This document shows, one piece after another, positions 1 to 64,000 of a stretch of 64,000 nt of DNA. The DNA is taken from the NCBI GenBank assembly GCA_021806045.1, contig JAJZDI010000002.1, positions 1-64,000 on the forward strand, written 5' to 3'. Origin of the DNA: Actinomycetes bacterium. Lineage in GTDB: Bacteria > Actinomycetota > Acidimicrobiia > Acidimicrobiales > RAAP-2. Made by a program: the position numbers and the translations under genes. The number at the start of each line of letters is the position of its first letter. Position 1 is the stretch's first letter. Below the pieces are notes generated by a model that saw only the letters and a list, made by a program, of their open reading frames with translations, was not told where the DNA came from and did not search any database.

Positions 1-35
1 GCGGTCACCGTCCGGAAAGCGAGCGACCTCACCTG

Positions 36-1448
36 ATGTCCGATCCCACCACCGCAGCACGGCCCGGCGCCGGCAGCGCACTGCTGTCCACCGAGCGCAT
101 GGGCACCTTCGACGAGAACGGTGCCTACATCCCCCGCCCCATCACCGAGGACGACCTCGGAGGTGCGTCACTCGAGGACGCCATGGCCGGCACCATCGTC
201 GAGTTCGACGACGGCGACCTGGTCGAGGGCACCGTGGTGAAGATCGACAAGGACGAGGTGCTCCTCGACATCGGGTTCAAGTCCGAGGGCGTGATCCCCG
301 TGCGGGAGCTCTCCATCCGCAACGACGTCGACCCCGCCGAGATCGTGAGCCTGGGCGAGCAGGTCGAAGCCCTCGTCCTCCAGAAGGAGGACAAGGAGGG
401 GCGCCTCATCCTGTCGAAGAAGCGGGCCCAGTACGAGCGGGCGTGGGGCACGATCGAGAAGCTGAAGGAGGCCGACGAGGTCGTCACCGGCCCGGTCATC
501 GAAGTGGTGAAGGGTGGGCTCATCGTCGACATCGGCCTGCGCGGGTTCCTGCCCGCCTCGCTGGTCGAGCTCCGCCGTGTGCGCGAGCTCCAGCCCTACG
601 TGGGCCGGACCATCGAGGCCAAGATCATCGAGCTCGACCGCAACCGCAACAACGTCGTCCTCTCCCGGCGGGCTTGGCTGGAGGAGACCCAGAAGGAGCA
701 GCGGGGCGAGTTCCTCGTCAACCTCAAGCCCGGGGAGCGCCGCCGGGGCGTGGTGTCGTCCGTGGTCAACTTCGGCGCCTTCGTCGACCTGGGCGGCATG
801 GACGGCCTCGTGCACGTGTCCGAGCTGTCGTGGAAGCACGTCGACCACCCGTCGTCGGTGGTCTCCGTGGGTGACGAGATCGAGGTCGAGGTGCTCGACG
901 TCGACCTGTCCAAGGAGCGGATCAGCCTGTCGCTGAAGGCGACCCAGACCGACCCGTGGCAGGAATTCGCCAACACCCACCAGGTGGGCGAGCTCGTCTA
1001 CGGCCGCATCACCAAGCTGGTCCCCTTCGGCGCCTTCGTCCAGGTGGGCGACGGCATCGAGGGTCTCGTGCACATCTCCGAGATGGCCGTCCACCACGTC
1101 GACCTGCCCGAGCAGGTGGTGACGCCGGGCGAGGAGCTGTGGGTCAAGATCATCGACATCGACCTCCAGCGCCGGCGCATCAGCCTGTCGATCAAGCAGG
1201 CGGCCGAGGGCGGCGAGGTCTCCGAGGAGTACCGCGAGGCGTTCGGCGAGCACGCGTATGACGAGGAGGGGAACTACATCGGCGGCTTCGACTACGGTGA
1301 CGCCGAGTTCACCCCGGAGACCGAGGCCCAGGCGGCGTGGGCCGAGTATGCGGCCGAGCACGTAGTTGCTCCTGCCGACGAGGGGGAGGCACCCGCCGCC
1401 CACGCGGAGCCGGCCCCTGCCGGCGAGGAGGCACCCGCCGCCGAGTGA
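36..1448 (+). CDS. rpsA: 30S ribosomal protein S1
   Basis: Ribosomal protein S1, 470 residues, which binds mRNA on the 30S subunit during initiation. Four S1/OB-fold repeats are visible at about residues 60-130, 147-215, 232-303 and 317-390; repeats 3 and 4 carry the typical GAFVDLGG and GAFVQVGDG turns followed by HVSELS and HISEM. The first 55 residues and the Glu/Ala-rich tail (430-470) are low complexity. Four repeats is the usual actinobacterial form, shorter than the six-repeat proteobacterial protein. The ATG at 36 is the first in frame; only 35 bases of leader are visible and show no clear ribosome site. The gene converges on the peptide-ABC operon with 29 bases between the stops. Confidence 0.95.
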   Translation: MSDPTTAARPGAGSALLSTERMGTFDENGAYIPRPITEDDLGGASLEDAMAGTIVEFDDGDLVEGTVVKIDKDEVLLDIGFKSEGVIPVRELSIRNDVDPAEIVSLGEQVEALVLQKEDKEGRLILSKKRAQYERAWGTIEKLKEADEVVTGPVIEVVKGGLIVDIGLRGFLPASLVELRRVRELQPYVGRTIEAKIIELDRNRNNVVLSRRAWLEETQKEQRGEFLVNLKPGERRRGVVSSVVNFGAFVDLGGMDGLVHVSELSWKHVDHPSSVVSVGDEIEVEVLDVDLSKERISLSLKATQTDPWQEFANTHQVGELVYGRITKLVPFGAFVQVGDGIEGLVHISEMAVHHVDLPEQVVTPGEELWVKIIDIDLQRRRISLSIKQAAEGGEVSEEYREAFGEHAYDEEGNYIGGFDYGDAEFTPETEAQAAWAEYAAEHVVAPADEGEAPAAHAEPAPAGEEAPAAE

Positions 1449-1477
1449 CGGTCCGGTGCCCCCGGGGCGGGTGGACC

Positions 1478-2452
1478 TCAGGGGGCGGCCGGGCGGGCCA
1501 GGGGGAAGTGGCAGGCCACCTGATGGCCGCGGGCGACCTGCGTGAGTGGCGGCTCCTCGGCCGCGCACCGTTCCGTGGCTGCCGGGCAGCGGGTCCGGAA
1601 CCGGCACCCCGAGGGCGGGTTCAACGGCGAGGGCAGCTCGCCCGTCAGGGTCTCACCCCGGGCCGAGGCCGGGTCGGGCTCGGGGATGGCCGCCATGAGC
1701 GCGGCCGTGTAGTGGTGGGCGGGGGAGCGGTAGAGGTCGTCCGACGGGGCGATCTCTACGATCTTCCCCAGGTACATGACGGCAACCCGGTCACTCACGT
1801 TCTTCACCACGGCCAGGTCGTGGGCGATGAAGAGCATGGTGAGGCCGCGTTCGGCCCGCAGCTCGGCCAGGAGGTTGAGGATCTGCGCCTGGACGGAGAC
1901 GTCGAGGGCGGACACGGGCTCGTCGCAGATGAGCAGTTCCGGATCGGACATGAGGGCCCGTGCGATGCTGATGCGCTGACACTGGCCACCGGAGAACTCC
2001 TGGGGACGGCGGTCGCCGGTCTGGTCGGGGTCGATGCCGACGGAGGTGAGCATGGCCCTGGCCCGCTCGCCCCGCTCGTCGGCCGTGCCCCACCCGTCGA
2101 TGGCGAGAGGCTCGGCCACGATCTCGCTGACCCGCCGCCGGGGGTTGAGGGACGAGATCGGGTCCTGGAAGATCATCTGCATCCGGCGACGCACCGGGCG
2201 GAGCTCACGCTCACCCATCGAGCCGATGTCCTGGCCGTCGAACCGGATCGCTCCAGCGGTCGGGCGCTGGACGCGCACGATCGTGCGCCCGGTGGTGGAC
2301 TTGCCGCAGCCGGACTCGCCGACGAGCCCGAGCGTCTCGCCGCGGACCACGTCGAAGCTGACGTCGGAGACGGCCTGGACCCTGCCACGTCCCACCCGGA
2401 ACTGGACGGTGAGGTGCTCGACGGAGAGCAGCGGGGCGGCGGTGTCCGTCAC
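1478..2452 (-). CDS. Peptide-type ABC transporter ATP-binding protein (OppF/DppF class)
   Basis: Second ATPase of an oligo/dipeptide-type importer, 324 residues, acting at the cytoplasmic face of the membrane. Visible: Walker [10 protein letters not shown], a signature FSGGQCQRI (the usual Arg after GGQ is Cys here), Walker [13 protein letters not shown], an H-loop FIAHDL, and the C-terminal Cys-containing oligopeptide-binding extension (GCRFRTRCP) that marks the OppD/F family. The GTG start overlaps the TGA of the upstream ATPase gene in GTGA, so translation is probably coupled. It is last in a minus-strand operon: binding protein, two permeases, two ATPases. The substrate cannot be told from the sequence; dipeptides, oligopeptides or nickel are all possible for this family. 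Confidence 0.9.
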
Positions 2453-3513
2453 GGGGTCACCTCGTTGTTGGTCAAGGGAGCCGAGGGGCGGCCGTTGGTG
2501 AGGGGGAACCAGCAGGCGAAGAGATGGTCGGCGCTGCCTGCCGTGCGCAGCGGCGGCTCGCTTTCCCGGCACCGGTCCTGGGCGTAGGGGCACCGGGGCG
2601 CGAACCTGCATCCCTGGGGAGGATCGACCAGGTCGGGAGGGCGGCCGGCGATGGCGGCCAGGCGTGTCCCGCTCGGTTGGGACAGCCGGGGGATGGAGTC
2701 CATGAGGGCGCGGGTGTAGGGCATCTTCGGGTCGGCGAAGAGGGTGGGCGTCGGGGCCCGCTCGACCACCTTCCCCGCGTACATGACCACGATCTCGTCG
2801 GCGCGGGTGGCGACGACGCCGAGGTCGTGGGTGACCAGGATCATGGCCATGTTGCGCTCGTCCTGGAGACTGCCCAGCAGGTCGAGGATCTGGGCCTGGA
2901 TGGTGACGTCGAGCCCGGTGGTGGGCTCGTCGGCCAGGACCAGGCGGGGACCGCACGCCAGGGCGATGGCGATCATCACCCGCTGGCGCATCCCGCCCGA
3001 AAGCTGGGAGGGGTAGGCCCGCAGTCGCTTCTCGGGGGAGGGGATCCCGACCGAGTCGAGCAGCGCCGCGGCGGTGGCCCGGGCCTCTTTGCGGTCCATG
3101 TGCAGGTGGAGGCGGAGGGACTCGGTGATCTGGGCCCCCACCCGCTTGACCGGGTTCAGTGCCGTCATCGGGTCCTGGAAGATCATGGCGATCTGGGGCC
3201 CCCACACCGATCGGAGCTCCTTTGCCGACATGGTCGTGAGGTCGCGGCCGGCGAAGGTCACCGTCCCGGCCCGCTCAACGTCGCGGGTGGGGAGGAGCCC
3301 CATGATGGACCGGGAGAGCACGGTCTTCCCCGATCCGGACTCGCCGACCACCCCGACGGTGGTGCCCCGCCGGACCGTGAGGGAGATGCCGTCGACGGCC
3401 CGGACGGTGCCCCGTGGGGTGTGGAACCAGGTCCTCAGGTCGTCGACGGTCAGCAGCGGGTCGGCGAGCTCGGTGGCGTCGGGGAAGGCGTCGGCACCGT
3501 CGCGTGGGCTCAT
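2449..3513 (-). CDS. Peptide-type ABC transporter ATP-binding protein (OppD/DppD class)
   Basis: First ATPase of the importer, 354 residues, expected to pair with the OppF-like protein as the nucleotide-binding heterodimer. Visible: Walker [12 protein letters not shown], signature LSGGMRQRV, Walker [15 protein letters not shown], switch region LVTHDLGVV, and the C-terminal family extension with [12 protein letters not shown] start it at the ATG whose first three bases are shared with the TGA of the upstream permease (ATGA overlap), giving a protein that begins MSPRDG; a longer reading upstream is only a shadow of the permease gene. Its 3' end overlaps the next ATPase by four bases. Residues 1-20 before the ATPase fold look like a linker. 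Confidence 0.9.
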
Positions 3514-4451
3514 ACCAGGCTCTCCCGGACGTCGAACCGCTGGCGGAGGCGGTCGCCGATGAGGTTGATGGACAGCAGGAGCAGGAACATGGAGATGGCC
3601 GGCCACAGCATGATGTAGATGTTCTGCTGGAGCTGGCCGTTGGTGGACCCCTCGGCGATCATGTTCCCCCACGACGGCGTGGGCAGGGGGACGGACAGGC
3701 CGAGGAAGGCCAGCGTGCCCTCGAGCACGATGGCCCCTGCCACCCCGATCATGGCGAAGGACAGTGCGGCGGGCAGCACGTTCGGGAGCAGCTCCCGGAA
3801 GATGATGCGTGCCGGCGACGCCCCGAGAGCCCGGGCGGCGACCACGAACTCGCGGTTGACGAACGCCAGGGTGGACGCCCGCACCACCCGGAAGATGAGG
3901 GGGATGGAGCCGATCCCGATGATGAGGGTGATCTTCCACAACGCGGTGCCCCAGAAGGCGGTGATGGCGATGAGGGCCAGGATCTGGGGGAAGGCCAGGA
4001 TGACGAAGGCGAACCCGTTCATGGTGGCGTCCCACCCGCCGCCAAGGTAGGCGGAGACGAGGCCGGCGCTCCCCCCGACGATCATGCCGATGGCGATCGA
4101 GCCGAAGCCCACGACGAGGGAGACCCGGGCACCGAAGATCAGCCGGCTGAGGAGGTCCCGGCCGAGGTCGTCCGTGCCGAGCAGGTGGTGGATGCTGGGG
4201 CCGGTGTTGATGGCGCTGTAGTTCTGGAAGTTGGGGTGGGCCAGAGGGAGCAGGTTGGCGAAGATGGCGGCGATGACGACGATCCCCACCCACGTCACCG
4301 CCAGCCAGAAGATGATGCCGAGCGGGCGGCGCCGGGCTCCGGCAACGGCCAGGGAGACGGCCTCCTCGGAGAGCGCGGCGTCGCCGGGGGTTATGTCGGC
4401 CAGCAACTCGGCGGCGGCCCCGGTCGCCGCCAGCTCGCGGTCATCGGGCAC
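3510..4451 (-). CDS. Peptide-type ABC transporter permease (DppC/OppC class)
   Basis: Inner-membrane permease, 313 residues. After about 50 hydrophilic residues there is a hydrophobic segment ([19 protein letters not shown]), then the OppC N-terminal motif [15 protein letters not shown], and the BPD transport EAA loop ([19 protein letters not shown]) that docks on the ATPases. Five or six membrane spans can be counted, the number expected for this family. The start is GTG. It is separated by 96 bases from the DppB-class permease and overlaps the OppD-class gene by four bases. Function is inferred from family motifs and the operon; ligand specificity is not visible. Confidence 0.9.
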
Positions 4452-4547
4452 GTGGGGCTCCCTTCGGGCGTGGGCCGGCGGCGTGGCGTGCGCAGGCGCG
4501 ACGGGTGCGGGTGACAGCGTGTCGGTGGACCGCGTGGCAGGTGGCGG

Positions 4548-5495
4548 TCATCCCCGTGCCACCCGGGGGTCGACGACGGTGAAGATGAAGTCCACGATGA
4601 ACTGGATGATCACGTAGACGAGGGCCACCACCAGGGCGATGCCCTGGACGACCAGGTAGTCGCGCTGCTCGACGGCGTTGATGAGGGCGAGGCCGACGCC
4701 ATTGATGGCGAACAGGCTCTCGACGATGAAGGCGCCGGCCAGCAGCGAGCCGATGTTGACGCCGGCTGCGGCCAGGAGCGAGAACGTGGACGGGCGCAAC
4801 GCGTGGCGGAGCATGACCCGGCGGGGGTGCAGCCCCTTGGCGCGGGCCGAGGTGATGAAGTCCTCCTGGAGGGTGGCGATGAGGTCGGAGCGCAGCAGCC
4901 GGTAGTAGAGGGCGATCGAGCCGAACGACAGCGCGACGGCCGGGAGGATCATGTCGTGCAGGTTGGTCGCCAGGTTCTGGGAGATGGGGACGGTGCCGGT
5001 GGCGGGGAACCACCCGAGGCCCACAGCGAAGATCGCCACCAGGATGGGGGCGAGGACGAAGGGGGGCAGGGCCAGCAGGCCGAAGGTCGTGGTGGTGGCC
5101 ATCCGGTCGACGGGGCGGTTGGAGCGCCGGGAGGCGACCAGGGCCAGGGGGATGGCCACGGCGAAGGCGATGATCTGGGACAGGACGATCAGCTCCAGGT
5201 CGACGGGCGCACCCTGGGCGATGATCTGGGAGACCTGCTGATGGGTGAGGTACGACTGGCCCAGGCTGCCGTGGAGGACCTGCCCGAGCCACGTCGCGTA
5301 CTGGGCCACGAGGGGCTTGTTGAGGCCCAACTGGTGGAGGAGGATGAGGCGGTTCTGGGGCGTGTCGTTGGCGCCCAGGATGGTCACGCTCGGGTCGCCG
5401 GGCAGGAGGTGGACGAGCAGGAAGACGATCACCGAGATGAGGAAGGTGACGGCGATCAGCTGCACCAACCGCTTGGCCAGATAGGTCACCAGCAC
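4548..5495 (-). CDS. Peptide-type ABC transporter permease (DppB/OppB class)
   Basis: Inner-membrane permease of 315 residues that forms the channel with the DppC-class protein. It opens with the classic OppB/DppB start (one span at residues 10-30, then LLPGDP), has further spans at about 100-125, 135-160, 180-200, 245-265 and 285-305, and contains the EAA loop SARAKGLHPRRVMLRHALRP. The length matches the family. It starts seven bases after the stop of the binding-protein gene, so the two are co-transcribed. The 96 bases after it before the next permease hold no gene that I can recognise. Confidence 0.9.
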   Translation of the reverse strand: MLVTYLAKRLVQLIAVTFLISVIVFLLVHLLPGDPSVTILGANDTPQNRLILLHQLGLNKPLVAQYATWLGQVLHGSLGQSYLTHQQVSQIIAQGAPVDLELIVLSQIIAFAVAIPLALVASRRSNRPVDRMATTTTFGLLALPPFVLAPILVAIFAVGLGWFPATGTVPISQNLATNLHDMILPAVALSFGSIALYYRLLRSDLIATLQEDFITSARAKGLHPRRVMLRHALRPSTFSLLAAAGVNIGSLLAGAFIVESLFAINGVGLALINAVEQRDYLVVQGIALVVALVYVIIQFIVDFIFTVVDPRVARG

Positions 5496-5502
5496 GGTGC
5501 CG

Positions 5503-7182
5503 TCAGCCTGCCAACCACATCTGGGCGGTGAAGGACACCCCGTCGTCGAACGGCTTGGCCCGCGTGCCGTTGGGGAGGACCATGCCCGCGAAGTTCTGGA
5601 GACGCTGGTTCCCCACCTCGGACCACACCGTCTTGCCCAGCCAGAGGTAGGGCAGGTCGATGGCCAGGCGCTCGTTCACCGTCTGGTAGTCGGCGATTCG
5701 CTTGGCCCGGTTGGTCTCGGCCCGGGCGGCGAGGAGCGCCGCCTCGATCTTGGGGTCGTCGTTGCGGGAGAAGTTGAGGCCGATCTGGCCGGGCTTGGCG
5801 ATGGTCGTCGTCGACCACCACACGTAGTTCAGGTCGGGATCGGCCGCCGAGAACATCTCGAAGGTGTAGGCCTGGTAGTCGCCGACCACCGCGTTGGAGA
5901 TGAACGTCGCCTGGTCGAAGATCTTGATGGTGACGTCGAAGCCGACCTCCTGCCACATGTTCTGGATGGCCTGGACGATGCGCGCGAGCCGGGGGTCGGT
6001 CACCGTCCCCAACTCGATCGACGGCGTGCCGTGCTGCGCCGCGTACTCGCGGACCAGGGCGCGTGCCGCGGCCTGATCGTAGGCGGGGTAGGTGGTTTTT
6101 GAGTAGTAGGGCGAACCCGGGGGGAAGAGGCCGGTTGCCGGCTTTTCGATGCCGCCCCCGAACAGCTTCGCCAGTGCGGACGCGTCGAGTCCGTGGGCCA
6201 GGGCCTGGCGGATGCGCAGGTCGTCGGTGGGTGACTTGGCGCAGTTGAGCATGATGAAGTCCATGTCGGGCTCGCCAACCGTATCGTTCAGGTTGGTGAC
6301 CAGCTGGTAGCCGGACTTGGAACGGAAATGGTCGACGGTGTTGGGATCGGCCGAGTAGATGAGGTCCACGCCGCCGGTCTCGAGCGTGCTCTCTCGCTGG
6401 GTGGTGTCGGCGATGGGCCGGAAGGTGATGCTGTCCAGATAGGGGTAGCCGGCGCGCCAGTAGTTGGGGTTCCGGGTAGCGGTGAAGTGGTCGTTGGGCT
6501 GCCACGACGAGTACACGAATGGACCGGTGCCGACAGGCTTGACCGGTCCCGATCCGCCGGCGGCGTCGATCATGGCCGTGCCGAAGACGTATCCCACCTG
6601 GCTGGTCAGGTCGTACGGGAACGCCACGTTGGGGCCGGTGCACGTGTAGGCGACGGTGAGGGGGTCGACAATGGTGGCCTTCTCCACCACACGTACGGCG
6701 ACGCCGGTGAGAGGGGATGCCTTCAAGGCGTCGAAGTTTGCCTTCAGGACCGACGACGTGAGCGGGGAGCCGTCGCTGAAGGTCACGCCAGGGCGTAGCT
6801 TGACCGTCCACACGCTGTAGTCGCCGTTCGGGGTGATCGATTGGGCCAGGTAGGGCTGGGCCGATCCGTCGGCCGCCACCGCGACGAGCGGGTCGAAGAC
6901 GGAGTTGGCGTAGAGGAAGCCGGTGGCGTCCCAGTGGTTGGCGGGCGGGTAGAAGCCGTCGATCTCGGACGTGGTGGCGAGGACTGCCGAACCGCCCCGG
7001 CGCGGTGTGCCCGAACCGATACCGGCGTTGGGGGTGGTGGCGACGTTCCCGGAGGATCCGCTCGACGTGCCGCATCCGGTGAGCGCGATCGGCCCGCCGA
7101 CGCCGAGGAGGGCCACGCCGCCTGCCGCCGCCGCACCCGACGACAGGAACCGCCGCCGGCTGAGACCATCCGAATGCCCCAT
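5503..7182 (-). CDS. Peptide-type ABC transporter substrate-binding lipoprotein (SBP_bac_5)
   Basis: Extracytoplasmic binding protein of 559 residues, first gene of the importer operon. The N-terminus combines a twin-arginine signal (SRRRFLSSG, residues 8-16) with a lipobox (LTGC, Cys37), so it is probably exported folded by Tat and lipid-anchored. The mature part shows the family-5 landmarks SDGSPLTSSVLKANFD, VGTGPFVYSSW and a long C-terminal lobe, with the expected length. The ATG at 7182 has a GGGGGAG ribosome site three bases upstream; a longer frame upstream is not supported. A 7-bp perfect hairpin lies in its leader. Ligand unknown; the fold also serves peptides, nickel and sugars. Confidence 0.88.
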   Translation of the reverse strand: MGHSDGLSRRRFLSSGAAAAGGVALLGVGGPIALTGCGTSSGSSGNVATTPNAGIGSGTPRRGGSAVLATTSEIDGFYPPANHWDATGFLYANSVFDPLVAVAADGSAQPYLAQSITPNGDYSVWTVKLRPGVTFSDGSPLTSSVLKANFDALKASPLTGVAVRVVEKATIVDPLTVAYTCTGPNVAFPYDLTSQVGYVFGTAMIDAAGGSGPVKPVGTGPFVYSSWQPNDHFTATRNPNYWRAGYPYLDSITFRPIADTTQRESTLETGGVDLIYSADPNTVDHFRSKSGYQLVTNLNDTVGEPDMDFIMLNCAKSPTDDLRIRQALAHGLDASALAKLFGGGIEKPATGLFPPGSPYYSKTTYPAYDQAAARALVREYAAQHGTPSIELGTVTDPRLARIVQAIQNMWQEVGFDVTIKIFDQATFISNAVVGDYQAYTFEMFSAADPDLNYVWWSTTTIAKPGQIGLNFSRNDDPKIEAALLAARAETNRAKRIADYQTVNERLAIDLPYLWLGKTVWSEVGNQRLQNFAGMVLPNGTRAKPFDDGVSFTAQMWLAG

Positions 7183-7199
7183 GTCTCCCCCAGTCCGTC

Positions 7200-7217
7200 T
7201 CGTGCCGGACGGCACGA
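7200..7217 (-). promoter_or_regulatory. Perfect hairpin in the leader of the ABC binding-protein gene
   Basis: Arms TCGTGCC (7200-7206) and GGCACGA (7211-7217) with a 4-base loop lie 18 bases upstream of the binding-protein ATG. A possible -10 box on the minus strand (TATCCT, 7291-7296) would place the hairpin in the transcribed leader. It could be an operator or an mRNA structure; nothing in the sequence decides. The 203-base gap here separates two divergent genes. Confidence 0.3.
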
Positions 7218-7373
7218 CTCGTTCACGCCGGTGCCGGTACTCGACACCGGGGTCTTCCCCTCGCCGTTCGACCGGCGCCCGGCTCCCGGGAGGATACCGG
7301 CTCGCCCCGCCCGTGTACATGACACCGCGGCCGCCACCCACCGGCCCGCTGGGGCCCCGGCGGCCAGGGTCGC

Positions 7374-7379
7374 TACCAT
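7374..7379 (+). promoter_or_regulatory. Probable leaderless -10 box (TACCAT)
   Basis: TACCAT ends six bases before the ATG at 7386, so transcription would start at or next to the A of the start codon. Same arrangement as ten other sites in the window. No convincing -35. Confidence 0.5.
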
Positions 7380-7385
7380 GCCGGC

Positions 7386-9068
7386 ATGGACGGCTCCCCG
7401 CCTGCGACCACGCCCCGCCACGCCCCATCTTCCCGCCTGGCCGACCCCGAGCCCGTCGTTCTCGATCCGGATGGTGTCGGCGACCGGTTGGATGACGGGC
7501 GTTCGGACGGGGTCGATGGTGGCGGCGGTGGCGGGGACCGGCGCACGGCGCGCACCCGTGCCGTGGTGGTCGCGGCGGTGGCCGCCGTCATGGTGGTGGG
7601 CGTGGTGCTGCGGTTCTGGACGAGATCGGACCTGTGGCTGGACGAGGCGCTCACGGTCAACATCGCCAGGCAGCCGCTCCACGAGCTGCCCTCCTACCTG
7701 CGTCGGGACGGTGCCCCGCCTCTCTTCTACGTGCTCCTCCACGTGTGGATGGGCTTCTTCGGCACCTCCGACGTCGCCGTGCGCTCGCTGTCGGGCGTCA
7801 TCGGGATCGTGACAGTGCCCTGTGCGTGGCTGGCCGGCCGCCGCCTCGGCGGCAGGACAGCCGCGTGGGTCGCCGCGCTACTGGTGGCGTCGTCGCCGTT
7901 CGCCGTGTACTACGACACCGAGACCAGGATGTACGCGCTGGTGGCCCTCCTCACCGTCCTCGGGTTTCTCGCCGTCGCGAGGGCTCTCGAACGGCCCCGT
8001 CCCGGGAACCTGATCGCGGTGGGAGTGGTCACGGCCGCTCTCCTGTACTCGCACTACTGGGCGCTCTACCTGGCCGGCGTGACCGGCCTCTGGTTGTTGT
8101 TCCAGGCGCGTTGGGGCCGGGCCGACTGGCGCCGGGGTGCGCTGGCCAGCGCGGCGGCCATGGTGGTGGGCGGGCTGACGTTCGTCCCGTGGTTGCCCAT
8201 CTTCGTGTTCCAGTCCCGGCACACGGGCACGCCGTGGGCGAAGCCCGCCAACTTCGCGGCGATGGTCAACGCCATCACGTCGTTCGCCGGCGGTCCCACC
8301 AACCAGGGGCGGGCCCTCGCCCTCGTGTACTTCGCGCTGGCCGGGCTCGGGCTCTTCGGCCTGGCCAAGGACGCCCGGCACATCGACCTCGACATCCGCA
8401 CCCGTCACTGGGCCCGGCCGCTCGGGATCGTCGTGGTGGGGACGCTGGCCGCGGCCATCGTCGGTGGGTACCTCTCGAACAGCGCCTTCCAGGCCCGCTA
8501 CGCGTCGGTGGTGTTCATCCCGTTGGTCCTCCTGGTGGCACTGGGGACGACCACGCTCGCTGACCAGAAGGTACGCACCGGAGTCGTCGTGGTGGCCGTC
8601 GTGGCCGGGCTGGTCAGTGCCTTCCCCAACATCACCACGAACCGCACCCAGGCCGGTCAGGTCGCGGCCGCCCTGTCCCGTGCCGGACGGCCGGGTGACG
8701 TGGTCGCCTACTGCCCGGACCAGTTGGGCCCGGCGGTGGCCCGGCTGCTGCCGGCGGGCACCTACCACCAGACCACGTTCCCGAGAGGCACGGGTCCGAC
8801 CTTCGTGAATTGGGTCGACTACGCCAAGGCGAGCGCTGCCGGATCGCCGCTCACGTTCGGCCAGGGGTTGGAGCGGTCTGCCGGTGGGAATCACCGGATC
8901 TTCGTGGTGTGGGCGCCGGGGTACCAGACCTTCGGGGTGAAGTGCGAGGGCATTCTCCAGGTGCTCCAGGCCGACCCCGCCCTCCACGAGACCGGGCTCG
9001 TCACCCTGAACGGGGCCCGCTACTTCCAACCGATGAGCCTGGTGGAGTTCGCACCGGTCCGACCGTGA
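7386..9068 (+). CDS. GT-C glycosyltransferase, PMT/ArnT-like (family GT39/GT83 type)
   Basis: Polytopic membrane glycosyltransferase of 560 residues expected to transfer a sugar from a polyprenyl-phosphate donor on the outer face of the membrane. After about 50 hydrophilic residues it has a first span (VVVAAVAAVMVVGVVLRF) immediately followed by the catalytic-type loop DLWLDEALT, with the acidic pair expected in GT-C enzymes, then RRDGAPPLFYVLLH and about ten further spans; the last 120 residues are probably extracytoplasmic. The ATG at 7386 is preceded at leaderless distance by TACCAT. Its stop overlaps the next GT gene by GTGA, and the neighbours (flippase, second GT-C, GT4) indicate cell-surface glycan synthesis. 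Donor and acceptor cannot be assigned. Confidence 0.75.
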   Translation: MDGSPPATTPRHAPSSRLADPEPVVLDPDGVGDRLDDGRSDGVDGGGGGGDRRTARTRAVVVAAVAAVMVVGVVLRFWTRSDLWLDEALTVNIARQPLHELPSYLRRDGAPPLFYVLLHVWMGFFGTSDVAVRSLSGVIGIVTVPCAWLAGRRLGGRTAAWVAALLVASSPFAVYYDTETRMYALVALLTVLGFLAVARALERPRPGNLIAVGVVTAALLYSHYWALYLAGVTGLWLLFQARWGRADWRRGALASAAAMVVGGLTFVPWLPIFVFQSRHTGTPWAKPANFAAMVNAITSFAGGPTNQGRALALVYFALAGLGLFGLAKDARHIDLDIRTRHWARPLGIVVVGTLAAAIVGGYLSNSAFQARYASVVFIPLVLLVALGTTTLADQKVRTGVVVVAVVAGLVSAFPNITTNRTQAGQVAAALSRAGRPGDVVAYCPDQLGPAVARLLPAGTYHQTTFPRGTGPTFVNWVDYAKASAAGSPLTFGQGLERSAGGNHRIFVVWAPGYQTFGVKCEGILQVLQADPALHETGLVTLNGARYFQPMSLVEFAPVRP

Positions 9069-10240
9069 CGGCCGCGATGGCGGCGCGGCTGCCGATGGTG
9101 CGGCGCTGGCCGGGAGCGGTCGTCGCCGTCCGTCGCGTGCTCGTCCCCTGGGTGGTCGCCCGGGTGGCCGTAGCTGCGGCCATGGGCATCGCCCGGTTGG
9201 GGGTGTCGTGGCTGCGACCCCACGACGCCACGGCGCTGGCCCGGCTCCACCAGGGCCTGCTCGCCTGGGACGCCGGGTGGTATGAAGCGATCGCCGGCCA
9301 CGGCTACGCGGCGTCAGGGCTCCAGTCCGTCCGGTTCTTCCCCCTGTTCCCGCTGGCGGCCCGGGTGCTCGCGTGGGTGACCGGTCTCGGCGCTGGGGCG
9401 GCGGTCGTCGTGGTGTCGAACCTGTGCGCACTTGGCGCACTGGCGCTGGTGGACGTTCTGGTGCGCTCGGACATGGACGATCCCGGCCTGGCCACGCGGA
9501 CCGTGTGGCTGCTGGCGCTGGCACCGGCCGGCTACACCTACGTGCTCGGGTATGCGGAGGGGACGCTGCTGCTGTGCACGGTGGGGGCGTTTGTCGCCCT
9601 GCACCGGCGGTGGTGGTGGTGGGCGGCGGTGGCGGGGCTGGCCGCCGGAGCGGTGCGGCCCCTCGGTGTGCTCCTGGTGGTGCCGGCCGCCCTCGAGGTG
9701 TGGGGGGCACGACCTCCCGGTACGGGCGTCCGTGGCCTCGTCACCTCGCCTCGCATCCCAGCCCGCGTGGCAGCGGTGCTGGCACCGCTGGCCGGTGCGG
9801 GCGCGTACCTCGTCTGGGTCTGGTACCGGTTCGGCCACCCGCTGCTGCCCCTGCACGTCCAGGAGCAGGGGGGGCATCGCGGCGCGCTCACCCCGCCCCT
9901 GGTGGGCGCGTGGGACGCCCTGGTGGCCGGCCTCCAGGGCCACCACCTGGGTGAGGCGTCCCACCTGCCGTGGGTGGTGGTCGCGCTGGTGCTGCTCGTG
10001 GTGGCCTTCCGCCGGCTTCCCGCGTCCTACGCGTGGTTCGCCTCGGCCGTGCTCGCCGTCTCGCTCACGTCGACCAACCTCGACTCGTTCGAGCGCTACG
10101 CCACCGGTGCGTTCCCCCTGGCCATCGCCGCGGCCGGCACCTCGATCGTCAGCGGTCACCCCCGGGCGGTCATCACTGCCACCGGCCTCGTCATGGTCCT
10201 CTACGCCGTCGCCGCCATGGTCGGCGTGGTCGTGCCCTGA
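9065..10240 (+). CDS. PIG-V-like GT-C mannosyltransferase family membrane protein
   Basis: Multi-span membrane protein of about 391 residues resembling the PIG-V/GPI-mannosyltransferase-II group. The diagnostic parts are the WDAGWYEAIAGHGY loop just after the first span and RFFPLFPLAARV, both characteristic of that family, followed by eight or nine hydrophobic segments. In prokaryotes these proteins usually accompany surface polysaccharide or protein-glycosylation genes, which fits the neighbours. I use the GTG overlapping the upstream stop (GTGA); an ATG four codons later is the alternative. The donor is probably polyprenyl-phosphate-mannose (family knowledge), not provable here. Confidence 0.7.
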   Translation: MTAAMAARLPMVRRWPGAVVAVRRVLVPWVVARVAVAAAMGIARLGVSWLRPHDATALARLHQGLLAWDAGWYEAIAGHGYAASGLQSVRFFPLFPLAARVLAWVTGLGAGAAVVVVSNLCALGALALVDVLVRSDMDDPGLATRTVWLLALAPAGYTYVLGYAEGTLLLCTVGAFVALHRRWWWWAAVAGLAAGAVRPLGVLLVVPAALEVWGARPPGTGVRGLVTSPRIPARVAAVLAPLAGAGAYLVWVWYRFGHPLLPLHVQEQGGHRGALTPPLVGAWDALVAGLQGHHLGEASHLPWVVVALVLLVVAFRRLPASYAWFASAVLAVSLTSTNLDSFERYATGAFPLAIAAAGTSIVSGHPRAVITATGLVMVLYAVAAMVGVVVP

Positions 10241-10457
10241 CCGTGGTGCCCCGGCCCGTCGGCACGAGTCCGGTCGCACGGGGGTCCGGTGCGAGGCGGC
10301 TATGGTACGGACCGAGCTGTGGCGGCCAACGGGCCGCCGGGGGCGCTGACCACCCGGGGCGCTACGAGCCGCGAGCTTGCCAATTGCCACGTCGCGGACC
10401 TGGGACGTGGACATCGACGTGCGGCGGCGCGACCAGCGAGAGGACGGAACCCAGAGC

Positions 10458-12014
10458 ATGAGTGCCACGGTCTACCCACCGCCGGCGGGTCCGGAGGTTG
10501 CGGCTGACACACCGGTCGTCATCATCGGGGCCGGGCCGGCCGGTCTCACCGCCGCATACGCGCTGACGCGACAGGGCACCCCGGTACTGGTGGCGGAGTC
10601 CGACACCATCGTCGGCGGTATCAGCCGGACGGTGGAGCGGGACGGGTGGCGCTTCGACATCGGTGGTCACCGCTTCTTCACCAAGGTTGGACCGGTCGAG
10701 GCGTTCTGGCACGAGATCCTCCCGGACGAGGACTTCCTCCTGCGTCCCCGGATGAGCCGGATCTTCTACCAGGGGAAGTTCTACGACTATCCGATCAAGC
10801 TGGGGAACGCCCTGAAGAACCTCGGCATCGTCGAGGCGGCGCGCTGCGCGCTGTCCTTCGTGTGGGTGCGGCTGCGTCCCCCCACGAACCGTGACACCCT
10901 CGAGGGCTACATCGTCACCAACTACGGGTGGCGGCTGTACCGCCACTTCTTCAAGACCTACAACGAGAAGGTCTGGGGCGTCCCCGCCTCGGAGCTCTCC
11001 GCCGACTGGGGCGCCCAGCGGATCAAGGGCATGTCGCTGTTCTCGGCCGTGTGGGAACCCATCCGGGCCCGGCTGATGGGACGGCGGGCCACGTCCAAAC
11101 AGGTCACCAGCCTCATCGAGGAGTTCCAGTACCCGAAGTACGGTCCCGGCATGATGTGGGAGCGCTGCGCCGAGCTGGTCGAGGACGCGGGCGGATCGGT
11201 GGAGATGGAGACGACGGTCACCGCTGTCCACCGGGAGGGGAACCGGGCCACGTCGGTCACGCTGTCGGGGCCCGACGGCGAACGCACGGTGGAGGCGTCG
11301 CACGTGATCTCGTCGATGCCCCTCTCCACCCTGGTGACGGTGCTGGACCCGCCGGCTCCGGCGGAGGTGCGCCACGCGGCCGCCTCGCTCGGGTACCGAG
11401 ACTTCCTGACGGTGGCCCTGGTGGTGCCGGCCGAACGCGGCTTCCCCGACAACTGGATCTACATCCACGCGCCGGACGTGAAGGTGGGCAGGATCCAGAA
11501 TTTTGGGTCCTGGTCCCCGTACCTGGTGAAGGACGGGCGGACCTGCCTGGGGATGGAGTACTTCGTCTTCGAGGGCGACGACCTGTGGTCGGCGGACGAT
11601 GCCGACCTGGTGGCCATGGCCACCCGCGAGCTGGCCACCATCGGCCTGGTGTCGCCGGGGGACGTCGAGGCCGGGTACGTGGTCCGCATGCCGAAGGCCT
11701 ACCCCGTCTACGACGACGTCTACCGCGACCGGGTGGACACCATCCGCACGTGGCTGGACCAGTACGCGCCGAACGTGCACCCGGTGGGGCGGAACGGGAT
11801 GCACAAGTACAACAACCAGGACCACTCGATGTACACCGCCCTGCTCACCGTCGAGAACATCTTCGGGGCGTCGCACGACATCTGGGCGGTGAACGTCGAG
11901 GACGACTACCACGAGACGTCGACGTCGGGCGGCGGCACCGGACGGGACGCCCCCGTTCTGCCCCGCCGGAACGTGGTCACCGCACCCGCACCCGCGACCG
12001 AGGCCGCGGGGTAG
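10458..12014 (+). CDS. FAD-dependent oxidoreductase, UDP-galactopyranose-mutase/protoporphyrinogen-oxidase-like
   Basis: Soluble flavoprotein of 518 residues. The N-terminus has a Rossmann dinucleotide fold (VVIIGAGPAGLTAAY, residues 20-34) and the second FAD-contact GGISRTVERDGWRFDIGGHRFF, whose GGHRFF part recalls the GxHxF motif of UDP-galactopyranose mutases; a C-terminal DHSMYTALLTVENI segment closes the FAD domain. Proteins of this subgroup often sit in polysaccharide clusters, where they may isomerise or oxidise a nucleotide- or lipid-linked sugar. The start is the ATG at 10458; an upstream TTG at 10377 would add a low-complexity extension and is unlikely. The 217 bases upstream hold a possible -10 (TATGGT, 10301-10306) but no gene. 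Exact reaction unknown. Confidence 0.7.
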   Translation: MSATVYPPPAGPEVAADTPVVIIGAGPAGLTAAYALTRQGTPVLVAESDTIVGGISRTVERDGWRFDIGGHRFFTKVGPVEAFWHEILPDEDFLLRPRMSRIFYQGKFYDYPIKLGNALKNLGIVEAARCALSFVWVRLRPPTNRDTLEGYIVTNYGWRLYRHFFKTYNEKVWGVPASELSADWGAQRIKGMSLFSAVWEPIRARLMGRRATSKQVTSLIEEFQYPKYGPGMMWERCAELVEDAGGSVEMETTVTAVHREGNRATSVTLSGPDGERTVEASHVISSMPLSTLVTVLDPPAPAEVRHAAASLGYRDFLTVALVVPAERGFPDNWIYIHAPDVKVGRIQNFGSWSPYLVKDGRTCLGMEYFVFEGDDLWSADDADLVAMATRELATIGLVSPGDVEAGYVVRMPKAYPVYDDVYRDRVDTIRTWLDQYAPNVHPVGRNGMHKYNNQDHSMYTALLTVENIFGASHDIWAVNVEDDYHETSTSGGGTGRDAPVLPRRNVVTAPAPATEAAG

Positions 12015-12028
12015 CGGGCGGGCGGCGG

Positions 12029-13609
12029 GTGGATCGAGGCGCCGACCGGGGAGCCGGCCGGCCGGAACGGTCCGGTCCGGCGGGTACACCGGAGCTCGAG
12101 ACGATCCTCGGCCAGCTCGACCTGGCCGTGGACCCGGTGGCCGAGTCCGCCGCCATGTCCCCGGCGATCGGCATTGCCGTGGCGGGCGGACCAATGGTCA
12201 CCCTGCCGGCGGACGATGCCCCCCACCTGGCGTCCCGCCGGAGCGAGACCCTGGTCGACGGCGTGCGCGCCGCCGGGCCGGTGGCGGTGGCCGGCCTGGT
12301 GGTCAATGCTGCGAGCGTCGTCGTCGTGGTGGTGGTGGCCCGCATGGTCACCGCCCGCCAGTACGGGGTGATCGCGCAACTGCTCGGGCTGTTCTTCATC
12401 CTGTCGATGCCCGGCTCCGCGCTCCAGGTCGGCGTGGTCCGTAAGGTCGCCGACTGGGCCCGGACCGGCCGTCCCGACGGCGTCCGGCCGTGGGCGGCCC
12501 GCTGGCACCGGATCGGTCTGGCCGGGCTCGCCCTCCTGGCCGGCTCGGTGGCGCTCCTCCAGCACCGCATCGCCGCGGCCCTGTCGCTGCCCGACAGTTC
12601 GGGGGTGGTCGCGATCCTGACCGCGGCTGGCGTGTGGATCCTCCTGTGCGTGGACCGGGGGCTGCTCCAGGCCCGCCGCACCTACGGGACCCTGGCCGCC
12701 AACCTGGTGGTCGAGGGAGGGGTCCGCACGGTGGCGGTGGTCGGCCTGGTGGCAGCCGGCGCCGGCGTCGAAGGCTACGCGCTAGGGGTGCTGGCCGGTG
12801 AGGTGCTGGCCTGGCTGCACGCCCGGTGGGCGGTCGCCACCGGCCGGGGCGCCGACCCGGCACGCGTCGGCGCGGTGGAACCGGCGGCGGGCCCGGCGGC
12901 CTCGGGACCGGCCAGCGGCGGGACCCGCTTGTGGGCCGACGTGAGCGCCGCCTTCGTTGGCCTGGCCCTCCTGGCACTCCTCCAGAACATGGATGTCATC
13001 GTCCTCGGGCGGGAGGCCCCTGGCGCGTCGGGCGCCTACGCCGCCGTGTCGGTGTCGTCGAAGGCGCTCGTCTTCGGCGCCCTCGCACTGGCCAGCTACC
13101 TGCTCCCCGAGGCCACCATCCGGTGGAACGAAGGCGGGCACGCCGTGCGGCAGCTGGGGGTGACCCTGGTGTTCGTGATGGTCCCGGCGGTTGTCCTGTT
13201 GGGGATAGCCCTCGTCGCCCCCCGATCCTTCCTCTCGCTGTTCTTCTCGCACGCGTACGTCGATGCGGCACCGGCGTTCGTGTGGCTGGTGGCGTCCATG
13301 GTGTTCCTGTGCGTCACCGTCCTCTTGACCAACTACCTGTTCGGAGCGGGTCGCCGGTGGATCGTTGCCCCCCTGGCCGCCGGTTCGCTGGCCGGTGTGG
13401 CCATGGTGTGGGCCGCTCACGGGGACCCGGTAGCGACGGCCCGGGCCGACCTGGTGGTACAGGCCACCCTGGCGTGCTGCATGGTCCTCGCCTTCGCCGT
13501 CGTCCACCATCGCGAGGAGCGCATACCGCTGCGGCGGTGGCTGCACCTGGCCGGGTCGGCGCCGATTGGGTTGGCGGGCCGCCGGGCGACCCGGTCGCAC
13601 CCGGGGTGA
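12029..13609 (+). CDS. Wzx-like polysaccharide flippase (MOP superfamily)
   Basis: Membrane protein of up to 526 residues with about twelve hydrophobic helices arranged like the MOP exporters that flip lipid-linked glycans. Spans begin at VAVAGLVVNAASVVVVVVVA followed by RMVTARQYGVIAQLL, the usual helix-1/loop pattern of Wzx/oligosaccharide flippases; a Gly/Pro/Ala-rich cytoplasmic loop separates the two six-helix halves. The start is uncertain: I use GTG 12029, 14 bases after the preceding stop, but ATG 12155 or 12194 would still keep all helices, and none has a good ribosome site. The neighbours support export of the glycan built by the adjacent glycosyltransferases. Confidence 0.7.
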   Translation: MDRGADRGAGRPERSGPAGTPELETILGQLDLAVDPVAESAAMSPAIGIAVAGGPMVTLPADDAPHLASRRSETLVDGVRAAGPVAVAGLVVNAASVVVVVVVARMVTARQYGVIAQLLGLFFILSMPGSALQVGVVRKVADWARTGRPDGVRPWAARWHRIGLAGLALLAGSVALLQHRIAAALSLPDSSGVVAILTAAGVWILLCVDRGLLQARRTYGTLAANLVVEGGVRTVAVVGLVAAGAGVEGYALGVLAGEVLAWLHARWAVATGRGADPARVGAVEPAAGPAASGPASGGTRLWADVSAAFVGLALLALLQNMDVIVLGREAPGASGAYAAVSVSSKALVFGALALASYLLPEATIRWNEGGHAVRQLGVTLVFVMVPAVVLLGIALVAPRSFLSLFFSHAYVDAAPAFVWLVASMVFLCVTVLLTNYLFGAGRRWIVAPLAAGSLAGVAMVWAAHGDPVATARADLVVQATLACCMVLAFAVVHHREERIPLRRWLHLAGSAPIGLAGRRATRSHPG

Positions 13610-13659
13610 TCCGGGACCGTCCCGAAGGCGTTCTTCGGCCGGGAACGACGGTCGGGGAG

Positions 13660-13665
13660 TACACT
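13660..13665 (+). promoter_or_regulatory. Probable leaderless -10 box (TACACT) before a 14-codon mini-ORF
   Basis: TACACT ends eight bases before the GTG at 13674, which opens a short frame rather than the glycosyltransferase itself. It makes the downstream gene independently transcribed from the flippase. Confidence 0.5.
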
Positions 13666-13673
13666 CGGCCGCC

Positions 13674-13718
13674 GTGGTTTCGTTGCTGGCGGGTCCTGTG
13701 ATCAGGGGGGGAGAGTGA
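13674..13718 (+). CDS. 14-codon leaderless upstream ORF
   Basis: A GTG placed eight bases after TACACT starts a frame of 14 codons (MVSLLAGPVIRGGE) whose TGA ends four bases before the GTG of the glycosyltransferase. The last codons (AGG GGG GGA GAG) are at the same time the purine-rich ribosome site of the downstream gene, so translation of the mini-ORF would cover and then release that site. Encoded peptide has no recognisable function; a regulatory or coupling role is inference. A similar arrangement precedes yajC. Confidence 0.4.
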   Translation: MVSLLAGPVIRGGE

Positions 13719-13722
13719 CAGC

Positions 13723-15018
13723 GTGCGCCAGGTGACAGACGACGGCATCGCCGGACCGTCGGCCCGACCGGGTCGCGGCGGGGCACGGTCGCTGTCGCGC
13801 CGGCTCGTCCCGCTGGGCAGTGGCCGGGGGGCCCCCGCCGATCTGGGGCCGGAACTGGTCGGGTTCGCCGGCCTGGAACTGGGAGAGATCGCCGAGCGCT
13901 CCGGGCTGAAGCGGATCGACGCGGTGGCGTGGCGGGACTACGACGACCCGGAGGCCGGCGGCTCGGAGCTGCATGCCCACCGGGTGATGTCGGCGTGGGC
14001 AGCCGCCGGGCTGGACGTGTCCCTCACCACGTCGTCGGTCCCCGGCGGGTCGGTGGTGGTCCGGCGTGAGGGCTACCGGGTGGTCCGGCGGTCCGGCCGG
14101 TACTCGGTGTTCCCCCGTTCGATGGCCTCGGGCGCGCTGGGCCGCATCGGCGGTGGCGATGGCCTGGTCGAGATCTGGAACGGCATGCCCTTCCTGTCGC
14201 CGCTGTGGGCCCGGTGCCCGAGCATCGTTTTCCTGCACCACGTCCACGCCGAGATGTGGCGAATGGTGCTGCCGCGTGGTCTGGCCGACATTGGGCACAC
14301 CATCGAGCACCGCCTGGCGCCGCCCGTTTACCGCAGCAGCCGCCTGGTCACGCTGTCCTCGTCGTCACGGGACGACATCGTCTCCCGGCTCGGCATCCCC
14401 GCCTCCCGGGTCTCGGTGGTGCCGCCTGGCGTCGAACCCCGGTTCTCGCCCGGTGGGGAGCGATCGGACGCGCCACTGGTGGTGGCCGTCGGCCGGCTGG
14501 TTCCCGTCAAGCAGTTCGGCGCGCTGGTCGATGCCCTGGTGGCGCTGCGGGAGCGGGTCCCCGCCCTCCGGGCGGTCATCGCCGGCGAGGGGTACGAGCG
14601 GGGGGCGTTGGAGGCGAAGATCGCGGCCGTCGGCGCCGGGTCGTGGCTGGAGCTTCCGGGGTACGTGTCCGACGACGAGCTGGTCGACCTGTACCGCCGG
14701 GCGTGGGTGGTGGCCTCGGCGTCACGCCGGGAGGGATGGGGGATGACGGTCACCGAGGCGGGTGCGTGCGGCACGCCGTCGGTCGTCACCCGCATCTCCG
14801 GCCACGAGGATGCCGTGGTCGACGGCACATCGGGCCTCCTGGTGGAGAACCCCTCGGGCCTGGCCGACGCACTCGAGGTGGTCCTCACCGACGAGGTGCT
14901 GCGGCGCCGGCTGGGCCAGGGGGCGCTCGAGCACGCCCGACGGTTCACCTGGGATGCGACCGCCCGGGGCACCCTCGCCGCGCTTGCTGTCGAGGCCCTC
15001 CACCGGAGTGGCCGCTGA
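13723..15018 (+). CDS. GT4-family glycosyltransferase
   Basis: Cytosolic retaining glycosyltransferase of 431 residues with a GT-B fold. The N-terminal half has AWRDYDDPEAGGSELHAHRV, the acceptor-domain Gly-rich loop; the C-terminal half carries VVAVGRLVPVKQFGALVDAL, a donor-domain Rossmann strand (VIAGEGYERGAL), and SRREGWGMTVTEAGACGTPSV, the E-x7-E region that holds the nucleotide-sugar. The first 60 residues are Arg/Gly-rich and unlike the family. GTG 13723 follows a strong GGGGGGGAGAG site eight bases upstream, which lies in a 14-codon upstream frame. With the flippase and GT-C enzymes upstream it probably extends the same glycan on the cytoplasmic side. Sugar not identifiable. Confidence 0.8.
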   Translation: MRQVTDDGIAGPSARPGRGGARSLSRRLVPLGSGRGAPADLGPELVGFAGLELGEIAERSGLKRIDAVAWRDYDDPEAGGSELHAHRVMSAWAAAGLDVSLTTSSVPGGSVVVRREGYRVVRRSGRYSVFPRSMASGALGRIGGGDGLVEIWNGMPFLSPLWARCPSIVFLHHVHAEMWRMVLPRGLADIGHTIEHRLAPPVYRSSRLVTLSSSSRDDIVSRLGIPASRVSVVPPGVEPRFSPGGERSDAPLVVAVGRLVPVKQFGALVDALVALRERVPALRAVIAGEGYERGALEAKIAAVGAGSWLELPGYVSDDELVDLYRRAWVVASASRREGWGMTVTEAGACGTPSVVTRISGHEDAVVDGTSGLLVENPSGLADALEVVLTDEVLRRRLGQGALEHARRFTWDATARGTLAALAVEALHRSGR

Positions 15019-15150
15019 CCCGGATTGCCCGGGTGGCTGTCCGGCCAGGGGCCGATCGGTGCCCCGGACTGCGTCCGATGAGCCTCCCCTCGGACGCGCG
15101 GTGGGCAGCCGTGGGCCGATGACGGTTCGTTTCGGGCGACGGGGCCCGAC

Positions 15151-18100
15151 ATGACGCTCGACCACGCCGACACGTCGTTCCTCGAACGCCAGGTGGGCGT
15201 ACCCACGTTCGCCCGCGGCTCGGCCTACGCCGCGCAGGGCTCGGTCCTCCTCCGGATGGCCTCGACGGCCGCGGTCCCGGGGAGCAGGCAGACGATGTCC
15301 GGTGCGGTCGCCGGCAACGCGGCAGCTCCCTACCGGGTCTCGGTGGAGCTGGGCTATGGCGCGGACGGTCGGCTGGTGTCCTTCCGGGGATCGTGCACGT
15401 GCCCCGTCGGGTCGAACTGCAAGCACGCGGTGGCGCTGGTGCTCGCGTCCGATCCGGGGGAGGTGCCCGGGTCGGGTGGGCCGGTGGATCACCGTCCCGC
15501 TCCCGGCAGTGCCGGGAGGCCGCCGGTTCGCCCACCGACGCGCCGGGCGCGCCCGGCGTGGGAGGCGCCGGTGGCGACGATCCTTGCCGGCACCACGGCC
15601 GTGGGTGTCGGGGACGACCAGGCGGCGCTGGCACTCCAGTTCGAGGTGGTGCCGCCGCAGGCCGCCACATCACGACGCACGGGACCGAAGCCGGCGAGCA
15701 TCAAGGTCCGCCCCGTCGTGCGTGGCCGGAACGGCAATTGGGTCCGCTCGGGTGTGTCGTGGTCCCGGTTGGACTACTGGTCCTTCGGGCAGCGGGGGGA
15801 CGAGCGCACGGAGCAGCACCTCCTCCTGCTCCAGGAGCTCCTGGCCCTGAGCCGGATCCACCGGTCCCGCTACTACGGCTACGGCGAGGAGACCGTCGCC
15901 CTCGAAGCGATCCCTTCCCGGCGGCTGTGGGACCTCCTGAACGAGGGGGACGACCAGGGATTGCCGCTGGTGACGTCGGGTCGTGCCGCGACACCGGTCG
16001 AGCTCCACCGGGAGCCTGTCGACGTGGTGCTCGACGTGCGGGACGACGGTGGGGGGCTGGAGGTCGCTCCCAGCTTCGCCGACGGTGACGGTCCGATCGA
16101 CGTCGGCGGACTCGTCCTGATCGGTGCCCACCGTCATGGGGTCGGGTGGTGGCGCGGCGGGAGCGCACCGGGCGGCACCGGTGAGGGCACGCTGCACCTG
16201 GCACCGCTCGGCGCACCCCTGGCGCCGGGCGTCGAGGCCCTTCTCGGCCGCGAACCGGTCCGGGTGCCGCCAGGCGATGCTGACCGGTTCTTCGCCACCG
16301 CCTATCCGGCACTCCGGCGGCGGATCCCGGTGCGGTCGGCCGACGGATCGGTGGTGTTGCCCGACCCGGCGCCGCCGGAGCTCCACCTCGTGCTCCGACA
16401 CCGGCCGGGACCTGTCATCGAGGTGTCGTGGCGATGGGGCATGGCCGGGTCCGGATCGCGCCTGCCCCTCTGGCCGGAACCCTCCGGTCGCATCGAGGAC
16501 GATCACGAGCTGGCCGTCGTGGCCTCGGTCTGTGCGGTGCTGGACGGCCACCCCCGTCTGTTCGAGGCGTTCGCTGGGGACCAGCGGTTATCCGCCGACT
16601 CCGTGCTTGTGGGGATGGATGCGGTGCGGTTCGTCGCCGAGATCGTGCCCGTGCTGGGCTCCCTGCCGGGCGTTTCGGTCGAGAACGTGGGCGAGGTTCC
16701 CGACTACCGGAGGTTGGAGGACTCGCCCGTCGTGCACCTCGATGGCGGGACACCGACCGGTGGCGACTGGTTCGATCTGAGCGTCACCGTGACCATCGGC
16801 GGCGAAGACGTGCCGTTCGCCGAGTTGTTCATGGCCCTGGCCGGCGGCGACGAGCACCTGCTCCTCCCGTCGGGCGCGTATTTCTCGCTGGACCGGGACG
16901 AGCTGCGCCAGCTGGCGCGGCTCATCGACGAGGCCCGATCGCTCCACGAGACCTCGATCGGCGCCATCCGCCTCAGCAGGTTCCAGGCGGGCCTGTGGGA
17001 GGAGCTGAAGCGCCTCGGCGTCGTCAGCGCTCAGGCCGGTCGGTGGGAGGCGGCGGTACGAGCCCTGCTGGAGGTGGGGGACCGGGTCGACCACCCCGCT
17101 CCGGCCGGCCTCACGGCGACCCTGCGTCCGTACCAGCGTGACGGGTTCACCTGGCTGGCCTACCTGTTCGAGGCAGGGCTGGGCGGGATCCTGGCCGACG
17201 ACATGGGTCTGGGGAAGACGATCCAGGCGCTCGCCCTCATGTGCCATGTGCGTGATCGTGGGGCGGCACCGGCGCCGTTCCTGGTGGTAGCGCCGACCAG
17301 TGTGGTCGGGAACTGGGAGGCGGAGTGCCGCCGGTTCGCGCCCGATCTCCAGCCGGTGGCCGTGACCGAGACGGCCGCCCGCCGTGGCGTGCCGTTGGAA
17401 GAGGCGGTGGCCGGCGCCGACGTCGTCATTACGTCCTACAGCCTGTTCCGGCTCGACTACGACGAGTACGCCGCCCTCGGATGGTCGGCCCTGTTCCTCG
17501 ACGAGGCGCAGATGGTGAAGAACCGCGCGTCGCAGGGATTCCAGAAGGCCAAGCTGCTGCCGGTCCCCTGCAAGGTGGCGATGACCGGCACGCCCATCGA
17601 GAACAACCTGATGGAGCTGTGGTCCCTGCTGGCCATCACCGCCCCGGGACTGTTCCCCAGCCCCGAGCGGTTCACCGAGTACTACCGGCATCCGATCGAG
17701 CGGCGCGGTGACGGAGACCGGCTCGACCTGCTGCGGCGCCGGGTCCGGCCGCTCATGCTGCGGCGGACCAAAGAGGAGGTGGCAGCCGACCTGCCCGACA
17801 AGCAGGAGCAGGTCCTCGAGCTCGACCTCCTGCCCCGCCACCACCGGCTGTACCAGACCTATCTGGCCCGGGAGCGCCAGAAGGTGCTCGGCCTGCTGGG
17901 GGACGTGCAGAAGAACCGGTTCGAGATCCTGAAGTCACTGACCGTGCTGCGCCAGGCCAGCCTGGCCGGGTCGCTGGTCGACGAACGCCATGTCCGGGTC
18001 CCGTCGACCAAGCTGGACGTGCTGGAGGAACTGCTGACCGAGATCGTGGCCGACGGTCATCGGGTCCTGGTGTTCAGCCAATTCACGAGGTTCCTCGGCA

Positions 18101-18507
18101 TGGCACGTCAACGCATCGAGGCCGCCGGCATCGACGCCTGCTACCTCGACGGCCGGACGAGGAATCGCCAGGAGGTCATCGAGCAGTTCCGCACCGGGGA
18201 CGCCCCCGTCTTCCTCATCAGCCTGAAGGCCGGCGGGTTCGGGTTGAACCTCACCGAGGCCGACTACTGCATCATCCTCGATCCGTGGTGGAACCCGGCG
18301 ACCGAGGCGCAGGCCGTCGACCGGGCCCACCGGATCGGCCAGGCGAAGAAGGTGATGGTCTACCGGCTGGTGGCGAAGGACACCATCGAGGAGAAGGTGA
18401 TGGCCCTGAAGGACCGCAAGGCTGCGCTGGTGGCCCAGGTCATGGGGGAGGGGGCGTTCGAGGCGGGAGCGCTCACGGCCGCCGACATCCGCCAGCTGCT
18501 CGAGTAG
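15151..18507 (+). CDS. SWIM zinc-finger SNF2 family DEAD/DEAH-type helicase
   Basis: Large Snf2/Rad54-class ATPase, 1118 residues, expected to translocate on duplex DNA and remodel bound proteins. An N-terminal SWIM zinc finger is seen as C82-x-C84-x5-C90-K-H92. A middle region (about 160-600) resembles the SNF2-associated domain of bacterial HepA-type proteins. The motor has motif I DDMGLGKT (K689), motif II DEAQ (D784), motif III MTGTPIENN, LRRTKEEV, then VLVFSQFTRFL, SLKAGGFGLNL and DRAHRIGQ in the C-terminal lobe. All motifs are intact. ATG 15151 has no clear ribosome site; the 132 bases upstream hold nothing recognised. The gene stands alone after the glycan locus and before a DUF2786 gene. 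Confidence 0.9.
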   Translation: MTLDHADTSFLERQVGVPTFARGSAYAAQGSVLLRMASTAAVPGSRQTMSGAVAGNAAAPYRVSVELGYGADGRLVSFRGSCTCPVGSNCKHAVALVLASDPGEVPGSGGPVDHRPAPGSAGRPPVRPPTRRARPAWEAPVATILAGTTAVGVGDDQAALALQFEVVPPQAATSRRTGPKPASIKVRPVVRGRNGNWVRSGVSWSRLDYWSFGQRGDERTEQHLLLLQELLALSRIHRSRYYGYGEETVALEAIPSRRLWDLLNEGDDQGLPLVTSGRAATPVELHREPVDVVLDVRDDGGGLEVAPSFADGDGPIDVGGLVLIGAHRHGVGWWRGGSAPGGTGEGTLHLAPLGAPLAPGVEALLGREPVRVPPGDADRFFATAYPALRRRIPVRSADGSVVLPDPAPPELHLVLRHRPGPVIEVSWRWGMAGSGSRLPLWPEPSGRIEDDHELAVVASVCAVLDGHPRLFEAFAGDQRLSADSVLVGMDAVRFVAEIVPVLGSLPGVSVENVGEVPDYRRLEDSPVVHLDGGTPTGGDWFDLSVTVTIGGEDVPFAELFMALAGGDEHLLLPSGAYFSLDRDELRQLARLIDEARSLHETSIGAIRLSRFQAGLWEELKRLGVVSAQAGRWEAAVRALLEVGDRVDHPAPAGLTATLRPYQRDGFTWLAYLFEAGLGGILADDMGLGKTIQALALMCHVRDRGAAPAPFLVVAPTSVVGNWEAECRRFAPDLQPVAVTETAARRGVPLEEAVAGADVVITSYSLFRLDYDEYAALGWSALFLDEAQMVKNRASQGFQKAKLLPVPCKVAMTGTPIENNLMELWSLLAITAPGLFPSPERFTEYYRHPIERRGDGDRLDLLRRRVRPLMLRRTKEEVAADLPDKQEQVLELDLLPRHHRLYQTYLARERQKVLGLLGDVQKNRFEILKSLTVLRQASLAGSLVDERHVRVPSTKLDVLEELLTEIVADGHRVLVFSQFTRFLGMARQRIEAAGIDACYLDGRTRNRQEVIEQFRTGDAPVFLISLKAGGFGLNLTEADYCIILDPWWNPATEAQAVDRAHRIGQAKKVMVYRLVAKDTIEEKVMALKDRKAALVAQVMGEGAFEAGALTAADIRQLLE

Positions 18508-18564
18508 CCGGCCGCCCCGTCGGCCGCCAGGGCGGTGTCACGGGGCGGTGTCGCAGGGCGCGGC

Positions 18565-18570
18565 TACGGT
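18565..18570 (+). promoter_or_regulatory. Probable leaderless -10 box (TACGGT)
   Basis: TACGGT ends six bases before the ATG at 18577. Its canonical spacing supports 18577 as a real translation start, which matters for the amber-interrupted frame that follows. Confidence 0.45.
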
Positions 18571-18576
18571 GCCGCC

Positions 18577-18777
18577 ATGTCGAGGCGAGACCGCAAGCGG
18601 GCCCACAAGCAGAAGCACCAACGGGCAGCGCCTGGAGGTGGCCGAGTCACCCCGACCTCGCCCAGGCGGCGCGACGGTGGTGCGCCGGATCGGGGGTTCG
18701 AGGTACCGCCCCACACGGGAACGCGAGGAGCCGGCAACCGCCGAGTGACCCTGCCGCCTGACCGGCCGCCCAGCTAG
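18577..18777 (+). CDS. Short basic protein, or N-terminus of an amber-interrupted DUF2786 gene
   Basis: A 66-residue frame starting MSRRDRKRAHKQKHQ, very rich in Arg, Lys, Pro and Gly, with no fold I recognise. It ends in TAG (18775-18777), but the same frame continues without further stop through the DUF2786 gene to 20022, and the residues directly after the TAG already look coding (LRSLWQAAVHGRATGDEALF). Together with the leaderless-type TACGGT before the ATG this suggests that 18577-20022 was, or is, one gene of 482 codons. Alternatives: a nonsense mutation, a sequencing error, or two genuine genes. Confidence 0.4.
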   Translation: MSRRDRKRAHKQKHQRAAPGGGRVTPTSPRRRDGGAPDRGFEVPPHTGTRGAGNRRVTLPPDRPPS

Positions 18778-18864
18778 GAGCGAGATCTCCTCCCGCTGCG
18801 GAGCCTGTGGCAGGCGGCGGTCCACGGCCGGGCCACGGGAGACGAGGCCCTCTTCGAAGGGGCG

Positions 18865-20022
18865 GTGGACGGCGTGGTCATCCACCTCGCCGAACCAGGT
18901 GGTCGGCAGGCGGTCGATCGGGTGCTGGCAGCGGAGCTGGTGGCGCTCATCGCCGCGGCATGGACGTACGGATGGCAGCCGTCCGACCTGATCAGGGTGG
19001 CGGCGCGGCGGTGCTCCGGACCGGAGCGGCAGGTGCTCGCGGCCGCCATCGCCGTCGAATCCCGTGCCTACGCGCCCGCCTCCGTCGATCCAACCTGGGC
19101 CGACCAGGTGCGGGGGATCGTTGACGAGGTGGCCCCCACCGGCAGTACGGCGATCGATCTCGAAGGTGCAGCATGGGTCACCTCGCATGGATCGGGCTCC
19201 CGTGACTCGATCAGGGTCGCGCTGTCGACCGCCGGGTTCCTGGCCACGCTTCCACGCCTGCCCATCCTGTGCCGGCTCCCGGGGCACGGCTCCTCGCGCG
19301 GATCGGCGGCGCACCACGTCGATGAAGGTGTGCTGCGGCGGGTGCGGGGGCTGCTGGCCAAGGCGGAGGCGACGCCATTCGAGGAGGAGGCCGCCGCCTT
19401 CACAGCCAAGGCACAGGACCTCATGTCGCGCCATGCCATCGATCGGGTGGCGCTGGCCGAGGACGGGGTCCGCGACGAGGTGCCGGGCGGCGTCCGGCTG
19501 GGGGTCGACGATCCCTACGCCGAATCGAAGGCCATGCTGCTGGCGGAGGTGGCGGACGCCAACCGGTGCCGTGCCGTGTGGTCGAAGGAGTTCGGCTTCA
19601 GTACCGTCTTCGGGTTCGCCGACGACCTCGACTCGGTCGAGCTGCTCTATACGTCGCTGCTGGTACAGGCCACGACGTCGATGACCGCCCACGGCCGCCG
19701 CTCCACAGCCGCCGGGCGTTCTCGGACCCGTTCCTTCCGCAAGTCCTTCCTCCTCTCGTTCGCCACCCGCATCGGGCACCGGTTGCGCGACGCCTCGGAT
19801 GCGGCCGTGGGGGAGGCGGTCGGCCGTCACGGGCGCTCGCTGCTTCCCGTGCTGGCCGACCGGAGGGCGTCGGTGTCGGATGCGCTGGAGGCGGCCTTCC
19901 CGAACATGACGTTCGTCAGGCCGTCCAACGCAACCGATGCTGAGGGCTGGGCCGCGGGCAGGGCGGCGGCCGACCTGGCCGCGCTGTGGGGTGCCGACGA
20001 GGTGGGTCAGGCAGGCCGCTGA
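18865..20022 (+). CDS. DUF2786 domain-containing protein
   Basis: Protein of 385 residues from the GTG at 18865. It carries a DUF2786 helix pair at about residues 155-190 (RVRGLLAKAEATPFEEEAAAFTAKAQDLMSRH), a domain common in actinobacteria and phages and of unknown function, followed by a region with conserved-looking KSFLLSFATRIGHRL, as in the relatives I remember. Sequence upstream of 18865 in the same frame, back to the TAG at 18775, reads as plausible protein, so the annotated start is a minimum. The end converges on the SnoaL-like gene, with 22 bases between containing a CCGGCGCCGG palindrome. It may depend on read-through of the amber codon or on an internal start. Confidence 0.65.
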   Translation: MDGVVIHLAEPGGRQAVDRVLAAELVALIAAAWTYGWQPSDLIRVAARRCSGPERQVLAAAIAVESRAYAPASVDPTWADQVRGIVDEVAPTGSTAIDLEGAAWVTSHGSGSRDSIRVALSTAGFLATLPRLPILCRLPGHGSSRGSAAHHVDEGVLRRVRGLLAKAEATPFEEEAAAFTAKAQDLMSRHAIDRVALAEDGVRDEVPGGVRLGVDDPYAESKAMLLAEVADANRCRAVWSKEFGFSTVFGFADDLDSVELLYTSLLVQATTSMTAHGRRSTAAGRSRTRSFRKSFLLSFATRIGHRLRDASDAAVGEAVGRHGRSLLPVLADRRASVSDALEAAFPNMTFVRPSNATDAEGWAAGRAAADLAALWGADEVGQAGR

Positions 20023-20044
20023 TGAGCCGGCGCCGGTGCGCCCG

Positions 20045-20455
20045 TCAGCTCACGGCGACGTCGGCGTCGTCCCAGTAGGCGTGCACGGAGCGGATGAGGC
20101 CGCCGGGCTCGAAGGTGAAGACCTCGATCCCGGCGATGGTGGTGACGGCGCCGTCGAGGTCGATCTCGATGCGGAAGTCGATGGCGGCGTGGTCCGCGCA
20201 CGTGTGTACCCGTTCGGCCGTGAAGGTCCAGGCCCGGCTGGCGCCGATCGACGCGGCGAAGAAGGCGCGGATGGCGTCGCGGCCGACGTTGGGCGGCGCT
20301 GAAGCCGGGTCGGCCTGGAGGGCGTCCTCGGCGAACAGCGCGGCCAGGGCATCGGGGTCACGGCCGTTGACGGCGGCCACGTAGCCCTCCACCCGGGCGC
20401 GCAGTTCGGCGGGGGAGGGAGAGGGGGTAGGGGCGGGGGCGCCGCTCACCGTCAT
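20045..20455 (-). CDS. SnoaL-like / NTF2-fold protein
   Basis: Small protein of 136 residues with the cone-shaped NTF2/SnoaL pattern: an initial helix (LRARVEGYVAAVNGRDPDAL), AALFAEDA, a helix around residue 65 (RDAIRAFFAA) and C-terminal strands ending VFTFEPGGLIRSVHAYWD, which is typical of the ketosteroid-isomerase-like family. Such proteins act as isomerases, cyclases or ligand carriers. Its ATG overlaps the stop of the InhA-like enoyl reductase (ATGA), so the two are translated together, which suggests a role connected to fatty-acid or lipid metabolism; this is inference only. Confidence 0.7.
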   Translation of the reverse strand: MTVSGAPAPTPSPSPAELRARVEGYVAAVNGRDPDALAALFAEDALQADPASAPPNVGRDAIRAFFAASIGASRAWTFTAERVHTCADHAAIDFRIEIDLDGAVTTIAGIEVFTFEPGGLIRSVHAYWDDADVAVS

Positions 20456-21234
20456 GCACCCATGGCGTGCACGCCGCCGTCGACGTGGACCATCTCGCCG
20501 GTGGTCATGGGGAAGAGGTCCGAGAGCAGGGCGACGCACGCCCGGGCCACCACCTCCGCGTCGGTCACGTCCCAGCCGAGGGGGGCACGCTGCGCCCACG
20601 TGTCCTCGAAGGCGGCGAAGCCGGGGATCGACTTGGCCGCCATCGTCTTCACCGGACCGGCCGCCACCAGGTTCACCCGGACCCGGTCAGGGCCGAGATC
20701 CCGGGCCAGGTAGCGGGCCAGCGACTCCAGGGCCGCCTTGGCCACCCCCATCCAGTCGTAGGCGGGCCACGCCACCGTTGCGTCGAAGTCGAGCCCCACC
20801 ACCGACGCGCCGCCGCTCGTGCCCGCGGCCACCAGCAGGGGGCGGAATGCAGCGACCAGTGCCTTGAGCGAGTACGCGGAGACGTGGACGGCCTCGGCGA
20901 CGTCTTCCCAGCCGGCGGCGAAGATGTCCCCACCCAGGCAGGCGGGCGGTGCGAACCCGATGGCGTGGAGGATGCCGTCGAGGCGGTCCCACCGGCCGGC
21001 GAGGGCGGCGGCCGCCTCTTCCAACTGGTCGGGCCGGGTCACGTCGATCTCGAGCACGTCCACCTCGCCGGGCAGCTTGCGAGCGGTGCGCCGGGTGAGG
21101 GAGAGCCCCCGCCCGGCGCCCGACAGCACCACCTCCGCGCCCTCGGCCTGGGCCAGGCGGGCCACTGAGAAGGCCAGTGAGGCGTCGGTCAACACCCCGG
21201 TCACGAGGATCCGCTTTCCGTCGAGGAGGGCCAT
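20452..21234 (-). CDS. fabI: Enoyl-[acyl-carrier-protein] reductase, InhA-like
   Basis: NADH-dependent enoyl-ACP reductase of 260 residues, the last step of each fatty-acid elongation cycle. It follows mycobacterial InhA closely: GVLTDASLAF at the cofactor site, catalytic Tyr159 and Lys166 in PAYDWMGVAK, NLVAAGPVKT in the substrate-binding segment, QRAPLGWDVTDA, and a C-terminal TTGEMVHVDGG. InhA has Ser94 in HSIGF; here the position is Ala91 (HAIGF), the same change as the known isoniazid-resistance substitution. A GAGG-type site precedes the ATG. The downstream SnoaL-like gene overlaps by four bases. Length matches the family. Confidence 0.93.
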   Translation of the reverse strand: MALLDGKRILVTGVLTDASLAFSVARLAQAEGAEVVLSGAGRGLSLTRRTARKLPGEVDVLEIDVTRPDQLEEAAAALAGRWDRLDGILHAIGFAPPACLGGDIFAAGWEDVAEAVHVSAYSLKALVAAFRPLLVAAGTSGGASVVGLDFDATVAWPAYDWMGVAKAALESLARYLARDLGPDRVRVNLVAAGPVKTMAAKSIPGFAAFEDTWAQRAPLGWDVTDAEVVARACVALLSDLFPMTTGEMVHVDGGVHAMGA

Positions 21235-21319
21235 GAGGGGGTCAGGTTACCGCCCGCCGCGGGGCCGGCGTCGCTGGCGCGGTTGGCGGGACCGGCCCGC
21301 CGCCATGTAAGTAGGTGCC

Positions 21320-21982
21320 ATGGACATCGGGATCATCGGTGGCACGGGACCGGCCGGCCGGGGCCTGGCCCTTCGGGCGGCCATGGTGGGCATGTCGGTC
21401 GTCATCGGCTCCCGCCAGGCCGAACGGGCGTCCGAGGTGGCAGCCGACGTGGCGTCGAGGACGGGTGCGGGGGCCGGCGCGATCACCGGCGCGGCCAACG
21501 AGGACGTCTGCGGGGCGGACCTGGTGGTGGTGGCGACCCCGTGGGAGGGGACGATCGCCACCGTGTCACCCCTCGCCGAGGCGCTGTCCGGCCGGGTGGT
21601 GGTGTCGATGGTGAACGCGCTGGCGAAGGAGGGACGGTCCTTCCTGGCCCTGGTCCCGCCCCGGGGGTCGATGGCGGGGGCCGTCCAGGCGGCGCTGCCC
21701 TCCTCGCTGGTCTCTGCCGCCTTCCACCACCTGCCGGCATCGCAGATGGAGCGCCCCGAGGCCGCCGTCGAGGCCGACGTCCTGGTGTGCTCGGACCACC
21801 CGGCGGCCACCGCGGCCACCATCGCCCTCGTCGACCGGATCGGCGGCCTGCGGGGCGTGGACGCCGGGGACCTGGCCCAGGCGGCGGCCATCGAGGCCTT
21901 CACGGCCGTCCTCATCACCGTGAACATCCGCAACCGGGCACACGCCGCCATCCGCCTCACCGGTATGGGCGGCGGCCGGTGA
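21320..21982 (+). CDS. npdG: F420-dependent NADP reductase-like protein (NpdG family)
   Basis: Protein of 220 residues that should exchange hydride between coenzyme F420 and NADP. The N-terminus has the Rossmann motif IGIIGGTGPAGRGLALR with SRQAERA as the NADP-phosphate contact; VVVATPWEGT and VVSMVNALA follow the family pattern, and the C-terminus has the helical GVDAGDLAQAAAIEAFTAVL region. Length fits NpdG (about 220). It is divergent from fabI, with 85 bases between. Its presence implies F420 use, in line with an actinobacterial host. A related reductase acting on another F420-linked substrate cannot be excluded. Confidence 0.85.
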   Translation: MDIGIIGGTGPAGRGLALRAAMVGMSVVIGSRQAERASEVAADVASRTGAGAGAITGAANEDVCGADLVVVATPWEGTIATVSPLAEALSGRVVVSMVNALAKEGRSFLALVPPRGSMAGAVQAALPSSLVSAAFHHLPASQMERPEAAVEADVLVCSDHPAATAATIALVDRIGGLRGVDAGDLAQAAAIEAFTAVLITVNIRNRAHAAIRLTGMGGGR

Positions 21983-22019
21983 CGTCCGCCACCGCTCCGC
22001 AGGGTGCGACCATCCGGTG

Positions 22020-23147
22020 ATGCACCTCTACGACACGGCCCGCCGGGAGGTCGTCCCCTTCGAGCCGGGCGAGCGGGTCACCCTCTACACGTGCGGGATC
22101 ACCCCGTACGACGCGGCGCACCTGGGGCACGCGGCCGTCTACCTGACCTTCGACATCCTCCAGCGCCGCCTCCGCGATCTGGGCCACGCCACCTCGTGCG
22201 TGCGCAACGTGACCGACGTCGACGACGACATCCTGCGCAAGGCCCGCCAGCTCGGCGTGCACTACCTCGACCTGGCCGCCGAGGAGATGGCCCGGTTCGA
22301 CACCGACATGCGGGCGCTCGGGCTGCTCACCCCGCACGCCGAGCCCCGGGCGACGTCGGCCATTCCCGACATCCTCACCCTCATCGGCAAGGCGCTCGAG
22401 CTGGGCCATGCCTACGAATCGGGAGGTGCCGTCTACTTCGACGTGTCGACCTTCGAGCGGTTCGGGCGGCTGAGCGGACTGGACCGGGCCCGCATGCTGG
22501 AGCTGGCCGCCGAGCACGGGGGCAATCCGGACGATCCGGCCAAGGCCGACCCCCTCGACTTCGTGCTGTGGCAGCCGTCCCTCCCCGACGAGCCGGCCTG
22601 GGAGTCGCGCTGGGGCCCGGGCCGGCCGGGCTGGCACATCGAGTGCTCGGCGCTGGCCATGCGCGAGCTGGGTCAGACCATCGACATCCACGGGGGTGGC
22701 CGCGACCTGCTCTTCCCCCACCACGAGTGCGAGACGGCCCAGTCCGAGTCGGTCACCGGCGTGCCGTTCGTGCGCCACTGGGTCCACGTCGGCCTGGTCG
22801 GGCTGGGGGGGACGAAGATGTCGAAGTCGCTCGGCAACCTGGTCTTCGTGGCCGACCTGCGGGCAGAGCACGAACCGGCGGCCATCCGGTTGGCCCTCCT
22901 GGCCCACCACTACCGGCACGACTGGGAGTGGGCCGACGAGTCCCTGGCCACCGCCGAGGCGCGCCTGGCCGCGTGGCGTGCCGCACCGGTGGGCGCTGCC
23001 GGCGAGGGCGACCCCGCCCTCGACGAGGTGCGTGCCAAGGTCGACGACGATCTGGACACCCCCGGCGCGCTGGCCGCCATCGACGCCCACGCCCGTGCCG
23101 GTCGTCCGGTGGCACGGGCCGCTGCGCTGCTCGGTATTACCCTGTAG
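22020..23147 (+). CDS. mshC: Mycothiol ligase MshC (L-cysteine:GlcN-Ins ligase)
   Basis: Class-I synthetase-like ligase of 375 residues that activates cysteine with ATP and joins it to glucosaminyl-inositol in mycothiol synthesis. It looks like CysRS but has the MshC form of the first motif, YTCGITPYDAAHLGH (Cys25), instead of the CysRS CGPTVYD; NVTDVDDDI, RPGWHIECSAL (Cys209), FPHHE (His234) and KMSKS (266-270) complete the active site. It lacks the C-terminal anticodon-binding part of CysRS. MshC is usually about 410 residues, so this is a short member. I start at ATG 22020; a GTG one codon earlier is equally possible. It is followed by thrS after 91 bases. Confidence 0.85.
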   Translation: MHLYDTARREVVPFEPGERVTLYTCGITPYDAAHLGHAAVYLTFDILQRRLRDLGHATSCVRNVTDVDDDILRKARQLGVHYLDLAAEEMARFDTDMRALGLLTPHAEPRATSAIPDILTLIGKALELGHAYESGGAVYFDVSTFERFGRLSGLDRARMLELAAEHGGNPDDPAKADPLDFVLWQPSLPDEPAWESRWGPGRPGWHIECSALAMRELGQTIDIHGGGRDLLFPHHECETAQSESVTGVPFVRHWVHVGLVGLGGTKMSKSLGNLVFVADLRAEHEPAAIRLALLAHHYRHDWEWADESLATAEARLAAWRAAPVGAAGEGDPALDEVRAKVDDDLDTPGALAAIDAHARAGRPVARAAALLGITL

Positions 23148-23238
23148 TCCTCGCGCCGACCGGGCTGTCGTCCGGTCGTCGCAGCGAGCGACCCATCCCC
23201 TCCGACCAGCGACCCCCGACCAGCGAAAGGCCCCGCTC

Positions 23239-25215
23239 ATGCCCGGCGTCACCGTGCGACTTCCCGATGGATCGACCCGAGAGGTCGAGCCCGGGACGAC
23301 TGCCGGCCAGCTGGCGGCCCAGATCGGCAGGGGGCTGGCCCGCGACGCGGTGGCCGCGGTGGTCGGCGGAGCGCAGGTCGACCTGGGCCGGGAGCTGCCC
23401 GACGGTGCCGACGTGGCCATCGTCACCGCCGGCACCGACGCCGGCCGCGCCGTGCTGCGCCATTCGACCGCCCACGTCCTTGCCCAGGCCGTGCTGCGGC
23501 TGTGGCCGGGCGCCCACTTCGCCATCGGGCCCTCGACCGATGACGGCTTCTACTACGACTTCGAGCTGCCCGGCGGGGCGCACTTCTCCGACGACGACCT
23601 CGGGCGCATCGAGGCCACCATGCGGGAGATCGTGGCCGAGGACCAGCCGTTCGTCCGCCACGAGCACCCCATCGCCGACGGCCTGGCCATCTTCGCCGAC
23701 CAGCCCTTCAAGCGGGAGATCATCGAGGCGGTGGCGGCCGGGGCCGACGAGGAGGACGCCGCCGGCGGCGCGGTGGTGTCGACCTACGAGAACGGTCCTG
23801 GCTTCACCGACCTGTGCCGGGGCCCCCACGTCCCCTCCACCGGCCGCCTGGGCCACTTCGCCCTCATGCGGGTGGCCGGGGCGTACTGGCGGGGCGACGA
23901 GAAGCGCCCGCAGCTGCAGCGCATCTACGGCACCGCCTGGGAGTCGGCCGACGCGCTGGCCGCCCACCTCCACCGGCTGGAGGAGGCCGAGCGCCGCGAC
24001 CACCGCAAGCTGGGTGCCGAGCTGGACCTGTTCTCGTTCCCCGAGGAGATCGGGTCCGGCCTGGCCGTCTTCCACCCCAGGGGCGGCACCGTCCGCCGCC
24101 TGCTCGAGGAGTACTCGCGGCAGCGCCACGTGGAGGCGGGCTACGAGTTCGTGTACTCCCCCCACGTGACGAAGGAGGAGCTCTTCCTCGAGTCGGGCCA
24201 CCTCGACTGGTTCGCGGACGGCATGTTCCCGCCCATGGAGCTCGACGAGGGCCACCGCTACTACGTCAAGCCGATGAACTGCCCGTTCCACATCCTCATC
24301 TACCGGAGCAGGCAGCGCTCCTACCGAGAGCTCCCCATGCGGCTGTTCGAGTTCGGCACCGTCTACCGCTACGAGAAGTCCGGCGTGGTCCACGGCCTCA
24401 CCCGGGTGCGGGGGATGACCCAGGACGACGCCCACATCTTCTGCACCCCCGACCAGATGGCCGGCGAGCTGCAGACCACCCTCGCCTTCGTTCTCGACCT
24501 GCTGGCCGACTACGGCCTGGACGACTTCTACCTCGAGTTGTCCACCCGCCCGCCGGGCAAGGCGGTCGGCACCGACGAGGAGTGGGAGACGGCCACCGAG
24601 GCCCTGGCCGGCGTGGCCCGCTCGCTCGAGCTGGACCTGGTGATCGACGAGGGTGGCGGCGCATTCTACGGCCCGAAGATCTCCGTCCAGGCCAAGGATG
24701 CCATCGGGCGGACCCACCAGATGTCGACCATCCAGCTCGACTTCCAGCTGCCCCAGCGCTTCGGGCTGGAGTTCATCGGCAGTGACAACGCTCGCCACCG
24801 GCCGGTCATGATCCACCGCGCCCTGTTCGGGACGGTGGAGCGCTTCATGGCCATCCTCATCGAGCACTACGCGGGGGCGCTCCCCACCTGGCTGGCCCCC
24901 GAACAGGTGCGGGTGCTGCCGGTGCGGGACGACCACGGCGATTACGCCGCCTCCGTCCTCGGCGTGCTCGAGGGCGCCGGCGTGCGGGCGTCGGTCGAGG
25001 CGGCCGACGAGCCCCTCGGCGCCCGCATCCGGCGAGCCAAGCTGGGCAAGCTCCCCTACATCCTGGTGGTGGGGGACGAGGACGTGGCCGCCCGCACCGT
25101 CGGCGTGAACCGGCGGGGGGCCGAGCGGCCCGAGCGCGGTGTGGCCCTCGACGCCTTCGTGGCCGGGCTCACCGAGGAGATCCAGTCCCGCCGGCTCCCG
25201 GAGGACGCCCCGTGA
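23239..25215 (+). CDS. thrS: Threonine--tRNA ligase
   Basis: Class-II threonyl-tRNA synthetase, 658 residues. Domains in order: TGS (1-62), editing domain with HSTAHVLAQAV and CRGPHVPSTG, catalytic core with the zinc site beginning KPMNCPFH, motif 2 FGTVYRYEKSGVVHGLTRVRGMTQDDAH and motif 3 near RPVMIHRALFGTVERF, then the anticodon-binding domain (about 555-658). A GAAAGG ribosome site lies eight bases before ATG 23239. The 91-base gap after mshC is too short for a T-box. The HIT gene overlaps its stop by GTGA. Confidence 0.96.
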   Translation: MPGVTVRLPDGSTREVEPGTTAGQLAAQIGRGLARDAVAAVVGGAQVDLGRELPDGADVAIVTAGTDAGRAVLRHSTAHVLAQAVLRLWPGAHFAIGPSTDDGFYYDFELPGGAHFSDDDLGRIEATMREIVAEDQPFVRHEHPIADGLAIFADQPFKREIIEAVAAGADEEDAAGGAVVSTYENGPGFTDLCRGPHVPSTGRLGHFALMRVAGAYWRGDEKRPQLQRIYGTAWESADALAAHLHRLEEAERRDHRKLGAELDLFSFPEEIGSGLAVFHPRGGTVRRLLEEYSRQRHVEAGYEFVYSPHVTKEELFLESGHLDWFADGMFPPMELDEGHRYYVKPMNCPFHILIYRSRQRSYRELPMRLFEFGTVYRYEKSGVVHGLTRVRGMTQDDAHIFCTPDQMAGELQTTLAFVLDLLADYGLDDFYLELSTRPPGKAVGTDEEWETATEALAGVARSLELDLVIDEGGGAFYGPKISVQAKDAIGRTHQMSTIQLDFQLPQRFGLEFIGSDNARHRPVMIHRALFGTVERFMAILIEHYAGALPTWLAPEQVRVLPVRDDHGDYAASVLGVLEGAGVRASVEAADEPLGARIRRAKLGKLPYILVVGDEDVAARTVGVNRRGAERPERGVALDAFVAGLTEEIQSRRLPEDAP

Positions 25216-25736
25216 GCCTCGAGCACCTGTGGGCGGGGTGGCGCACGGCGTACGTGACGGGGGCGACGGACGGCGGGGCGGGCGGCCCGTCGCCCGACAC
25301 GCCGGAAGGATGCGTGTTCTGCCGGCTGGCCGCCAGCGGCCCGCCGGCTCCCGAAAGCGGGGTCCTGTGGCGGGGCGAGACGATCTTCGGGGTGCTGAAC
25401 GCCTACCCGTACACGAGCGGGCACTTCATGGTGGTGCCCGTGCGCCACGTCGGGGCCCTCGACGAGCTGACCGACGCCGAGGCGGCCGAGCTGTGGGGGG
25501 CCCTCCGGGCGGGCGTGGCGGCCCTCGAGGCCACCTACCGGCCCGAGGGGATCAACCTGGGCGCCAACCTGGGCCGGGCGGCCGGGGCGGGCATCCCCCG
25601 CCACCTGCACCTGCACGCGGTGCCACGGTGGTCGGGGGACACGAACTTCATGACGTCGGTGGCCGGGGCCCGGGTGCTGCCCGAGAGCCTGGAGGACACC
25701 TGGCACCGATTGGTGCCGGCCTGGCCGGCCGGCTGA
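25212..25736 (+). CDS. HIT family nucleotide-binding protein (AP4A phosphorylase/hydrolase-like)
   Basis: Protein of 174 residues with the histidine triad HLHLHAVPRW (His131, 133, 135), where the central region forms the nucleotidylated intermediate. A CVFC pair (Cys34, Cys37) suggests the zinc site seen in many HIT proteins, and NAYPYTSGHFMVVPVRHV is the family nucleotide-binding stretch. In mycobacteria the gene between thrS and pgsA is an Ap4A-cleaving HIT protein; the same position here supports that activity. GTG start shared with the thrS stop. A GCCCC/GGGGC hairpin (25747-25759) lies between its stop and that of the opposed EF-G-like gene. Confidence 0.88.
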   Translation: MSLEHLWAGWRTAYVTGATDGGAGGPSPDTPEGCVFCRLAASGPPAPESGVLWRGETIFGVLNAYPYTSGHFMVVPVRHVGALDELTDAEAAELWGALRAGVAALEATYRPEGINLGANLGRAAGAGIPRHLHLHAVPRWSGDTNFMTSVAGARVLPESLEDTWHRLVPAWPAG

Positions 25737-25761
25737 GGGCGGCGGTGCCCCTGCGGGGCGC

Positions 25762-27855
25762 TCAGCGCTGGGCGGCGCTGGCCCCGTGCCGTGCGGCGAC
25801 GGCGGGGGGAACGGGCTCGTAGCGGGCGTGCTCGGCCCGGAACCGCCCCCGCCCCCCGGTGATGGCCCGGAGGTCGACCGCGTAGCGGGCCAGCTCGGCG
25901 GTGGGGACGTGGGCCCGCACCACTTGCCGGCCCCGCTCGTCGACGTCGGTGCCCAGCACCCGACCGCGGCGGGCGCTCAGGTCGCCCAGCACGTCCCCCT
26001 GCAGCTCGGCCGGCACGGTCACCTCGACCATGCTGATCGGCTCCAGGAGCACGGGCTGGGCCTCGGCGAACGCCGCCTTGAAGGCCAGCGCGCCGGCCTG
26101 GGCGAAGCTCTGCTCCGAGGAGTCGACCGGGTGATGCTTGCCGTCCACACAGGCCACCGACACGTCGACCACGGGGTAGCCGTCCTGACCGCCGGCGGAC
26201 ATGGCCTCTTCCACCCCCTTGCGGACGGCGGGGATGAACTGCCGGGGGATGGCGCCGCCCACCACCTCGTCGACGAAGGCGAACCCCTCGCCGCGGGGGA
26301 GGGGGGCGATCCGCAGGGTGGCCACCCCGAACTGGCCGTGCCCGCCCGTCTGCTTCTTGTGGCGCCCCTCGGCCGTGGCCTCGGTGGTGACGGTCTCGCG
26401 GTACGGGATGCGGACGTCCTCCCGGTCGACGGTGACGCCGAAGCGCCGGGCCAGCCGGTCCACGGCCAGGGCCAGCTGGATCTCGCCGGCGCCGGCCAGG
26501 ACGCTCTGGTGGGTCTCGTCGACCCGTGAGACGGTGAGGGAGGGGTCCTCCTCGCACAGGCGGTGGAGGGCACCCATGAGCTTGTCATCGTCCGACGACG
26601 TCCGGGGGACGATGGCGGTGGCGAGCACCGGCGGATCGGGCGCCGGGAAGGCCGGCTCGATCACCTCGACCGGTGACCCCTTGGGGGCGAGGACGTCGCC
26701 GGGGAGGGCGCCCGACAGCTTGGGCACCACGACGATGTCGCCGGTGGTGACCGTCCCGAGCGGGATCGAGGCCGCTCCCAGCCGGCTCTCGGGGGCGTGC
26801 ACCCGCTCGTCGGCACGGGTGCGGACGTTCACGAGGGTCCGGTCGCCGGTGAGCGAGCCGGTCAGCACCCGGCACAGGGTGGCCCGGCCCACGTAGGGAT
26901 CGGTGCGGGTGGCCACCACGCGCAGGAGGGGCTCATCGGCGGGGGAGGGGGCTACCCCGACGGCGTCGCCACCGGCGGACACGGTGACCGACCGGGCCAG
27001 GGGAGAGGGACCGACCTCGGCGATGAAGGTGGCCAGCCGGTCGATGCCGATCAACGACGTGGCCGACGTGCACACGACGGGGAACACCGCACCGGTGGCC
27101 ACGCCGCCGGCCAGGCTCCGCTCGAGCTCGTCGAACCCGATGGTGTCGCCCTCCAGGTAGCGCTCCATGAGGCCGTCGTCACCGACCACGATCCCCTCGA
27201 CCAGCGCATCGTGCACGGGGGACTCGGCCGCCACCAGCTCGGTCGGGATGGGGCCGGGGGTCCCACGGGTGGTGCCGTCACCCGGGTACGTGACCACGTT
27301 GTCGCCTAACAGGTCGATGACCCCGGTGACCCCGGCCGGTCCGCCCAGAGGGAGCTCGAGCGGTGCGATACCCGCCCCGAACCTATCGCGGAGCTGGGTG
27401 AGGACGGCCTCGGCGTCGGCCCGGTCCCGGTCGATGCCGTTGACCACGAAGAAGCGGGGGACCCCGAGGGCGGCCGCCGCCTCCACCACGTCCTCGGTGC
27501 GGGCGTCGACGCCGGCCGTGGCCGACACCACGACGAGTGCCAGGTCGCAGGCGGCCAGGGCGCAGGCCGCCTGGTAGGCGAAGTCGGCCTCGCCCGGGGC
27601 GTCGAGAAGGTTGAGCTTGCAGGTTCCCGCCGCCCCCGCGTCGAAGGTGCACGCGGCCAGCGTGAGGTCCACCGAGAGGTGGTGGGAGATCTCGTCGGGG
27701 TCGTGGTCGCAGGTCGAGGTGCCGTCATCGACCCGGCCGAGACGTGGCACCGCGCCGGCGTGGAAGAGCAACGCCTCGACCAGCGAGGTCTTGCCCACAC
27801 CGTGGCCGCCGACGACGGCCACGTTGCGGATCCGCTCCGAGGGGACCTGGTCCAT
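25762..27855 (-). CDS. EF-G-like protein (EF-G2 family) with degenerate G motifs
   Basis: Translation-factor-like GTPase of 697 residues with all EF-G domains: G domain (1-270), domain II (about 290-380), III (about 390-460), IV (HKKQTGGHGQFGVATLRI, around 480-590) and V. The P-loop is good (GGHGVGKTS, 16-24), but the DxPGH motif is DAPGEADF (85-92), replacing the catalytic His by Glu, and NKxD is NGID (139-142). EF-G2-type proteins are known with altered DxPGH motifs and do not act as the main translocase. A strong AGGAGGT site lies six bases before ATG 27855. It is transcribed against thrS-HIT and divergent from pgsA, interrupting their usual adjacency. Confidence 0.85.
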   Translation of the reverse strand: MDQVPSERIRNVAVVGGHGVGKTSLVEALLFHAGAVPRLGRVDDGTSTCDHDPDEISHHLSVDLTLAACTFDAGAAGTCKLNLLDAPGEADFAYQAACALAACDLALVVVSATAGVDARTEDVVEAAAALGVPRFFVVNGIDRDRADAEAVLTQLRDRFGAGIAPLELPLGGPAGVTGVIDLLGDNVVTYPGDGTTRGTPGPIPTELVAAESPVHDALVEGIVVGDDGLMERYLEGDTIGFDELERSLAGGVATGAVFPVVCTSATSLIGIDRLATFIAEVGPSPLARSVTVSAGGDAVGVAPSPADEPLLRVVATRTDPYVGRATLCRVLTGSLTGDRTLVNVRTRADERVHAPESRLGAASIPLGTVTTGDIVVVPKLSGALPGDVLAPKGSPVEVIEPAFPAPDPPVLATAIVPRTSSDDDKLMGALHRLCEEDPSLTVSRVDETHQSVLAGAGEIQLALAVDRLARRFGVTVDREDVRIPYRETVTTEATAEGRHKKQTGGHGQFGVATLRIAPLPRGEGFAFVDEVVGGAIPRQFIPAVRKGVEEAMSAGGQDGYPVVDVSVACVDGKHHPVDSSEQSFAQAGALAFKAAFAEAQPVLLEPISMVEVTVPAELQGDVLGDLSARRGRVLGTDVDERGRQVVRAHVPTAELARYAVDLRAITGGRGRFRAEHARYEPVPPAVAARHGASAAQR

Positions 27856-27946
27856 ACCGCACCTCCTCGCACCTGGCGCTCCGGCTCCCGGTGTGGTCCC
27901 GAGCGTAGCGGGGGCGGCCACCCCGGGGTCGGAGCGGCCCGGGTGG

Positions 27947-27952
27947 TAGCAT
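27947..27952 (+). promoter_or_regulatory. -10 box (TAGCAT) of pgsA
   Basis: TAGCAT ends 25 bases before the pgsA ATG. Unlike most sites here it leaves a short leader (about 18 bases) that contains a GGAAGGAG ribosome site, so this gene is probably leadered. Confidence 0.4.
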
Positions 27953-27977
27953 CGTGGTGGGCCACGGAAGGAGCTGG

Positions 27978-28769
27978 ATGTTCGACGGCCGCTGGCGAGC
28001 CACTGTCGACCGGGGCACCGGTCCGGTGGGCAACCGGTTGCAGCGCATGGGAATCACCGCCGACGTCCTCACGGGGACGGGCCTGGTGTCCGCTGCGGCG
28101 ACGGCGGTGGCCATCGGGACCGGCCACCTGCACGTTGCCATCGTCCTGCTCATCATCACCGGCCTGCACGACCTGCTCGACGGGCCGGTGGCCAAGGCGT
28201 CGGGCACGGCATCGGTCCGGGGTGCGTTCTTCGACTCGGTGACCGACCGGGTGGCGGACGCCCTGCTGCTCGGGGGTGTGGCGTGGTACCTGGCCTCGAG
28301 CCATCCCGGTCACCTCGTCCTGCTGCCCATGGCGGTGCTGGCCGCCACCACGCTCGTCTCCTATCAGCGGGCCAAGGCCGAATCGCTGGGGATCCCGGCC
28401 AAGGGCGGGCTGATGGAGCGGGCCGAGCGGATGATCCTCCTCGGGGTCGGCCTCCTGTCGGCGTCGTTCCTGGTCCCGGTCATGTGGATCCTCCTCGCCC
28501 TCACCCTGGCCACGGCCGCCGGCCGGTTCGCCCGGGTGTGGGCCGCCGCCGACGGACCGGCACGACCGGTCCACCCCCGCCGTCCGGCCCGAGAGCGCTC
28601 GCTCCGGTGGGCCGAGCGTCGCGGCTCGCGCACCACCCGGTCGGCCGCACGCTGGCGGGCCCGCCGACGGGGCGAGCTGGCGAGCCGATCCGGTCGCACC
28701 TGGCGGGCCCGCCGGGCTGAGCGTGCCGTGCCGACGCGGCGGCGCACGTCGCCCCGTCGCGCCGGCTGA
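27978..28769 (+). CDS. pgsA: Phosphatidylinositol-phosphate synthase-type CDP-alcohol phosphatidyltransferase
   Basis: Membrane enzyme of 263 residues that condenses CDP-diacylglycerol with an alcohol, in this subgroup inositol-1-phosphate. The CDP-alcohol motif is D65-x2-D68-G69-x2-A72-K73 ... G82-x3-D86-x3-D90; the usual Arg after Ala is Lys. Five or six spans follow, with SYQRAKAESLG and ERAERMILL as in mycobacterial PgsA1. The last 65 residues are an Arg-rich tail not seen in the mycobacterial protein. ATG 27978 has GGAAGGAG five bases upstream; an earlier GTG (27954) lies too close to the -10. Next genes: PIM acyltransferase and pimA, so it supplies phosphatidylinositol for mannosides. 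Confidence 0.85.
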   Translation: MFDGRWRATVDRGTGPVGNRLQRMGITADVLTGTGLVSAAATAVAIGTGHLHVAIVLLIITGLHDLLDGPVAKASGTASVRGAFFDSVTDRVADALLLGGVAWYLASSHPGHLVLLPMAVLAATTLVSYQRAKAESLGIPAKGGLMERAERMILLGVGLLSASFLVPVMWILLALTLATAAGRFARVWAAADGPARPVHPRRPARERSLRWAERRGSRTTRSAARWRARRRGELASRSGRTWRARRAERAVPTRRRTSPRRAG

Positions 28770-28795
28770 CGGCGCTCGGGGTCCGGGGGGGCGCT

Positions 28796-29740
28796 GTGGA
28801 CCGATCGCATTTCACGTTCCGCACCTACACCACCCTGGGTCGGGTGCTGGGCGCGCTCCCCGAGCCGGTGGCCGGCGCCGCCGGCCGGCTGGTGGGCGGC
28901 GCGCTCTACCGCGTGCGCCGGGACCATCGAGCCCAGGTGGCCGCCAACCTGGCACGGGTGCTGGGCGGCGACGTCGATCCCGCCCTGCTGGACCGCTGGG
29001 CCCGCCGGGCCTTCGACGAGTACGCCCGGTACTGGGTCGAAGGTGCCCGCCTGCCGGCCATGCCAGCCACCGAGGTCCTCCAGCACATCCTCGTCGTGGA
29101 CGGGTTCGAGCACCTGGCCGAGGGGATGGCGAGGGGGGGCGGGGTGGTCGTGGCCCTCCCCCACACGGGGAGCTGGGAGTACGGCGGGGCGTTCCTGGCC
29201 GCCATCGGGTTCCCGATGACGGCGGTGGCGGAGCGCCTGGAGCCACCCGAGCTGTTCGACTACTTCGTGGCCCAGCGGGCCTCGATGGGCCTGACCGTGG
29301 TGCCGCTGGGCGAGGGGTCGGGCCGTGCGGTGCTCCGCACCCTGCGCGACGGCGGGCTGGTCGGGCTGCTGTGCGACCGGGACCTCACGCCGGGCGGCGT
29401 CCCCGTGGACTTCTTCGGCGAGCCGACCACCATGCCCGGAGGACCGGCCACCCTCGCCCTGCGCACCGGGGCCACCCTGCTGTGCGCGGCCGTCTACCGG
29501 GGTCCGGGTCGGGACCACCACGCCATCATCAGCGGCCCGGTCGACACGACGAGGACGGGCGACCTGCGCGGTGACGTCGCCCGAGTGACCCAGTCCATCG
29601 CCGACGGGCTCGCCTCACTGATCCGGCGGCACCCGGAGCAGTGGCACGTCTTCCAGCCGTTGTGGCTGGCCGACCGGCCCGTCGCCTCCGCCGGGCACGG
29701 CGGGGAAGGGCAGGCCGAGGACCGGCAGGGGGCGGCGTGA
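28796..29740 (+). CDS. Phosphatidylinositol mannoside acyltransferase (LpxL/HtrB-like)
   Basis: Acyltransferase of 314 residues of the lysophospholipid/lauroyl family, expected to acylate PIM on the inner leaflet. The H-x4-E catalytic motif is HTGSWE, followed by RLEPPELFDYFVAQRASMG and a conserved LLCDRDLTPGGVPVDFFG segment, both close to the mycobacterial PatA-type protein. The position between pgsA and pimA is the same as in mycobacteria, apart from the inserted GGDEF gene. GTG 28796 follows a run of G that may serve as ribosome site. The stop is shared with the GGDEF start (GTGA). Confidence 0.82.
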   Translation: MDRSHFTFRTYTTLGRVLGALPEPVAGAAGRLVGGALYRVRRDHRAQVAANLARVLGGDVDPALLDRWARRAFDEYARYWVEGARLPAMPATEVLQHILVVDGFEHLAEGMARGGGVVVALPHTGSWEYGGAFLAAIGFPMTAVAERLEPPELFDYFVAQRASMGLTVVPLGEGSGRAVLRTLRDGGLVGLLCDRDLTPGGVPVDFFGEPTTMPGGPATLALRTGATLLCAAVYRGPGRDHHAIISGPVDTTRTGDLRGDVARVTQSIADGLASLIRRHPEQWHVFQPLWLADRPVASAGHGGEGQAEDRQGAA

Positions 29741-31506
29741 CCTCGGACCCGCGACCGGGGAATTGGGGCAACGAGCTGTTCCGCTCCGTCGAGGAGCACC
29801 GGTTCGACGCCGAGATGGTCATCGCGCCCGACGGCACCGTCGTCCGGGTCCAGGCCCGCGGCGACGACCTCTTCGGCCACGACCTGTCGGCGGCGGCCGG
29901 GCAGGACATCTTCGGGTTCGTCGCCCCCGAGGACGTTCCCGGCCTCCGGCGGTCCTTCGACGACGTCCTCGGGGGCCGGCGCCTGGTGGCGGTCATGGCG
30001 CTGCGGGCCATGGGAGCGGACGGGGAGTGGATCGAGGTCGAGATCGTGAGCGCCAAGCACCCCCGGGGGGAGGGCGTGGTCGTCCACGTGCGCGACATCA
30101 CGGAGCGCAAGCGCCTGGAGGAGCGGGTCCTCGAGGCAGAGCGGCGGCACTCGCTCATCATCGAGTCGTTGGTGGACGGGGTGATGATGATCGACGCCTC
30201 GGGGACGGTGGTGCGGATGAACCGTGCCGTGGAGCGGATGTTCGCCACCGACCGGGCCCGGGTGATGGGCCGGCCGTTCGTGGACGTGCTGGCCTTCGGG
30301 TCACGCGAGGGGCGCGAGACGGTGGACGATGGGGGCCGGGTCGTACCGCCCGACGAACATCCGCTGCTGTTGAGCCTGGCCACCGGACGGCGGTTCACCG
30401 GCGTGGTGCACGGTGTGGCCCGCCCCGGCGAGCAACGGGTGTGGATCCGCATCAACTCCCAGGCCATCGTGGACGGCGAGGGGAACGCCGTCGGTGCGGT
30501 CGCGTCCTTCAGCGACATCACCGAGGGTCGTGAGGCCACCGCCGAGCTCCATGCCGAGCAGCGCTTCCTCCAGGTGCTCCTGGGCAACCTGGAGGAGGGC
30601 ATCGTGGCCTGCGACGGTGACGGGCGCATCACGGTGTTCAACCCGGCGGCGAAGTGGCTGCACGGCCTGCGCGCCGGCTCGAACCCCATCGGGAAGATCC
30701 CGGCGGCGCGGGGCCTGCGGCACGTGGACGGCTCGCCGATGGCCGCCGAGGAGAACCCACTGCGGCGGGCGCTGGCCGGCGAGCGCCTGCGGGACATCGA
30801 GATGATCCTGGAGGCCCCGACGGGCGAGCGCCGCCGGGTCAACGTCAACGGCCAGGCCCTGGTCGACCAGGCCGGCTCCAAGCTCGGCGCGGTGGTCGCC
30901 ATCCGGGACGTCACCGAGCAGAAGCGCAACGAGGAGCGGCTGGCCGAGATGGCCCTCCACGATCCGCTCACCGGCCTGGCCAACCGCACCCTCCTGGCCG
31001 AGCGGATGCGGGCCGCCATCGAGGACCTGCCGGTCGAGGTGCCCATCGACGGCACCGGCGAGGTCGTGCCGGACTTCCGGGAGGACGACGGCGAGACCCA
31101 GCCGGGGGTGGCCGTGTTCCTCCTCGACCTCGACGACTTCAAGAACGTCAACGATGTCCTCGGCCACGACGTGGGCGACGACGTGCTGGTCGCGGTGTCG
31201 CGGCGCCTGCTCGCCATCGTGCGGCCGGCGGACACCGTGGCACGCCTCGGGGGGGACGAGTTCGTGGTCGTCTGCCAGGTCAAGCGGGGTGAGGGCGAGA
31301 TGCGGCGCATCGCGGCCCGGATCGACGACGCCCTGGCCGAGCCGTACCGGATCGACGGGCGGACCCTCACCGTCGCCGCCTCCGTCGGCGGTGTGCTGGT
31401 GACGGACCGGACGGTGGAGCCGTCGAAGCTGCTGAGCCGGGCCGACGATGCGATGTACGCGGTCAAATGGGGTCGGCGCCAGGCGCGCCGGTCGATGGTC
31501 GACTGA
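29737..31506 (+). CDS. PAS-PAS-PAS-GGDEF diguanylate cyclase
   Basis: Sensor diguanylate cyclase of 589 residues. Three PAS-type modules (about 15-130, 135-260 and 265-400) each end in a PAC-like strand (VRDITERK, SFSDITEG, IRDVTEQK). The GGDEF domain (415-585) is intact: LGGDEF at 505-509, metal Asp in FLLDLDDFKNVND, and an RxxD product-inhibition site (RPAD 496-499) five residues upstream. A loop of about 25 acidic residues is inserted early in the GGDEF domain. No membrane span and no EAL domain, so it is a cytosolic c-di-GMP synthase. GTG start shared with the acyltransferase stop; the end overlaps pimA. Translational coupling to PIM synthesis is unusual. Confidence 0.88.
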   Translation: MTSDPRPGNWGNELFRSVEEHRFDAEMVIAPDGTVVRVQARGDDLFGHDLSAAAGQDIFGFVAPEDVPGLRRSFDDVLGGRRLVAVMALRAMGADGEWIEVEIVSAKHPRGEGVVVHVRDITERKRLEERVLEAERRHSLIIESLVDGVMMIDASGTVVRMNRAVERMFATDRARVMGRPFVDVLAFGSREGRETVDDGGRVVPPDEHPLLLSLATGRRFTGVVHGVARPGEQRVWIRINSQAIVDGEGNAVGAVASFSDITEGREATAELHAEQRFLQVLLGNLEEGIVACDGDGRITVFNPAAKWLHGLRAGSNPIGKIPAARGLRHVDGSPMAAEENPLRRALAGERLRDIEMILEAPTGERRRVNVNGQALVDQAGSKLGAVVAIRDVTEQKRNEERLAEMALHDPLTGLANRTLLAERMRAAIEDLPVEVPIDGTGEVVPDFREDDGETQPGVAVFLLDLDDFKNVNDVLGHDVGDDVLVAVSRRLLAIVRPADTVARLGGDEFVVVCQVKRGEGEMRRIAARIDDALAEPYRIDGRTLTVAASVGGVLVTDRTVEPSKLLSRADDAMYAVKWGRRQARRSMVD

Positions 31507-32621
31507 GCGAGCCCCGCCTCTCCGTCGCCCTCGTCTGCCCCTACAGCCTGTCCCGCCCGGGTGGGGTCCAGGGGCAGGTGGTCGGTCTGGCGCGGGCGCT
31601 GGTCGACCGGGGGCACCGCGTGGCCGTGTTCGCTCCCACCGACGGTCCCTATGAGTGCCCGCCCGGCGTCGAGCTGGTCGCGTGTGGGCACTCCGTCGCG
31701 GTGGCGGCCAACGGGTCGGCGGCCCCGGTGAGCCTGTCGCCGGTGGCAGCGGCGCGCGCCCTGCGCAGGTTGCGCCGGGGCGCCTTCGACGTCGTCCACG
31801 TCCACGAGCCGTTCGCTCCGGGCCTGACGACAGCGCTCCTCCTCGCCCGGAAGCGCCCGCCGATGGTGGCCACCTTCCACCGCAGCGGGCCCAGCGCCCT
31901 CTACCGGGTGGCCGGGCGGCTGGCCGCGCCGGCGACCCGCCGGATGGAGGCGCGATGCGCGGTGTCGGCGGCAGCGGCCGCCACCGCATCGGACGCACTG
32001 GGTGGCTCGTACCGGATCGTCCCCAACGCCGTCGATGTGACCGGCTACGAGGCGGCGACCCCCTGGCCGTCCAGCGGGCGGGCCATCCTGTTCCTCGGCA
32101 GGCACGAGGAGCGCAAGGGTCTGGGCGTGCTCCTCGAGGCGTTCGCCGCCCTCTCGGCCGGCGGCCGGGTGCCCGACGCCGAGCTGTGGGTGGCCGGTGA
32201 CGGCCCCCAGACCTCCGCGCTGCGCACCCGGTACGCGGACCTGTCGGGGTGCCGGTGGCTGGGGGTGGTGACCGAAGAGGAGAAGCGCCGGCGCCTCGCA
32301 GCAGCGGACGTCCTGTGCGCCCCGTCCCTCGGAGGCGAGTCGTTCGGCGTGGTGCTCCTGGAGGGGATGGCCGCCGGTGCGCTGGTCGTCGCCTCGGACA
32401 TCGACGGCTACCGGCAGGCGGCGGGGGGCATGGCCGAGCTCGTCGCGCCGGGGGACCCCGGGGCGCTGGCCGGGGCGCTGGCAGCCGCCCTCACCCTCCC
32501 GCCCGACGAGCATCAGGACCGGATCGCCCGGGCACGGGCCCACGCCGCCATGTCCGGCATGGACGCAGCGGCCGGTGCCTACGAGCAGGTCTACCGCCAG
32601 GTGGTGGCGGGCAGGGCGTGA
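31467..32621 (+). CDS. pimA: Phosphatidylinositol mannosyltransferase PimA-like (GT4)
   Basis: GT-B glycosyltransferase of 384 residues, expected to move mannose from GDP-mannose to phosphatidylinositol at the inner leaflet. The N-terminus VALVCPYSLSRPGGVQGQV has the PimA-type GGVQ loop; DVVHVHEPFAPGL, ILFLGRHEERKGLGVLLEAF and GGESFGVVLLEGMAAG (E-x7-E) fit the family. The ATG at 31467 overlaps the GGDEF gene by 40 bases and gives about 15 residues more than mycobacterial PimA; no other good start was found. With pgsA and the acyltransferase it forms the PIM unit. Confidence 0.82.
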   Translation: MGSAPGAPVDGRLSEPRLSVALVCPYSLSRPGGVQGQVVGLARALVDRGHRVAVFAPTDGPYECPPGVELVACGHSVAVAANGSAAPVSLSPVAAARALRRLRRGAFDVVHVHEPFAPGLTTALLLARKRPPMVATFHRSGPSALYRVAGRLAAPATRRMEARCAVSAAAAATASDALGGSYRIVPNAVDVTGYEAATPWPSSGRAILFLGRHEERKGLGVLLEAFAALSAGGRVPDAELWVAGDGPQTSALRTRYADLSGCRWLGVVTEEEKRRRLAAADVLCAPSLGGESFGVVLLEGMAAGALVVASDIDGYRQAAGGMAELVAPGDPGALAGALAAALTLPPDEHQDRIARARAHAAMSGMDAAAGAYEQVYRQVVAGRA

Positions 32622-32670
32622 CGCCCGCCACTCTTGCCCGCCGCGGTCCGGGCGGCGGGCGGCGGCGCCC

Positions 32671-32676
32671 TACACT
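32671..32676 (+). promoter_or_regulatory. Probable leaderless -10 box (TACACT)
   Basis: TACACT ends nine bases before the ATG of the M48 peptidase gene. Same GC-TANNNT-start pattern as elsewhere in the window. Confidence 0.45.
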
Positions 32677-32685
32677 GCTGGGGTC

Positions 32686-33825
32686 ATGGCCGACGACTCC
32701 CCTTCCTCCCGTCCCGCGCCAGCGAGGAACCGTCGAGGCCGGCAGGGCGCGCCGGCCGGCGGTTCGGGCAACCAGCCTTCGTCGGGCCGGCGCCCGACGG
32801 GGTCGGGCAACCGGGGCGGGTCCAACCGGGGCGGGTCCAACCGTGGCGGGTCCAGCCGTGGCGGGTCCAACCGGTCCGCTCAGGGAGGCGGCCGCAGCAG
32901 CTCCAACCGGTCGCCCCAGGGATCAAACCGGTCCTCGTCGGGCCGTCCTCGCTCGGCGGGCGGGCCCCAGCCCGATCCCGTACCGACGGCGGCGGCCGTG
33001 CGGGCGGTGGCGGGGGCGTCGGAGGACGACCGGCGTGCGGCGGCCAACGGGCACCGGGCCGTGACCCGCGCCGTCGTCTGGAGCATCACCCCTGCGGTGG
33101 TCGTCGGGGCGGTGGCCGGGCTCGTGCTCGGGGCGATCGCCGGGGTGGTGGCCGGGCTGATCGCAGCGGTGGTGGCCGGCGCGCTGGTGTGGGCGGCCGC
33201 GTGGTCGTACGTGTGGCGGCGTGCCGACCAGGTCGTCCTGCGGGCCATCGGGGCCCGTCCCGCTGCGCCGGGCGAGCTCAGGCGCATCGAGAACCTGGTC
33301 GACGGGCTGTGCGCCACCATGGGGCTGGCCCAGCCGTCGCTGGCCGTCGTGCGGTCGGACCGGCCCAACGCCATGGCGGTCGGTCGCACGCCCGACTCGG
33401 CCACGCTGGTGGTGACGGACGCGGTGGAGACCGCTCTGTCCGTCGTGGAGCTCGAGGGCCTGCTGGCGCACGAGCTCGTCCACATCAAGCGGCGCGACAC
33501 GGCAGTGGCCTCGGTCGTGGTGGCGGCGGCGGCACCGCTGGCCGCGCTGGGCCTGTCCGATGCCGAGCGCGTCCACGCCGCCGTGGGCGAGGACCGCGAG
33601 TTCCAGACGGACCGGCGGGCGGCCTCCGTCGTCCGCTACCCACCGGGCCTGGGCTCGGTCCTGGCCGCGGCGGCGGCCGCGCCGCCCGGTGCGTGGCCGC
33701 CGGGAGGCGGGAGGACGGCCGCGCTGACGCGATGGCTGTGGATCGACCCGGTGCTCCCCGAACGGGACCCGACCGGCCAGCTCGACCTGCCCGCCGTGCG
33801 TGCCGCAGCGCTGGCCGAATGGTGA
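32686..33825 (+). CDS. M48-type membrane zinc metallopeptidase with disordered N-terminus
   Basis: HtpX/Ste24-like peptidase of 379 residues. Residues 1-100 are Ser/Gly/Arg/Asn-rich and include four exact NRGGS/SRGGS pentads (32809-32868). Two membrane spans follow (about 125-175). The zinc site is HELVH (HExxH) and EFQTD, giving the third ligand Glu in the E-x3-D pattern. The usual extra spans between the two zinc motifs are reduced to one short hydrophobic stretch. It probably removes damaged membrane proteins. ATG 32686 is supported by a leaderless-type promoter. It converges on the MarR gene with seven bases between. Confidence 0.78.
   Translation: MADDSPSSRPAPARNRRGRQGAPAGGSGNQPSSGRRPTGSGNRGGSNRGGSNRGGSSRGGSNRSAQGGGRSSSNRSPQGSNRSSSGRPRSAGGPQPDPVPTAAAVRAVAGASEDDRRAAANGHRAVTRAVVWSITPAVVVGAVAGLVLGAIAGVVAGLIAAVVAGALVWAAAWSYVWRRADQVVLRAIGARPAAPGELRRIENLVDGLCATMGLAQPSLAVVRSDRPNAMAVGRTPDSATLVVTDAVETALSVVELEGLLAHELVHIKRRDTAVASVVVAAAAPLAALGLSDAERVHAAVGEDREFQTDRRAASVVRYPPGLGSVLAAAAAAPPGAWPPGGGRTAALTRWLWIDPVLPERDPTGQLDLPAVRAAALAEW
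32809..32868 (+). repeat. Four tandem 15-bp coding repeats (N/S-R-G-G-S)
   Basis: Units of AAC/AGC-CGG/CGT-GGC-GGG-TCC run in frame inside the N-terminal low-complexity part of the M48 gene. Units 1 and 2 are identical; 3 and 4 differ at one or two bases. Copy number is likely to vary by slippage. Confidence 0.85.
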
Positions 33826-33832
33826 GCGGACG

Positions 33833-34357
33833 TCAGCAGCCCTGATCGCCGCCCGCCGGGCACGGCGGCGCCGGGAGCCCGTAGAGGCGGTCTCGCAGGC
33901 GCCGCAGCAGCGCCGTCAGGTGGGCCTCCTCCTCCGGCGTGAAGAGGTCGGCCAGGAGCTCGCCGACGTGCTCGAGATGCTCGGGGACGGCCAGGTCCAT
34001 CAGGTCCCGGCCGGCCGGTGTGAGCACGGCGAAGGCGCCACGGCGGTCGTCCGGGCACGCCTGGCGCTCGACCAGGCCGTCGCGCTCGAGCCGGTCGACC
34101 GCTCGGGTCAGGCCACTGGGGGACAACGTGGTCTGGGCGGCGAGCTCGCTCATCCGCAGGCGATGGCCGGGTGATCTGGCCAGCCGGATGAGGATGTCGA
34201 ACGACAGGCCGGACATCGACTGGCCGGCGAGCCGCCGGCCGGCGAACTGGCGCCGCAGACCGGCCGCCGACTCCAGGACCAGCCCGACCGTGGTGAGGCG
34301 GTCGGTCGTGGCCGGGGCGGTGGCCAGATCGGACGGGGCAGCCTCGGCGGTGGTCAC
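33833..34357 (-). CDS. MarR family transcriptional regulator
   Basis: Winged-helix regulator of 174 residues. The DNA-binding part is clear: LRMSELAAQTTLSPSGLTRAVDRLERDGLVER, then the wing CPDDRRGAFAVLTPAGRDLM; helices before and after form the dimer interface. I start at GTG 34357, because TAGGCT on the minus strand (34365-34370) lies seven bases upstream as in other leaderless genes; a longer frame to 34468 would overlap the YceI promoter. It is divergent from yceI-like, and inverted repeats between them are candidate operators, so it probably controls that gene and itself. Confidence 0.88.
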   Translation of the reverse strand: MTTAEAAPSDLATAPATTDRLTTVGLVLESAAGLRRQFAGRRLAGQSMSGLSFDILIRLARSPGHRLRMSELAAQTTLSPSGLTRAVDRLERDGLVERQACPDDRRGAFAVLTPAGRDLMDLAVPEHLEHVGELLADLFTPEEEAHLTALLRRLRDRLYGLPAPPCPAGGDQGC

Positions 34358-34364
34358 GGTGGCG

Positions 34365-34370
34365 AGCCTA
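34365..34370 (-). promoter_or_regulatory. Probable leaderless -10 box of the MarR gene (TAGGCT on minus strand)
   Basis: Seven bases separate the hexamer from the GTG at 34357. Supports the shorter MarR start. Confidence 0.45.
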
Positions 34371-34389
34371 CCCGCCACCCCGTCACTCG

Positions 34390-34417
34390 TTGCAACAGCA
34401 ACTACTTGGTGTACGAT
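34390..34417 (+). promoter_or_regulatory. Promoter of the YceI gene (TTGCAA-N16-TACGAT)
   Basis: A -35-like TTGCAA at 34390-34395 and -10-like TACGAT at 34412-34417 are spaced by 16 bases. The -35 lies inside an inverted repeat GTTGC-N4-GCAAC (34389-34402), so a bound regulator could block it. Confidence 0.5.
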
Positions 34418-34425
34418 TGCCTCGT

Positions 34426-34446
34426 CATTGCATTGGACGTGCAATG
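34426..34446 (+). promoter_or_regulatory. Inverted repeat, candidate MarR operator
   Basis: CATTGCA (34426-34432) and TGCAATG (34440-34446) are perfect 7-bp arms around a 7-base spacer, just downstream of the YceI -10. The core TTGC/GCAA is shared with the second inverted repeat over the -35. The position suits repression by the divergent MarR protein. Confidence 0.45.
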
Positions 34447-34496
34447 AGATGCACGGGTGCGCTGGCATCCACGCACGGGGTCACGGAGGTGCGTCG

Positions 34497-35090
34497 GTGT
34501 ACGAGGTTCAGACGACGGGCGACCGGACCGTCGAGCGGGGAGCGGACGGCCTGGCGACGGGGACGTACCACCTCGATGTGGCCCACAGCTACATCGGGTT
34601 CGCCGTCCGCCACCTGGCCGTGGCCACCGTTCGGGGTCGCTTCGCCGACTTCGACGGCGTGGTCGTGGTCGGCGACGACCGGGCGGACGTACCGCTGCGG
34701 TCGGTGCGCGTCGAGATCGAGGCTGGGAGCGTCGACACGTGCAACACCCGCCGTGACGACCACCTGCGGTCGGCTGACTTCTTCGACGTGGCCACCCACC
34801 CGACGTGGACCTTCGCCAGCACGGCCGTGCGCCCGGCGGTGGCGGGAGCCTTCGACATCGACGGCGAGCTCACCATCCGGGGCACCACCTGCCCCGTCAC
34901 CCTGTCGGCCGAGCTCGGGGGTGTCGTGATCGATCCGTACGGCGAGCTCCGGATCGGGTTCAGCGCGGCGGGGGAGATCGACCGCCAGGACTTCGGTGTG
35001 TCGTTCGGCGCCGTCCTGGACGGCGGCGGCCTGGTTGTGGCGAACCAGGTCCGGATCGAGGTGGAGGCCGAGGCCGTCTTCAGGCGCTGA
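34497..35090 (+). CDS. YceI family protein
   Basis: Lipocalin-like protein of 197 residues of the YceI family, which bind polyisoprenoids or similar lipids. Typical parts: TYHLDVAHSYIGFAVRHL near the N-terminus, RDDHLRSADFFDVATHPTWTF in the middle and the closing strands FGVSFGAVLDGG. There is no signal peptide, so it is probably cytosolic as in other actinobacteria. GTG 34497 has a GGAGGT site six bases upstream. Its promoter carries inverted repeats facing the MarR gene. Confidence 0.88.
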   Translation: MYEVQTTGDRTVERGADGLATGTYHLDVAHSYIGFAVRHLAVATVRGRFADFDGVVVVGDDRADVPLRSVRVEIEAGSVDTCNTRRDDHLRSADFFDVATHPTWTFASTAVRPAVAGAFDIDGELTIRGTTCPVTLSAELGGVVIDPYGELRIGFSAAGEIDRQDFGVSFGAVLDGGGLVVANQVRIEVEAEAVFRR

Positions 35091-35121
35091 GGTGCCACGC
35101 GGGGTCCGCCCGGCCCGGCGG

Positions 35122-35127
35122 TAGAAT
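35122..35127 (+). promoter_or_regulatory. Probable leaderless -10 box of pdxS (TAGAAT)
   Basis: TAGAAT ends six bases before the pdxS ATG. The best match to a consensus -10 in the window. Confidence 0.55.
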
Positions 35128-35133
35128 CGTCTC

Positions 35134-36033
35134 ATGCCCGACGCCCCATCTCCTGTGCCCGCCACCGGTACGTTCACCGTCAAGCGGGGTCTGGCCGACA
35201 TGCTCCGTGGCGGCGTGATCATGGACGTCGTCGACGCCGAACAGGCGAAGATCGCCGAGGACGCAGGCGCAGTGGCCGTCATGGCCCTCGAGCGGGTGCC
35301 CGCCGACATCCGCCGTGACGGCGGTGTCGCCCGCATGAGCGACCCCGCCCTGATCGAGGGTATCCAGGCTGCCGTCACGGTGCCCGTCATGGCCAAGGCC
35401 CGCATCGGGCATTTCGCCGAGGCTCAGGTGCTGGCCGCTCTCGGGGTCGACTTCGTCGACGAGAGCGAGGTGCTCACACCGGCCGACGAGGCCCACCACA
35501 TCGACAAGTGGGCTTTCACCGTGCCCTTCGTCTGCGGGGCGACCAACCTGGGTGAGGCGTTGCGCCGGATCTCGGAGGGCGCGGCGATGATCCGCTCCAA
35601 GGGCGAGGCGGGCACGGGCAACGTGGTCGAGGCCGTGCGCCACCTCCGCTCCATCCTGGGCGATCTCCGCCGGCTGACCCAGGCTGACCCGGCCGAGCTC
35701 TACGGCTGGGCGAAGGAGCTCCGGGCCCCGATCGAGCTGGTGCGTGAAGTGGCGACCACCGGTCGTCTCCCGGTGCCGCTGTTCTGCGCAGGCGGCATCG
35801 CCACGCCGGCCGACGCCTCGCTGGTGATGCAGCTCGGCGCGGAGGCCGTGTTCGTCGGGTCGGGCATCTTCAAGAGCGACGACCCGGCACGCCGGGCCCG
35901 GGCCATCGTCGAGGCCACCGCCCACTACGAGGACGCCGCCCTGGTGGCGAAGGTCTCCACCGGGCTGGGCGAGGCCATGCCCGGGGCCGAGATGGCCACG
36001 CTCGACGTGAAGCTCGCCGAGCGTGGCTGGTAG
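35134..36033 (+). CDS. pdxS: Pyridoxal 5'-phosphate synthase lyase subunit PdxS
   Basis: PLP synthase subunit of 299 residues that makes PLP from ribose 5-phosphate, glyceraldehyde 3-phosphate and ammonia. Family landmarks include [35 protein letters not shown], the ammonia/sugar-binding Lys in [25 protein letters not shown] and [17 protein letters not shown] with FVGSGIFKS. Sequence is complete and the length normal. It is followed 36 bases later by pdxT, with which it forms the 12:12 complex. Confidence 0.97.
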
Positions 36034-36069
36034 CCCGGGTCGTCCCGGCCCTCCCACCACGGTCCTGCC

Positions 36070-36684
36070 GTGACCATCGGGGTCCTGGCCCTCCAGGGGG
36101 ACGTGCGGGAGCACGTCGCCGCGCTGGCCGACCTGGGCGAGGCGGCCCGGCCGGTGCGCACGCCGGGTGAGCTCGACGGGCTGGACGGGGTGGTGCTGCC
36201 CGGCGGCGAGTCGACCACCCTGTCGATGCTGCTGGCGTCGTCGGGCGTCGGGGACGAGCTGGCCGGTGCGCTGGCCGCCGGGCTGCCCGCCTTCGGGACG
36301 TGCGCCGGACTCATCCTCCTGGCCACCGACGTCCTCGACGGCCGCCCCGACCAGCGCTCGTTCGGCGCCATCACCATGACCGTGCGGCGCAACGGCTACG
36401 GTCGCCAGGCGGAGTCGTTCGAGTGCGGTCTGGACGTGCCCGCGTTGGGCGGCGAGCCGGTGCCGGCCGTGTTCATCCGTGCCCCGGTGGTCGAGGCGGT
36501 GGGGCCGGACGTGGAGGTGCTGGCCACGCTGCCCGCCGGTACGGGGGCCGCCGCCGGGCGACCGGTGGTGTGCCGGCAGGGGCCGGTGGTGGTGGCCGCC
36601 TACCACCCGGAGCTGACGGGCGACCGGCGGCTCCACCAGCTATTCGTGGAACTGGTCAAAGAGCACAGGGAGACAAGGCGTTAA
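36070..36684 (+). CDS. pdxT: Pyridoxal 5'-phosphate synthase glutaminase subunit PdxT
   Basis: Class-I glutaminase of 204 residues that feeds ammonia to PdxS. Visible: GVLALQGDVREHV, the oxyanion GGESTTLS, nucleophile Cys in FGTCAGLILLA and the His/Glu pair in AYHPELTGD. GTG 36070 is chosen because the protein then begins exactly as other PdxT. yebC begins three bases after the stop. Confidence 0.95.
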   Translation: MTIGVLALQGDVREHVAALADLGEAARPVRTPGELDGLDGVVLPGGESTTLSMLLASSGVGDELAGALAAGLPAFGTCAGLILLATDVLDGRPDQRSFGAITMTVRRNGYGRQAESFECGLDVPALGGEPVPAVFIRAPVVEAVGPDVEVLATLPAGTGAAAGRPVVCRQGPVVVAAYHPELTGDRRLHQLFVELVKEHRETRR

Positions 36685-36687
36685 GCG

Positions 36688-37437
36688 ATGTCCGGTCATT
36701 CGAAGTGGGCGACGACGAAGTACCGCAAGGGCGCACAGGACAAGGCGCGGGCCAAGCTGTTCGCCAAGATCATCCGGCAGGTGGAGGTGGCCGCCCGCGA
36801 GGGGGGCGGCGACATGACGGCGAACGCCACCCTGCGGACCATGTTCGCGAAGGCCCGCGACGCGTCGGTGCCCATCGACACCATCGAGCGGGCCATCAAG
36901 CGGGGGACCGGCGAGCTGGAGGGGGTGCGCTACGAGGCCATCGCCTACGAGGGCTACGCGCCGGCCGGGGTGGCCGTCATCGTCGAGACGCTGTCCGACA
37001 ACCGGAACCGCACCGGTGCCGAGATCCGCAACCTGTTCTCCAAGAACGGCGGGTCGATGGCCGAGCCGGGCGCGGTCAGCTGGCAGTTCGAGCGCAAGGG
37101 CGTGCTCGCCCTGCCCCGCGAGCTGGACGAGGACGGGGTGATGGAGGCGGCCACCGAGGCAGGGGCCGAGGACCTCACCGACGACGGGGACCGGTGGGTC
37201 GTCACCTGCGCGCCCGGCGACCTGGCCGCCGTGCGCAGCGCCCTCGAGGCGGCGTCGATGGTGCCGGAGTCGGCCGAGCTGTCGATGGTGCCCACGTCGA
37301 CCGTCGCCGTCGAGGACGAGGGCGAGGCGAAGCGGGTGCTCCGCCTGATGGAGGCGCTCGACGACCACGACGACGTCCAGAACGTCTACGCCAACTTCGA
37401 CATCGCCGAGTCCGTCCTGGCCGAGTTCGCCGGGTGA
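36688..37437 (+). CDS. yebC: YebC/PmpR-type probable regulatory protein
   Basis: Three-domain YebC protein of 249 residues. It begins MSGHSKWATTKYRKGAQD, the invariant N-terminus, with NIxRAIKRGTGE-type helix (IERAIKRGTGELEG), EGYAPAGVAVIVE and a domain-3 end VQNVYANFDI. Members act as DNA-binding regulators or as translation factors for proline-rich stretches; the present sequence does not discriminate. Co-directional with pdxT and ruvC, the usual actinobacterial context. Confidence 0.95.
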   Translation: MSGHSKWATTKYRKGAQDKARAKLFAKIIRQVEVAAREGGGDMTANATLRTMFAKARDASVPIDTIERAIKRGTGELEGVRYEAIAYEGYAPAGVAVIVETLSDNRNRTGAEIRNLFSKNGGSMAEPGAVSWQFERKGVLALPRELDEDGVMEAATEAGAEDLTDDGDRWVVTCAPGDLAAVRSALEAASMVPESAELSMVPTSTVAVEDEGEAKRVLRLMEALDDHDDVQNVYANFDIAESVLAEFAG

Positions 37438-37463
37438 TCCACCGCCCGGCTCGGCGCGGGCGC

Positions 37464-37469
37464 TAAGGT
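37464..37469 (+). promoter_or_regulatory. Probable leaderless -10 box of ruvC (TAAGGT)
   Basis: TAAGGT ends seven bases before the ruvC GTG, within the short gap after yebC, so ruvCAB likely has its own promoter. Confidence 0.45.
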
Positions 37470-37476
37470 CGAACAC

Positions 37477-37983
37477 GTGTTCGTGTTGGGGATCGATCCG
37501 GGCCTGTCACGCTGCGGTTACGGGGTGGTGACACGTCGCGGGGCGGGCTTCGGGCCCCGTGCCGGCGGCGTCATCTGCACCGATCCGGACGCGCCCCTGC
37601 CCGAGCGCCTATCCATCCTGGCCCGGGAGCTGCGGGCGGTGGTGGCCGACCACCGGCCCGACGCGGTGGTGGTCGAGCGGGTGTTCTTCCAGGTCAACGC
37701 CCGCACGGCCATGGCCACCGGCCAGGCGGCGGGCGTCGCCCTGCTGGTGGCGGCCGAGTCGGGGTGCGCCGTCGCCCAGTACACGGCCAACGAGGTGAAG
37801 CAGGCCCTCGTCGGCTACGGCAGCGCCACCAAGGACCAGGTCCAGCGGATGGTGGCGTCGGTGCTCGGGCTGGCCGAGCCGCCCCGCCCCCCCGACGTCG
37901 CCGACGCGCTGGCGCTGGCCGTGTGCCACCTCACCACCGAGCCGCTGCGACGGGCCGTCGCCGGCGCCGGCCAGGCACGATGA
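37477..37983 (+). CDS. ruvC: Holliday junction endonuclease RuvC
   Basis: Resolvase of 168 residues that cuts four-way junctions. Catalytic acids are visible in order: Asp in GIDPGLSRCGYG, Glu in VVVERVFF, and Asp pair in PDVADALALAVCH. KQALVGYGSATKDQVQRMV is the junction-binding helix. Begins at GTG 37477 and its stop is shared with the ruvA ATG. Confidence 0.96.
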   Translation: MFVLGIDPGLSRCGYGVVTRRGAGFGPRAGGVICTDPDAPLPERLSILARELRAVVADHRPDAVVVERVFFQVNARTAMATGQAAGVALLVAAESGCAVAQYTANEVKQALVGYGSATKDQVQRMVASVLGLAEPPRPPDVADALALAVCHLTTEPLRRAVAGAGQAR

Positions 37984-38570
37984 TCGGCTCGCTCCGGGGT
38001 ACGGTCGTCGACCGCCCGACGGCGGGCGAGGTGGTGGTCGAGGTGGGCGGCGTCGGCTATCGGGTGAGCGTGCCCACCCGGGTGGCCTCGGTGCTGGGGG
38101 ACGGCGAGGTCTTCCTGTACGTCGCCACCCACGTCCGTGACGACGCCATCGTCCTCTACGGCTTCACCACCGCCGAGGAGCGCAGGACGTTCGAGGCGCT
38201 GGTGGCCGCACACGGCGTGGGACCGTCACTGGCCCTGGCCGTGCTCTCGGCCCTCACACCGGCGGCGCTGGCGGAGGCGGTGGCCGGCGACGACGTGGAT
38301 CTCCTGTGCACGGTCCCCGGGGTGGGGAAGAAGACGGCGGCCCGCATGGTCCTGGAGCTGCAGTCGACCCTGGGGGCGTCGGTGGTGGCCGGCCCGGTCG
38401 GCGAGCGCAGCTCGGGCGACGGTGCGGCCCGCCGCGACGCCCGGGCCGCCCTGGCCGAGCTCGGCTACGGGGCCGACGAGGTCCGTGGCGCGCTGGCAAC
38501 CGTGCCGGGGGACGACGCCCCTGAGGACCAGGTGCGTGCGGCACTGCGGAACCTGGCAGGTGCCCGGTGA
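37980..38570 (+). CDS. ruvA: Holliday junction branch migration protein RuvA
   Basis: Junction-recognition subunit of 196 residues. Domain I starts [10 protein letters not shown], the HhH motifs are in [16 protein letters not shown] and [19 protein letters not shown], and the flexible linker leads to the RuvB-contacting domain III ([19 protein letters not shown]). ATG overlaps the ruvC stop and its own stop overlaps the ruvB GTG, giving tight coupling of the RuvABC machine. Confidence 0.96.
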
Positions 38571-39631
38571 CCCAGCCGGCCCGCCGGGAGGTCATCGCGT
38601 CTGATGCCGATCCGGTCGGGGAGGCCCACCGCGACGTCGATCCGGTGGCCGCTGCCGACGAGGAGCGCGACGAGGCAGGCCTGCGGCCGCGGTCCCTCGA
38701 CGAGTTCGTGGGCCAGCCCCAGCTGACCGAGCACCTCCGCATCGTCCTGGAGGCGGCCCGCCGCCGCCGGCAGCCGGCCGACCACCTGTTGTTCGCCGGC
38801 CCCCCCGGCCTGGGCAAGACGTCGCTGGCCGGGATCGTCGCCGCCGAAATGGGGGTGGGGCTACGCATCACCACCGGGCCGGTGCTGGTGCGCACGGGCG
38901 ACCTGGCCGCCATCCTCACCGACCTGCAGGAGGGGGACGTCCTCTTCATCGACGAGATCCACCGCACCCACCGGGCCGTGGAGGAGGTCCTCTACTCGGC
39001 GATGGAGGACTTCAAGCTGGACATCCTCATCGGCAAGGGGCCGACGGCCCGGAGCCTGCGGCTCGACCTGCCCCACTTCACCCTGGTGGGGGCGACGACG
39101 CGCACCGGACTGGTGGCCGGTCCCCTGCGGGACCGCTTCGGGTTCGTGGGACGGCTTGACCACTACGGCGCCGACGACCTGGAGCGGATCGTGCTGCGCT
39201 CGGCCGGGATCCTCGGGGTCGCCATCGACCCGGAGGGCGCACGCCGCATCGCCGAGCGCTCGAGGGGAACGCCCCGGATCGCCAACCGCCTGCTGCGCCG
39301 GGTGCGGGACTACGCCGAAGTCAGGGCGGACGGGGTGGTGACGGCCGAGGCGGCCGTGGAGGGCCTCGAGGTGTTCGGGGTGGACGAGCTGGGACTGGAC
39401 AAGGTCGACCGGGCCATCCTCGACGTGCTGTGCCGCCGGTTCTCCGGTCGTCCGGTGGGGCTCACCACGCTGGCCCAGAGCGTGGGCGAGGAGCCCGACA
39501 CCATCGAGGACGCGTACGAGCCCTACCTCCTCCAGCAGGGACTGCTGCTCCGTACGCCCCGCGGGCGGGTGGCGGCCCCCCGGGCATGGGCGCACCTGGG
39601 GCTGGTCCCGGTGGAGCCGCCGCTGCTCTGA
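38567..39631 (+). CDS. ruvB: Holliday junction branch migration ATPase RuvB
   Basis: AAA+ motor of 354 residues. Walker [10 protein letters not shown] (Lys84), Walker B LFIDEIHR, sensor 1 LVGATTRTG, Arg finger region GPLRDRFG and sensor 2 [16 protein letters not shown] are all present; the C-terminal winged helix ends GRVAAPRAW. The first 30 residues are an acidic extension. GTG start shared with ruvA. In many bacteria queA-tgt-yajC follow ruvB directly; here about 3.3 kb of accessory DNA intervenes. Confidence 0.97.
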
Positions 39632-39646
39632 GGGGCCGGCGGCGGG

Positions 39647-40549
39647 TCAGCCGTTGGTCGTCGGGGATGTCCCCCCGCCCTGGGCATTGGCGAAGGCCTG
39701 GAACTGTTGTTCCGACATCACGTCGCTGCTGGCAGGTGGGGTGATGTCCACCTGGGCGCCGTAGTTCGAGAAGTCCATGGTCACGTTCTCGTCGGTGGGG
39801 GTGCCGCCGGCGGAACTGGGCATGGACATGACCATCTGCATGCGCCGCAACAGCTGATCAGTGGAGAACCACACCTTCGAGGACGGGAGGTGGCCCGCCT
39901 GGAACGCGGTCCTGGCCGTCGCCTGCTGTGCCGGGGTCAGCCCGCATTTCGAGGCGATGGTGTCGAGCCTGGCAAGCGCCTGCTGGCGGGACGGTGCGTA
40001 GGAGAACCCCTGGACGCGCCGGCCGCCGATCACCGACGTCCCGAGTGACGACACGCTGCCGCCCTTGGCGGCGAGGAGGCGGAGCTGGTCGACGGGATCG
40101 CTGCTGGCGCCACCGGCACTGGCGCACGCGATCGGAACCGAGAGGCGGATCCAATCACGACCGGTCGCCTGCTTCAGGCTCTGGCCGTCGATGACCATAC
40201 CCACGTACATCGTGCCGTCCACCAGGAGCTCACGGATCTCGAAGGTCCTGCCCGGACCGAGCTGGGTCGACATGTCCATCGTCACCGCATTGGTGCTGAA
40301 GTCCGCAGTGCCGGTGCCGGTCATCTCGACGGTCCGGCCACCGGTGTCGATCGAGCCGCTCAAGGTCACGTCGGCCGTCGATCTGGCCAGGGTGGTCCTG
40401 GTCGCCGCGGCGAGGTAGGCGGTGGGTGCCATCTGGAGGGCGGTGGACGTGCCACACGATGCCAGCACGAGCGCTACCGCCACTCCCGTGATTCCGCTCA
40501 TCGCCGCACGGCGTCGCTGCCGCCGGCCGGTTTGGAGGATCCGCCGCAT
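39647..40549 (-). CDS. Putative lipoprotein (LppX/LprG-like appearance)
   Basis: Exported lipoprotein of 300 residues. The N-terminus is basic (MRRILQTGRRQRRR), followed by a hydrophobic helix and the lipobox LASC (Cys about 32). The mature part has alternating beta-rich stretches (VTLSGSIDTGGRTVEMTGTG, MYVGMVIDGQSLK) reminiscent of the LppX/LprG fold that binds acyl lipids, but I cannot assign it firmly. The C-terminus is Gln/Gly/Thr-rich. It converges on ruvB with 15 bases between. A TACCAT on the minus strand some 55 bases upstream may be its -10. Confidence 0.65.
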   Translation of the reverse strand: MRRILQTGRRQRRRAAMSGITGVAVALVLASCGTSTALQMAPTAYLAAATRTTLARSTADVTLSGSIDTGGRTVEMTGTGTADFSTNAVTMDMSTQLGPGRTFEIRELLVDGTMYVGMVIDGQSLKQATGRDWIRLSVPIACASAGGASSDPVDQLRLLAAKGGSVSSLGTSVIGGRRVQGFSYAPSRQQALARLDTIASKCGLTPAQQATARTAFQAGHLPSSKVWFSTDQLLRRMQMVMSMPSSAGGTPTDENVTMDFSNYGAQVDITPPASSDVMSEQQFQAFANAQGGGTSPTTNG

Positions 40550-40696
40550 TCGCCCCTCGTTTCGTACGGCGCCGGTCGGACCGACACCCGAATTGCCGAT
40601 GGTAGTGATGCGCCTAGACGGAGGTCAACGTGGACGCAGGTGTGGGACTGGTCTCGGACCGACCGATGGAACTGGCCGCCGCTGCTGAGTATGAGT

Positions 40697-40713
40697 CCCC
40701 CCACGTGGTGGGG
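40697..40713. repeat. Left end palindrome of the IS256-like element
   Basis: C-rich/G-rich arms around CCACGTGG can form a hairpin. Matched by a slightly longer palindrome at the right end. Confidence 0.6.
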
Positions 40714-40797
40714 TTTCGGGGCCGGTCCACCATGAGGTGAGCCACCGGCGTGATGCTCGGTGTGTACGTCCAAGTGCACAACGAGGAGATCACACCG

Positions 40798-41837
40798 ATG
40801 GCTCTGTCCGATTCTGCCCTGTCCGAGCTGCTCGACGCGCTCCGCGCCGGAGTCGGCACCGATCTTGTCCGGGAGCTCGCCCAGTGGGCCCTCCAGCAGC
40901 TCATCGAGGCCGAAGCCGCCGAGAAGATCGGAGCCGGCCGCTATGAGCGAAGCGACGCTCGGGTGACCCACCGCAACGGGTCGCGTCCGAAGACGCTGTC
41001 GACCAAGGCCGGTGACATGGCGCTCGCCATCCCGAAGCTCCGTGCCGGCTCGTTCTTCCCGTCCCTCTTGGAGCCCCGCCGGAGGATCGACCAGGCCCTC
41101 TACGCGGTGGCCATGGAGGCCTACGTGCACGGCGTCTCGACCCGGTCGGTCGACGACCTGGTGGCCGCCATGGGCGTCGAGGCCGGCATCTCCAAGTCCG
41201 AGGTGTCCCGGATCTGTGCCGGGCTCGACGAGCGGGTCGAGGCCTTCTAGAACCGGACCCTCGGCCACGTCGCCTTCCCCTACGTGTACCTGGACGCCAC
41301 CTACGTGGCCGTCCGGGACGACGCCCTCGGCCAGGTCGTCTCCCGGGCGGTCCTCGTGGCCACCGGGATCAGTGCCGAGGGCCGGTTAACGGAGAACATC
41401 CTCGCCCGGGTCCCGAAGGGCGACCAGGAGATGGTGGCCGCCGCCTTCCGCTCGATCTTCGCCCAGACCGACCCCGAGAAGATCGCCGTCCGCTACGACG
41501 AGGTCACCGACGCCCTCGCGCCCCGGCTCCCGAAGGCCGCCGAGCTCCTGGCCGACGCCAAGGCCGACGTCCTCGCGTTCAGCGCCTTCCCCCAGGCCCA
41601 CTGGCGCAAGACGTGGTCCAACAATCCACTGGAGCGCCTGAACAAGGAGATCAAGCGCCGGAGCCGTGTCGTGGGCATCTTCCCGAACGACACCGCCGCG
41701 ATCCGCTTGATCGGCGCCGTGCTCGCTGACCAACACGACGAGTGGGCGGTCGCCCGTCGTTACCTCTCCGAAGAGCCCATGGAGCGCTGCATGTCTCGCG
41801 CGAGACTGCCGACGGTCCGCTCGAGATCACGGGCTGA
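40798..41837 (+). pseudogene. IS256-family transposase, three lesions
   Basis: Begins MALSDSALSELLDALRAG, as intact IS256-family transposases do, with a GAGGAG site nine bases upstream. Conserved blocks follow (SFFPSLLEPRRRIDQALYAV, YVYLDATYVAVRDD with the first catalytic Asp, TNPLERLNKEIKRR-like NNPLERLNKEIKRR with the catalytic Glu, VVGIFPNDTAA). Lesion 1: in-frame TAG at 41248-41250. Lesion 2: after GISAEGR the sequence jumps straight to LTENILARVPKGD, so about 60-65 residues including the second catalytic Asp region (ISDxH) are missing. Lesion 3: after about 41780 the frame runs out of the element, while another frame ends in a TGA at 41835-41837, just before the terminal repeat. It cannot be active on its own. 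Confidence 0.85.
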
Positions 41838-41863
41838 AGCACACCGAGGGTCATGCACGGAGT

Positions 41864-41880
41864 CCCACCACGTGGTGGGG
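41864..41880. repeat. Right end palindrome of the IS256-like element
   Basis: CCCACCACGTGGTGGG is a perfect 16-base palindrome (41864-41879), corresponding to the left-end hairpin. Confidence 0.6.
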
Positions 41881-42051
41881 CTCTGTCCACCGGGTTCCAT
41901 CTTGACGCGGCGAGTGCTGGTACCGTTCACCTCGGAAGTGCCCTTCTTTCGGGGATTGCTGTGGCTCGACACCATCAGTTTCCCCTACCGGGAGGGCTTT
42001 TCCGCTGATGCTGCTGGTTCCGATCAATGGGCGGCGTGAAGAGGTGGAGTC

Positions 42052-42246
42052 ATGCGATTGAGCTCGCGGCATCAGCTGTATCTCGGGCTGGTATGGCTGG
42101 GTTTGTGCTGTATATTTATGGTCTCGGCGATCCTGGGTTGGGGAATCGATAGGTACGAGGCATGGTCATTCCTGGGGTCATCATGTGTGTCATTGTTGAA
42201 TGGGCTTTACCTGATGCGCAGGAGCCGGAGGGCGTCGCGTGCGTGA
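42052..42246 (+). CDS. Small hypothetical membrane protein
   Basis: A 64-residue protein with two hydrophobic stretches (LYLGLVWLGLCCIFMVSAILG and SFLGSSCVSLLNGLYLM) and a basic end (RRSRRASRA), so a two-span membrane protein with both ends probably inside. A GAGGTGGAG site lies just upstream of the ATG. I recognise no family. Base composition is clearly lower in GC than the surroundings, and codons ending in A or T are common, so it looks acquired along with the IS-bearing patch. Confidence 0.5.
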   Translation: MRLSSRHQLYLGLVWLGLCCIFMVSAILGWGIDRYEAWSFLGSSCVSLLNGLYLMRRSRRASRA

Positions 42247-42267
42247 ACATGTGGAAGGCACGTCGGA

Positions 42268-42717
42268 ATGGGCCGTGAACTACATCATGTCGGCGGTATG
42301 GAAGAGGCGCACTGCATGAAGGCACATCGTTACGGGGCGAATGCCGCTGACTTGGCCTTTCACTGCTCAATATGGAATGAAAGACGTACCGTAAAGTCGA
42401 GTCAAATGGGAACGATGTCTATCGGAGCTAACGACATTGTCTTTAGTCCGGGCTGGATATCTAGGGTCGTCATGAAGAAGCGTGGGTGGGGTATGGCGAT
42501 AGCCGATCTCATCGAAGTCGAAAAGACGACGGTTAGGGTCAGGTTCTTCATTTGGGTCGGTTGGGCTCCTGTGGTGCGCGTCCTAATGCGAGATGAGGGA
42601 GTTCTCTATCTTCAACCGAAGATATGGCGACGAGGTGCGCTATATGAAGCCTTGTTGAAGGCGATGGGGCGCACCACGCGTGACCACACCCCATCGATCG
42701 ATCCACCCGCTATGTGA
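42268..42717 (+). CDS. Hypothetical protein in low-GC patch
   Basis: Frame of 149 residues without a recognised family. The region from about residue 47 on (SIGANDIVFSPGWISRVVMKK, then LIEVEKTTVRVRFFIW, VRVLMRDEGVLYLQPKIWRRGALYEALLKAMG) reads like a real, mixed alpha/beta protein with a PH-like strand pattern, but I would not name it. Possible starts: ATG 42268, ATG 42316 (GGAAGAGG upstream, better) or ATG 42406. The stretch 42361-42420 is about 43 percent GC, against about 70 percent elsewhere. The 228 bases between its stop and queA contain no convincing gene. Confidence 0.45.
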   Translation: MGRELHHVGGMEEAHCMKAHRYGANAADLAFHCSIWNERRTVKSSQMGTMSIGANDIVFSPGWISRVVMKKRGWGMAIADLIEVEKTTVRVRFFIWVGWAPVVRVLMRDEGVLYLQPKIWRRGALYEALLKAMGRTTRDHTPSIDPPAM

Positions 42718-42945
42718 GCTGTGGCTGGTGGTCCTGCCTCTGACGTCGATGACGGACTGGAGTGGTCAGACGTTCCAGTTCACCTACACGAGAGCCAAGA
42801 TGAGGAGCGGTGACGGCAAGTCCAACGTGGCCACCATCACCTTTCCGTGCATGGGTACCTGGCGGGATCGGATGGGTGTCCTTGCGGAGTCGGAGCCTCC
42901 TTCCCGATGCTGCCGCCGATCGGTCCGTACGGGAAATCGGCCATC

Positions 42946-44265
42946 ATGGCGGCTGCCATGGAACGAACGAAGGAGCTGGCCGCCGATCGTCCGACCAGCG
43001 ACGGGCTGAGTGCCAAGGAGGAAGCCAGCCCAGCTGCCGCTGTGTCGATCGGTGGAGGCACGGGCACTCCGGTCGAGGCCTTCGACTACGACCTGCCCGG
43101 GGCCGCCATCGCCCAGGAGCCGGTGGAGCCGCGTAGCGCGGCCCGGCTCCTGGTGGCACCACCGGTCGGCGCAGAGCGCGGGGCTCCGCCCGCCCATCGG
43201 CACATCACCGATCTTCCCGACCTGCTCCGACCGGGCGACCTGCTTGTGGTGAACGACACCCGGGTGCTGGCAGCCCGGCTGCAGCTTGCCAAGTCGACCG
43301 GCGGACGGGCCGAGGTGCTGCTGCTCGAGCCGGAGGACGGTAGCGGACGTGGCATCGGGCCCGACGAGCACGCCAGCGGACCCGCCGAGCACGACAGCGG
43401 GTCCGACCGGTGGGTGGCCCTGGTGCGCCCCGGTCGGCGATTGCCGCCGGGCACGGCCCTGTTCGAAGCGGGCGGCTCAGCGGGGGCTGCTCCCGTGGTG
43501 GTGGAGGGCTGGCCCGAGGGGACGGTCCCCGGAGGTGGGGACCCCGACGGGCGGCGCATCGTCCGGTTGGCCGACCCGTCGATCATCGAGCGGGCCGGCA
43601 TCGTGCCCCTGCCGCCTTACATCCATGCCGAACTGGACCGGCCGGAGCGCTACCAGACGGTGTTCGCCGCCGCCCGGCCGCCCGGGGAACGGTCGGCAGC
43701 GGCGCCGACCGCCGGGCTGCACCTCACGCCCGAGGTGCTGGAGGCCTGCCGCGCAGCCGGGGCCGCCGTGGCCACGGTGGACCTGGTCATCGGGCTCGAC
43801 ACCTTCCGGCCCCTCAGCGCGCCGACGGTCGAGGGCCACGTCATGCACTCCGAGCGCTACCGGGTGCCCGCCGCCACCTGGGAGGCGTGCCGGTCGGCCA
43901 CCCGGGTGGTGGCCGTCGGCACCACCGTGGTGCGTGCCCTGGAGTCGGCCGCGGCCACCGGCGAGCTCGAGGGGCGGACCGACCTGTTCATCCGCCCGGG
44001 TTTCCGGTTCCAGGTGGTCGACGCGCTGCTCACCAATTTCCACCTGCCCCGCAGCTCGCTGCTGGTGCTGGTGGAGGCGTTCTACGGTCCCGCCTGGCGG
44101 GACCGGTACGCGGAGGCCCTGGCCGAGGGCTACCGGTTCCTGTCCTTCGGGGATGCCATGTTCCTGGAGCGGGGCGCCGGGCACGGGGACCAGAGTGGCG
44201 CCGGGCCGTCCGGGGTCGGCGGCGAGCCATCCGGGCGCCCGGAGGATCCGGGTCCCGACCGGTGA
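42946..44265 (+). CDS. queA: tRNA preQ1(34) S-adenosylmethionine ribosyltransferase-isomerase
   Basis: Transfers and isomerises the ribosyl of SAM onto preQ1 in tRNA, giving epoxyqueuosine. Family parts: FDYDLPGAAIAQEPVEPRSAARLLV, LLVVNDTRVLAARL, PLPPYI, AAPTAGLHLT, DTFRPL and TDLFIRPGFRFQVVDALLTNFHLPRSSLLVLVEAFYG. At 439 residues it is longer than the usual 340-350: there is an N-terminal extension of about 45 residues, an acidic insert (GPDEHASGPAEHDSGSD) and a Gly-rich tail. Start uncertain: ATG 42946 or 42958. Its stop overlaps the tgt GTG. Confidence 0.92.
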   Translation: MAAAMERTKELAADRPTSDGLSAKEEASPAAAVSIGGGTGTPVEAFDYDLPGAAIAQEPVEPRSAARLLVAPPVGAERGAPPAHRHITDLPDLLRPGDLLVVNDTRVLAARLQLAKSTGGRAEVLLLEPEDGSGRGIGPDEHASGPAEHDSGSDRWVALVRPGRRLPPGTALFEAGGSAGAAPVVVEGWPEGTVPGGGDPDGRRIVRLADPSIIERAGIVPLPPYIHAELDRPERYQTVFAAARPPGERSAAAPTAGLHLTPEVLEACRAAGAAVATVDLVIGLDTFRPLSAPTVEGHVMHSERYRVPAATWEACRSATRVVAVGTTVVRALESAAATGELEGRTDLFIRPGFRFQVVDALLTNFHLPRSSLLVLVEAFYGPAWRDRYAEALAEGYRFLSFGDAMFLERGAGHGDQSGAGPSGVGGEPSGRPEDPGPDR

Positions 44266-45383
44266 CCACCTCGGCCACCCCCCTCACCGTGGCGGCCACC
44301 GACGGGGCGGCCCGGGCCGGCACGGTGACGACGGCCCGGGGCACGTTCGCCACGCCGTGCTTCATGCCGGTCGGCACCCGGGGAGCGGTCAAGGCACTGG
44401 ACGCCGCCGACCTGGAGGCGCTCGGCGCCCAGGTGGTCCTGTCCAACACCTACCACCTGATGCTCCGTCCCGGCGCCGAGGTGGTCGCCGCGCTGGGCGG
44501 GCTGGGTCGATTCAGCGGGTGGAGCGGCCACACCCTCACCGACTCGGGGGGGTTCCAGGTCCACTCTCTGTCGCCGGCGGTGGACGACGACGGGGTGTCC
44601 TTCACGTCCGTCTACGACGGCAGCCCGGTCCGCCTCACACCGGAGCGGGCCGTCGAGGTCCAGGGCCTGATCGGTGCCGACATCCAGATGGTGCTCGACG
44701 TGTGCGCCACCCTCCCGGCCCCGCCCGAGGTGCTGCGGCAGGCGGTCGAGCGCACGGCGGCGTGGGCGGCCCGAGCCCGGGACCACCACCGCAGGATCGA
44801 GGCCCGCCCGCCCCACCAGGCCATCTACGGCATCGTCCAGGGAGGGACCGATCCGGAGCTGCGGATGGAGAGCGCGTCCCGCACGGTCGAGCTGGCCTTC
44901 GACGGCTACGCCATCGGGGGACTGTCGGTGGGGGAGCCGAGGGAGGAGCTGCTGGCCGCGGTGGAGGCGACCGTCCCCATCCTGCCCGCCGACCGCCCCC
45001 GCTACCTGATGGGGGTGGGGGACCCGATCGGCCTGGTGGAGGCGGTGGCCCGGGGGGTCGACCTGTTCGACTGCGTGGCCCCCACCCGGGGCGCCCGCCA
45101 CGGCCAGGTGTGGACACGGTCAGGGCGGCTGTCGCTCCGGAACGCGGCCCACGCCCGGGACGACCGGCCGCTCGAGGAGGGGTGCACCTGTCCCACCTGC
45201 CACCGCTGGTCGCGGGGCTACCTGCGCCACCTGCTGCTGGTGGGGGAGCCAACGGCGTGGCGCCTCCTCTCGGTGCACAACCTGGCCTTCGTCCTGGGCC
45301 TGGTGGCCCGTGTGCGAAATGCCATCGGCGAGGGCCGGCTGGCCGACGTCCGCGCCGAGGTGGCAGCAGCCTGGGGCCGGTGA
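44262..45383 (+). CDS. tgt: tRNA-guanine(34) transglycosylase
   Basis: Exchanges G34 for preQ1 in tRNAs with GUN anticodons; 373 residues. Base-binding LTDSGGFQV, IVQGGTD and GGLSVGEP, nucleophile Asp in DLFDCVAPTRGARHG, and zinc ligands CTCPTC plus a downstream His (SVHN) are all present. The recognition motif, usually DEC in bacteria, is DVC here (MVLDVCATL). GTG start shared with queA. The two genes give the first queuosine steps; epoxyqueuosine reductase is not in the window. Confidence 0.95.
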   Translation: MTTSATPLTVAATDGAARAGTVTTARGTFATPCFMPVGTRGAVKALDAADLEALGAQVVLSNTYHLMLRPGAEVVAALGGLGRFSGWSGHTLTDSGGFQVHSLSPAVDDDGVSFTSVYDGSPVRLTPERAVEVQGLIGADIQMVLDVCATLPAPPEVLRQAVERTAAWAARARDHHRRIEARPPHQAIYGIVQGGTDPELRMESASRTVELAFDGYAIGGLSVGEPREELLAAVEATVPILPADRPRYLMGVGDPIGLVEAVARGVDLFDCVAPTRGARHGQVWTRSGRLSLRNAAHARDDRPLEEGCTCPTCHRWSRGYLRHLLLVGEPTAWRLLSVHNLAFVLGLVARVRNAIGEGRLADVRAEVAAAWGR

Positions 45384-45399
45384 GCAGGCAGGTCGGTGC

Positions 45400-45450
45400 T
45401 CCCCCTCGTGGGGATGTCATGTCCGCCCCGCGGGGTTGTCCCTTCGGGGA
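45400..45450 (+). terminator. Cluster of three short GC hairpins after tgt
   Basis: TCCCC/GGGGA (45400-45414), CCCCGCGGGG (45426-45435) and TCCC-TTCG-GGGA (45439-45450) follow each other between tgt and the yajC promoter. No T-run is present, so intrinsic termination is doubtful; together they may separate the queA-tgt and yajC-secDF transcripts. Confidence 0.3.
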
Positions 45451-45463
45451 AGGGCGGCTCGGC

Positions 45464-45469
45464 TACAGT
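45464..45469 (+). promoter_or_regulatory. Probable leaderless -10 box (TACAGT) before the yajC mini-ORF
   Basis: TACAGT ends nine bases before the GTG at 45479, which opens a 10-codon frame rather than yajC itself. Second case of this design after the GT4 gene. Confidence 0.5.
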
Positions 45470-45478
45470 CGTCCCCCT

Positions 45479-45511
45479 GTGATCACCCTGACCCCCGCCG
45501 TGCCCTCGTGA
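45479..45511 (+). CDS. 10-codon leaderless upstream ORF coupled to yajC
   Basis: GTG-initiated frame MITLTPAVPS whose TGA (45509-45511) overlaps the yajC GTG as GTGA. The promoter spacing makes its GTG the first codon of the mRNA. There is no purine-rich ribosome site for yajC, so ribosomes finishing this peptide are the likely source of yajC initiation. Function as a coupling or sensing leader is inference. Confidence 0.45.
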   Translation: MITLTPAVPS

Positions 45512-46002
45512 CCCCGTTCATCGCTCTCGTGGCGCCGTTCGCAGCGACGTCGTCGTCGAAGACCTCGTCGTCGAGCAACTACTCCTTCCTCATCCTCATC
45601 GCCCTGTTCGCGGCCGCGTACTTCCTGTTCATGCGTCCCCGCAGCCAGGCGATGAAGCGCCAGCGCGAGGAGCAGCGACAGTTCTCAGTGGGGGACGAGG
45701 TCCTGACCGCCGGCGGCATCGTCGGGCGGGTCATCGACGACCAGGGCGACCGCATCACCCTGGAGACGAGCGTCGGTGCCTCGTTCACCGTGCTGCGCCA
45801 GTACATCGTGCGGCGGATCGAGGAGCCCGAGCCCGAGCCCGACATGGAGCCCGAGGGCGAGATGGAGACAGACGGGGGAGCGGATGAGGAGCCGGACAGC
45901 GCCGCCGGTGAGGTCCCCCCGGCGCCTGACGGAGACGGTGACGGCGGCGAGCACGGCGGGTCGTCGGGGGATGGCGACGATGGCGGATCGAAGCAGGCCT
46001 AG
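45508..46002 (+). CDS. yajC: Preprotein translocase accessory subunit YajC
   Basis: Small subunit of the SecDF-YajC complex, 164 residues. A single span (YSFLILIALFAAAYFLFMRP, followed by RSQAMKRQREEQ) and the cytoplasmic core FSVGDEVLTAGGIVGRVI are typical. The last 70 residues form a very acidic tail (EPEPEPDMEPEGEMETDGG) not present in most YajC. GTG 45508 overlaps the mini-ORF stop. secD starts about 25 bases after its end. Confidence 0.93.
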   Translation: MTPFIALVAPFAATSSSKTSSSSNYSFLILIALFAAAYFLFMRPRSQAMKRQREEQRQFSVGDEVLTAGGIVGRVIDDQGDRITLETSVGASFTVLRQYIVRRIEEPEPEPDMEPEGEMETDGGADEEPDSAAGEVPPAPDGDGDGGEHGGSSGDGDDGGSKQA

Positions 46003-46026
46003 GAACGCGGACATGGGGGAGTGCCG

Positions 46027-47544
46027 GTGAAGAAGGGCAAGCGCGGGCTGTGGATCAGCCTGATCGCCATGGTGGTCATCGCCGTGGTGTGGCTGGGGTC
46101 GACCCTGGCCGCAGGTTGGTCGCCCAAGCTCGGTCTCGATCTCGACGGCGGCCTGTCGGTGGTCTACAAGACGGTGAAGCCGGTCTCGGGCACCGACCTG
46201 TCGACGGCGGCCCAGATCCTGAACGACCGGGTGACGGGGAACGGTGCCAGCGGTGCGACGGTGGCCACCCAGGGCGGCAACGAGATCTCGGTGTCCATCC
46301 CCGGGGAGAAGAACCCCCAGAAGATCCTGAACGGCCTGGGCAACACCGCCCAGCTCTTCATCCGCCCCGCGCTGTGCTTCGCTCCCGCGCCCAAGGCAGC
46401 CAAGGGCACCACCCTCAAGCCGGCGCCGTACCCGGCGTGCTCGACCGGCACCCAGCTGACCTCGACGGCACTGGCCGTCAACACGTCGTCGGGATCGCCG
46501 ACGGGCAACATCCCCGCTGACAGCGCCCTGGCCCAGTACGCGTCGACGCCCTCGGGTGCCGACCAGAAGTCGGCCACCGTGCTGCTGCCGGGCTCGTCCG
46601 GCTCGGGCCTGACCGGGCGGGTCCTCCTCGGGCCCGCCCAGCTGTCGGGCACCGACGTGCACTCGGCGTCGGCCCAGGTCGACACCCTGGGCAATTGGGG
46701 CGTTCAGCTCAACCTGACCTCGGCCGGGGCGACCAAGTGGGACACGCTTGCCACGCAGCAGTTCCACGCCTACATCGCCTTCGACCTCGACGCCCAGATC
46801 ATCTCGATGCCCCTCACCCTTCCCAAGCAGGCCAGCTTCAGCTCGTTCGGGGGCACGGTGCTCATCAGCGGCGGGTTCACCCATGCCCAGGCCACCCAGC
46901 TGGCCAACCAGCTCACCTACGGCGCATTGCCCGTCGCCCTGCAGCGGATCACCGTCCAGACCGTGTCCCCCACCCTGGGCAAGGCGTCGCTGCAGGCCGG
47001 CATGATCGCCGGCATCGCCGGCCTCCTGGTCGTGATGCTCTACATGCTCCTCTACTACCGCCTGCTGGGAATGGTGGTGATCTCGGGCCTCGTCCTCACC
47101 GGCGCCCTCCTGTGGTCGATCATCGCCCTGCTCGGCCAGAGCAGCGGCACGACCCTCGACCTGGCCGGCATCATCGGCATCATCGTGTCGATCGGTATCA
47201 CCGTCGACTCCTACATCGTCTACTTCGAACGATTGAAAGACGAGACGAGGGCGGGCCGGACCGTGCGCACCAGCGTGGACCGGGGCTTCGCCAGCGCCTT
47301 CCGCACCGTGTTGGCCGCCGACGCGGTGTCGTTCCTCGGCGCGGCCATCCTCTACTTCATCTCCATCGGCCCGGTGCGGGGCTTCGCACTGTTCCTCGGG
47401 ATCTCGACGCTGCTCGACGTGATCGTCACCTACTTCTTCACCCGCCCGTTCGTGGTGCTGCTCGGGCGCCACGGCGGTGCCACCGAGGCACGGCGCCTGG
47501 GTGTGGCCCGGGGTCTGGGACTCGAGGCTGAGGGGGCCCGATGA
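46027..47544 (+). CDS. secD: Protein translocase subunit SecD
   Basis: RND-type membrane protein, about 505 residues, that uses the proton gradient to pull secreted proteins out of SecYEG. Residues 1-30 contain the first span, then LGLDLDGGLSVVY, a large periplasmic domain (about 45-300), and spans 2-6 with GIIGIIVSIGITVDSYIVYFERLKDE and FASAFRTVLAADAVSFLGAAILYF. GGGGGA at 46015-46020 is six bases before GTG 46027 and directly abuts GTG 46021, so I prefer 46027. Stop overlaps secF (ATGA). Confidence 0.94.
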   Translation: MKKGKRGLWISLIAMVVIAVVWLGSTLAAGWSPKLGLDLDGGLSVVYKTVKPVSGTDLSTAAQILNDRVTGNGASGATVATQGGNEISVSIPGEKNPQKILNGLGNTAQLFIRPALCFAPAPKAAKGTTLKPAPYPACSTGTQLTSTALAVNTSSGSPTGNIPADSALAQYASTPSGADQKSATVLLPGSSGSGLTGRVLLGPAQLSGTDVHSASAQVDTLGNWGVQLNLTSAGATKWDTLATQQFHAYIAFDLDAQIISMPLTLPKQASFSSFGGTVLISGGFTHAQATQLANQLTYGALPVALQRITVQTVSPTLGKASLQAGMIAGIAGLLVVMLYMLLYYRLLGMVVISGLVLTGALLWSIIALLGQSSGTTLDLAGIIGIIVSIGITVDSYIVYFERLKDETRAGRTVRTSVDRGFASAFRTVLAADAVSFLGAAILYFISIGPVRGFALFLGISTLLDVIVTYFFTRPFVVLLGRHGGATEARRLGVARGLGLEAEGAR

Positions 47545-48989
47545 GTGACGACACCACCCGCGACGACGAGCTCGACATGGAGCCCGAGGCGGAGGACGAG
47601 GTGCCGGAGGAGAACGAGGTGGAGGAGCCTGCGGTCGCCGACGAGGAGCCGGGGAGCGACGGGCCGACCGCCGGCGATCGGCGTCGGGACGAGCCGGGTG
47701 CATTCCGCCGCCTCTACCGGGGCCAGACGTCCTTCGACTTCATCGCCAATCGCCGGCGGTGGTTCGGGATCTCGGCCGTCATCATCGTGGCCGGGATCCT
47801 GTCCCTCGGCATCCGGGGCCTCAACCTGGGCATCGACTTCAAGGGCGGCCAGTCCTGGACGGTCACGACCCAGACGTTGACGGTGGCCCAGGCCACCTCC
47901 GCGGTGAAGTCGGCCGGCGTGAGCCAGCCGACGGTCGTCCAGCTCACCAATCAGTTGACCCACGTCCGCCAGATCGAGGTCCAGGCCGACCTCAACAGCC
48001 TGTCGCAGGCCAAGCGCACAGCGGTCGAGCAGCAGGTGAACGACGCGCTGGCCAAGGCGGCCGGCATCCCCGTCGCCGAAGCGGGGTCCAAGATCTCCTT
48101 CAGCGACGTCGGGCCGACGTGGGGCGGCCAGGTGACCTCAAAGGCGGTCGAGGCCCTCATCGTCTTCTTCATCGCCGTGGTGCTGTACATCTCCATCCGG
48201 TTCGAGTTCAAGATGGCCGTGGCCGCCCTGGTGGCGGTGATCCACGACATCCTGGTGACAGTGGGGATCTACTCGCTCACCGGGTTCCAGGTCACGCCGG
48301 ACACCGTCATCGCCGTCCTCACCGTGCTCGGCTACTCCCTCTACGACACCGTCGTCGTTTTCGACCGGATCGGCGAGAACACGAAGGGCCTGGGTGCGTC
48401 CGGGCGGATCACCTATTCGGACGTGGTCAACCTGTCGATGAACCAGACGCTGGCCCGCTCGATCAACACGTCCTTGGTGGCTGTCATCCCCGTGCTGTCC
48501 GTGCTGGTGATCGGCTCGTACGTCCTCGGGGCGACGACGCTCGAGAACTTCGGCCTGGCCCTGGTGATCGGCCTCACCAGCGGGGCTTACTCGTCGATCT
48601 TCATCGCCTCGCCGCTGCTGGCTCTGATGAAGGAGCGCGAGCCGCGCTACTCCACGATCCGCCAGCGCCTCGAGACGAGGGGTGACCGCCTGGGCATCCT
48701 CACCCCGGCCGCCGCCGCGGCCATGGCCGGCGGCCCCCGCTCGGCTTCACGGGCTGCCACCGCCTCCGCACGCGGCGCCATCCGGCCGGGTGCGGCACAG
48801 GGGGCGAAGGGAGCGAAGGGAGCGAAGAGCACACAGGGGGGAGGCGGCTCCACGGCCACGGCCGTGTCTGACGCCCCACAGCGCTCGGGCACCGGGTCCC
48901 GCCCGACCGCGGCGAACCGCCCCGCCCCCCGGCCCCGCAAGAACACGCCCAAGTCGAAGTCCAAGGGCGGCAAGGGCCGCAAGCGGTGA
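47541..48989 (+). CDS. secF: Protein translocase subunit SecF
   Basis: Partner of SecD, 482 residues, longer than the usual 300-400. Residues 1-50 are strongly acidic (EPEAEDEVPEENEVEEPAV). The core has FDFIANRRRWFGIS, LGIDFKGGQSW, a small periplasmic domain, and spans with VIAVLTVLGYSLYDTVVVFDRI and LARSINTSLVAVIPVLSVLV. The C-terminal 110 residues are an Ala/Gly/Arg-rich basic tail with GAKGAKGAK and ending KSKGGKGRKR. ATG shared with the secD stop. The 115 bases to rel contain a leaderless promoter. Confidence 0.94.
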   Translation: MSDDTTRDDELDMEPEAEDEVPEENEVEEPAVADEEPGSDGPTAGDRRRDEPGAFRRLYRGQTSFDFIANRRRWFGISAVIIVAGILSLGIRGLNLGIDFKGGQSWTVTTQTLTVAQATSAVKSAGVSQPTVVQLTNQLTHVRQIEVQADLNSLSQAKRTAVEQQVNDALAKAAGIPVAEAGSKISFSDVGPTWGGQVTSKAVEALIVFFIAVVLYISIRFEFKMAVAALVAVIHDILVTVGIYSLTGFQVTPDTVIAVLTVLGYSLYDTVVVFDRIGENTKGLGASGRITYSDVVNLSMNQTLARSINTSLVAVIPVLSVLVIGSYVLGATTLENFGLALVIGLTSGAYSSIFIASPLLALMKEREPRYSTIRQRLETRGDRLGILTPAAAAAMAGGPRSASRAATASARGAIRPGAAQGAKGAKGAKSTQGGGGSTATAVSDAPQRSGTGSRPTAANRPAPRPRKNTPKSKSKGGKGRKR

Positions 48990-49092
48990 TCGCCGGCGGG
49001 CCGCCCGGGGCCCGCCACCGCCGTCCCGACCCGGCCCGCCGGACCGCTCCCGTCCGGGGCACCGGTCGCTCCGGCCGCATGCTCCCGGCAGG

Positions 49093-49098
49093 TACCGT
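49093..49098 (+). promoter_or_regulatory. Probable leaderless -10 box of rel (TACCGT)
   Basis: TACCGT ends six bases before the rel ATG at 49105. Confidence 0.5.
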
Positions 49099-49104
49099 GT
49101 AGGG

Positions 49105-51507
49105 ATGGCACTGGCCGCACCAGCCCCCGCCGGGGACCAGGGGCAGCAGGTGGCGCACCCCGAGGACGCGCTGCCAGCCGAGGAGCTGGCCGCCATGCTC
49201 GCGCCCGTGCTCGAGGCCTTCACGCGGCGCCATCCGGGGGAGGACGTCTCGCTCATCCAGCGGGCCGCGGCGGCCGCCGCCGACGCCCACGCCGGCCAGC
49301 GGCGCCGGTCGGGCGAGCCGTACGTGACCCACCCGGTGGCCGTGGCCCAGATCGTGGCCGAATTGGGGCTCGACATCCAGACGGTGGTGGCCGCGCTCCT
49401 GCACGACGCGGTGGAGGACACCGGCCTCACCTCGGAGTGGATCGAGCGGGAGTTCGGACCGTCGGTGGCCCTGATCGTCGACGGCGTCACCAAGATCGAC
49501 CGACTCCAATTCGATTCGAAGGAGGCGCAACAGGCCGCCACCGTCCGCAAGATGCTCGTGGCCATGGCCGCCGACTGGCGGGTGCTGATCATCAAGCTTG
49601 CCGACCGGCTCCACAACATGCGGACCCTCTCGGTGATGCCCGAGTGGAAGCAGCGCCGCACCGCCCAGGAGACGATGGACATCTATGCGCCCCTCGCCCA
49701 CCGGCTGGGGATCCAGGAAGTCCGCTGGCAGCTCGAGGACCTCTCCTTCGCCACCCTCCACCCCAAGCGGTACACGGAGATCGAGCAGATGGTGGCCTCC
49801 CGGGCCCCGTTGCGCGACGAGTACCTGGCCCGGGTGATGGTGGCCGTCCGGGAGCGCCTGGCCTCGTCGGGGATCGCCGCGGAGGTGACCGGGCGGCCGA
49901 AGCACCTGTGGAGCATCTACGAGAAGATGGTGGTGCGGGGCAAGGAGTTCGACGACCTCTACGACCTGGTCGGCATCCGTGTCATCGTCGACGCCGAGCG
50001 GGACTGCTGGGCCGCCCTCGGGTCGATCCACGCCATCTGGCCCCCCGTGCAGGGGCGCTTCAAGGACTACATCAACTCGCCCAAGTTCAACCTCTACCAG
50101 TCGCTGCACACGACGGTGATCGGTCTCGACGGCAAGCCCATCGAGGTGCAGGTCCGCACCCGTGAGATGCACCGCCGTGCCGAGTACGGGATCGCCGCCC
50201 ACTGGGAGTACAAGGAGAGCGGCACCCGCCGCGACGGCTCGCCGGCCCCGGGGCCGTCGAAGCGCCGCATGCGCCGCCTGCGGGGCGGCCCGCCCCGGGG
50301 TCGCGAGATCGAACAGGCGGAGAGCGAGCTGGGCGAGCTTGCCCGGGCCCGCGGTGGCCGGGGGACCTCCTCGACCACGGCCGAGATCGAGTGGATGCAG
50401 CGGATCGTCGACTTCCAGAACGAGACGACCGACCCCATCGAGTTCCTCGAGGCGCTCAAGCTGGACCTCGAGCACGACGAGGTCTACGTGTTCACCCCGA
50501 AGGGCAAGGTCATCGCCCTGCCGGCCAACTCCACCCCGGTCGACTTCGCCTACGCCATCCACACCGAGGTGGGGCACCGGTGCATCGGCGCCAAGGTGAA
50601 CGGCCGCCTCGTCCCCCTTGACACGCACCTCCACTCGGCCGAGACGGTGGAGATCTTCACGTCGAAGGCCCCGACGGCCGGTCCGTCACGGGACTGGCTC
50701 GACATGGTTGCGTCGACGCGGGCCCGTTCCAAGATCCGCCAGTGGTTCTCCCGGGAGCGCCGCGAGGACGCGCGCGAGGTGGGGAGGGACGAGCTCACCC
50801 GGGAGCTGCGCCGCGAGGGCCTCCCGGTCCAGAAGCTGGCCGCCGACGGCACCCTGGCCGAGCTGGCCATCACCATGCACCACGCCGACCTGGACGCGCT
50901 GCACACCGCCATCGGCGAGAGCCGGGTGTCCGCCCGTGCCGTCGTCCAGCGCCTGCTCCGCGAGCTGCGGGGCGGCACCTACGAGGACCAGCTGCCGGTC
51001 ACCGCCCGCACCCCCAGCCTCACGCCGCGGCCGGGCCGGGCGTCGTCTGTGGGCGTGTACGTCGAAGGGCTCGACGACCTGATGGTCCGGCTGTCGCGCT
51101 GCTGCACACCGGTGCCGGGCGACGAGATCGTCGGCTTCGTCACCCGGGGCCGGGGCGTGTCGGTGCACCGTGCCGACTGCTCCAACGCGGCCTCTCTGGC
51201 CAGCAGGTCCCGCGAGCGCCTGATCGAGGTGGAGTGGGACCACCGGGCGTCGGGCGTGTTCATCGCCACCATCGAGGTGGTGGCCATCGACCGTTCCCGG
51301 CTCCTCGCCGACGTCACCAAGGTTCTCTCCGAGCACCACCTGAACATCGTCGGCGCCAACACCCAGACCGACGCCGACCGCATCAGCCGCATGCGCTTCG
51401 ACGTCGAGCTAGCCGACCCGACCCACCTGGAGTCGGTGCTGTCATCCATCCGACTCCTCGATGCCGTCTACGACGCCTATCGGATCCTCCCCGGTCGGAA
51501 GGACTGA
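49105..51507 (+). CDS. relA: Bifunctional (p)ppGpp synthetase/hydrolase Rel
   Basis: Stringent-response enzyme of 800 residues. The hydrolase HD site is intact (LLHDAVEDT, His100-Asp101 and Glu104-Asp105); the synthetase has RPKHLWSIYEKM, GRFKDYINSPKFNLYQSLHTTV and the RFKD form found in bifunctional rather than synthetase-only enzymes. TGS begins VYVFTPKGKVIALP (about 462-525), and an ACT domain closes the protein (about 720-800). A 40-residue Arg/Gly-rich insert (about 370-410) precedes the TGS. Leaderless-type promoter, ATG 49105. hisS starts seven bases after its stop, so histidyl-tRNA charging is in the same transcript. Confidence 0.96.
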   Translation: MALAAPAPAGDQGQQVAHPEDALPAEELAAMLAPVLEAFTRRHPGEDVSLIQRAAAAAADAHAGQRRRSGEPYVTHPVAVAQIVAELGLDIQTVVAALLHDAVEDTGLTSEWIEREFGPSVALIVDGVTKIDRLQFDSKEAQQAATVRKMLVAMAADWRVLIIKLADRLHNMRTLSVMPEWKQRRTAQETMDIYAPLAHRLGIQEVRWQLEDLSFATLHPKRYTEIEQMVASRAPLRDEYLARVMVAVRERLASSGIAAEVTGRPKHLWSIYEKMVVRGKEFDDLYDLVGIRVIVDAERDCWAALGSIHAIWPPVQGRFKDYINSPKFNLYQSLHTTVIGLDGKPIEVQVRTREMHRRAEYGIAAHWEYKESGTRRDGSPAPGPSKRRMRRLRGGPPRGREIEQAESELGELARARGGRGTSSTTAEIEWMQRIVDFQNETTDPIEFLEALKLDLEHDEVYVFTPKGKVIALPANSTPVDFAYAIHTEVGHRCIGAKVNGRLVPLDTHLHSAETVEIFTSKAPTAGPSRDWLDMVASTRARSKIRQWFSRERREDAREVGRDELTRELRREGLPVQKLAADGTLAELAITMHHADLDALHTAIGESRVSARAVVQRLLRELRGGTYEDQLPVTARTPSLTPRPGRASSVGVYVEGLDDLMVRLSRCCTPVPGDEIVGFVTRGRGVSVHRADCSNAASLASRSRERLIEVEWDHRASGVFIATIEVVAIDRSRLLADVTKVLSEHHLNIVGANTQTDADRISRMRFDVELADPTHLESVLSSIRLLDAVYDAYRILPGRKD

Positions 51508-51514
51508 GCCCACC

Positions 51515-52825
51515 GTGACCGACGAGACCGTCGCCGCGCGCGCCCCCACCGGCACCCACGACGTCCTGTGGCCGGACTCGACCCGGTGGGAGGCGCTGGT
51601 CGCCGCCTTCGCGGCCCGGGCGGGGGCGGCGGGGTTCGGCCTCGCCGTCACCCCGCTGTTCGAGGACGTCCGCGTCTTCCGCCGTGGGATCGGCGAGGGC
51701 AGCGACGTGGTGGGCAAGGAGATGTACGAGTTCGAGGACCGGGGCGGCCGGCGCCTGGCCCTGCGGCCCGAGGGGACGGCACCGGTGGTGCGCGCCTTCG
51801 TCCAGCACCGCCCGCCTGTGCCGTGGAAGGCGTGGTACGCGACCCCCGCCTTCCGCTACGAGCGGCCCCAGGCCGGTCGCTACCGCCAGCACCACCAGCT
51901 CGGCGTGGAGGCCCTCGGCACCGGCGACGCCGATCTCGACGTCGAGGTGATCACCCTGGCCGACGGCTTCTTCCGGTCGCTCGGGCTGTCGGGGTTCGAC
52001 GCCAAGCTCAACTCCATGGGGGACGCCACCTGCCGGCCCGGGTACTCGGCGCTCATGTCGGAGCACCTGGCCGCCCGCCAGGACGCGCTGTGCCCCGAGC
52101 ACACCGAGCGCTGGAAGTCCAACCCGCTGCGCGTCCTCGACTGCAAGAAGCCCGCCTGCGTGGCCGCCACCGTCGACGCCCCCCGGTTCCTCGACCACCT
52201 GTGCGAGGCGTGCACCTCCCACTTCGCCCGAGTCACCGAGGGACTGGAAGCGTCCGGCGTCCCCTTCCGCCTCGACCACCGCCTGGTGCGGGGCTTCGAC
52301 TACTACACCCGCACCACGTTCGAGTTCTCGGCCGAGCACCTCGATGCGGCCCAGAACGGGATCGGCGGCGGCGGGCGCTACGACGGGCTGGTCGAGATGC
52401 TGGGCGGCCCGCCGACCCCCGGCATCGGGTTCGGCATCGGCGTGGAGCGCCTGCTCCTCGCCTGCGACGCGGAAGGCGTGTTCCCCGTGGACCCGCCCCG
52501 CCCCCATGCCTTCGTGGTCGACGTCACCGGCGGAGCCGCCGCCCGGGACCTGTCGATCGGGCTCCGCCGGGACGGGTTCCGGGTCGAGCGGGCCTTCGAC
52601 GGGCGCTCGATGAAGGCACAGTTGAAAGCGGCCGACCGCTCCGGCGCGGCGGTGGCGCTGATCGTCGGCCCGGATGAGCTGGCTGCGGGAACGGTGACGG
52701 TCCGGCCGCTGCGGGGGGACGGCGCGCAGCGCCAGGTCGCCCGCCACGACGTGGCCACCGTGCTCGCTGCGATGGACACCACGGCGCACGGCGCCGGCGA
52801 CACGGACGAGGAGCGACTGACGTGA
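51515..52825 (+). CDS. hisS: Histidine--tRNA ligase
   Basis: Class-II synthetase of 436 residues. It has PTGTHDVLWPD at the start, motif 2 RPEGTAPVVRAF with YATPAFRYERPQAGRYRQHHQLG, histidine-specific loops RGFDYYTRTTFEF and IGGGGRYDGLVEML, motif 3 GFGIGVERLLL and the C-terminal anticodon domain. GTG 51515 gives the normal N-terminus. Stop overlaps the aspS GTG. Confidence 0.95.
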   Translation: MTDETVAARAPTGTHDVLWPDSTRWEALVAAFAARAGAAGFGLAVTPLFEDVRVFRRGIGEGSDVVGKEMYEFEDRGGRRLALRPEGTAPVVRAFVQHRPPVPWKAWYATPAFRYERPQAGRYRQHHQLGVEALGTGDADLDVEVITLADGFFRSLGLSGFDAKLNSMGDATCRPGYSALMSEHLAARQDALCPEHTERWKSNPLRVLDCKKPACVAATVDAPRFLDHLCEACTSHFARVTEGLEASGVPFRLDHRLVRGFDYYTRTTFEFSAEHLDAAQNGIGGGGRYDGLVEMLGGPPTPGIGFGIGVERLLLACDAEGVFPVDPPRPHAFVVDVTGGAAARDLSIGLRRDGFRVERAFDGRSMKAQLKAADRSGAAVALIVGPDELAAGTVTVRPLRGDGAQRQVARHDVATVLAAMDTTAHGAGDTDEERLT

Positions 52826-54579
52826 GTGACCCCGCCACCGGCGTAGGCCAGGCGACGACCATGCGGACCCACCTGTGCGGCCGGCTCGACGCGTCCCACG
52901 TGGGGAGCCGGGTACGGGTGTGTGGCTGGGTGGCCAAGCGCCGGGAGCACGGCGAGCACCTCGCCTTCGTCGACCTCCGCGACCACACCGGGATCGTCCA
53001 GTGCGTCGTCCCCGGCACCGTCGACGTGCGCAGTGAGTACGTGGTGGCGGTGTCGGGGACCGTGCGCCACCGGCCGGTGGGCACGACCAATCCCGACCTG
53101 GCCACCGGCGAGGTGGAGCTGGGCGACTGCGAGGTCGAGGTGCTCTCGGTGGCCGAGCCGCCCCCGTTCGCCGTCGACGACCGGGTTGACGCCGACGAGG
53201 CCGTGCGCCTCCGCTACCGCTACGTGGACCTGCGCCGCCCGCGCATGCAGCGCAACCTGCGCTTGCGGGCGACGGTCCTGGGCGCCCTGCGGGCGTCGAT
53301 GGACGCCCAGGGCTTCTGTGAGGTGGAGACCCCCCTCCTGTGGGCGCCCACGCCAGAGGGGGCCCGTGAGTTCGCCGTGCCGAGCCGGCTGCACCACGGA
53401 TCGTTCTACGTGCTGCCCCAGAGCCCGCAGCTGGCCAAGCAGCTCCTCATGGTGGCGGGGATGGACCGCTACTACCAGGTCGCCCGCTGCCTGCGCGACG
53501 AGGACCTCCGGGCCGACCGCCAGTTCGAGTTCACCCAGCTCGACCTGGAGGCGTCGTTCGTGGGCCAGGACGACGTCCTGGCCGCCGTGTCAGCTGCCGT
53601 CACCCGTGCCGTCGAGGCGGTGACGGGGGAGCCGGTCCCGCCGGTGGAGCGCATGACGTGGGCGGAGGCGCTCGACCGCTTCGGCACGGACAAGCCCGAC
53701 CTGCGCTTCGGCATGGAGCTCCGTGACCTGTCGGAGGTGTTCGCCGGCACCGAGGTCAAGGCGTTCGCCGCACCGACGGTGAAGGCGCTGGTGGTCGAGG
53801 GTGGTGCATCGACGTCACGCAGCCGGCTGGATGCCTGGACGGACCGGGCCAAGGCCCTCGGCGCCAAGGGCCTGGCGTGGTTCCGGGTGGGGGAGGGGGG
53901 CACCCTTGACTCCCCGCTCGACCGGTTCCTCTCCGACGGGGAGCGGTCCGGGCTGGTGTCGGCCACAGATGCCGCCGCCGGTGACCTCGTCCTGGTGGTG
54001 GCGGACGAGCACCGCACCGCCTGTACCGTGCTCGGGGCCCTCCGGGTGGAGATCGGTGGCCGGCCCGTCGGCGAGGGGGCGTTCCGGTATGTGTGGGTGG
54101 TCGACTTCCCACTGTTCGACGGCATGGACGACGAGGGCCGTCCCCAGGCCGCCCACCACCCGTTCACCATGCCCCACCCCGACGACCTGGACCTGCTCGA
54201 GTCCGACCCGCTCGCCGTCCGCTCCCAGGCCTACGACCTGGTGCTGAATGGGTGGGAGCTGGGCTCGGGCAGCGTCCGGATCCACCGGGCCGACATCCAG
54301 GGCCGGGTGTTCCGGGCTCTCGGGATCTCCGACGAAGAGGCGGAGGCCCGGTTCGGGTTCCTGACCGGGGCCTTCCGGGCCGGCGCCCCACCCCACGCCG
54401 GCTTCGCGGTGGGCGTCGACCGGCTGGTGGCCATTCTGGCCGGGGAGGAGAACATCCGGGAGGTCATCGCCTTCCCGAAGACGCAGTCCGGTGCCGATCC
54501 CATGACTGGCGCCCCACGTCCCCTGGCCCCGGGCACCCTCACCACGCTCGGCCTCCGGGCGTTGCCACCTCCGAGCTGA
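52822..54579 (+). CDS. aspS: Aspartate--tRNA ligase
   Basis: Bacterial-type AspRS of 585 residues. N-terminal OB anticodon domain (residues 10-110), catalytic core with QSPQLAKQLLMVAGMDRYYQVARCLRDEDLRADRQFEFTQLD, GAD insertion domain (about 290-420) and motif 3 GFAVGVDRLVAILAGEENIREVIAFPKTQSG. Whether it also charges tRNA-Asn cannot be decided here, as no gatCAB or asnS is in view. GTG shared with hisS; rarA begins four bases after the stop. Confidence 0.95.
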   Translation: MSDPATGVGQATTMRTHLCGRLDASHVGSRVRVCGWVAKRREHGEHLAFVDLRDHTGIVQCVVPGTVDVRSEYVVAVSGTVRHRPVGTTNPDLATGEVELGDCEVEVLSVAEPPPFAVDDRVDADEAVRLRYRYVDLRRPRMQRNLRLRATVLGALRASMDAQGFCEVETPLLWAPTPEGAREFAVPSRLHHGSFYVLPQSPQLAKQLLMVAGMDRYYQVARCLRDEDLRADRQFEFTQLDLEASFVGQDDVLAAVSAAVTRAVEAVTGEPVPPVERMTWAEALDRFGTDKPDLRFGMELRDLSEVFAGTEVKAFAAPTVKALVVEGGASTSRSRLDAWTDRAKALGAKGLAWFRVGEGGTLDSPLDRFLSDGERSGLVSATDAAAGDLVLVVADEHRTACTVLGALRVEIGGRPVGEGAFRYVWVVDFPLFDGMDDEGRPQAAHHPFTMPHPDDLDLLESDPLAVRSQAYDLVLNGWELGSGSVRIHRADIQGRVFRALGISDEEAEARFGFLTGAFRAGAPPHAGFAVGVDRLVAILAGEENIREVIAFPKTQSGADPMTGAPRPLAPGTLTTLGLRALPPPS

Positions 54580-54583
54580 CGCG

Positions 54584-55951
54584 GTGGCTGACGATCTCTT
54601 CGGCCAGGCGGCGGCAGAGCGGCTGGCCGCACGGGCACCGCTGGCCGCTCGGCTGCGGCCCCGCTCGCTGGACGAGATTGTGGGCCAGGCACATCTGGTG
54701 GGGCCCGGTGCGCCGCTCCGGGCGCTCATCGAGACCGACCGCCTCACGTCGGCCATCCTGTGGGGGCCGCCCGGCACCGGCAAGACGACACTGGCCTCGG
54801 TGGTGGCCGCTGCCACTTCCAAGGCGTTCGTGCCCCTGTCAGCCGTCACCGCCGGCGTGAAGGACGTCCGGATCGTCATCGACGACGCCCGCCGACGGCT
54901 CGGCGAACGGGGCCAGGGCACCATCCTCTTCCTCGACGAGGTCCACCGCTTCAACCGGGCCCAGCAGGATGCGCTGCTCCCTGCGGTCGAGGAGGGGCTC
55001 ATCGTCCTCATTGGGGCGACGACGGAGAACCCCTACTTCGAGGTGAACGCCCCGCTGCTGTCGCGCTCGACCCTGTGGCGGCTCGAGCCGCTGTCGTCCG
55101 ACGAGCTGGAAGCGGTCATCGGCAGGGGGCTGGCGGCCGAGGAGGCCACGGCCGACCCTGACGCCATCTCCGCGCTGGCGGCGGTGGCCGACGGGGACGC
55201 CCGTGCCGCCCTCACCACCCTGGAGGTGGCCGTTGCCCTGGCCCGGACCCGCCAGGAGGCCGAGGGCGATGGTGACGGAGGAGCGCCCCGGGTGACGCTG
55301 GGGGACGTGGAGCGGGCCCGTCACGCCCGCCTGACCCACTACGGCGAGGACGCCCACTACGACCAGGTGAGCGCGTTCATCAAGTCGATCCGGGGCTCGG
55401 ACCCCGACGCCGGCCTCTACTGGCTGGCCCGCATGCTGGAGGGTGGCGAGGACGCCCGCTTCATCGCCCGCCGTCTCGTCATCCTGGCCAGCGAGGACGT
55501 GGGGGAGGCGGACCCCCTGGCCCTGGTGGTGGCGGACGCCGCCGCCCGTGCGGTCGAGTTCGTCGGCCTGCCCGAGGCCCAGCTGAACCTGGCTCAGGCG
55601 GTGGTGCACCTGGCCTGCGCACCCAAGTCGAACCGGGTGACCGTCGCCCTCGGTCGAGCCCAGGCCGATGCCCGCACCGGTCCCCGGGGAGACGTACCCG
55701 CCCACCTGCGCGATGCCCACTACCGGGGCGCGGTCCGGCTGGGCCACGGCGAGGGGTACGTCTACCCCCACGACGAGCCCGGTGCCTTCACCGACCAGCA
55801 GTACCGGCCGGCGGAGCTGGACGGGGCCGTGTACTACGAGCCGAGCGACCGTGGCCACGAGGCGGTCGTGGCCGAACGACTGGCCGCGTGGCGGGCGACC
55901 GGCGCCGGGGCGGTGCATGACGACCACGAGGGACGCCAGGAGCAGCAGTGA
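54584..55951 (+). CDS. rarA: Replication-associated recombination protein A (RarA/MgsA)
   Basis: AAA+ ATPase of 455 residues acting at stalled replication forks. Walker [12 protein letters not shown], Walker [12 protein letters not shown], sensor 1 [13 protein letters not shown], Arg-finger [11 protein letters not shown] and the MgsA C-terminal tetramer domain ([27 protein letters not shown]) are complete. Position after aspS and before small membrane proteins and alaS is the usual actinobacterial order, but here an S53 peptidase gene is inserted. Stop overlaps the GTG of that gene. Confidence 0.95.
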
Positions 55952-58900
55952 GGCATAGTGGGTTGATGACGAGGGCTGTAGGGCAGGCGGCCCGCGCCGG
56001 TGCGATGGAACGCGCCGGTGCGTCTTGTCGCGCCGGTAGGTCACGTCGAGTCGGCGCCATGGGCGTGGCGGTGACCGTCCTGGCCGGCATGGTGGGGGCG
56101 ATCCTGCCAGCAGCAGTACCGGTGGCGAGTGCGGCGCCGGCGACGGTGCCCATCCCCGGCAGCGTTCCCCGCCTGCCGATGGGAGCCAAGGCGACCGGCG
56201 ACCTCGCCCCGTCGACGACGCTGTCGGTCGACGTGACCCTCCAGCCCCGTGACCCGGCCGCCCTGGCAACGTTCGTCCACGACGTGTCGACACCGGGCAA
56301 CCCGCTGTACCGCCACTACCTGGCACGCGGCCAGTTCGCCTCGACGTTCGGGCCCACGCCGTCGACCATCAGTGCGGTGCGCTCCTGGTTGGCCGCGGCC
56401 GGGCTCCACCCCGGCCCCACTACCTCGAACGGCCTGGCCATCCCGGTCACGGCCACCGCCGGCCAGCTCGACGGCGCGCTGGCCAGCCACTTGGTCGGGG
56501 TCACCATGCCGTCCGGCCGCCACGCCCACATGACGACGACGGCACCCCGGGTGCCGGCGACCTTGGGCGGGGCCGTCTCGGCGGTGATCGGACTCAACGA
56601 CCTGGTGCGCCCCCACTCCATGCTGGCCCGGGCACCGGGTGTCCGACCGGCCACCGCGTCTCCAGGCGTTGCAGCCGCGTCGACGACCGCACCCCGCACG
56701 GCAACCCCGCAGACGTCCGGACCCGCTCCGTGCAGCGCAGCGGCCTCGACGGCGACGTCGTATTCCGCCTACACCGCCAACCAGCTGGCCGGTGCCTACG
56801 GGTTCTCCGGCCTGTACGGGAAGGGGTGGACGGGGGCGGGGATCACCGTGGGCATCTACGAGCTGGAGCCCTACCTGTCGAGCGACATCCAGAGCTACTT
56901 CTCGTGCTACGGCCTCACGAACCCCGTCACCAACGTGACGGTGGACGGCGGCGCCGGTACCGGGGCCGGCCAGGGTGAGGCGGCCCTCGACATCGAGGAC
57001 GTGGCCGGCCTGGCCCCCGGTGCTGCCCTCACTGTCTACACCGGACCCAACAACTCGACCGGCCCCTACGACGTCTACACGTGCATGATCAGCCCTCCCC
57101 CTCCGCCTCCTCCCAATTCTCCGCCGGGACCCTGCGCCTCGGTCCCCTCGGTCCTCCCGCAGGTGATCACCACCAGCTGGGGGCAGTGCGAGGCGGACTA
57201 CGGGTCCGCTTCGAATGCGGACTCCTACATGAGCGCGGAGGCGACCCTGTTCCAGGTGGCGGTTACCCAGGGGCAGTCGGTGTTCGCCGCCGCCGGCGAC
57301 TCCGGGTCCGAGGACTGCTACTACCCACCGAGCAACACCGACCAGTCTCTGGCCGTCGACGACCCGGCCGCCCAGCCAGACGTGACCGGGGTGGGGGGGA
57401 CCGACCTGACGTCGGCCACCTTCCCGCCGGCCGAGACGGTGTGGAACCGGGGGAGCACCGGAGGTGCGGGCGGTGGCGGGGTGTCCACCGTCTTCACCAT
57501 GCCGTCGTGGCAGCAGGGCCCCGGCGTGCAGAACCCGTACACGTCCTCGTCGTCCTGCCCGGTGAGCAGCGGCACGGGCACCAGCGGGTGTCGCGAGGTG
57601 CCCGACGTCACCGCCTCGGCCGATCCGTACAACGGCTACGTCATCTTCTACAAGGGCAGCTGGACCTCGATCGGGGGTACCAGCGCGGCTGCCCCGCTGT
57701 GGGCGGCCCTGGCCGCGGTGGCCGACCAGGCCGTCGGCGCCACCTCTGGCACGGGCCCGTGGAACCGGGTGGTGACCGCCGGCGAGGGGTGCGCCACCAA
57801 CGACATCACCACCGGGAACAACGACATGCTGGGAGTCAACGGGGGTGACTTCCCGGCGACACCCAACTATGACCTGGCATCGGGGTGGGGCTCACCGGTC
57901 GGGGGTGCCATCGTGGCCGAGCTGACGACGCCGTGCCCGGTGGTGACCGGGCTCAGCCCGGCGAGTGGCACCATGGCCGGTGGGTACACGGTGACGATCG
58001 CCGGGACCGGCTTCACCGGAGCCACGGCCGTGCGCTTCGGCACCACCGCGGCGACCATCACCGGCGTCACGTCGACGTCGATCACGGTGACGGTGCCGGC
58101 GGCGGCCGCTGCCGGGACGGTGCCCGTGCGTGTGACCGGTCCTGGTGGCACCAGCGCCTCGGTGCCCGCTGACATCTTCACCTACCTCCCCGGCCCAGTG
58201 GTGACGGCGGTGTCGCCGAGGGCGGGGCCCGTGGCCGGTGGCACGTCGGTCACCATCACCGGGGCCGGCTTCAGCGGTGTGACCGCCGTCGACTTCGGTT
58301 CGGTGGCGGCGACGTCGTTCAGCGTCGTCAGCGCCACCACCATCACCGCCACCGCGCCGTCGCAGGCGGCGGGAACGGTGGACGTGACCGTGACCGATCC
58401 CAGCGCCACCAGCCCGATCGTGGCCGGCGACAGGTACACCTACGATCCGGTGCCGGCGGTGACGTCGGTGAGCCCGGCGAGCGGTCCGGTCACCGGGGGG
58501 ACGACGGTGGTGGCCACCGGAACGGGCATGGGGCCGGTGACGTCCGTCTCCGTCGGGGGCGTGGCGGGCACCGTGCTCTCGACCACGTCGACGTCGGTCA
58601 CCTTCGTGGCACCGGCCCGGTCGACCACCGGGACCGTCGACGTGGTGGTGACCAGCCCCGGGGGCACGTCGGCCACCACTGCGGGCGACCACTACACCTA
58701 CCTGCCGGCGGTGATCTCGATGTCGCCCACCGCGGGTCCGGTGGCGGGCGGAACCTCGGTCACCATCACCGGGGCCGGCTTCAGCGGTGTGACCGCCGTC
58801 GACTTCGGTTCGGTGGCGGCGACGTCGTTCAGCGTCGTCAGCGCCACCACCATCACCGCCACCGCGCCGTCGCAGGCGGCGGGAACGGTGGACGTGACCG

Positions 58901-60231
58901 TGACCGATCCCAGCGCCACCAGCCCGATCGTGGCCGGCGACAGGTACACCTACGATCCGGTGCCGGCGGTGACGTCGGTGAGCCCGGCGAGCGGTCCGGT
59001 CACCGGGGGGACGACGGTGGTGGCCACCGGAACGGGCATGGGGCCGGTGACGTCCGTCTCCGTCGGGGGCGTGGCGGGCACCGTGCTCTCGACCACGTCG
59101 ACGTCGGTCACCTTCGTGGCACCGGCCCGGTCGACCACCGGGACCGTCGACGTGGTGGTGACCAGCCCCGGGGGCACGTCGGCCACCACTGCGGGCGACC
59201 ACTACACCTACCTGCCGGCGGTGATCTCGATGTCGCCCACCGCGGGTCCGGTGGCGGGCGGAACCTCGGTCACCATCACCGGTGCCGGGTTCAGCGGTGT
59301 GACCGCCGTCCACTTCGGTTCGGTGGCGGCGACGTCGTTCTCCGTCGTCAGCGCCACCGCCATCTCCGCCACGGCACCGTCGCAGGCGGCGGGGACGGTG
59401 GACGTGACCGTGACCGATCCCAGCGGCACCAGCGGGAACGTGCCCGGCGACAGGTACACCTACGATCCGGTGCCGGCGGTGACGTCGCTCAGCCCGGCGA
59501 GCGGTCCGGTCACCGGGGGGACGACGGTGGTGGCCACCGGAACGGGCATGGGGTCGGTGACGGCCGTCTCCGTCGGGGGCGTGGCCGCGTCCATCGTCTC
59601 GGCCACGTCGACGTCGGTGACCTTCGTCGCACCGGCCTCGTCCTCGACCGGACCGGTCGACGTGGTGGTGACCAGTCCCGGCGGGACATCGGTCGTGTCG
59701 CCGGCGTCGGTGTACACGTTCGTACTGCCGCCACCGGGGTACTGGATGGTGGCTTCCGACGGTGGCATCTTCGCCTTCGGCAGCGCCGGCTTCCACGGCT
59801 CCACCGGGGCATTGACCCTGAACAAGCCCATCGTCGGCATGGCCGCCACCCCGGACGGCAAGGGGTACTGGCTGGTGGCGACCGACGGTGGGATCTTCTC
59901 CTTCGGGGACGCCGGCTTCTACGGCTCCACTGGGGCGCTCACCCTCAACAAGCCCATCGTCGGCATGGCCGCCACCCCCGACGGCAAGGGGTACTGGCTG
60001 GTCGCCTCCGATGGGGGGATCTTCGCCTTCGGCGACGCCGGCTTCCACGGCTCCACTGGGGCGCTCACCCTCAACAAGCCCATCGTCGGCATGGCCGCCA
60101 CCCCCGACGGCAAGGGGTACTGGCTGGTCGCCTCCGATGGGGGGATCTTCGCCTTCGGGGACGCCGTCTTCAAGGGCTCCACCGGGGCGCTCACCCTCAA
60201 CAAGCCCATCGTCGGCATGTCGGGGGTGTAG
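55948..60231 (+). CDS. Secreted S53 (sedolisin/kumamolisin) serine-carboxyl peptidase with IPT repeats
   Basis: Exported acid-type peptidase of up to 1427 residues. After a basic start and a signal helix (about 36-65) come the pro-kumamolisin domain (70-215) and the S53 catalytic domain (265-670): Glu344 and Asp348 (GEAALDIED), oxyanion Asp451 (AAAGDSG) and Ser579 (GGTSAAAP), plus a C-terminal calcium-loop [10 protein letters not shown]. Then seven IPT/TIG Ig-like domains (about 670-1260) and four 42-residue [19 protein letters not shown] repeats. All catalytic residues are present. GTG 55948 overlaps rarA; ATG 55966 or 56005 would give a more ordinary signal peptide. Likely anchors or binds polymers outside the cell. 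Confidence 0.85.
58246..59282 (+). repeat. Tandem 510-bp direct repeat encoding two IPT domains
   Basis: By eye, bases 58246-58772 are identical to 58756-59282: a perfect repeat of 527 bases offset by 510, with no synonymous differences. A third copy, from about 59266 to 59735, is diverged. The offset equals 170 codons, i.e. two IPT domains. Recent duplication or gene conversion. Confidence 0.85.
59736..60228 (+). repeat. Four 126-bp tandem repeats (YWLVASDGG type)
   Basis: Repeats start near 59738, 59864, 59990 and 60116 with period 126 bases (42 codons). Each reads [10 protein letters not shown], then [20 protein letters not shown]. The central two are nearly identical in DNA. Such units are frequent in secreted proteins of Acidimicrobiia; a beta-propeller-like fold is plausible. 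Confidence 0.85.
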
Positions 60232-60263
60232 GCGGTCACCGGCCCGGGGCTCGTCGCACCCGG

Positions 60264-60269
60264 TACACT
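60264..60269 (+). promoter_or_regulatory. Probable leaderless -10 box (TACACT)
   Basis: TACACT ends eight bases before ATG 60278. Confidence 0.45.
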
Positions 60270-60277
60270 CGGCCACC

Positions 60278-60643
60278 ATGTCGGCCGGTGACGTCGTCGT
60301 CCTCGTGGCCAGTGGCGCCTGCCTTGTGGCCGTGGCCGGGCTGGTCGTCTCCGTCCGGTCCCTCCGGCGCCAGGTGACGCGGTTGGCCGCGGTGGCCGAC
60401 GACCTGGCCAACCGGACCGTCCCACTCGTAGCCGAGGCCCACCGTGCCGCAGGCAGCGCGGCCAGCGAGCTGGATCGGGTGGGGGCCGTGCTGGAGTCGA
60501 CCGAGGCGGTGACCCACACGGTCGACTCCGCGTCGCGCCTGGCCTACCGTGCCTTCGCCAATCCGGTGGTGAAGGTGTTGGCAGTGCGGGCCGGCGCAGC
60601 GGGCGGGTTGCGGCGGCTCCGTACCGGGCCGGGGGAGCGCTGA
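60278..60643 (+). CDS. DUF948-like small membrane protein
   Basis: Protein of 121 residues with one N-terminal span (VVVLVASGACLVAVAGLVVSV) followed by a basic turn and a long helix/coiled coil (RSLRRQVTRLAAVADDLANR to about residue 85). This is the DUF948 pattern seen in actinobacteria just before alaS. Role unknown, probably envelope-associated. ATG 60278 is chosen because of the TACACT at leaderless distance; upstream sequence in the frame is a shadow of the peptidase gene. Next gene starts three bases after its stop. Confidence 0.65.
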   Translation: MSAGDVVVLVASGACLVAVAGLVVSVRSLRRQVTRLAAVADDLANRTVPLVAEAHRAAGSAASELDRVGAVLESTEAVTHTVDSASRLAYRAFANPVVKVLAVRAGAAGGLRRLRTGPGER

Positions 60644-60646
60644 GCG

Positions 60647-61102
60647 GTGGCTCGCCGCACGGTCTGGCTGGCGGCAGGTGTCGCCATGGGCGCCGGCTCC
60701 ACGTTGTGGGCCGAGCGCAAGGTCCGCCGCGCCGTCGAGCAGGCGGCGGCACGCATGCAGCCGGAGTCGCTGGCTGCCGAGGCTGGCCGGGCCACCCGCA
60801 AGGCGGCCCTCGGGGCCGGTCGGGCCACCCGCAAGGCGGCCGAGGCCGCCTCCGGACGTGTCCGCGACGCAGTGGCCTCGGGACGTGACGAGATGCGCCG
60901 CCGGGAGGAGGAGCTGTGGGCCGACCTGGCCGCACGGGGCGCCCTCCCTGCCGCCGACGTCCCCGTGGTCGAGCTCCCCGGCGACGCGGGACCGGCCGAG
61001 CGGATCGGTGGCCGGGCTGACCGGGCCGGTGGCGGGTCCGCATCGACCCGGACGGCACGCGGCCAAGGCCGTCGCCGTCGGCCGTCGCGCCTGGCCAGGT
61101 AG
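60647..61102 (+). CDS. Small membrane-anchored hypothetical protein (DUF6167-like position)
   Basis: Protein of 151 residues: one N-terminal span (VWLAAGVAMGAGSTLWAE), then a charged helix with the internal repeat GRATRKAA (twice) and a Gly/Arg-rich tail. Actinobacterial alaS loci commonly have two such genes, DUF948 and a companion, and this fits the second. Starts at GTG three bases after the DUF948-like stop, so both are one operon. The function is not known. Confidence 0.6.
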   Translation: MARRTVWLAAGVAMGAGSTLWAERKVRRAVEQAAARMQPESLAAEAGRATRKAALGAGRATRKAAEAASGRVRDAVASGRDEMRRREEELWADLAARGALPAADVPVVELPGDAGPAERIGGRADRAGGGSASTRTARGQGRRRRPSRLAR

Positions 61103-61116
61103 GCCGGGCCGCCGGG

Positions 61117-61122
61117 TAGGCT
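61117..61122 (+). promoter_or_regulatory. Probable leaderless -10 box of alaS (TAGGCT)
   Basis: TAGGCT ends eight bases before the alaS GTG at 61131. The same hexamer and a similar spacing serve the MarR gene. Confidence 0.45.
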
Positions 61123-61130
61123 CTCCCGTC

Positions 61131-63733
<2,603 letters not shown>

Positions 63734-63737
<4 letters not shown>

Positions 63738-64000
63738 ACCCGCCGGCCGCCGGCCGGGTGGTCGCCCTCGACCTGGGGACCCGCCGGATCGGCGTGGCCG
63801 TGACCGATTCGGCCCGCACGGTGGCCCTGGCCAGGGAGGCGTTCCGCCGCACGGGTGATGCGGTCCGTGACCGGCGGCTGCTGGCCGAGCTGGTGGTGGA
63901 GGCGGAGGCCACCGTCGTGGTCGTGGGCCTGCCCCTCTCGCTCGACGGCTCGCGAGGTCCCGCGGCCCGGGCGGCGGCGGACGAGGCGGCCCTGCTTGCT
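63734..64000 (+). CDS. ruvX: RuvX/YqgF family Holliday junction resolvase-like protein (partial, runs off the window)
   Basis: Open for 89 codons to the window end with no stop. The start reads VVALDLGTRRIGVAVTDSA, the first RNase-H strand of YqgF, with the catalytic-type Asp, followed by VVVVGLPLSLDGSRGPAA, the second conserved block. In bacteria this protein matures the 16S rRNA 5' end or acts on junctions. The ATG shares two bases with the alaS stop (ATGA), and alaS-ruvX is the normal order. About 50-60 residues are missing at the C-terminus. Confidence 0.9.

Follow-up and report, generated by a model that had tools for sequence, protein, structure and literature searches.

The yajC-secD-secF operon within the window, by which we mean the whole 64,000-nucleotide stretch of Acidimicrobiales DNA that was analysed, is headed by a 10-codon mini-ORF that probably serves as a landing pad at a leaderless 5' end, from which ribosomes reach yajC by termination and re-initiation. 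In the course of events that we infer from the sequence, the mRNA would begin at GTG 45479 or within about 3 nt of it, and a ribosome would bind the 5'-terminal GUG without a Shine-Dalgarno (SD) sequence, translate ten codons of an unstructured, C-rich stretch, terminate at the UGA inside a GUGA and immediately re-initiate on the overlapping yajC GUG. The features under selection would be the geometry between promoter and GTG, the open 5' end and a reading phase whose stop falls at the yajC start, with the peptide as a by-product. The purpose of the tiny ORFs that open many leaderless actinobacterial transcripts is debated, the candidates being a functional peptide, noise and ribosome delivery; the yajC case, in which phase and overlap are kept and most of the peptide is not, the 5' end is open in the clade of the window, and genes apparently switch state at yajC and transketolase, favours delivery.

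Re-reading of the sequence confirmed the coordinates of the layout that an earlier, sequence-only reading had proposed. A -10-like box, TACAGT (45464..45469; this and all other features of the locus are on the + strand), taken as the yajC promoter, is separated by a 9-nt discriminator, CGTCCCCCT (45470..45478), from the mini-ORF (45479..45511), which runs from the GTG at 45479-45481 to a TGA at 45509-45511 (codons GTG ATC ACC CTG ACC CCC GCC GTG CCC TCG TGA) and encodes MITLTPAVPS. Its stop codon forms a GTGA overlap (45508..45511) with the yajC GTG at 45508-45510. The yajC gene (45508..46002) was identified by Pfam PF02699 (2.1e-17) and TIGR00739 (1.1e-15), and has an alternative in-frame start at GTG 45529. 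It is followed by secD (46021..47544; TIGR01129), for which the first start of the ORF was taken and GTG 46027 is also possible, and by secF (47541..48989; TIGR00966), which overlaps secD by ATGA. The upstream neighbour is tgt (44262..45383; TIGR00430), with a gap of 80 nt between its stop and the -10 box. Family cut-offs were reached by yajC, secD, secF and tgt, and a queA match fell just under. Consensus scans for sigma-70 promoters (-35 and -10) and for terminators found nothing near the yajC locus, and an Rfam scan of the region gave no match over threshold, the only sub-threshold match lying inside secD. Elsewhere in the window, a RelA/SpoT gene (49105-51507) has TACCGT 6 nt before its ATG and so is probably leaderless, and at 13660-13723 a TACACT box is followed after 8 nt by the GTG of a 14-codon mini-ORF, which contains a GGGGGGGAGAG tract and stops 4 nt short of the GTG with which a glycosyltransferase-like gene begins.

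The conservation of this arrangement was examined in relatives. A yajC search of the family gave matches in 162 of 172 genomes (163 matches in all), from which 73 yajC loci of 72 genomes and 19 genera were read, together with 21 loci from outside the family but within the order; outside genus g10 all matches were read except that of G080, and g10 is represented by 7 of about 96. A TANNNT box, 9 nt and GTG were found in 39 of the 73 family loci, in 12 genera, and all 39 had the 9-nt spacing though 6-9 nt was allowed. The coupled layout that had been read from the GTGA in the window was present in 35 of these 39 loci, two others being fused in frame (g5) and two neither coupled nor fused (g12, g18); L028 and L033 are loci that have the promoter-GTG pair without coupling. 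The hand-over was a four-base NTGA overlap in 32 of the coupled loci, TGATG in two and TGA abutting ATG in one. Coupling was seen in 10 of the 19 genera read (g1 2/2, g3 2/2, g4 10/10, g5 3/5, g8 1/8, g13 1/1, g14 1/1, g16 13/13, g17 1/1, g21 1/2). In the second g21 locus (L006) GTA replaces the GTG, and since both g21 loci have GAGG before yajC, loss of the mini-ORF may be tolerated there. The promoter-GTG pair was missing from 34 of the 73 family loci; rescanning these at 3-5 and 10-16 nt gave two more possible coupled frames, L105 (10 nt) and L037 (13 nt). In the other families of the order coupling was found in 0/21 loci, six of which have an in-frame leaderless-type yajC start at 9-11 nt and one an uncoupled 7-codon frame. 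Two single cases were noted during this survey. Genome G095 has two yajC loci, L099 and L100, one lacking the mini-ORF but having a possible SD and the other coupled, which may reflect two operons or contamination. At L010 (G035) the promoter ends a tandem array of roughly 33-nt units which, judged by eye, resemble the promoter region itself.

The sequence-only reading had placed the TACAGT box at leaderless distance from the GTG, and the constant pair in relatives as well as a survey of the contig (283,930 nt; 244 genes called by script; TANNNT distances of 0 to 39 nt to in-frame start codons) support a leaderless-type start. TANNNT stood 6, 7, 8 and 9 nt before in-frame starts in 20, 11, 14 and 7 cases, compared with 2, 1, 1 and 1 in both other frames combined, and every remaining distance gave at most 6 cases; leaderless-type starts are therefore common on this contig. 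For GTG starts the counts at 6, 7, 8 and 9 nt were 10, 8, 2 and 1 (n=21), and since GTG starts favour 6-7 nt, the 9-nt spacing at yajC is at the long end of the range and rare for GTG. The last bases of the discriminator are C at -2 in 37 of the 39 loci and T at -1 in 32, so that they provide a pyrimidine-purine step that would fit a transcription start at the G of the GTG; a G is also present at -3 in many relatives' loci. The transcript may thus carry a leader of 0-3 nt, starting at that G or up to about 3 nt upstream. In Mycobacterium tuberculosis 85% of transcripts are described as starting with a purine, with TANNNT centred 7-12 bp upstream (PMC3898074); here the centre would lie about 12.5 bp upstream if the G is the start, just beyond that range.

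The feature that most clearly ties the mini-ORF to yajC is its reading phase. The phase that leads to coupling was found in 13 of 17 genus-by-length combinations against an expectation of 1/3 (binomial p 3e-4), and in 9 of 13 when each distinct length was counted once (p 0.009), in tests that assume independent combinations, an assumption that holds only approximately. The alignment with relatives that the sequence-only reading had called for was thus borne out for phase (13/17) and overlap (35/39) and failed for length, which varied from 10 to 33 codons among the 35 coupled loci; loss of the frame in relatives, which that reading had named as the outcome that would count against it, was not observed. 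The exact position of the stop is less telling. The coupled yajC start was taken as the in-frame start codon closest to the hand-over, a choice that favours overlaps, and when mini-ORF interiors were shuffled with the phase fixed 75% still ended at the yajC start. Consequently, phase is the sole informative quantity, and it is independent of the yajC start that is chosen. The only coupled locus out of phase was L017, in which TGA immediately precedes the yajC ATG. A test of the fourth base of yajC (A in 34/35 coupled loci against 18/34, p 1.4e-5) was discarded as evidence, being partly circular because the coupled starts had been picked nearest the hand-over.

Folding predictions indicated that the 5' end of the mini-ORF mRNA is unusually open. 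The first 40 nt scored -0.7 kcal/mol in the window, with a mean of -3.3 kcal/mol over the 21 coupled loci that belong to g1, g3, g5, g16 and g21, the clade of the window, whereas 51 leaderless-type genes on the contig averaged -10.0 over the same length, with none weaker than -3.6 (p 5e-10 against the mini-ORFs, the loci not being independent). For the corresponding 40 nt at the start of yajC itself the mean over these 21 loci was -12.2 kcal/mol, and for 193 other contig genes it was -12.4, only five of these genes being as open at the start as the mini-ORF. The pad was less open in g4 (mean -8.5 kcal/mol), and the single coupled loci of g14 and g8 were not open (-10.4 and -14.8 kcal/mol). Openness of the 5' end of the RNA may be what matters.

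The claim that yajC lacks a ribosome site of its own was also upheld. SD pairing before the window's yajC was predicted at -1.7 kcal/mol, compared with -4.8 or stronger in all 34 pair-less loci, whose starts were chosen for the best SD pairing and whose SDs are therefore possible ones. Outside g4, pairing was weaker than in any of these 34 in 20 of 25 coupled loci. All ten g4 loci (L017, L019, L022, L089, L091-L096) carry a GAGGGGGTGG-like tract inside the mini-ORF, which would form a very strong SD for yajC (about -15 kcal/mol). Because of this strong SD, and because the RNA is less open there, coupling need not be the sole route to yajC in g4; the strong SD may be an alternative means of achieving the same.

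The peptide itself showed little sign of selection. For the mini-ORF pN/pS was 1.01 (13 g16 loci), 1.00 (7 g4 loci) and 0.76 (3 g5 loci, with few changes), similar to the 0.79-1.43 obtained for its unread frames, whereas an anchored control of 15 conserved yajC codons gave 0.32, 0.05 and 0.42 for g16, g4 and g5, although this control leans towards constraint as the codons were taken around a conserved motif. The one position that stands out is codon 3 (45485-45487): among the 21 coupled loci of the window's clade, 19 have Thr there and 18 the codon ACC, so that it is conserved at the nucleotide level also. Two prolines are present in the window peptide, and proline is missing from 6 of the 35 coupled peptides. 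The proline content in the 21 clade loci is higher in the unread +1 frame (0.336) than in the frame that is read (0.183), which suggests that the prolines are a consequence of C-rich, G-poor RNA. The peptide is probably a by-product, overall amino-acid constraint being absent by these measures.

These results bear directly on the proposal of the sequence-only reading that the peptide could sense ribosome stalling or secretion state; in such a scheme its prolines would stall the ribosome and so inform yajC-secDF of the state of the ribosome or of Sec. The ribosome tunnel holds about 30-40 residues, so a chain of 10-11 residues cannot exit it and is too short to sense export; the coupled peptides as a group have only 10-33 residues. 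The operon does encode Sec components, and actinobacteria are known to have arrest peptides encoded upstream of secDF and yidC (PMC7897499), and both the two prolines of the window peptide and the conserved Thr at codon 3 could be read in favour of a sensor. However, the search described in PMC7897499 looked for, and obtained, Sec-monitoring arrest peptides of 80-200 residues that carry an N-terminal export signal or a transmembrane segment and are conserved at the C-terminus, while MITLTPAVPS has 10 residues, peptide ends differ between genera and pN/pS is 0.76-1.01. Nor was there the conserved codon run of an amino-acid attenuator, only the single Thr codon, itself kept at the nucleotide level, and prolines that some relatives lack and the unread frame exceeds. 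For want of overall constraint we rejected the sensor peptide, which we consider very unlikely.

The base composition of the pad raises a different possibility, that the mini-ORF mainly keeps the early RNA covered by ribosomes against early Rho termination, with re-initiation only secondary. Rho prefers C-rich, G-poor RNA, and the g16 stretch has G 0.16 and C 0.51. Protection of this kind, however, does not need a phase that stops at the yajC start, and yet that phase is kept, so we give it only a slight chance of being the main role, and ribosome delivery remains the reading that we prefer.

Whether the mini-ORF GTG is a translation start at all can be judged from loci in which the same GTG is used differently. 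In two g5 genomes it is in frame with yajC, so that yajC itself is leaderless-type. In a SecD tree of 44 rows (L019 and L026 left out), g1, g3, g5, g16 and g21 formed one group (95/96) comprising 20 coupled loci, the two fused ones and the GTA locus, and the fused g5 pair was nested inside the coupled group, adjoining the coupled g5 loci (fork 95/79; surrounding forks 84-92). Given this position, the change in g5 was probably one from a coupled to a direct yajC start. A similar direct use was found for transketolase, where a TANNNT-ATG/GTG start is in frame with the enzyme in 25 of the 27 family genomes read (L112-L138; 27 of 29 genomes, with the partial L139 and the divergent L140 left out). 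Given these in-frame uses, the mini-ORF GTG looks to be used as a start. The contrary view, that the transcript begins slightly upstream or downstream and the ribosome starts yajC directly at 45508 or 45529, the overlap being incidental, could draw on the 9-nt spacing at the edge of what is seen for GTG, on the alternative GTG 45529 and on L081, in which a second GTG lies 2 nt downstream in the yajC frame. It would leave unexplained the recurrence of the promoter-GTG pair across 12 genera, the survival of phase through changes in length, and the in-frame use in g5 and at transketolase, and we regard it as unlikely. The outright mini-ORF-YajC fusion encoded by the g5 genomes could also hint that slippage or readthrough at the overlap makes such a fusion elsewhere, as a minor fusion product is described at the M. 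tuberculosis uPPE2-PPE2 AUGA overlap (PMC11260477). Re-initiation was nevertheless the main route there, and we consider fusion extremely improbable as the function of the overlap; termination followed by re-initiation remains the favoured reading for yajC.

Other genes on the contig have the same layout. Among leaderless-type mini-ORFs of 5-50 codons, 3 of 8 end on a called gene start, compared with 68 of 4753 arbitrary RTG frames and 2 of 62 at decoy spacing; with yajC excluded, 2 of 7 do so (p 0.004 compared with RTG frames and p 0.048 compared with decoys). When alternative gene starts were counted too, 3/8 compared with 7/62 for decoys and 113/4753 for RTG frames, and discrimination was poorer in a looser scan of the contig (6 genes at leaderless spacing against 1-4 at decoys; exact overlaps 4 against 0-3). 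One of the additional cases is transketolase (contig C17 105978-107993, - strand, outside the window; Pfam), which in the window's genus has an out-of-frame leaderless-type mini-ORF of 11 codons with an ATGA hand-over in both genomes (2/2). From the distribution over the 27 genomes we infer that the gene went from direct to coupled in this genus, the reverse of the change at yajC in g5. The other is a GT4-type glycosyltransferase (contig C17 278515-279669, - strand, outside the window; Pfam), for which 5 of the 7 loci read (own and L142-L147; strong matches in G065, G068 and G016 and a split match in G072 were left out) are coupled through mini-ORFs of 12-18 codons, each with a four-base overlap, and two are not; one of the five, in G070, has a spacing of 5 or 11 nt. 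Although the numbers are small, transketolase and the glycosyltransferase point to a general device. A wider reading, which we hold to be about evenly balanced between right and wrong, is that, across the family, a promoter, a start codon (GTG or ATG) and a short pad without structure together make up an initiation module at the leaderless 5' end, one that is exchangeable and largely blind to the peptide. Inserted in frame, it would extend the N-terminus of the protein; inserted out of frame, it would hand over through NTGA. Genes would switch between the two states, coupled mini-ORFs arising when a leaderless start slips frame and being retained since translation is rescued by the hand-over and the 5' end is no longer tied to the coding sequence. 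Annotation of the yajC and tkt starts is easily wrong in such genomes.

A full-text literature search for leaderless with yajC matched only on subcellular localization prediction, and one for Acidimicrobiia with leaderless returned general treatment only. The nearest known system is that of the mycobacterial leaderless small ORFs coupled by RTGA, which Shell et al. (2015; PMC4633059) reported at 23/220 sites against 32/1000 random ones; their account includes an example in which the architecture is kept and the peptide is not, and proposes ribosome delivery, an idea restated in a 2025 review (PMC12548453). Neither 'yajC' nor 'Rv2588' occurs in the main text of Shell et al. With 10 codons in a frame that differs from that of the next gene, the yajC mini-ORF falls within the 5-50 codons of that class, and GTGA 45508-45511 is an RTGA junction. 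It resembles the mycobacterial ORFs in having an RTG-first mRNA (here predicted), a small ORF, an RTGA junction and conservation of architecture over peptide, and differs in its constant 9-nt promoter spacing and unusually open 5' end. The mycobacterial set was built on transcription-start and ribosome data, whereas the yajC case lies in another actinobacterial family and is predicted from sequence. For M. tuberculosis uPPE2-PPE2, an AUGA overlap has been tested for termination-reinitiation (PMC11260477), and there likewise a gene without an SD is reached via an out-of-frame upstream ORF; the M. tuberculosis ORF comes with an SD and a B12 riboswitch, whereas the yajC mini-ORF appears leaderless and its region has no Rfam match over threshold. 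ApcA, ApdA, ApdP, SecM, MifM and VemP (PMC7897499) share with it a position upstream of Sec or YidC genes, but are far longer and, unlike the 10-residue frame, have a C-terminal arrest sequence as well as a signal for export or a membrane segment. We have good confidence in the reading of the yajC mini-ORF as a landing pad that delivers ribosomes to yajC, a new case of the known class of coupled leaderless small ORFs, and the comparative evidence for delivery of ribosomes over a function of the peptide is good.
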